DNA of 22,470 nucleotides from a virus. The stretch is taken from positions 1 to 22,470 of IMG/VR virus record IMGVR_UViG_3300027985_001273; one strand, written 5' to 3'. The position numbers were made by a program, and so were the translations under genes. Below the pieces are notes generated by a model. The model did not search any database, had not been told where the DNA came from, and saw only the letters and a list, made by a program, of their open reading frames with translations. Of this stretch, positions 1 to 22,470 are shown one piece after another (position 1 is the first letter of the stretch; every line of letters starts with the position of its first letter).

Positions 1-7
1 TATTTGT

Positions 8-13
8 TATAAT
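8..13 (+). promoter_or_regulatory. -10 element of the tRNA-Ser promoter
   Basis: A perfect TATAAT hexamer lies 17 bases before the tRNA 5' end, which fits a short precursor leader. The matching -35 box would lie to the left of the window and cannot be seen. Confidence 0.5.
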
Positions 14-30
14 ATTTAAGCACAATTAAT

Positions 31-121
31 GGAAAGATGGCTGAGCTGGTCTAAGGCGCACGACTGGAACTCGTGTGTGGGGTAACACTCACCGAGGGTT
101 CGAATCCCTCTCTTTCCGCCA
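31..121 (+). tRNA. tRNA-Ser (anticodon GGA)
   Basis: The sequence folds as a class II tRNA. The acceptor stem pairs GGAAAGA (31-37) with TCTTTCC (111-117), followed by the discriminator G and an encoded CCA at 119-121. The anticodon arm pairs CACGA with TCGTG around the loop CTGGAAC, giving anticodon GGA, which reads UCC/UCU serine codons. A long variable arm and a T arm with the GGTTCGAATCC motif are present, both as expected for serine. This is a host chromosomal gene beside the integrated element. No second copy of its 3' end is visible in the window, so nothing shows that the tRNA itself is the attachment site. Confidence 0.97.
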
Positions 122-124
122 AAT

Positions 125-165
125 AAACCACCATCTATTGATAAAAAAATAGATGGTGGTTTTAC
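125..165 (+). terminator. Rho-independent terminator of the tRNA-Ser gene
   Basis: A perfect 15-bp stem pairs 125-139 with 148-162 around an 8-base A-rich loop, and the 3' arm ends in a short T run. It starts four bases after the tRNA CCA end. Confidence 0.85.
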
Positions 166-301
166 TTTGCCCAAAATCTAAAAAGTGCCTATTTTACTGC
201 GTTTCCAGAGTGTGTCAATTTCATTGTGTTATTTGTTATTAGTTTAAAAATGAGTGCTTTGTGGCAAAGCAGGGATATTAACCCTACCTCTTGAAGTCTT
301 A

Positions 302-354
302 TAATCGTTAAAAGATAGGGTGTTGCATTTAGGGTGTTTCACTTTTAACGATTA
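302..354. repeat. 53-bp inverted-repeat structure, candidate recombinase binding or attachment site
   Basis: TAATCGTTAAAAG (302-314) is perfectly inverted at 342-354, with a 27-base spacer. Inside the spacer and arm edges the 9-mer TAGGGTGTT occurs twice in direct orientation (316-324 and 330-338). The total span of about 50 bp is close to the size of attachment sites used by large serine integrases, and it lies 62 bp from the recombinase 3' end. There is no T run, so it is not a normal terminator. Assignment as an attachment or integrase-binding site is inference. Confidence 0.35.
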
Positions 355-368
355 GGTGCAAAAAACAC

Positions 369-405
369 AAAAGGCTCGTCAGAGTATAAACCTAACGAGC
401 CTTTT
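369..405 (-). terminator. Terminator of the recombinase operon
   Basis: AAAAGGCTCGT (369-379) pairs with ACGAGCCTTTT (395-405) in an 11-bp stem with a 15-base loop. On the minus strand it follows the first recombinase stop codon by 11 bases and leads into a T-rich run. The symmetric A/T flanks make it potentially bidirectional. Confidence 0.85.
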
Positions 406-415
406 TGTCATTAAA

Positions 416-1984
416 TTAATTTTCTATTTCACTGCCGTCTTTGAATTTGAATATTAGCTTATCGTCTTTGGTAACTGTTACGGAATCAATTGTTGCCGTC
501 CATAAATCTATATCAAACTCGGTGAGAACTAATTGTCTGCTTGATATTTCGGAAATAAACCTATCAAGCAGAAGTGCCTTTGAATACCGCTCTCTACGCA
601 GGTTTTCAAGTTCGGTTATTTTTTCAGAGGCTGTTTTGTGTCGTAAAAGGTAGCTGTCATTTCGAGCATTAAACTCATCTTGGTTCATGGCGGTATGAGC
701 ATTTTCAAAGATTGCTTTTCTTGAAAGTTCAGCTACAATCTCCATTTCACGCTGTAATTCTGCAACCTCAATATTTAATGAATCACAATCACAAAGTATT
801 GTTTTTGCCAGTTCAATGTTGGCAAGGAGCTCATCTCGGCAGCCCATGAGCTTTGTAAATGCTCCAAGAAAGCGGTTTTTTAATTCTTCCTCGGTGATAT
901 GTGGCGTCTGACATTTTTCTTCACCCTTGTATTTATTGTTGCAACGCCAAATGATACGGCGGTATTTAGTGTTGCTACCCCATACCTTAGAACCATAATA
1001 TCCACCACAGTCCTCACATATAAGCCGAGCCGAAAATGGACTGGTACAGCTTGCTGGTCTGCCCAGATTCTTGCGTCGTTCAATTTCAACTTGTACTGCA
1101 TCAAACTCATCTGGCTCAATAATTGCAGGATGGCTGTTCTCGACATAATACTGAGGAATTTCACCATTGTTTGGTACACGCTTTTTTGTAAGGAAATCAA
1201 CCGTATAACCCTTTTGTAGCAAGGCATCACCTTTATATTTTTCATTTGTTAATATACTTCTAACAGTTTGCCAAGTGTCTTTGCCTGCTGGTGACGGTAT
1301 GCCGCTTTTTCCGAGGTGCTTTGCAATTGCCGATGGTGTTTTGCCCCCAATAAACATTCTAAAAATCGAGCGTACAATCTCTGCTTCTTGCTCTACAATT
1401 TCTGGCTGATCGTCTTCACCTTTTTTATAACCTAAAAACTGCTTGTATGCCATACTTACTTTGCCGTCCTGCATTCTTTTTCTTTGACCCCATGTAACAT
1501 TTTCTGAAATAGAACGGCTTTCTTCCTGTGCCAAAGAGGACATAATCGTAATAAGCAATTCGCCTTTGCTGTCCAAGGTGAAAATATTTTCTTTTTCAAA
1601 ATAAACCTCCACACCTTTTTCCTTAAGCTGTCGGACGGTTACAAGGCTATCCACGGTATTTCTTGCAAACCGTGATACCGATTTTGTAATGATAAGGTCT
1701 ATTTTACCATCCAGTGCATCTCCAATCATGTTATTAAACCCATCACGGTTTTTCGTAGAGGTAGCTGAAATGCCTTCATCAGTGTATACAGATAAAAAAG
1801 TCCAGTCTGCCCTCTCCTTGATGTACTTGGTATAATAATCAACCTGTGCCTCATAGCTTGTAAGCTGTTCATCTGAATCGGTAGAAACACGAGCATAGGC
1901 GGCTACTCTGCGTTTTATTGTAGAATTTCTAACAGAAGCACTTTGCCTTTGCAGGGTTGGAGGGATAACTCTAACATTCGCCAT
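416..1984 (-). CDS. Large serine recombinase with C-terminal coiled coil (integrase candidate)
   Basis: This 522-residue protein has the three-part architecture of large serine recombinases. The N-terminal resolvase fold carries the catalytic serine (Ser34) in YARVSTD, followed by DLIITKSVSRFARN and the QEESRSISENV helix. A central recombinase domain covers roughly residues 180-310. A zinc ribbon with CEDCGG and later WRCNN and C lies near 320-370. A long charged helical stretch at about 385-485 looks like the coiled coil that controls synapsis and directionality in phage integrases. The start ATG overlaps the end of the upstream recombinase by 14 bp and has an AAGGAGG site, suggesting coupled translation. 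It is the last gene before the host tRNA, so it is the best candidate for the enzyme that integrates and excises the prophage. Requirement for its partner is inferred. Confidence 0.93.
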   Translation of the reverse strand: MANVRVIPPTLQRQSASVRNSTIKRRVAAYARVSTDSDEQLTSYEAQVDYYTKYIKERADWTFLSVYTDEGISATSTKNRDGFNNMIGDALDGKIDLIITKSVSRFARNTVDSLVTVRQLKEKGVEVYFEKENIFTLDSKGELLITIMSSLAQEESRSISENVTWGQRKRMQDGKVSMAYKQFLGYKKGEDDQPEIVEQEAEIVRSIFRMFIGGKTPSAIAKHLGKSGIPSPAGKDTWQTVRSILTNEKYKGDALLQKGYTVDFLTKKRVPNNGEIPQYYVENSHPAIIEPDEFDAVQVEIERRKNLGRPASCTSPFSARLICEDCGGYYGSKVWGSNTKYRRIIWRCNNKYKGEEKCQTPHITEEELKNRFLGAFTKLMGCRDELLANIELAKTILCDCDSLNIEVAELQREMEIVAELSRKAIFENAHTAMNQDEFNARNDSYLLRHKTASEKITELENLRRERYSKALLLDRFISEISSRQLVLTEFDIDLWTATIDSVTVTKDDKLIFKFKDGSEIEN

Positions 1985-3287
1985 GATATCGCCTCCTTGC
2001 CTGTAACATTGCTTTTTCTTTCATTTCATCTGTCCAACTATCCTTGCGAGATGGGTTTTGCCAGGTTCGTGTTATTTCAGTTCCATCAAATAAAACAAAA
2101 ATAAGCACCCCATTATCTGGCACTTTAATGCAAAGAATTCTATCAGTGACTGCATGGGCATCATAATTTCCAAGCTCTAAAACATTGGTCGTTATGTCTT
2201 TTAAGATAGTTTCGGGAATTTGCCTTGCGTTGCATAAATCTCTGCCACGAGTATTGAAAGTAGCACAAGACCATACAATTTTAGCATATGGAGTTGAAGC
2301 ATTATTTGTTTTTCGCCTAAAATTAGCACCGCAGTTGCCGCATCTAATAATGCCCGTGTATTCAGATTGACCCACAATAGGCTTATTATTAACGCCTTCT
2401 TTTCTTCGCATTATTTCATCTTGCACTTTTTCAAAAGTGTTCATATCAATTATTGGTTCGTGCGTATCTTCTACATAAAACATTGGCAGTTCGCCACGAT
2501 TTTTTACAACCCTCTTTGTAAGGTGGTCGGTAGAATAAGATTTCTGTAGGAGCATATTTCCAGTCAACTTTTCGTTGGTTAGGATTTTGCTAATTACTGA
2601 TTCACCCCAACTTCCACCGTTTTTTGTTGGTACACCCAGGGTGCAAAGTTTACGCACAATTGCATTCTTGCCCATACCTCTTAAATAATCGGCATAAATC
2701 ATTTTTACAACTTCAGCTTCGGCTGGATTTACAATTAAATTGCCACACGCAAAATCATAACCGTACATTCTTAAAGTGTTCGGTATGCCCTTATTAAAGT
2801 TTTTTCTTAGCCGCCACTTGGTGTTTTCACTTGCCGACAGACTTTCTTCTTGAGCATATGACGCTAAAATTGTAAGCATTAACTCTCCATCGCCGCTGAG
2901 AGAATAAATATTTTCCTCTTCAAAATAAACCTCAACGCCGAGTGCTTTTAGTTCACGGACGGTTTTTAGCACAGTTACTGTGTTACGAGCAAAGCGTGAA
3001 ATGGATTTTGTAATGATTAAGTCAATATTGCCATTTTTGCATTGTTCAATCATTTTCTGAAATTCTGCTCTTGCTTCCTTTGTGCCAGTTGTTGCTTCAT
3101 CTGCAAACACCCCTGAATATTCCCATTCAGGTTGTCGCTGTATGTAGCTACTGTAATAACTGACCTGTGCTGCCAGTGAATGCAACATTGCTTCTTTTCC
3201 ACTTGACACTCTTGCATATGCACACACCCGTTTTCGAGTAGGCATTTTTGCATTTTGGTTTTCAATTTTTCTTATGGTTTTTTGCAT
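1971..3287 (-). CDS. Second large serine recombinase, lacking the coiled coil
   Basis: This 438-residue protein has the resolvase domain with catalytic Ser28 in YARVSSG, the DLIITKSISRFARN motif and the QEESLSASENT helix. A recombinase domain and a zinc ribbon (CGNCG, then WSC and C) follow. After the ribbon it passes almost directly to a short strand-like end (VPDNGVLIFVLFDG) that resembles the end of the neighbouring recombinase, so the roughly 100-residue charged helical insert is absent. The start at 3287 is chosen because GGAAGGAGG lies just upstream; an alternative start eight codons earlier has no such site. Tandem serine recombinases that act together are known for the ccrA/ccrB pair of staphylococcal cassettes. 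Whether this pair works jointly is inference. Confidence 0.92.
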   Translation of the reverse strand: MQKTIRKIENQNAKMPTRKRVCAYARVSSGKEAMLHSLAAQVSYYSSYIQRQPEWEYSGVFADEATTGTKEARAEFQKMIEQCKNGNIDLIITKSISRFARNTVTVLKTVRELKALGVEVYFEEENIYSLSGDGELMLTILASYAQEESLSASENTKWRLRKNFNKGIPNTLRMYGYDFACGNLIVNPAEAEVVKMIYADYLRGMGKNAIVRKLCTLGVPTKNGGSWGESVISKILTNEKLTGNMLLQKSYSTDHLTKRVVKNRGELPMFYVEDTHEPIIDMNTFEKVQDEIMRRKEGVNNKPIVGQSEYTGIIRCGNCGANFRRKTNNASTPYAKIVWSCATFNTRGRDLCNARQIPETILKDITTNVLELGNYDAHAVTDRILCIKVPDNGVLIFVLFDGTEITRTWQNPSRKDSWTDEMKEKAMLQARRRYHGEC

Positions 3288-3346
3288 AAAATCCTCCTTC
3301 CGTAGTGTCACATATTACCGCTAAACCACCATAATATCAACGATTT

Positions 3347-3502
3347 TCAGCGATATATACTGCCCAAACATAAGCCGTATTTTTTAAGCAGGATTGTATC
3401 AATTTTGGTTAGTTCCTCGGTTGTTATTACTCCATCAGCAAGTAGTTTATTAAAGAAAGCCATAGCGGTTTTATAATGAATTACAGCTTGTTCTTTATTC
3501 AT
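3347..3502 (-). CDS. Small SHOCT-like protein of the recombinase operon
   Basis: This 51-residue protein has the pattern LxKLLADGVITTEELTKIDTILLKKY, typical of the short SHOCT-type helical domain (a leucine-rich helix, GxIT, EE, then a second helix). The start at 3502 is set by an AGGAGG site; longer upstream reading in the same frame overlaps the preceding gene and is not supported. It overlaps the HTH zinc-finger gene by 8 bp and precedes the second recombinase. Small proteins of this type are often found beside serine recombinases in clostridial mobile elements. Its molecular job is unknown; an accessory or regulatory role in recombination is inference. Confidence 0.72.
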   Translation of the reverse strand: MNKEQAVIHYKTAMAFFNKLLADGVITTEELTKIDTILLKKYGLCLGSIYR

Positions 3503-3902
3503 ACACAGCCCTCCTGGTTTCCCCATAGCATGAACGTGAGCAGTAAATTCGTTTGCTGTTGCCATAGCTTTCAAACTTCCTACTGCAAACAGGGCAAGTA
3601 AACTGGTACACTGCTTTTCGATTAACATCTTTTTGATGTGTATTCCACCAATCCATACGACATTTATCAGAGCAGAACTTTTTCTTTTTGTGTCCCTCAA
3701 TATGCTTTAATTTGCGACCACATAGAAGGCATGAATCACCCACATTGGTTGAGGTTCTCCTATTATGTTCAGAACACAGATTGTATCTGCGACAATGGGA
3801 TTTTATAGTATTTTCTGATATACCAAGCAAAGAAGCAATTCGAGAGTAGCTTTCGCCTTGACTTTTTAGTTCGGCAATTTTCTGTTTTTGAACAGTATTC
3901 AT
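3495..3902 (-). CDS. HTH protein with two zinc-finger-like motifs, recombinase operon
   Basis: This 135-residue protein starts with a sigma-70 region 4-like helix-turn-helix (ELKSQGESYSRIASLLGIS, then ENTIKSHCRRY). Two treble-clef-like cysteine clusters follow: CLLCG...FCSDKC and CPVCS...YCSRSC. The start at 3902 is preceded by GGAGGGG four bases upstream, whereas the longer upstream reading runs into a terminator hairpin. It is the first gene of a tight four-gene operon with the SHOCT-like protein and both recombinases. Architecture suggests a DNA-binding regulator of the recombinases or a component of the recombination complex, for example a directionality factor. That role is untested. Confidence 0.78.
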   Translation of the reverse strand: MNTVQKQKIAELKSQGESYSRIASLLGISENTIKSHCRRYNLCSEHNRRTSTNVGDSCLLCGRKLKHIEGHKKKKFCSDKCRMDWWNTHQKDVNRKAVYQFTCPVCSRKFESYGNSKRIYCSRSCYGETRRAVYE

Positions 3903-3924
3903 TGTACCCCTCCATTCGAGAGGC

Positions 3925-3972
3925 AAAAAAATAAACGCCCCTCTACCGTCTACAGACAGAAGAGGAGCGTTT
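3925..3972 (-). terminator. Terminator after the lysis cassette
   Basis: A 12-bp stem with one G-U pair joins 3933-3944 and 3961-3972. On the minus strand it is followed by a seven-base T run (3925-3931). It starts 11 bases after the amidase stop codon and ends about 25 bases before the HTH gene start, leaving no room for a separate promoter after it. Confidence 0.85.
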
Positions 3973-3982
3973 GCGTACCACA

Positions 3983-4684
3983 CTATTCAAATTTTATATA
4001 CCCATCAAAACCTGCCGCCTTGACTTTGGCAAGCATTGCATCAGCATTGGCTTTTACTGAGTATGCACCAACCTGAACGCGGTAGAGTTTCTTCGGTGTG
4101 GTCGGTTCAGCAGGCGTTACAGTTTCCGCCAGTCCTGCCTTCACCGCAGCACGGAAGGTATCCATCGACTTACCGTGCTTAGGAAACCAATGCATAACAT
4201 CGCTATGATTACTGGCGATGCCCAATTTGCAACCCTCACTGTGACAGATGATGTTCTTTTCAGTAAAGTTATACTGCTTACAGAGATACACGCAAAGTTC
4301 CACTGCTTCCTTGTAGACGGCAGAGAAATACGAGGAATCGGTCAGCCCATCCTCACAGATTTCAAATCCGATATGCGTATCGTTCGCCGAACCTCCTGCG
4401 TGCCATCCGCGATGATTCCAAGGCAGCGTCTGATAGGTTGCGATGCTGCCGTCCGCCAGTTTGCCGATGAAGCCATGGACGCAGACTTGTCTGCCATCCG
4501 GCTTATCCTGATTCCAATGGTTGTTGTATTGATTTTTTCCGAGCAATCCATCATCGGGACCGACATAGCGTTTCAGGTTCGGGTTCTTTGCTCCTGTGGA
4601 ATGTACCATGATGCCTTTGGGTGTGATGGTTCTGCCAGCTTTGTAGCAGGCGTTGTTGGTGAAAATAAGCTTACTCAGGTTCAT
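3983..4684 (-). CDS. Endolysin: N-acetylmuramoyl-L-alanine amidase with SPOR domain
   Basis: This 233-residue protein is an Amidase_2-type endolysin that cuts the amide bond between muramic acid and the peptide stem of peptidoglycan. Residues about 15-175 hold the catalytic domain. Candidate zinc ligands and catalytic residues are His28 in MVHSTG, the GWHAGG and GFEICE motifs, the CHSEG histidine and the NHSDVMHWF segment. After a Thr/Pro-rich linker (TPAEPTTPKK), the last 36 residues form a SPOR-type wall-binding domain (YRVQVGAYSVKANADAMLAK). No signal peptide is visible, so release depends on the holin. Its ATG directly follows the holin stop codon and its AAGGAGG site lies inside the holin gene. 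Confidence 0.95.
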   Translation of the reverse strand: MNLSKLIFTNNACYKAGRTITPKGIMVHSTGAKNPNLKRYVGPDDGLLGKNQYNNHWNQDKPDGRQVCVHGFIGKLADGSIATYQTLPWNHRGWHAGGSANDTHIGFEICEDGLTDSSYFSAVYKEAVELCVYLCKQYNFTEKNIICHSEGCKLGIASNHSDVMHWFPKHGKSMDTFRAAVKAGLAETVTPAEPTTPKKLYRVQVGAYSVKANADAMLAKVKAAGFDGYIKFE

Positions 4685-5098
4685 TTATTTTTCCTCCTTA
4701 TCGCTTCGGTTGTGAAGCTGTTCTAAAATATCCTTTAACTTGCCGGGGATGGGTAGTCCGATATGTGCCGCATTTTCGAGTATGGATACACCTTCATTGG
4801 AAAGATAAAAAAAGATGACCGCTGTTCTGATTACAGAACCGTCTCCGATTACACTTTTATCAATGATGTGTCCCACTCCGACAAGTGCAAACATTATTAC
4901 CTTTTTAAATATCCCCCGAAAACCGACCTCACTGGACAGCTTTTTATCGAGTACTGCGCACATCAGTCCGGTAAGGTAATCAATCACCACAAATGCAAGT
5001 AACGCATACAAAAAACCATCCCACCCTCCGAGAAAATACCCGAGCCATCCACCGACAGCAGCAATGCCGAACTGAATAAAATTCCAAATGTCTTTCAT
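4685..5098 (-). CDS. Phage holin (TcdE/phage holin family 4 type)
   Basis: This 137-residue membrane protein has a hydrophobic N-terminus (FGIAAVGGWLGYFLGGWDG), a second segment LLAFVVIDYLTGLMCAV, a third around IMFALVGVGHIID, and a fourth near AVIFFYLSNEGVSI, ending in a charged tail (RSDKEEK). The DYLTG motif followed by SSEVGFRGIFKK is characteristic of the Gram-positive holin family that includes TcdE. It forms the membrane lesion that lets the amidase reach the wall. It has a GGAGG site seven bases before ATG, and its stop codon abuts the amidase start. Confidence 0.93.
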   Translation of the reverse strand: MKDIWNFIQFGIAAVGGWLGYFLGGWDGFLYALLAFVVIDYLTGLMCAVLDKKLSSEVGFRGIFKKVIMFALVGVGHIIDKSVIGDGSVIRTAVIFFYLSNEGVSILENAAHIGLPIPGKLKDILEQLHNRSDKEEK

Positions 5099-5130
5099 GT
5101 AAAAACCTCCGTTTTTTTAATTTTGATATA

Positions 5131-5164
5131 TAAAAAGGCACCTCTGCTTCTAAGCAAAGATGCC
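5131..5164 (-). terminator. Terminator between tail genes and lysis cassette
   Basis: GGCACCTCTGCT (5137-5148) pairs with AGCAAAGATGCC (5153-5164), 12 bp with two G-U pairs and a TCTA tetraloop. The minus-strand transcript continues into a U run (5132-5136). It lies only 33 bases upstream of the holin ATG. Confidence 0.88.
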
Positions 5165-5190
5165 GTATCGCTGTATTTGTCTGAAATTTA

Positions 5191-6522
5191 TTATGTTATG
5201 ACCACACCATCAGTTTTTCTGTTTCCTGAAATCTGACCCATTAAATCCTTTAAGAAAGGCTTACCTTTTCTGCCACCGCTGTCAACCGAGAATTCTGTGT
5301 AAAAACCGCTCCTGCCAAGATTATGTTTCACCGATGTAACCGTTCCGATTAGGCCGTGTCTTGCGTCGGGCTCTACCAGTTCTACGGCATCTCCGATCAG
5401 CATATGAGGGGTAAAGATACCGACAAAGCTTTCTATTCTGCCCGATATGGCAACTGCCTGTATCAGTTCATCGGCATAAGTGTTCATATCTGCAAGTAAA
5501 GTGCCATCCGGAACAGTTATATACATGGTCTTGTTTGACGGGGATACCCACCACTTATGCGGCGGAAGTTGGCGATACACGGTGTTGACGGGTTCTTTGC
5601 AGGTGATACATATTTTGCTTACCGTTTTCTCATCATCATATTCCACATTGTAACTCCAGCAAGTTTTATCCCGCTCAAAGATATAAGTGGACGGCTGTTC
5701 AAAGCGTCCGTCTGTGACGGGTCCGATACCAACAGTTCCGTCCGTATTTTCGGATATCTGCCAACCGGGAAGCAATTGAATAACATTCTGAATCCCGTCA
5801 AGGATTGCTATCTGCGGTTCAAAAGTCAACTTCCATGGCTTTTGTGGGTCAGCGACAAAGAAATTCTCAACCTCGGCAAGTGTTAATATTGCTACCAGAT
5901 TTTCTTGAAGGGTTGCAGCGATGAATGAAACATCCTCATCAAAGGTCTGTTCCTTCAGCAATTTACCGATAGCATTTCTGGCAGTCAACGATATGCTTTG
6001 TTCAGGGTAGCCTATTGACACACGGTCGATATAGAACCTTCCGAGTGGCAATTCCTCACTGTTACCAAGGCTAAAATATAACTCAATTATAGTGTTTGGT
6101 GCAATTATGGAACGGTATCTGCTGACAAGCTCACCGCCAGCATTTTGAAGGCTGACAGAAAGCTGTGAGATTGCGCTTCCCTTGGAATAGGAGAGGCTGC
6201 CGTTTAAAAGTGTATGAGAAACATCCGTGGGGAGCATATACATGACAAACTTGTGCATATCTTCGGCACTCCAAAATCCGTAGGCTCCATAATGAGCAAC
6301 CTTTTTGAGGGACGGCTTTGACACTCCGAAATCAACCGAAATCCTGCCAATATCCTTGTAAGCCAGATTGTCGTACAGGCCGAGAGTTGGGAATGCTTCA
6401 AGCCCATTCACCAAGCCATCGCTCGAGAGATAAATTACCTTTAAGCCATTATCCATCATATGCACTACCTGTGGCGATAAGCCTTGCCCTATTATCTGTG
6501 TGTATTCAAATGTCAGTCTCAT
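5191..6522 (-). CDS. Phage tail protein, baseplate/tail-hub-like
   Basis: This 443-residue protein is the last tail gene before lysis. The middle (about 130-205) has the pattern SLGNSEELPLGRFYIDRVSIGYPEQSIS followed by LTARNAIGKLLKEQTF. That strand-rich module is common in tail-hub and tail-associated proteins of Gram-positive siphophages, where a short attribution such as 'provides its own coordinate and domain definition' is typical. Residues about 225-275 (ILDGIQNVIQLLPGWQIS, then NTDGTVGIGP) also fit this family. No catalytic motif is seen. The start has an AAAGGGGG site. It is probably a structural tail-tip component; a more exact role needs a structural comparison. Confidence 0.7.
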   Translation of the reverse strand: MRLTFEYTQIIGQGLSPQVVHMMDNGLKVIYLSSDGLVNGLEAFPTLGLYDNLAYKDIGRISVDFGVSKPSLKKVAHYGAYGFWSAEDMHKFVMYMLPTDVSHTLLNGSLSYSKGSAISQLSVSLQNAGGELVSRYRSIIAPNTIIELYFSLGNSEELPLGRFYIDRVSIGYPEQSISLTARNAIGKLLKEQTFDEDVSFIAATLQENLVAILTLAEVENFFVADPQKPWKLTFEPQIAILDGIQNVIQLLPGWQISENTDGTVGIGPVTDGRFEQPSTYIFERDKTCWSYNVEYDDEKTVSKICITCKEPVNTVYRQLPPHKWWVSPSNKTMYITVPDGTLLADMNTYADELIQAVAISGRIESFVGIFTPHMLIGDAVELVEPDARHGLIGTVTSVKHNLGRSGFYTEFSVDSGGRKGKPFLKDLMGQISGNRKTDGVVIT

Positions 6523-6528
6523 AAAAGA

Positions 6529-8862
6529 TTACCCCCTTTGGAGTACGATTGAGTAGGTAAACCGAAGCAGGTTGTTCGCTGTTTTAAACGGATACTCCAA
6601 AGAATAGGTTGCATCAATAGCGGCTCCTGCCGGGGGCGGGGTAGTAAATTTCAGTCCCAGAACTGTTTTGCCCAAAAAGAAGGTTGAGCCGAAACTCTGA
6701 CCGTCCCTTGTCGGAAAACTTTGATAATATAAACTGTATGACCAGTTGTAGCTGATACTACCTATAACGGTTAGAGTTTCTACTTGTTTTGTTCCCGCAT
6801 TACCTGACGCATCAGTTGTTGATGCTGAAATGGTGGTTAATCCTGTGCAAGTTCCGTTAGCAATACTGATATTTAGGGTTGGGTCATTAGCTGCGGCTGT
6901 TTTAGCGGTCAGCCGTACAAAACTTCCGTTTGCGGCACTGATTGTAAAGAAGTTTGTAATGTCAGAATTTTGACCGAGAGCCGCGTTTACCTTATTAGCA
7001 ACAGTTGTTGCCGAGTCACCGCTTACTACTGGCACTGAAAGGGTTATAGGTGAGTTTGTCATTCCATTGGCCGTTACTACAACTGTTGCATTCCCTGAAG
7101 TTCCAACGCTTCCGGCTACAGATATATTTTCTTGTTGTTTTACGGCAGCGACACCAGCTGTCGTATTGGTAGAGGTTGAAACTGTGGTCAAGCCCGAGCA
7201 AGTCCCGTTTGACAGTGCAATATTCAAGCTCGAAACGTTCGCAATAGGTGCTTTTGCGGTTAATACTACATCCGCGCCCGAAACCGATGCATCATACAAA
7301 GCTGAAATATTTGCATTATTCTCAAGGGCTGTTTTTATCTTGCCCGCCACAATATCTGCCGAATCTGATGAAGCAACCGGTACTGAAAGGGTTATCGGCG
7401 AACCTGTCATGCCGCTTGATGTGACAACAACGGTAGCATTTCCTTCACCGCTTAAAAATGTTCTCCAATACATTGCTGAAACTTCTGTGAATTTCCAAAC
7501 CTGACCTGTTCTTGAAAGTCCTGATACATCAGTCCAATCGGTGCCGTTTGCTGAATACTGTATTTTAAGATTTTCTATCTTTGAGGCTGGCACTGTTAAA
7601 ATATCAAATTTTAAAATGTTGCAAGGTTTTGCCGTTCCAAAATCAATCTTTATTGGATTAACATCACTAATGGTACAGCTTGAGGGATATACCGTTCTAT
7701 CATAGCAATTCCACCATGAAAGAGGGTCGCGGTAGTCATAGCTTGTATTCGGCGTTTTGGAGGCTAAATCTCCAAAGGAAACACCGGCACTTTTGCAGGT
7801 TAATCCTGCCGTATGGTAATTTTCATACCAGTCACCGCAGTTGTTTTCATAGTCAATGGTATAATCAACTTCTCTTACCTTTGCCACATTGTTCACATAA
7901 ACAGTTTCGCTGCCCAACATAATGATTGGTGCTTTTATGTTAAACTCCGTTACAATGCCGTCACCTGTGCCAATAGGCATTCTATCTACAAGGTAAGGCG
8001 GGAAAAGGTCGTGATTTGGAAAGGTTATTGCACCGATTCCGGCAACCCCAAGGTGCTTAATAATCCTGTTGTTGCATTCACTGTCAAGGAAGGTGAGCAT
8101 AGGTAAATCCATTTTTCCAGTGGCAAGGCTACCTGTCGCTGTGCTTAAATCCATATTTTTTTCGCCTGTTCTTATTTGCAGGCCACCCGAGCTGTAGGAG
8201 AGCATATTACTTGAATATTCAAGATCAAATCTTGAGAACCTGACAGTAGTATCAAAGCCTCCGGTCAGAACCCAGCGTGCAAGATAGTTTTTATCTGCAG
8301 CGGGATATACGGCATTTGCTCCAAACCCAGCAGGTGTATGCGAACAATAAAAGGTTGCCGTAATATATACCACATCGGTGTCTGTTTTATTGATAGCAAT
8401 TTGATTGCCCTCGCTGTCCTGCAGTAGGGCGTGCGTCATCAGATAATATTTTGAATCGGATGACCAGAATTGGCTGCAATAAAATTCAAAACCAACCTCA
8501 GTAATTGTCTGCCCAACGAACTCATTTGCCTCAAGCTTAATCTGTTTTTGCACATAAGAGGTAGGATACCCATATACAGTTTGAATTGTGGTAGCCGTTT
8601 TACGATTGAGATAAGCAAAAAGCGCTGTTCTTGTTGGCGATATTGTGCCTGTCCCTGTCCCAAAGGTTATATATTGCAGTACATCATAAGTTCTGCTTGC
8701 ACCGTTATAATAGCTTGGGTAAGCATTAACAACCCTCGCATTAAACCACTGGTCAAGAATAGTGTTATATGCCACTGCCTTTTGTTTTTCTTTACCTGTT
8801 TTTGCATCAACAACAGTAAACTCAAATTTATTATGCACATTTGCTTTTTCTTGTAAATTCAT
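6529..8862 (-). CDS. Large modular tail appendage/fibre protein with tandem repeats
   Basis: This 777-residue protein is modular. Residues 1-290 form a strand-rich virion domain. A segment near 295-335 (GTGDGIVTEFNIKAP, YVNNVAKVREVDYTID) is a common phage tail module. Residues about 365-473 resemble a discoidin/F5-8 carbohydrate-binding fold (IKIDFGTAKPCNILKF, KIQYSANGTDWTDVSG, YWRTFL). Two tandem copies of a 116/115-residue repeat follow at 474-704, and a C-terminal strand-rich domain (705-777) ends in RFTYSIVLQ. These features suggest a surface-exposed adsorption or decoration protein at the tail tip, possibly binding cell-wall carbohydrate. The start has AGGAGGG six bases upstream. No enzyme motif is visible. 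Confidence 0.78.
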   Translation of the reverse strand: MNLQEKANVHNKFEFTVVDAKTGKEKQKAVAYNTILDQWFNARVVNAYPSYYNGASRTYDVLQYITFGTGTGTISPTRTALFAYLNRKTATTIQTVYGYPTSYVQKQIKLEANEFVGQTITEVGFEFYCSQFWSSDSKYYLMTHALLQDSEGNQIAINKTDTDVVYITATFYCSHTPAGFGANAVYPAADKNYLARWVLTGGFDTTVRFSRFDLEYSSNMLSYSSGGLQIRTGEKNMDLSTATGSLATGKMDLPMLTFLDSECNNRIIKHLGVAGIGAITFPNHDLFPPYLVDRMPIGTGDGIVTEFNIKAPIIMLGSETVYVNNVAKVREVDYTIDYENNCGDWYENYHTAGLTCKSAGVSFGDLASKTPNTSYDYRDPLSWWNCYDRTVYPSSCTISDVNPIKIDFGTAKPCNILKFDILTVPASKIENLKIQYSANGTDWTDVSGLSRTGQVWKFTEVSAMYWRTFLSGEGNATVVVTSSGMTGSPITLSVPVASSDSADIVAGKIKTALENNANISALYDASVSGADVVLTAKAPIANVSSLNIALSNGTCSGLTTVSTSTNTTAGVAAVKQQENISVAGSVGTSGNATVVVTANGMTNSPITLSVPVVSGDSATTVANKVNAALGQNSDITNFFTISAANGSFVRLTAKTAAANDPTLNISIANGTCTGLTTISASTTDASGNAGTKQVETLTVIGSISYNWSYSLYYQSFPTRDGQSFGSTFFLGKTVLGLKFTTPPPAGAAIDATYSLEYPFKTANNLLRFTYSIVLQRG
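6751..7443 (-). repeat. Two tandem 116/115-codon repeats in the tail appendage gene
   Basis: Unit 1 runs from 7443 to 7096 and unit 2 from 7095 to 6751, exactly 348 bp apart. Both begin GNATVVVT, continue with GMT(G/N)SPITLSVPV and GDSA/SDSA plus a short helix, and share NGTC(S/T)GLTT near the end. They lie between the discoidin-like and C-terminal domains. The protein copies have diverged, so this is an established duplication rather than a recent one. Confidence 0.9.
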
Positions 8863-8871
8863 ATTGCCCTC

Positions 8872-10275
8872 CTAAATTGGTAAGCTTGATACAGCTGTTA
8901 GTATTACAGTAACCCCTTGAACAGTTGCCGCCGCCGTTTCCTTGTGGACTGAATAACGAAACACTGCATTTACAAGGAGTACTCGTGGGTTATTTATCTC
9001 AGCATTTACGGTTTCATTTTTTGCATAGCCATTTAAGCTGATAATCTCTCTTGCAACAGAGCCTGACAATAATTCCAATGGGTGCTTTTGACCGGGATGT
9101 TTAAAATAATAAGCCCCACGGCTCTCGGCAATGCTTATTGTGACATCAATGCTTCTGACAAAGTTCTGTGACACTGTAATAATAAGCGCCTGATATACAC
9201 TGTCATAGCTTACACCGGTTACTGTCATAGTCGGGGTTATGGTGATTTTTGATGCCAAGTCCTCCGGCACTGAAGATATCGGGAGGTTCAAAAACAGTTT
9301 GAAACCGGATGCGTTTTTTGCATCAACGTTTATTTTCTCTGTTCTTGTAACCGACAGTGTGGGTGCGGTAGTGGGATATTGCAAAAACCACAGTTCCTCA
9401 ACATTTGCCCCCGCATAATCAGTGCCATCACTTTGAAGAAATACATCCTTTGTATTTTCAATAAAGCAGACAACATTTTGCACCTGCACATTGACGGTTT
9501 CCGGTCTAAAGGACATACCGGCATAATTTCTTTGAGAGAGTACCCACTTTATTTGACCTGCGTTTTCACAGACAAAACCGATTCTGAAATCGTTAGTACG
9601 AAAGACCGACAAGGTATTATTGCCTGTGCCAAGCTCGGTTACTTCATAGGACGGCTCCCATATAAGCTCCCCTGTGTCTTGATAGCAAAATGCTCTGTAA
9701 TATACCTTGCCACCTTTCAAATATCCGACAACCAGCCCCTGGTCAAGCCCTGCCATTAAAGTAGACCGCCAACCCTTGCATACGCTGATTTGAGATACAC
9801 CAGTATCAAGAATAATTCGTGTTTCCTCATCATCCCACTTTTGAGCATAAAGGACATCGTCGGTTCCTATCCAAAACAAGTACGGTGTTTCCTCGGTTTC
9901 GAGGATGTGCCAGCGATTATTGGCCTCCAATACCCAATTACCGTTAAACTCAATGCCAACATCCTTTGCTGCACTCAGCGTCCAGATATATTGCCAAGGG
10001 TTATCAAGGTCAGCAGGAAAATGACGTTCATAGACTTTTGCTGTTCCTTCGTCAATACAAACAGCATAGGCTCTTGACGGTGTTTTTTCACCCGTTAGTT
10101 GCCGAATTGCCACATCTCCAAAAGCAGAGGGAATATCCTCATGGATCGGTTCTGAAATTAAGGTGTTGACCGTTGCCTGCGTCGCAACGAGCCGTAAGTT
10201 TGGTTGTGCATCTGTTGCTTCAACCTGCCATTTTTCATTCAGTTTATCTATAAGCGCCTGCGGAATATACTTCAT
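8872..10275 (-). CDS. Tail-tip structural protein with beta-propeller-like repeats
   Basis: This 467-residue protein is not assigned to a named family here. Residues about 60-270 contain repeated short strand motifs with aromatic ends (AYAVCIDEGTAKVYERHF, PYLFWIGTDDVLYAQKW, GLVVGYLKGGKVYYRAF, DFRIGFVCENAGQIKWV), which is the spacing expected of a beta-propeller or a sialidase-like repeat. Residues about 300-400 look like an immunoglobulin-like strand domain. No signal peptide or membrane segment is seen. It lies between the small protein downstream of the tape measure and the large appendage protein, with a GGAGGTG site and only 3 bp from the previous gene. Virion tail-tip or receptor-binding function is inferred from position. 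Confidence 0.65.
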   Translation of the reverse strand: MKYIPQALIDKLNEKWQVEATDAQPNLRLVATQATVNTLISEPIHEDIPSAFGDVAIRQLTGEKTPSRAYAVCIDEGTAKVYERHFPADLDNPWQYIWTLSAAKDVGIEFNGNWVLEANNRWHILETEETPYLFWIGTDDVLYAQKWDDEETRIILDTGVSQISVCKGWRSTLMAGLDQGLVVGYLKGGKVYYRAFCYQDTGELIWEPSYEVTELGTGNNTLSVFRTNDFRIGFVCENAGQIKWVLSQRNYAGMSFRPETVNVQVQNVVCFIENTKDVFLQSDGTDYAGANVEELWFLQYPTTAPTLSVTRTEKINVDAKNASGFKLFLNLPISSVPEDLASKITITPTMTVTGVSYDSVYQALIITVSQNFVRSIDVTISIAESRGAYYFKHPGQKHPLELLSGSVAREIISLNGYAKNETVNAEINNPRVLLVNAVFRYSVHKETAAATVQGVTVILTAVSSLPI

Positions 10276-10278
10276 TGA

Positions 10279-10617
10279 CTACACCTCCGTTACTTTGGAG
10301 AGTGTGGCTAAAACCTCATAATAACCACCGGCAAGTTTTTTGAAATCCTTCAATTCAGTAATCCTGCCATAATAAGTTCCGTTTTTCACTTGAACCTCCA
10401 ATAATGAAGCGGCATCCTCTGCCTGCATAAGAAGAACTTTACCTTCTTCATTAACATTCAGCGTTAATTCATATTTTATAGTTGGACTGCCAATGCGCTG
10501 AATATACTGCTGTCCATCAAGGGTGATATGGGTGGCGCGGATAACATCTTGCTTTTCTTGAAGGCTTACAAAATGCGTAATATTAACATTCGTATCCCTA
10601 TTAAGTAGCCTTGCCAT
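10279..10617 (-). CDS. Small tail protein downstream of the tape measure
   Basis: This 112-residue, strand-rich protein (KYELTLNVNEEGKVLLMQAE, VKNGTYYGRITELKDFKK) shares a TAATG stop/start junction with the tape measure gene, a sign of coupled translation. Proteins at this place usually belong to the tail tip or distal tail. I do not recognise a specific family with certainty. A GAGGTG site precedes the ATG. Confidence 0.7.
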   Translation of the reverse strand: MARLLNRDTNVNITHFVSLQEKQDVIRATHITLDGQQYIQRIGSPTIKYELTLNVNEEGKVLLMQAEDAASLLEVQVKNGTYYGRITELKDFKKLAGGYYEVLATLSKVTEV

Positions 10618-12896
10618 TATCTGCGCACCTCTTTTCTCAGTTCATCGATGATAATATCCACTACGCCAGTTAATTCACTCTTTGTATTTATCCCTTCAAC
10701 ACGAATTGTACCAGTGTGGTTGTAAGCAACCATGGATGTCGGAACACCTGCAAAGGCAGGTTGTAAACCAGAAAGGCTTGCATTCATATCAAAGTTTGTA
10801 GGAATTGCCTTTTTCATATCCTTTTCAACACCGGTCATTGCCTTTAGGAATCCAACACCGACTCCTTCGCCCATGTTACCGCCAATCCCTGCAAATACGG
10901 TTGATGGGGAGTGGATACCAAGGAGCCCCTTAACACCATCTACAATTCCTCCGAAAAAGTCACTAACCTTATCTGATATCCACTTGCCCATGCTCATGAT
11001 ACCGTCCCATAAACCTTTAACAATATTTACACCGATTTCGCCGACCATACCTACTGCTTTTCCAAGTCCTGTGACAAGTGCCACAATAATTTCTGGCAGT
11101 TTTGAAATTAGCTGAGGAATCGCCTTAATAAGTCCAATAGCAAGTTGCAAGGTTAGTTTGATGCCCATTTCAATAATCATAGGTAGGTTGTTGGTAATGA
11201 AATCAATGATAGAAGTTATGATACCGGGCAATGCATCAATCAGCTTTGGTAATGCGTTTAATAACCCCGTTGCTAATCCTTGAATGATGGCAAAGGCTGC
11301 TTCGAGGATTTTATCCATATTATCGAGCAGCACCTGAACAATAAGAAGGATTGCGTCAATGATGGAGGGTATCAGTTCCGGCAAGGCATCGGCTATTCCC
11401 AAAGCCAGAGTAACTACCATTTGAATTGCGGCCTCTATCAATGCAGGAAGATTTTCAATAATGCCGTTCACCAATGCCAAAATCAGCTGAAGCGCACCTT
11501 GCGTCAGCTGCGGTAGTGCGTCTATTAGTCCCTGTAAAAGGGTCATTACAATACTTACAGCTGAATCAATAATCATGGGCAGATTTTCAAGAATTGCATT
11601 GCCGATGGACTTTACGATATCCATTCCAAGTTCAATAATTTTCGGCAGATTTTCCATGATCATGTTTACAATACCGCCAACCGTACTGCCGACAACATCA
11701 GAAATTTTACCCCAGTCGCCATTTGCTTCACTGATGCCTTTTGTAAAATCACCGAGCAGATTGACCCCATCATCAGCCAAAAGCTGAAGTTGGGGTAGAA
11801 GTACCGTGCCAAGCATATTCTTTGCCGCTCCTGCACCGGACTTTAAACGTTGCATACTGTCATCAAATTTGCCAAGAGCGTTCAGTGAATCCTCTGACAT
11901 GACAGCACCCATACGTTTTGCTTCATCTGTAAGCTTGCTAAATCCTTCAGAACCTTGAGCAATCAGTGGATTTAAATCTCTTGCTGATTTCCCAAATATC
12001 TGCATGGCAAGCGCATCACGTTCGGTTTCATTTTGCATTTTCCCAAGGGCATCGATAGCTTGCCAGTAAACGGTTTCACCATCTTTTAAATTTCCATGTG
12101 CATCAGTTACAGATATTCCGAGTTTTTTATACGCCTCTGCCGTTGTTCCTGTACCTTCACGCGCACTCGACATACTCTTGATATTTTTTGACATGGTAGA
12201 AGTTAATGTTTCTAATGGAGTATCAATCAGCTCTGCCGCATATTTATATGCCTGAAGGCTTTCTGTGGACATTCCCGTAACCGTGGACTGCGTGAGTATT
12301 TCATCTGCATATTGCGATGCGCCAACCGTCATATCGGCAAGTGCTTTGCCCGCACCGACTGCTGCGGTGCCGATTGCCGCTATCCCGACGCCCAGACCGA
12401 CACCAATTTTGCCGAGGGTAGAACCAAGTTTTGAAAACTTCCCGTCTGCATTATCAGCCGTATCGGCACTGTTTTTGAGAGCCTTGTTAAACTGTTCTGA
12501 TTGCTTTTCAGCATCATCAAATTCTTTGCCTACGTCCTCAAGTGCATTATCGTTCTGCTTCAGTTCCTTTTCAAGACCATTGAGTTCCGCTTTTGCGTTG
12601 TTCAGCTGTACTTGCCAAGCCTGTGTGCGTTTATCATTTTCGCCAAAGGAGGTAGCGGCATTATTTAAGGCTTTTTCAAGGGTTTCTACTTTTTCCTTTT
12701 GAGTGTCAATTTCCTTATTCAATACTTGATTTCTCGCTGTTAAAGCCTGAACACTACGGTCATTTTTATCAAATTCAGAGGATACAAGATTCATTTCTGA
12801 ACCCAGCACCTTAAAACTTTGATTGATATCCCGGAGGGCATTCTTAAATTCCTTTTCACCCTCAATCCCTATTTTCAAGCCAAAATTGTCAGCCAT
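10617..12896 (-). CDS. Tail tape measure protein
   Basis: This 759-residue protein sets tail length. Residues 1-160 are highly charged and helical, as expected for a coiled coil (QVLNKEIDTQKEKVETLEKA, ELNGLEKELKQNDNALEDVG). A Gly/Ala-rich hydrophobic segment follows (LGKIGVGLGVGIAAIGTAAV). Residues 190-400 form a helical middle region. Residues 415-656 are eleven contiguous 22-residue hydrophobic repeats. The end contains GIHSPSTVFAGIGGNMGEGV, a motif common near the C-terminus of Gram-positive tape measures. The start has GGAAGGAGG, 16 bases after the stop of the frameshifted chaperone reading frame. No lysozyme or peptidase domain is seen. Confidence 0.96.
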   Translation of the reverse strand: MADNFGLKIGIEGEKEFKNALRDINQSFKVLGSEMNLVSSEFDKNDRSVQALTARNQVLNKEIDTQKEKVETLEKALNNAATSFGENDKRTQAWQVQLNNAKAELNGLEKELKQNDNALEDVGKEFDDAEKQSEQFNKALKNSADTADNADGKFSKLGSTLGKIGVGLGVGIAAIGTAAVGAGKALADMTVGASQYADEILTQSTVTGMSTESLQAYKYAAELIDTPLETLTSTMSKNIKSMSSAREGTGTTAEAYKKLGISVTDAHGNLKDGETVYWQAIDALGKMQNETERDALAMQIFGKSARDLNPLIAQGSEGFSKLTDEAKRMGAVMSEDSLNALGKFDDSMQRLKSGAGAAKNMLGTVLLPQLQLLADDGVNLLGDFTKGISEANGDWGKISDVVGSTVGGIVNMIMENLPKIIELGMDIVKSIGNAILENLPMIIDSAVSIVMTLLQGLIDALPQLTQGALQLILALVNGIIENLPALIEAAIQMVVTLALGIADALPELIPSIIDAILLIVQVLLDNMDKILEAAFAIIQGLATGLLNALPKLIDALPGIITSIIDFITNNLPMIIEMGIKLTLQLAIGLIKAIPQLISKLPEIIVALVTGLGKAVGMVGEIGVNIVKGLWDGIMSMGKWISDKVSDFFGGIVDGVKGLLGIHSPSTVFAGIGGNMGEGVGVGFLKAMTGVEKDMKKAIPTNFDMNASLSGLQPAFAGVPTSMVAYNHTGTIRVEGINTKSELTGVVDIIIDELRKEVRR
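10929..11654 (-). repeat. Eleven 66-bp (22-codon) repeats in the tape measure gene
   Basis: Protein residues 415-656 divide without gaps into eleven 22-residue units. Most start with (E/D/N)(N/A)LPxLI or a variant and end in a (G/A)(L/I)(I/L) helix end. The last two units (starting KAVGMVG and SMGKWIS) are more diverged. The units fit helical repeats with a Pro at position 4. Confidence 0.85.
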
Positions 12897-12911
12897 AATA
12901 CCACCTCCTTC

Positions 12912-13486
12912 CTAAATCCCATGGGGAATAACATCATCAATGAAATACTCCCGTTTTTGCTTTGCCAATCCATTAAATTGCTTATGGCATTCCCATAAGT
13001 CTAAAAGCTGTCCAAAGGGCATGAGCCAGACTTCTATTTCACTACGGTTCAACTGAACTGTGCCGTAATACAAAAGCCGGGTAAACAATTCATCATCGTT
13101 TACTCGGCTTTCACGTTTTTTGTATCTGTTTCCTCTGATTCAATATTTCTTTTCGTACCCTTGAACATAGCCTCCATAATTGCATTTTTATATGTTGCAA
13201 GCTCAAAAGGTGAGGTAAGCAGTTCTACCGATTCCTCAGTTAAAAGCTCCTGTTTTTCCTTGTTTTGTAGGTTATGAATTAAAACACTCTGATTGGCAAG
13301 TAAGGTGATAAGCCAAACCACCTCATCCAGTGCCATTTCAAAATTTTCTGACTTCATCAGCTTATCGCCGAGGTTTTGAAGGCCGCCGTATCGTTTGGCT
13401 ATTTCCTTTGTAGCTTTGGTGGTTAGAACAAGTTGATACCCTTTATCAGCAATTGTGATTGTTGCAGATCTGTCTGTATCAATCAT
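12912..13486 (-). CDS. Tail assembly chaperone, -1 frameshift fusion product (gpGT-like)
   Basis: The upstream 128-residue reading frame can shift by -1 at a slippery heptamer (13115-13121). The ribosome then reads 67 further codons, from CGT at 13115 to a TAG at 12912-12914, giving a predicted 191-residue fusion. The extension (RESRVNDDELFTRLLYYGTV, then QLNRSEIEVWLMPFGQLLDLW) has no start codon or ribosome site of its own and is intact to its end, 15 bp before the tape measure start. This matches the gpG/gpGT layout of lambda and many siphophages, where the fusion binds the tape measure and recruits the tail tube protein. The frameshift itself is predicted, not shown. Confidence 0.85.
13100..13486 (-). 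CDS. Tail assembly chaperone, zero-frame product (gpG-like)
   Basis: This 128-residue protein (ATITIADKGYQLVLTTKATK, then EIAKRYGGLQNLGDKLMK) lies between the major tail protein and the tape measure, which is the standard place for the chaperone. It ends TDTKNVKAE in the zero frame, with the slippery site overlapping residues 122-124. The ATG is 2 bp past the major tail protein stop codon and its ribosome site lies within that gene's end. In lambda-type systems this short form is made in excess of the frameshift form; the ratio here is unknown. Confidence 0.88.
   Translation of the reverse strand: MIDTDRSATITIADKGYQLVLTTKATKEIAKRYGGLQNLGDKLMKSENFEMALDEVVWLITLLANQSVLIHNLQNKEKQELLTEESVELLTSPFELATYKNAIMEAMFKGTKRNIESEETDTKNVKAE
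13115..13121 (-). other. Programmed -1 ribosomal frameshift site (A AAA AAC)
   Basis: On the minus strand, read in the chaperone frame, the codons ACA AAA AAC GTG contain the heptamer A AAA AAC. This fits the X XXY YYZ rule for tandem -1 slippage. Shifting here opens the 67-codon extension. Both tRNAs can re-pair at AAA after the slip. Confidence 0.88.
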
Positions 13487-13488
13487 GC

Positions 13489-14085
13489 TTAAGCACCGCC
13501 TTCCACTGCAAACTCAGGCTCATAAACCCCGGAAAACCAGCCAGTGATGGTAGATGTGATTACACCCGTATCATCTTCGCTGACTTCGGCTTTCCACGGA
13601 TGGTTTCCGTTGCCGTCAAGTTTGTTCCTACGCATAACCGTTCCTTCGATGGTAGGCGTAGAAAACTTGATGCTGTCACCTTTAGTTTCAAGGTTAGTTG
13701 CGGGTATGCAGAATTTCACACGGTATAGCCAGAAATAACGGTATTTGCCGTTTGCTTTCTTAGCTCTAAATCCGATTGCTACTGGTGAGCCGCCGTCCTC
13801 GCTTGCGGATATTAAAACACCGTTATCATCTACAACTGCGCCTGTTAAATCCTGTGCGGCCGTTGCACCAATGTCATCCACACCGAGTGACAGTTTTCCG
13901 CTTTTAAATTCTTTAATAACGGCGGCCGCTCCGTCATCTGCATAGAGTATTGCTTCAGCAAGCTCTACTGATAAATCTGCTTTCATCGCCTTAGCCAGTG
14001 ATACCGGGTTAGCATAGGTTTCTGTGCCGTCCGCGGCTTCAGTTATTTTTGAATAGAAAAGGCTGTCTAATCCTATCGTAGCCAT
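13489..14085 (-). CDS. Major tail protein (phi13-type tail tube)
   Basis: This 198-residue protein (MATIGLDSLFYSKITEAADG, VDDIGATAAQDLTGA, PVAIGFRAKKANGKYRYFWL, and an acidic Gly-rich end) has the length and motifs of the phi13-type major tail tube family of Gram-positive siphophages. Hexameric rings of this protein build the long tail tube. It sits between the tail terminator and chaperone genes. Its ATG abuts the upstream TAA stop, with a GGAGG site eight bases upstream. Confidence 0.93.
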   Translation of the reverse strand: MATIGLDSLFYSKITEAADGTETYANPVSLAKAMKADLSVELAEAILYADDGAAAVIKEFKSGKLSLGVDDIGATAAQDLTGAVVDDNGVLISASEDGGSPVAIGFRAKKANGKYRYFWLYRVKFCIPATNLETKGDSIKFSTPTIEGTVMRRNKLDGNGNHPWKAEVSEDDTGVITSTITGWFSGVYEPEFAVEGGA

Positions 14086-14430
14086 TTAAATTTCCTCCGT
14101 TTCATGTTGTTTTGCCACATCAATGGCATAATGGTGAAAGCCGGTATCGTCCTCATGACCGACATACTGGCGGTCGGTTATAACAAAATCAGCTTGAAGA
14201 AGTAACCTCACAAGCTGATTTTTTCGTTTTATATAATTCTTCTTACAAAATAGTGAGAGCCTTACCTCCTGAACGTCAAACTGAGGCTTGTTGTCTCCGT
14301 GTACAGCAAAACTGTCAGCGAGTGGGGTCAGCACCAGATATTCATCGGGTGGAAATCCGCTAAACACTCCTGTTTCAACCGATATATCCAGCGGAGTGAA
14401 TATGGTATTTAATTCCGTTAGAATATTCAT
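14086..14430 (-). CDS. Tail terminator/completion-like protein
   Basis: This 114-residue protein (MNILTELNTIFTPLDISVET, FSGFPPDEYLVLTPLADSFA, then VRLSLFCKKNYIKRKNQLVR) lies between the gp10-like protein and major tail protein, where the tail terminator is normally encoded. Such proteins cap the tube and form the connecting face to the head. The start overlaps the upstream stop in an ATGA junction, indicating coupled translation; its own ribosome site is weak. The assignment rests on position, length and general pattern. Confidence 0.75.
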   Translation of the reverse strand: MNILTELNTIFTPLDISVETGVFSGFPPDEYLVLTPLADSFAVHGDNKPQFDVQEVRLSLFCKKNYIKRKNQLVRLLLQADFVITDRQYVGHEDDTGFHHYAIDVAKQHETEEI

Positions 14431-14858
14431 AGCTTTTTCATCTCACTTTCAAGTTTGTTTTTCATAGCGTCAATACAAGCCTCTTTTGATTGAACCTTTG
14501 CAGGCTTTAAGAATGGCTTAGGCGGCTGTCCGCTTTTACCGTATTCAAGCACACCCGCAATCATAGCGTTGCTTTTGCCATCCGAGCGTGGTTCAGCAAA
14601 TCCCACCTTAATATTGAAGTTGCCATCTTTGTCCTGTTTTGCAGAGGTAATGCCAAGTGCAGAAACAAGCTCACCCGTAGAGCGGCTTTCTTCCTTTGTT
14701 CCGCTGCCGACAACAGCTTGCAAGTTGGACATCACCTTTGCTTCCACAATTTCACCGCCTGCTTCCAGCACCTTTGGGATTATTTCATCGGTTTTATCAG
14801 CGAGTTTTGAAACCTTTAGTAGAAAATCGTCCGGAAGATGCATATTCACCTTAGCCAT
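14427..14858 (-). CDS. HK97 gp10-like tail-completion protein
   Basis: This 143-residue protein shows the gp10-like pattern: a helical N-terminus, then AGGEIVEAKVMSNLQAVVG, a Ser/Thr-Gly-Glu-Leu segment (RSTGELVSALGITSAKQD), VGFAEPRSDGKSNAMIAGVL, EYGKSGQPPKPFLKPA and a Lys-rich end. The EYG...PPKPFL motif is a hallmark of the family. It acts at the head-tail interface during completion. The start lies 8 bp inside the preceding closure gene. Confidence 0.9.
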   Translation of the reverse strand: MAKVNMHLPDDFLLKVSKLADKTDEIIPKVLEAGGEIVEAKVMSNLQAVVGSGTKEESRSTGELVSALGITSAKQDKDGNFNIKVGFAEPRSDGKSNAMIAGVLEYGKSGQPPKPFLKPAKVQSKEACIDAMKNKLESEMKKL

Positions 14859-15177
14859 CCAAACTCACCGCCAATACTTCAACATACATATTACGGTTTT
14901 TGATATTTTCAACCGAGAAAATGTTGTATCGATTTGCATTGCGTACAATAATGTGCTGCTTTGTAATCTCCAGATTAGGGATACATCGGAATCTGAAAAG
15001 GGCGTTTGCTTCACTTGATTGTGCCATATTCCGCCACTTTTCCGTGGAGTTTTTTTGCTCGAAATATGCCCTGACCGTTGCCAAAACGGTATCGCCATGA
15101 TTTACAAACCCTTCCGAGTCCTTCTGCGGTTCGGTGCTGACAATGTCAATTACAGTATTCATCTTTCCAAAACTCAT
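14851..15177 (-). CDS. Head closure/head-tail joining protein
   Basis: This 108-residue protein (MSFGKMNTVIDIVSTEPQKD, DTVLATVRAYFEQKNSTEKW, RFRCIPNLEITKQHIIVRNA) matches the phage head-tail joining family related to SPP1 gp16, which closes the portal channel after packaging. The start at 15177 is chosen because ATG has a GGAAGG site upstream; an in-frame TTG five codons earlier overlaps that site. It overlaps its downstream neighbour by 8 bp. Confidence 0.85.
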   Translation of the reverse strand: MSFGKMNTVIDIVSTEPQKDSEGFVNHGDTVLATVRAYFEQKNSTEKWRNMAQSSEANALFRFRCIPNLEITKQHIIVRNANRYNIFSVENIKNRNMYVEVLAVSLDG

Positions 15178-15179
15178 GT

Positions 15180-15488
15180 TCACACCTTCCAATCACGATC
15201 AAGTCGTAAAAGCAGATTGACCGTTTCCCATACTTGCTGACTTGCCTGTACATTATCGGCGAAAAAGCCGCCCGTGCTGCCGTCCCGGCTCTCATAGAAA
15301 TGGGACGATAGCAAAATGACGGCATGTTCTGTTGTAGGTGGCATTTGATTTTCGGTATAAAAATTCTCAGTCAGATGCTGATAGCTTTCGGCATATTTAA
15401 CCGCGGCGGTAATGTATATTTGCAAAAGTTCATCGTCCGCCGAGTGTTCAAGAATAAGATTTGCTTTGACTTTTTCAAGCAGTGTCAT
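15180..15488 (-). CDS. Head-tail connector protein (gp6/connector type)
   Basis: This 102-residue helical protein (LLEKVKANLILEHSADDELL, QIYITAAVKYAESYQHL, HAVILLSSHFYESRDGST) matches the small all-helical adaptor family (HK97 gp6 / SPP1 gp15-like) that forms a ring beneath the portal. An ExSADDELLxxYI pattern followed by an AxxYA helix is typical. It lies between head-fibre and closure genes; an AAAGGA site lies upstream of the ATG. Confidence 0.87.
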   Translation of the reverse strand: MTLLEKVKANLILEHSADDELLQIYITAAVKYAESYQHLTENFYTENQMPPTTEHAVILLSSHFYESRDGSTGGFFADNVQASQQVWETVNLLLRLDRDWKV

Positions 15489-15506
15489 ACCGCTACCGTC
15501 CTTTCG

Positions 15507-15872
15507 TTATCCTTGTGTATCCGCTTCCATAAGTCCGGATGCTTTCAGTTTTGCGAGCAGAGCATTGAAATCAGCGAGAAGTCCTGTGACATCCTCAGCC
15601 GTGCTTGCTACCTGGTTTGCCGCAACGGGTATTTCTGGTAAAACCGGGTAAGCTGGCACGTAAAGATTACTATCCTCGCCGATTTTTGCCGGTACTGTAT
15701 CCGTTTCCGTTTTTGTAGCCGCTTTCACGCCACCGAGGTTTGTTTCAGTGGCAACAGCCAGTTGGGGAGTAGGAAACCCAAGTAAAATGGCACCCTCTTT
15801 AATATCGAGAGTGCCACCAATTACTGTTTTATCTCCACCTTGCTCAGTGTAATTCTTAGCGTTATAACTCAT
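15507..15872 (-). CDS. Head fibre/capsid decoration protein
   Basis: This 121-residue protein starts MSYNAKNYTEQGGDKTVIGG, then TLDIKEGAILLGFP, and ends with QVASTAEDVTGLLADFNALL and a short helix AKLKASGLM. The YTEQGG...VIGGTL opening and helical end are features of clostridial phage proteins annotated as head fibres, which decorate capsids. Its position directly after the major capsid gene supports this. No homolog search could be made here. The ribosome site is a modest AGGTG. Confidence 0.75.
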   Translation of the reverse strand: MSYNAKNYTEQGGDKTVIGGTLDIKEGAILLGFPTPQLAVATETNLGGVKAATKTETDTVPAKIGEDSNLYVPAYPVLPEIPVAANQVASTAEDVTGLLADFNALLAKLKASGLMEADTQG

Positions 15873-15881
15873 ACTCTACAC

Positions 15882-17078
15882 CTACGCTTTCTGTTTAAGA
15901 ACCTTGATTGCTTCCGGCAAAATTAATTTACCATCCACACGCTGTGTTGCCATAAAGCCAACTTGACCAGTAGAAGCATAGATTTCATTAAGGCGTTTAA
16001 AGGAACGCCCCTGTCTATCAGCCACCCAGTAATATCCAAAGTCACCAAAAGCAATCGTTTTTTCGCCTGCGCTAATATTAGGAACATAGGTAGAAGTTAC
16101 TACAGGACGATTAAGAATGGTGTCTGGTGTGCCAGCCGTTAGCGATGGTTGCCAAATATAGTTTCCGTTGCCGTCCTTTAGTTTTCTAATTGCCTTAACC
16201 GTCGCATCGTTCATTACAAAGGTTGCATTTTTGCGGTATGGGGACTTGAGAGAATAGAAAAAGTCCATAATCTCATCAATGGTAATTGCTGTGGCACTTG
16301 CAGTTGTGATTCCTAATTCAGCACCACCTGTGGCATTAAAGATACCTGTTGGCTTTCCACTTCCGTCACCAATAAAGAATGCTTCTTCTTCCTTAGCGCC
16401 AATTCGTCTTCCAAACTCCTTAGCAAGGTAGCTTTCAATGTTAAATACGCTATCATTGATAAGTTCCTCTGAAACTTTAATCATTGTACCCAGTTTATAG
16501 GCTCCAATAGAAACCTGACCGAATGCATCATCACTTTCAGGAATAGCACCTTCTTCATCAATCCAAGATGCAGTGCCCTTTGAGGATACTACTGGGATTT
16601 TCCTGTCCCCACTTGAGGTGGTGATGACTTTTGCAAGGGTTCTGAAAATATTTTCTTCCTCAAGACCCTGAACCAAGGTTTTCTCAAATTCATCCGGCAC
16701 AAGATAACCGCCCTCGCTGTCAGTGCCAATCTGCAATGCATTTATAACTTCATAATTTGGCGTTTTCACACGCATAGCATTCCAGAAGGATTTTTTGTAT
16801 TCATCACTTGCTCTGCCTGTTTTGATATCACCATTAGCATTAGGTTTGCCTGTAATAGGAGTGTTTAGTGGCTTGTTAAGTTCAAGGTCAAGAGTAGCTT
16901 GTCGCTCTAAGCGATCGATTTCCTTACCGAGCGAAACAACATCAGATTCCATTTTTTCATAGATTGCTGTATCCTCAGCAGATAGAAGTCCATCATTGCA
17001 ACGCTTGGTGTCAAGAAATGCTTTTGCAGCATCCCATGCCTTGGCTCTTTTTTCACGTAGTTCTAAAATTCTGTTCAT
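15882..17078 (-). CDS. Major capsid protein, HK97 fold
   Basis: This 398-residue protein has a charged helical N-terminal region (residues about 1-90, with LRE, AKAWDAAKAFLDTK and DRLERQ), the scaffolding delta domain that the prohead protease usually removes. The mature part contains typical HK97-fold motifs: TDSEGGYLVPDEFEKTLVQG, IKVSEELINDSVFNIESYLA, EEEAFFIGDGSGKPTGIFNA and FGDFGYYWVADRQGRSFKRL, ending with LPEAIKVLKQKA. It follows the protease gene with a GGAGG site. Cleavage after the delta domain is expected but its position cannot be fixed from the sequence. Confidence 0.96.
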   Translation of the reverse strand: MNRILELREKRAKAWDAAKAFLDTKRCNDGLLSAEDTAIYEKMESDVVSLGKEIDRLERQATLDLELNKPLNTPITGKPNANGDIKTGRASDEYKKSFWNAMRVKTPNYEVINALQIGTDSEGGYLVPDEFEKTLVQGLEEENIFRTLAKVITTSSGDRKIPVVSSKGTASWIDEEGAIPESDDAFGQVSIGAYKLGTMIKVSEELINDSVFNIESYLAKEFGRRIGAKEEEAFFIGDGSGKPTGIFNATGGAELGITTASATAITIDEIMDFFYSLKSPYRKNATFVMNDATVKAIRKLKDGNGNYIWQPSLTAGTPDTILNRPVVTSTYVPNISAGEKTIAFGDFGYYWVADRQGRSFKRLNEIYASTGQVGFMATQRVDGKLILPEAIKVLKQKA

Positions 17079-17093
17079 AATAAAATTCCTCCA

Positions 17094-17807
17094 TTATTTT
17101 AATAAATTTAATCTCTTTTCGAGATGGTTGATAGGGGTTCCGGTTTTTGGAGTTACCTTTTTTGGCAACTTATCAAGCAGAGAATTGGTTACCGCTCGCC
17201 TTGAAAAGGCATAGGTTTCGCTTTGGTTGTTTTTGCGTTTGTCCTCAAACATTACCTCATCAGCAAAGCCAAGCTCTACCGCCTTGTTTGCGTTCATCCA
17301 GGTTTCTGCATCCATGAGGTGAGAAAGCCTTGCTCTTGATAAACCCGTTTTAATTTCATAGGCATTGATAATGGATTCCTTAACCTCATCAAGCAGTGCG
17401 ATTGCTTTTTGCATTTCTTCACTATCACCAATGGCTACGGTCAAAGGGTTATGCACCATCATGAGACTCGTAGGTGACATTAGAACCTTAGTGCCTGCCA
17501 TTGCAATTACTGAGGCTGCACTGGCGGCAATTCCATCAACTTTAACAGTAACGCTGCCTTTATAATCCATCAGCATATTGTAGATTTGACTTGCTGCAAC
17601 GCAATCACCACCTGGGGAGTTTATCCAAATTTCAATATCACCTTCACCTTTCATAAGCTCCGATTTAAAGGCTTTAGGAGTTACCTCGTCTCCAAACCAA
17701 CTCTCTTCTGCAATTACACCGTCAAGGGTAAGGGTTCGGGTGTTGTCCTCATTTTTTACCCAGTTCCAAAATTTGCGGGTAGCACCCACGGGCAATTTTT
17801 CACTCAT
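17094..17807 (-). CDS. Prohead protease, ClpP/S14 type
   Basis: This 237-residue protein is a ClpP-fold head maturation protease. It contains INSPGGDCVAASQIYNML, the serine nucleophile region VDGIAASAASVIAMAG (Ser96 is the likely nucleophile) and MMVHNP (His119). It cleaves the capsid scaffold domain during head maturation and is immediately upstream of the capsid gene. The ATG at 17807 is chosen because AAAGGAG lies nine bases upstream; an ATG three codons earlier directly abuts that site. The start overlaps the portal stop by 8 bp, pointing to coupled translation. Confidence 0.94.
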   Translation of the reverse strand: MSEKLPVGATRKFWNWVKNEDNTRTLTLDGVIAEESWFGDEVTPKAFKSELMKGEGDIEIWINSPGGDCVAASQIYNMLMDYKGSVTVKVDGIAASAASVIAMAGTKVLMSPTSLMMVHNPLTVAIGDSEEMQKAIALLDEVKESIINAYEIKTGLSRARLSHLMDAETWMNANKAVELGFADEVMFEDKRKNNQSETYAFSRRAVTNSLLDKLPKKVTPKTGTPINHLEKRLNLLK

Positions 17808-19062
17808 TTTGCTCATCTCCTTTTGTTTCTGTAGTTTTTGCAAACGCACCAGCGTCCTGTAATTTTGTCATAGCTCCGTTGATAAGGTATAAGTCACCAC
17901 CAAGCTCTGTTGGGATACGGTCAAGGTTTTCAAGCTCTCTGATGTCATTTGCAGACATCCAGCCGTTTTGTCTTGCCGTGGCATAGCCCGCCATTCTGCT
18001 TTGGTAATCACCACGAAGAAGACCGTCTACATTAAATTTGATAAAATACTCTTTCTTTTCATTCTCAGAAAAAAGCATTCGCCACATAGCTTGTTCCCAG
18101 CGTACTACCCACGGATCAAGGGTGTATTTTACAAATTCAAGCGACTGTTGTTCAATGTTACTAAATGATGATTTCTCGAGGTCTGCAAGCATATGTGGTG
18201 GTATTCTGAAAATACGGGCTATTTCATTTATCTGAAACTTGCGAGTTTCAAGAAACTGTGCTTGCTCGGGTGAAATTCCAATTACTTGATATTTCATACC
18301 CTCTTCTAAAACAGCTACACGATGAGCATTGCTTGAGCCTTGATAAGCTGTGTTCCAACTTTCCTTGACCTTTTGCGGGTCTTTGATAGTGCCAGGATGT
18401 TCTAATACACCACCTGGCGCAGCTCCATTAGCAAAGAACTTTGCACCATATTCTTCCGTTGCCATTGCCAAGCCCACTGCGTTTTTTGCCATAGCAATAG
18501 GTGAATAGCCGATCAGTCCGTCAAAACCAAGTCCCGGAATGTGTAGTACCTCTGATGGGTAGAGATATACTTGACTTTCCTTGCCAAGAGTAGGTGCATC
18601 ATCAGTATTTCGCTGATATAGATAGTACAGCTTGCCACTTGAATCTCTATCCACCGTCATTTTGTTTGGCATAAGTGGATAGAGTGCCACCACCTCGCCG
18701 CGAGCATTACGGATTATTTGTGCATAGGCATTTCCCCATAATAAAAGATGACTCATCAGCGTTTCACGAAACGCAAATGAAGTCATCTCAGGGTTTGGTT
18801 CATCATGCAATAAACGATATAGGGGGTGGGTTATAGCTTTTTCCTTACCGCCACTGTCATTATATTTATAAATGTGAAGTGGAAGTCCTGCCACAGCTTC
18901 CGCCAGTATCCTGACACAAGAGTAAACTGCTGTCATTTGCATAGCTGTATGTTCGTTGACAGGCTTCCCACTTGTGGTGCTACCAAAGAAAAAGCTGTAT
19001 CGGCTATCACCTAAATTTTTAGGGGCATCACGAGATTTGAATATTGATTGAAATATGCTCAC
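17800..19062 (-). CDS. Phage portal protein, HK97 family
   Basis: This 420-residue portal forms the DNA entry ring. Recognisable motifs are AVYSCVRILAEAVAGLPLHI, THPLYRLLHDEPNPEMT, GNAYAQIIRN, LHIPGLGFDGLIGYSPIAMA and RIPPHMLADLEKSSFSNIEQ, all typical of this family. A GTG at 19062 is preferred because AAGGAGG lies nine bases upstream; the two ATG codons just before it are too close to that site. Normally this gene follows the large terminase directly, but here an AT-rich two-gene cassette intervenes. Confidence 0.96.
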   Translation of the reverse strand: MSIFQSIFKSRDAPKNLGDSRYSFFFGSTTSGKPVNEHTAMQMTAVYSCVRILAEAVAGLPLHIYKYNDSGGKEKAITHPLYRLLHDEPNPEMTSFAFRETLMSHLLLWGNAYAQIIRNARGEVVALYPLMPNKMTVDRDSSGKLYYLYQRNTDDAPTLGKESQVYLYPSEVLHIPGLGFDGLIGYSPIAMAKNAVGLAMATEEYGAKFFANGAAPGGVLEHPGTIKDPQKVKESWNTAYQGSSNAHRVAVLEEGMKYQVIGISPEQAQFLETRKFQINEIARIFRIPPHMLADLEKSSFSNIEQQSLEFVKYTLDPWVVRWEQAMWRMLFSENEKKEYFIKFNVDGLLRGDYQSRMAGYATARQNGWMSANDIRELENLDRIPTELGGDLYLINGAMTKLQDAGAFAKTTETKGDEQNE

Positions 19063-19085
19063 AGGCATCATCCTCCTTAAAAATG

Positions 19086-19120
19086 GGAAAAAGAAAAGCA
19101 CACACTTTGTAGTGAATGCT
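19086..19120 (-). terminator. Candidate terminator of the small membrane-protein gene
   Basis: The 10-base arms 97-106 and 111-120 (of 19,000) pair around a TTGT loop, with one G-U and one mismatch. The minus-strand transcript then enters a T-rich run with a CTTTTT pattern. It begins about 26 bases after the membrane-protein stop codon and ends 24 bases before the portal start, so it would be leaky to late transcription. Confidence 0.5.
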
Positions 19121-19145
19121 TAACTAAACATTATAAAAAATTGTA

Positions 19146-19343
19146 TTACCGTGGACTAAGATTTAACTCAAATCCTTGATACTTACACGACACACTGTAC
19201 TTGCAATTAACTAAATACAAAACAACACCTGCACCAACCAAGATTGTTAAAACTTTTATTGACTCTGTCTTTGTAATACTTGAAAAGATTTTGCTTGTTG
19301 CAGAATTCGATGTAACTTCTTTAAGTATGTTTTGACTACACAT
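19146..19343 (-). CDS. Small single-pass membrane protein of the inserted cassette
   Basis: This 65-residue protein has a polar Ser/Thr-rich N-terminus, one hydrophobic segment at about 29-46 (IKVLTILVGAGVVLYLVN) and a short C-terminal tail (KYSVSCKYQGFELNLSPR) that could form strands outside the membrane. Cysteines are at 2, 47 and 53. It has an excellent AAGGAGG site seven bases before ATG. No homolog is recognised and no holin, spanin or known toxin motif is seen. Small membrane proteins of prophages often act in superinfection exclusion or as toxins, but here that is only a hypothesis from location and size. Confidence 0.7.
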   Translation of the reverse strand: MCSQNILKEVTSNSATSKIFSSITKTESIKVLTILVGAGVVLYLVNCKYSVSCKYQGFELNLSPR

Positions 19344-19372
19344 TTTATAATCCTCCTTATTTATGACCCATG

Positions 19373-19401
19373 TTGATTTTTCTTATAAATCTCTGTATAC
19401 T
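19373..19401 (+). promoter_or_regulatory. Predicted promoter of the plus-strand HTH gene
   Basis: TTGATT (19373-19378) and TATACT (19396-19401) are separated by 17 bp, a near-ideal housekeeping-type promoter. The start point would be near 19408, giving a leader of about 70 bases before ATG at 19478. Confidence 0.7.
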
Positions 19402-19459
19402 ATATATTATAGATGATATTTTATTTTTGAATATAGTCAAATATGGGATAAATGTCCCA
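19400..19459. promoter_or_regulatory. Three operator-like palindromes in the divergent control region
   Basis: CTATA-N3-TATAG (19400-19412) covers both predicted start regions. TTTGA-N6-TCAAA (19426-19441) covers the minus-strand -35 region. TGGGA-N6-TCCCA (19444-19459) is within the plus-strand leader. The last two share a 5-6-5 geometry and are 18 bp apart centre to centre. Binding by the adjacent HTH protein is inferred. Confidence 0.4.
19406..19440 (-). promoter_or_regulatory. Predicted promoter of the small membrane-protein gene
   Basis: On the minus strand TTGACT (19440-19435) is followed after 16 bp by TATCAT (19418-19413). A TATAAT at 19411-19406 lies 23 bp from that -35 and is less likely to pair with it. 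Either choice puts the start near 19399-19406, facing and overlapping the plus-strand promoter. Confidence 0.5.
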
Positions 19460-19477
19460 GTTTATTAGGAGGAATAT

Positions 19478-20062
19478 ATGAGCCGTAATAAAATGGAAAA
19501 AGTGCCAATCAGCCGTGAATTGCTTCAAATAGCTTTAAAAAGAAAAAAATTGAGTATTAATAAGATTACCGATGAAGAAAACAACCTAATTGACGGTATT
19601 TCAAGAAAAACTATAACTCGTGCGCTTCATGACGGGGTTATCAATCCCACATTTCTTGATAAAATAGCCGAAATATTAGATGTCGACCCTCATTGGTTAT
19701 CCGGTAAAGACTTGAAACTATTTCCTTGGTTAAAGAATAATTCTGAATATTGTAAAATCGAAAATCACCCTTACGATGCCATTCGTCAACAACAAAAAGG
19801 TATTAATTTTACCAATTACTTTAAAAATCTATTATTATTGCAAGGTGTTTCTTTTAAACAATTTGAGGCTCTTTCAGAGGAAAAGCAACATGGGTTCGAG
19901 ATGGAACTTGACTTAGCGATTAAAATGGTGATATTTAAACATTTTTCTCAAAATGCAACTGATGATGATTTATTTTTGTCGAACAAAGAATTGTATAATA
20001 AATCGTGTGCAGTGTTATCTGGAGAAATATATGATGAATTGTTCAATTTGCTTGAAGCTTAA
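19478..20062 (+). CDS. XRE-like HTH protein of the inserted cassette (only plus-strand gene)
   Basis: This 194-residue protein has an N-terminal helix-turn-helix-like domain (about 12-76): RELLQIALKRKKLSINKITD, a Lys/Ile-rich second helix region, SRKTITRALHDGVINPTFLD and IAEILDVDPHWLSGK, the last being typical of the end of XRE-type domains. Residues about 80-194 are helical, unfamiliar, and lack a recognised peptidase, membrane or metal motif. An AGGAGG site lies five bases before ATG. Codons are strikingly AT-rich compared with the structural genes, suggesting separate acquisition. It lies antisense to late transcription and its stop codon touches the terminase stop codon. It likely regulates itself and the divergent membrane-protein gene; whether it has an additional effector role is unknown. 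Confidence 0.75.
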   Translation: MSRNKMEKVPISRELLQIALKRKKLSINKITDEENNLIDGISRKTITRALHDGVINPTFLDKIAEILDVDPHWLSGKDLKLFPWLKNNSEYCKIENHPYDAIRQQQKGINFTNYFKNLLLLQGVSFKQFEALSEEKQHGFEMELDLAIKMVIFKHFSQNATDDDLFLSNKELYNKSCAVLSGEIYDELFNLLEA

Positions 20063-21673
20063 TTATATAAATAAAATTCCTCTATCATCATAGACACTCG
20101 CACTATTATCATTTCCACATCGAATGGCTCTATCAAGTGCCATAATTGTTGCTACAGCTCCATCAATTTTCTCTGTGCTTTTTTCTTTATCAGGCTTAAT
20201 GTTTCCCGCTGGGTCTGTGCGAATAAAGATGTTATCCATCATCCAACGTAAGACAGGATGACCACCATGAGCAAGTTTTTCCTCAAGAGTCAGTTTCATA
20301 AGTTCCTTTGTTGGTGGAGACATATCTTTAAAACCTTGACCGAATGGAATGACTGTAAATCCTAACCCTTCAAGGTTTTGTACCATCTGCACAGCGCCCC
20401 AACGGTCAAAGGCAATTTCTCGTATGTTGTATTTCATGCCAAGTTGCTCAATGAAATGCTCAATGTATCCGTAATGAACCACATTACCCTCGGTAGTAAG
20501 CAGATGACCTTGCTTTTCCCATAAATCATAAGGCACATGGTCTCGCCTTACACGCAGGTCAATATTATCTTCCGGTATCCAAAAGTATGGTAAAACATGA
20601 TATTTATCATCTTCATCAATCGGTGGAAACACTAAAACAAATGCTGTTATATCTGTACTACTCGAAAGATCAAGTCCACCATAGCAAACTCTGCCTTTTA
20701 ATTCGTCTGGGTCAACCACAAATGCGCATTTATCCCATTTCTCCATCGGCATCCAACGCACAGCTTGTTTAACCCATTGGTTAAGACGGAGCTGTCTGAA
20801 CGAATTTTCCTCAGCTGGGTTTTGTTTTGCTGATTCACAGGCAGCCTTTACTTTATCTATCCCCACTGTTATTCCAAGTGACGGGTTGGCTTTTTTCCAT
20901 ATTTTTGGGTCTGTCCAATCATCCTCCTGAGCCGCACCGTAAATTACAGGGTAGAAAGTAGGGTCATGCTTTCTGCCTTCAAGAATATCAAGTGCCTTTT
21001 GATGCACTTCCCAGCAAATACTGTTTTGGTTATCTCCAGCTGTGGTTATAAGGAAATAAAGTGGCTGCATTCGAGCATCGCCTGATCCTTTGGTCATAAC
21101 ATCGTATAGCTTTCGGTTCGGCTGGGTATGCAGCTCATCAAAAATAACTCCGTGTGTGTTGAACCCGTGCTTGTTTGCTACATCTGCCGATAATACTTGA
21201 TAATAACTATTTGTAGGAAGATATATAAGCCGTTTTTGCGACTCTAATATTTTTACCCTTTTGCTAAGTGCAGGGCTTAACCGAACCATATCAACAGCCA
21301 CATCAAATACAATCTTTGCTTGATTTCGGTCTGCTGCACAGCCGTAAACTTCAGCGCGTTCCTCACCATCACCACAGGTAAGTAGTAAGGCAACTGCCGC
21401 CGCAAGCTCACTTTTGCCCATTTTCTTTGGAATTTCAACATAAGCAGTGTTGAACTGACGGTAGCCATTCGACTTTAAAGTTCCAAAAACATCACGAATA
21501 ATCTGTTCTTGCCAGTCTATAAGTTCAAACGGCTTACCAGACCAAGTGCCTTTTGTATGCTTTAGAGATTCAATAAACGCCACAGCGAAGTCAGAGGTGG
21601 CCTTATCATAAACAGAATCATTTGCCTTAAACTGTGTGGGAATATATTTCTTAAGTTTTCGTATAGTAGCCAC
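20063..21673 (-). CDS. Terminase large subunit
   Basis: This protein, drawn here as 536 residues, is the packaging motor and nuclease. It has the Walker A-like IPKKMGKSELA, a Walker B VIFDELHTQPN, the coupling region LITTAGDN, and RNase H-fold nuclease acidic residues in GGLDLSSSTDITAF, with candidate later acids in EIAFDRWGA and STEKIDGAVA. Drawn from the GTG at 21673, the nearest accepted start. The AAGGAGG site at 21673-21679 overlaps that codon, so initiation there is unlikely; the well-spaced codon is ATA at 21662-21664 (residue 4 of this drawing), giving an RKLKKYIPT start as expected for the family. The C-terminus (VYDDRGILFI) looks intact despite the adjacent insertion. Confidence 0.95.
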   Translation of the reverse strand: MATIRKLKKYIPTQFKANDSVYDKATSDFAVAFIESLKHTKGTWSGKPFELIDWQEQIIRDVFGTLKSNGYRQFNTAYVEIPKKMGKSELAAAVALLLTCGDGEERAEVYGCAADRNQAKIVFDVAVDMVRLSPALSKRVKILESQKRLIYLPTNSYYQVLSADVANKHGFNTHGVIFDELHTQPNRKLYDVMTKGSGDARMQPLYFLITTAGDNQNSICWEVHQKALDILEGRKHDPTFYPVIYGAAQEDDWTDPKIWKKANPSLGITVGIDKVKAACESAKQNPAEENSFRQLRLNQWVKQAVRWMPMEKWDKCAFVVDPDELKGRVCYGGLDLSSSTDITAFVLVFPPIDEDDKYHVLPYFWIPEDNIDLRVRRDHVPYDLWEKQGHLLTTEGNVVHYGYIEHFIEQLGMKYNIREIAFDRWGAVQMVQNLEGLGFTVIPFGQGFKDMSPPTKELMKLTLEEKLAHGGHPVLRWMMDNIFIRTDPAGNIKPDKEKSTEKIDGAVATIMALDRAIRCGNDNSASVYDDRGILFI

Positions 21674-21696
21674 CTCCTTCAAATGAGCATAAGAAA

Positions 21697-21716
21697 AGGA
21701 ACCCTTTCAGGCTCCT
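21697..21716 (-). terminator. Weak hairpin upstream of the large terminase gene
   Basis: A 7-bp stem with one G-U pair joins 21697-21703 and 21710-21716, followed on the minus strand by TTTTCTT. It could be a weak terminator or attenuator after the DUF4314-like gene, or an incidental stem. Confidence 0.35.
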
Positions 21717-21755
21717 AAAAAGTGTATTCTATTTATTTTGCCAGTCAATCAATAT

Positions 21756-21977
21756 TTAACCCTCCACCTTTTTGTATCTATCCTCACCATAAACCAATCC
21801 GAGTGAGGAACCTTTGTCCCAAGCTACAAAAACGGTGCCTATATCATCAATATGGGTTACCGTTCCTTGGTCGCCTGGTATAAGTTTTGTGTATGGGTCA
21901 TCCATTGCAATTAGCTCTATGCGAGAACCAATGGAAAATATTTTTTGTAGCTGTTCAAGCTGATATGGCTTAATCAT
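21756..21977 (-). CDS. DUF4314-like small protein
   Basis: This 73-residue protein has the motif GSRIELIAMDDPYTKLIPGD, then QGTVTHIDDIGTVFVAWDKG and SSLGLVYGEDRYKKV, which matches the DUF4314 pattern found in clostridial phages and mobile elements. It looks like a small strand-barrel fold. It lies in the terminase region with a clear AAGGGGG site. Its role in the phage is unknown. Confidence 0.8.
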   Translation of the reverse strand: MIKPYQLEQLQKIFSIGSRIELIAMDDPYTKLIPGDQGTVTHIDDIGTVFVAWDKGSSLGLVYGEDRYKKVEG

Positions 21978-21991
21978 TTCTATGAACCCCC

Positions 21992-22219
21992 TTAATTAGT
22001 GCCGAAAAGCACAATGGCTGGCTTTGTACCTTTTTCTTGAGTTTCGCAAAATTCGTTATAACCAAGTTCAGGGGACATAAAACCTTCTGCAACAAATTGT
22101 TCATTGCTAATTAGACTAAATGAATTTCCTTCCGAATCTGTGGATATTCCAACCAGCGCATTTGGTTTTTTAAGTTCCTTTAACGCAATAATTAATTCTC
22201 TAACAGTAATTGCTCTCAT
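21992..22219 (-). CDS. Small phage protein of unknown function
   Basis: This 75-residue protein starts TVRELIIALKELKKPNALVG and continues ISTDSEGNSFSLISNEQFVA, ending in VLFGTN. A helix followed by a strand-DSEGN-strand turn is a pattern seen in small accessory phage proteins, but I cannot name a family. It has a strong GGAGGAGG site and is separated by 14 bp from the DUF4314-like gene, so the two are probably co-transcribed. Confidence 0.72.
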   Translation of the reverse strand: MRAITVRELIIALKELKKPNALVGISTDSEGNSFSLISNEQFVAEGFMSPELGYNEFCETQEKGTKPAIVLFGTN

Positions 22220-22470
22220 ACAATCTGCCTCCTCCTATATAAATTACACACATATTAGCGTAGATAAAAGCTTATAGCAACTTATATATCTGCATATAAC
22301 TACAGAAAATTTAAGTGTTATATTGTGTGTATATATTAAAATAAAAGTATAGCGAATATAAATGAAAAAGTGTAGCAGAATGGAAACAAAAAACCATTGA
22401 AAACACCCCAAGAAACGATTACTCTAAAAGTCTACGAAAACTTAAAGGAGAGTAACGAAGGGATGTTAAC
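22220..22470. other. AT-rich region upstream of the terminase-side genes, possible promoter
   Basis: No complete gene is supported here. A weak minus-strand promoter is TTGCTA (22280-22275) and TAATAT (22257-22252), spaced 17 bp, placed 32 bases before the first small gene. A related inverted pair, with TACACACA near 22244 and TGTGTGTA near 22326, might be operator-like. At the right edge both a plus-strand reading (from TTG near 22409) and a short minus-strand tail are open but cut off by the window, so neither is claimed. Confidence 0.3.

Follow-up and report, generated by a model that had tools for sequence, protein, structure and literature searches.

A putative bidirectional promoter shared by a Cro/CI-like regulator gene and a small membrane-protein gene in the terL-portal slot of a Clostridia-type phage

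Introduction

In bacteria, divergent genes can share a single bidirectional promoter, an arrangement described by Warman et al. (2021, Nat Microbiol, as cited in PMC10268837) and Warman et al. (2026, PMC12825309). Transcription starts usually lie 7-25 bp apart in such promoters, the symmetry of the -10 region drives both directions, and the polymerases sterically exclude each other (PMC12825309, PMC10268837). In Escherichia coli, the two directions usually compete strongly only after activation of one of them, their basal activity being too low otherwise (PMC12825309). The acrAB/acrR pair is an example, with a shared near-symmetric -10 region, divergent messages, close starts, and steric exclusion, and with the genes of an autorepressor and of its target flanking the region. 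In phages, the CI/MOR system of lactococcal phage TP901-1 combines an HTH repressor gene and a small gene with divergent promoters in a short intergenic region; both products are repressors there, and two heritable states result (PMC7250872). Finally, phage morons or lysogenic-conversion cassettes, such as pid of P22, are extra late-region genes absent from close relatives (PMC3573128).

The locus described here bears a likeness to each of these. As at acrAB/acrR, a regulator gene and its putative target diverge from a shared near-symmetric region, but here the pair is prophage-borne, the regulator is Cro/CI-like rather than of the TetR type, and the starts are predicted. Its divergent HTH gene and small gene recall CI/MOR, whereas the partner is a putative membrane protein and the pair is late-region cargo. 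As with pid, the genes are an addition to the late region, yet here the cassette has its own regulator and a conserved candidate operator, and recurs with different partners. We put the probability at roughly two in three that it is an autoregulated repressor and cargo pair in a variable terL-portal slot, with a shared bidirectional promoter subject to polymerase exclusion and two-operator control.

Genomic context and the divergent partner

The window (the whole stretch of DNA analyzed, a virus record of 22,470 bases) carries serine recombinase genes, structural genes, and a terminase/portal region, and belongs to a Clostridia-type phage. Two extra genes lie between terL and the portal gene (Table 1), encoding a 194-aa HTH protein and a 65-aa protein with a single hydrophobic span. 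Their start codons are 134 bp apart, and the promoters discussed below sit in that gap.

We fetched 160 terminase relatives and counted the 153 with a recognizable portal gene or match. In roughly half of these 153, terL is joined directly to the portal gene, and unrelated genes are inserted in the rest, so that the gap ranges from an overlap up to 2.7 kb. The inserts, labeled by our reading of their sequences, comprise toxin-antitoxin-like pairs, HigBA-like pairs, Fic-like proteins, nucleotidyltransferases, an rRNA methyltransferase-like gene, membrane proteins, and others; homologs of the HTH or 65-aa gene were found in none of the slots of these terminase relatives. Since the slot is variable and filled with unrelated inserts, we regard the window pair as cargo; as is typical of morons, related phages lack the extra genes at this position.

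The terL-portal junction of this large phage group (loci L002-L161; positions 19102-20062 of the window) is a cargo hot spot. Putative antibiotic-resistance genes also occur in the slot, namely a nucleotidyltransferase (in Erysipelothrix phage phi1605, L025/L030, and L132), an ABC-F-like gene (in L132), and an rRNA methyltransferase-like gene (in L153). On one side of the phage fragment, the window contains two tandem overlapping serine recombinase genes (416-3311, minus strand), and a tandem pair resembling these adjoins the module in L172.

The membrane span of the 65-aa partner was read from its sequence. The protein had no match above threshold in PHROGs, NCBIfam, or Pfam, and none in PADLOC. 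Its C-tail resembles those of the partners in L165 (GKFFGLEFNLCPHK) and L190 (FGTFSLSPR), and perhaps L178 and L162 also encode membrane partners with a similar short tail. In L163 and L172, the partner is a different membrane protein with a C-terminal span, and in L179 and L180 the partners have no evident membrane span. A scan of this stretch for minus-strand terminator-like sites gave none, and late transcription may therefore run through the membrane-protein gene as well.

Table 1. Positions of the genes and sequence elements in and around the divergent gap of the window
Feature	Position	Strand	Remarks
Portal gene	17800 to at most 19101	minus	
Divergent partner gene	19146-19343	minus	65 aa; one predicted membrane span (about residues 29-46); C-tail YSVSCKYQGFELNLSPR
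Left motif copy TATTTATGACCCAT	19358-19371	plus	Probable HTH-protein operator; just upstream of the plus -35
Plus promoter-like TTGATT-N17-TATACT (9/12)	19373-19401	plus	For the HTH gene; predicted start ~19408
Near-symmetric core TATACTATATATTATAG	19396-19412		-10 elements for both strands
Palindrome CTATA-N3-TATAG	19400-19412		Exact match present
Alternative minus -10 TATAAT	19411-19406	minus	Predicted start ~19399; without a good -35 in the window
Minus promoter-like TTGACT-N16-TATCAT (10/12)	19440-19413	minus	For the membrane-protein gene; predicted start ~19406
5-6-5 palindrome TTTGA-N6-TCAAA	19426-19441		Exact match present
5-6-5 palindrome TGGGA-N6-TCCCA	19444-19459		Overlaps the right motif copy; also a weak terminator-like hairpin
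Right motif copy GATAAATGTCCCAG	19447-19460	plus	Probable HTH-protein operator; ends 17 nt before the HTH start codon
HTH regulator gene	19478-20062	plus	194 aa; Cro/CI-like N-terminal part; C-terminal part without an assigned family
terL	20063-21682	minus	

An uncatalogued regulator family

The window HTH protein resembles Pfam families HTH_3 (E 0.0092) and HTH_26 (E 0.047) below the gathering score, and the best values within its family are 0.0055 and 0.0013, respectively. It also matches PHROG 8 (E 1.9e-4) and, by profile, PDB 3bs3 (E 0.0025). A fold search returned low-confidence, Cro/CI-like top hits and no match at E <= 0.001, and the predicted structure (mean pLDDT 57.6) is too weak to identify the C-terminal part. 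The family is uncatalogued, probably Cro/CI-like, and without a name in the searched libraries. In the family alignment, the Cro/CI-like N-terminal part reads KTIxRxLxDGxIxPxLLDRIGKxLDVDPxYLSGxYD, and the C-terminal part FPY ... YFxxLLxxNxISxEQFxAL ... FQxDLxxAIxxVIxKYF.

Single-sequence scans for close relatives of either protein gave no match in viral/genome contigs, phages, or plasmids, and relatives of the HTH protein were found only by genome-by-genome and profile searches. They occur in other viral records and Firmicutes-type genomes at ~30% identity (58% for L165/L171), and the family is present in about 1% of the searched genomes (Clostridia/Firmicutes-type). Weak HTH hits in L166, L174, and L181 were not taken as members, and neither L191 (without the N-terminal part) nor L188 (nearly identical to L163) was counted.

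All full-length members have a divergent gene close upstream of the HTH gene, usually one for a small membrane protein. The surroundings of the module vary (serine recombinases, HNH-type genes, or host-like genes on both sides), and it therefore moves as a unit or has repeatedly been captured. L163 and L188, which come from different genomes, share a nearly identical module and adjacent serine recombinase, and this near-identity suggests a recent transfer of the element.

Overlapping promoter-like elements and a near-symmetric core

Promoter-like elements stand on both strands of the gap and overlap, just as the first-pass annotation had placed them, and the arrangement recurs in relatives. 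The plus element is kept in L165 in its spacing and -10, and L179 has one of the same type (TTGATT-N17-TATTAT). The minus element has a weaker counterpart in L165 (TTGTCA-N16-AATACT). Relatives favor TATAAT, a hexamer that ranks first or appears among the listed minus -10 candidates in L165, L178, L179, L180, and L190, but the window lacks a good -35 for it, and both candidates are therefore kept. With TATCAT, the predicted starts in the window would be 2 bp apart, outside the usual range for bidirectional promoters, whereas TATAAT would give 9 bp; the predicted separation is 12-21 bp in L162, L163, L172, L178, L179, and L180, and 38 bp in L190. The core that holds the -10 elements keeps 16 of its 17 bases in L165, and ATTATA is present in six of seven loci.

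How far does this exceed chance? A consensus face-to-face pair arises in 7% of window shuffles, and under graded scoring 0.3% of shuffles equal the strength of the window pair in a face-to-face position. Under one scoring scheme, the top-scoring promoters on the HTH and partner strands overlap in face-to-face orientation at each of the eight loci first analyzed; the L180 pair approaches consensus on both strands (TGGACA-N17-TATAAT and TTGACA-N17-TATAAT). Of seven non-redundant loci, six have a face-to-face pair with both scores at 7.4 or higher, compared with 3 of 72 control divergent intergenic regions. These figures are indicative, since general knowledge supplied the promoter matrix, and the loci had already been seen when the offset range and score cut were fixed. 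Several observations weigh against the main reading: about one in four shuffles and one in three controls show the face-to-face offset by itself, and the L165 promoters are weak. Those of L190 interleave at a different offset, yet they occupy the same DNA. At the sequence level, the gap has the overlapping opposite-strand promoters and pseudo-symmetric -10 region by which bidirectional promoters are recognized.

The same annotation had made three palindromes part of its candidate switch. All three are there as described, but they are not supported as control sites, being neither above chance level nor conserved: five exact arm-5 palindromes were observed against 3.9 in shuffles (P 0.36), the two 5-6-5 palindromes have P 0.09, and L165 has CTATG-N3-TATAG in place of CTATA-N3-TATAG and lacks both 5-6-5 palindromes. 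TGGGA-N6-TCCCA was a partial hit since it overlaps the right copy of the conserved motif described below. The weak terminator-like hairpin at the same place was rejected as well, as it is not kept in L165.

A directed motif as candidate operator

When the intergenic regions are compared, the element conserved across loci proves to be a 14-bp motif with a direction, WWWWAATGTCCGC. All nine loci have a copy 6-19 nt ahead of the HTH start codon, the placement beside its own gene across homologs that one looks for in an autorepressor site, and eight of the nine carry a second copy in the same orientation elsewhere in the intergenic region, L190 having a single copy. The left copy of the window has the same position in L165. 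The hexamer ATGTCC occurs nine times on the HTH strand of seven non-redundant intergenic regions, where 0.3 are expected and at most two were seen in 500 shuffles. When a matrix built without the window was run over all 14-mers on both strands of its 22.5 kb, the right copy ranked fourth and the left tenth; within the gap, they came first and second. L190, which did not enter the matrix, agrees with the prediction: the highest-scoring site in its 6 kb stands 15 nt ahead of the HTH start.

Dyad operators are expected for Cro/CI-like proteins. A dyad GGNC-N6-GTCC surrounds the motif in several relatives (29 matches against 14.0, sd 3.1). Two points count against the main reading here: the window clade has no operator dyad symmetry but the right half only, and the left window copy is degenerate (GACC).

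The placement of the copies falls into different classes. The bidirectional promoter is flanked by the two copies in the window, L165, and L162. The first copy of L163, L172, and L179 coincides with the predicted HTH start or follows it closely, and that of L180 falls between -35 and -10. The copies are 32-33 bp (~3 helical turns) apart in L163/L172/L179 and 70-110 bp apart in window/L165/L162/L178/L180, a difference that might stem from looping or from two binding modes. A leader peptide starting from the ATG of the motif was considered and rejected, since its reading frame varies among loci.

Proposed regulation and rival explanations

We picture a two-gene cargo module occupying the variable terL-portal slot of a Clostridia-type prophage, from which a Cro/CI-like regulator and a small membrane protein would be transcribed divergently by one bidirectional promoter. 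As the promoter elements of the two strands interleave, RNA polymerase would sit in one direction at a time, and the overlap, recurring across the family, supports the first-pass view that both promoters can hardly be used at the same instant. The regulator most likely binds the two same-orientation WWWWAATGTCCGC-type operators, each of which would lie in the leader of one gene, just upstream of the promoter of the other. Binding at the right copy most likely represses the HTH gene itself (as a roadblock), and binding at the left copy most likely represses the membrane-protein gene, so both genes would be expressed at a low level in the lysogen. The membrane protein may serve as lysogenic-conversion, exclusion, or toxic cargo. 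Overlapping promoters recur and the motif always stands beside the HTH gene, which makes control by the HTH protein, as proposed earlier, a good inference, although probably not mainly through the palindromes. In L163, L172, L179, and L180, the motif sits within promoters or at start points, positions that fit repression directly.

Those positions also bear on the sign of regulation. The HTH protein could instead act like SoxS at acrA/acrR, activating one direction and so shutting off the opposite one through competition between polymerases. The left copy lies directly upstream of the plus -35 in both the window and L165, its center near -43 in the window being close to an activator position beside -35, and activation-driven competition is documented at bidirectional promoters (PMC12825309). 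We nevertheless consider this unlikely, as only one position class fits activation and the motif placement in the four loci just named would repress. The word switch, used in the first-pass annotation for mutually exclusive expression, is harder to sustain: at bidirectional promoters of E. coli, competition at the basal level is weak, and exclusion matters once one direction is activated (PMC12825309). A true two-state switch, in which strong expression of the regulator and strong expression of the membrane protein are mutually exclusive and either state is maintained, would agree with overlapping promoters and a probably autoregulating HTH gene, but is highly improbable given this weak basal competition. 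Moreover, only one product looks DNA-binding (the partner shows no DNA-binding domain), which leaves no mutual protein repression as in CI/MOR or CI/Cro. Being cargo between terL and the portal gene, with the module elsewhere in relatives, the pair is probably not the lysis-lysogeny switch of the phage.

Control at another level is about as improbable, namely that the right motif copy acts as a translational element in the HTH messenger RNA. The distance from motif to HTH start (6-19 nt) is indeed better kept than that from motif to promoter, but in the window, L165, and L162 the second copy precedes the predicted HTH start, so that the HTH transcript would not contain it, and in the partner's leader it is on the opposite strand; searches gave no Rfam match above threshold and no conserved hairpin. 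We give very little credence to an AT-rich spacer that merely mimics promoters and palindromes without a regulatory role: in the window alone, palindromes and consensus promoter pairs are near shuffle expectation, but the layout recurs in relatives and the motif is enriched. A different kind of proposal concerns the role of the cargo and is compatible with the repressor-cargo reading. The pair might be a toxin-antitoxin-like or superinfection-exclusion module, in which the regulator restrains a membrane-active protein until phage challenge or loss of the regulator. Most loci encode small single-span membrane partners and toxin-antitoxin-like genes occupy the same slot in other phages; on the other hand, the database searches of the partner described above and the L179 and L180 partners lacking an evident span speak against it, and we hold it as a tentative suggestion.

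Significance and future perspective

The layout is real in a comparative sense and, as a putative autoregulated repressor-cargo pair on a bidirectional promoter, ordinary in kind; novelty lies in the regulator family with its candidate operator and in the way partner genes are exchanged. For a family without a name in the searched libraries, the motif provides a testable operator, and, beyond the enterobacteria in which bidirectional promoters have mostly been studied, the loci offer a natural series of them in phage cargo. Genes divergent to the regulator behind the AATGTCCGC motif also offer a route to small phage membrane proteins of unassigned kind. Effectors found with the family already include at least two types of membrane proteins plus soluble ones. 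It is possible, though we would not favor it at present, that the module is a mobile regulatory cassette, consisting of the regulator family, a strand-directed and directly repeated operator, an embedded bidirectional promoter, and swapped small effectors. If so, any cargo would automatically come under the same autoregulated, polymerase-exclusion control.
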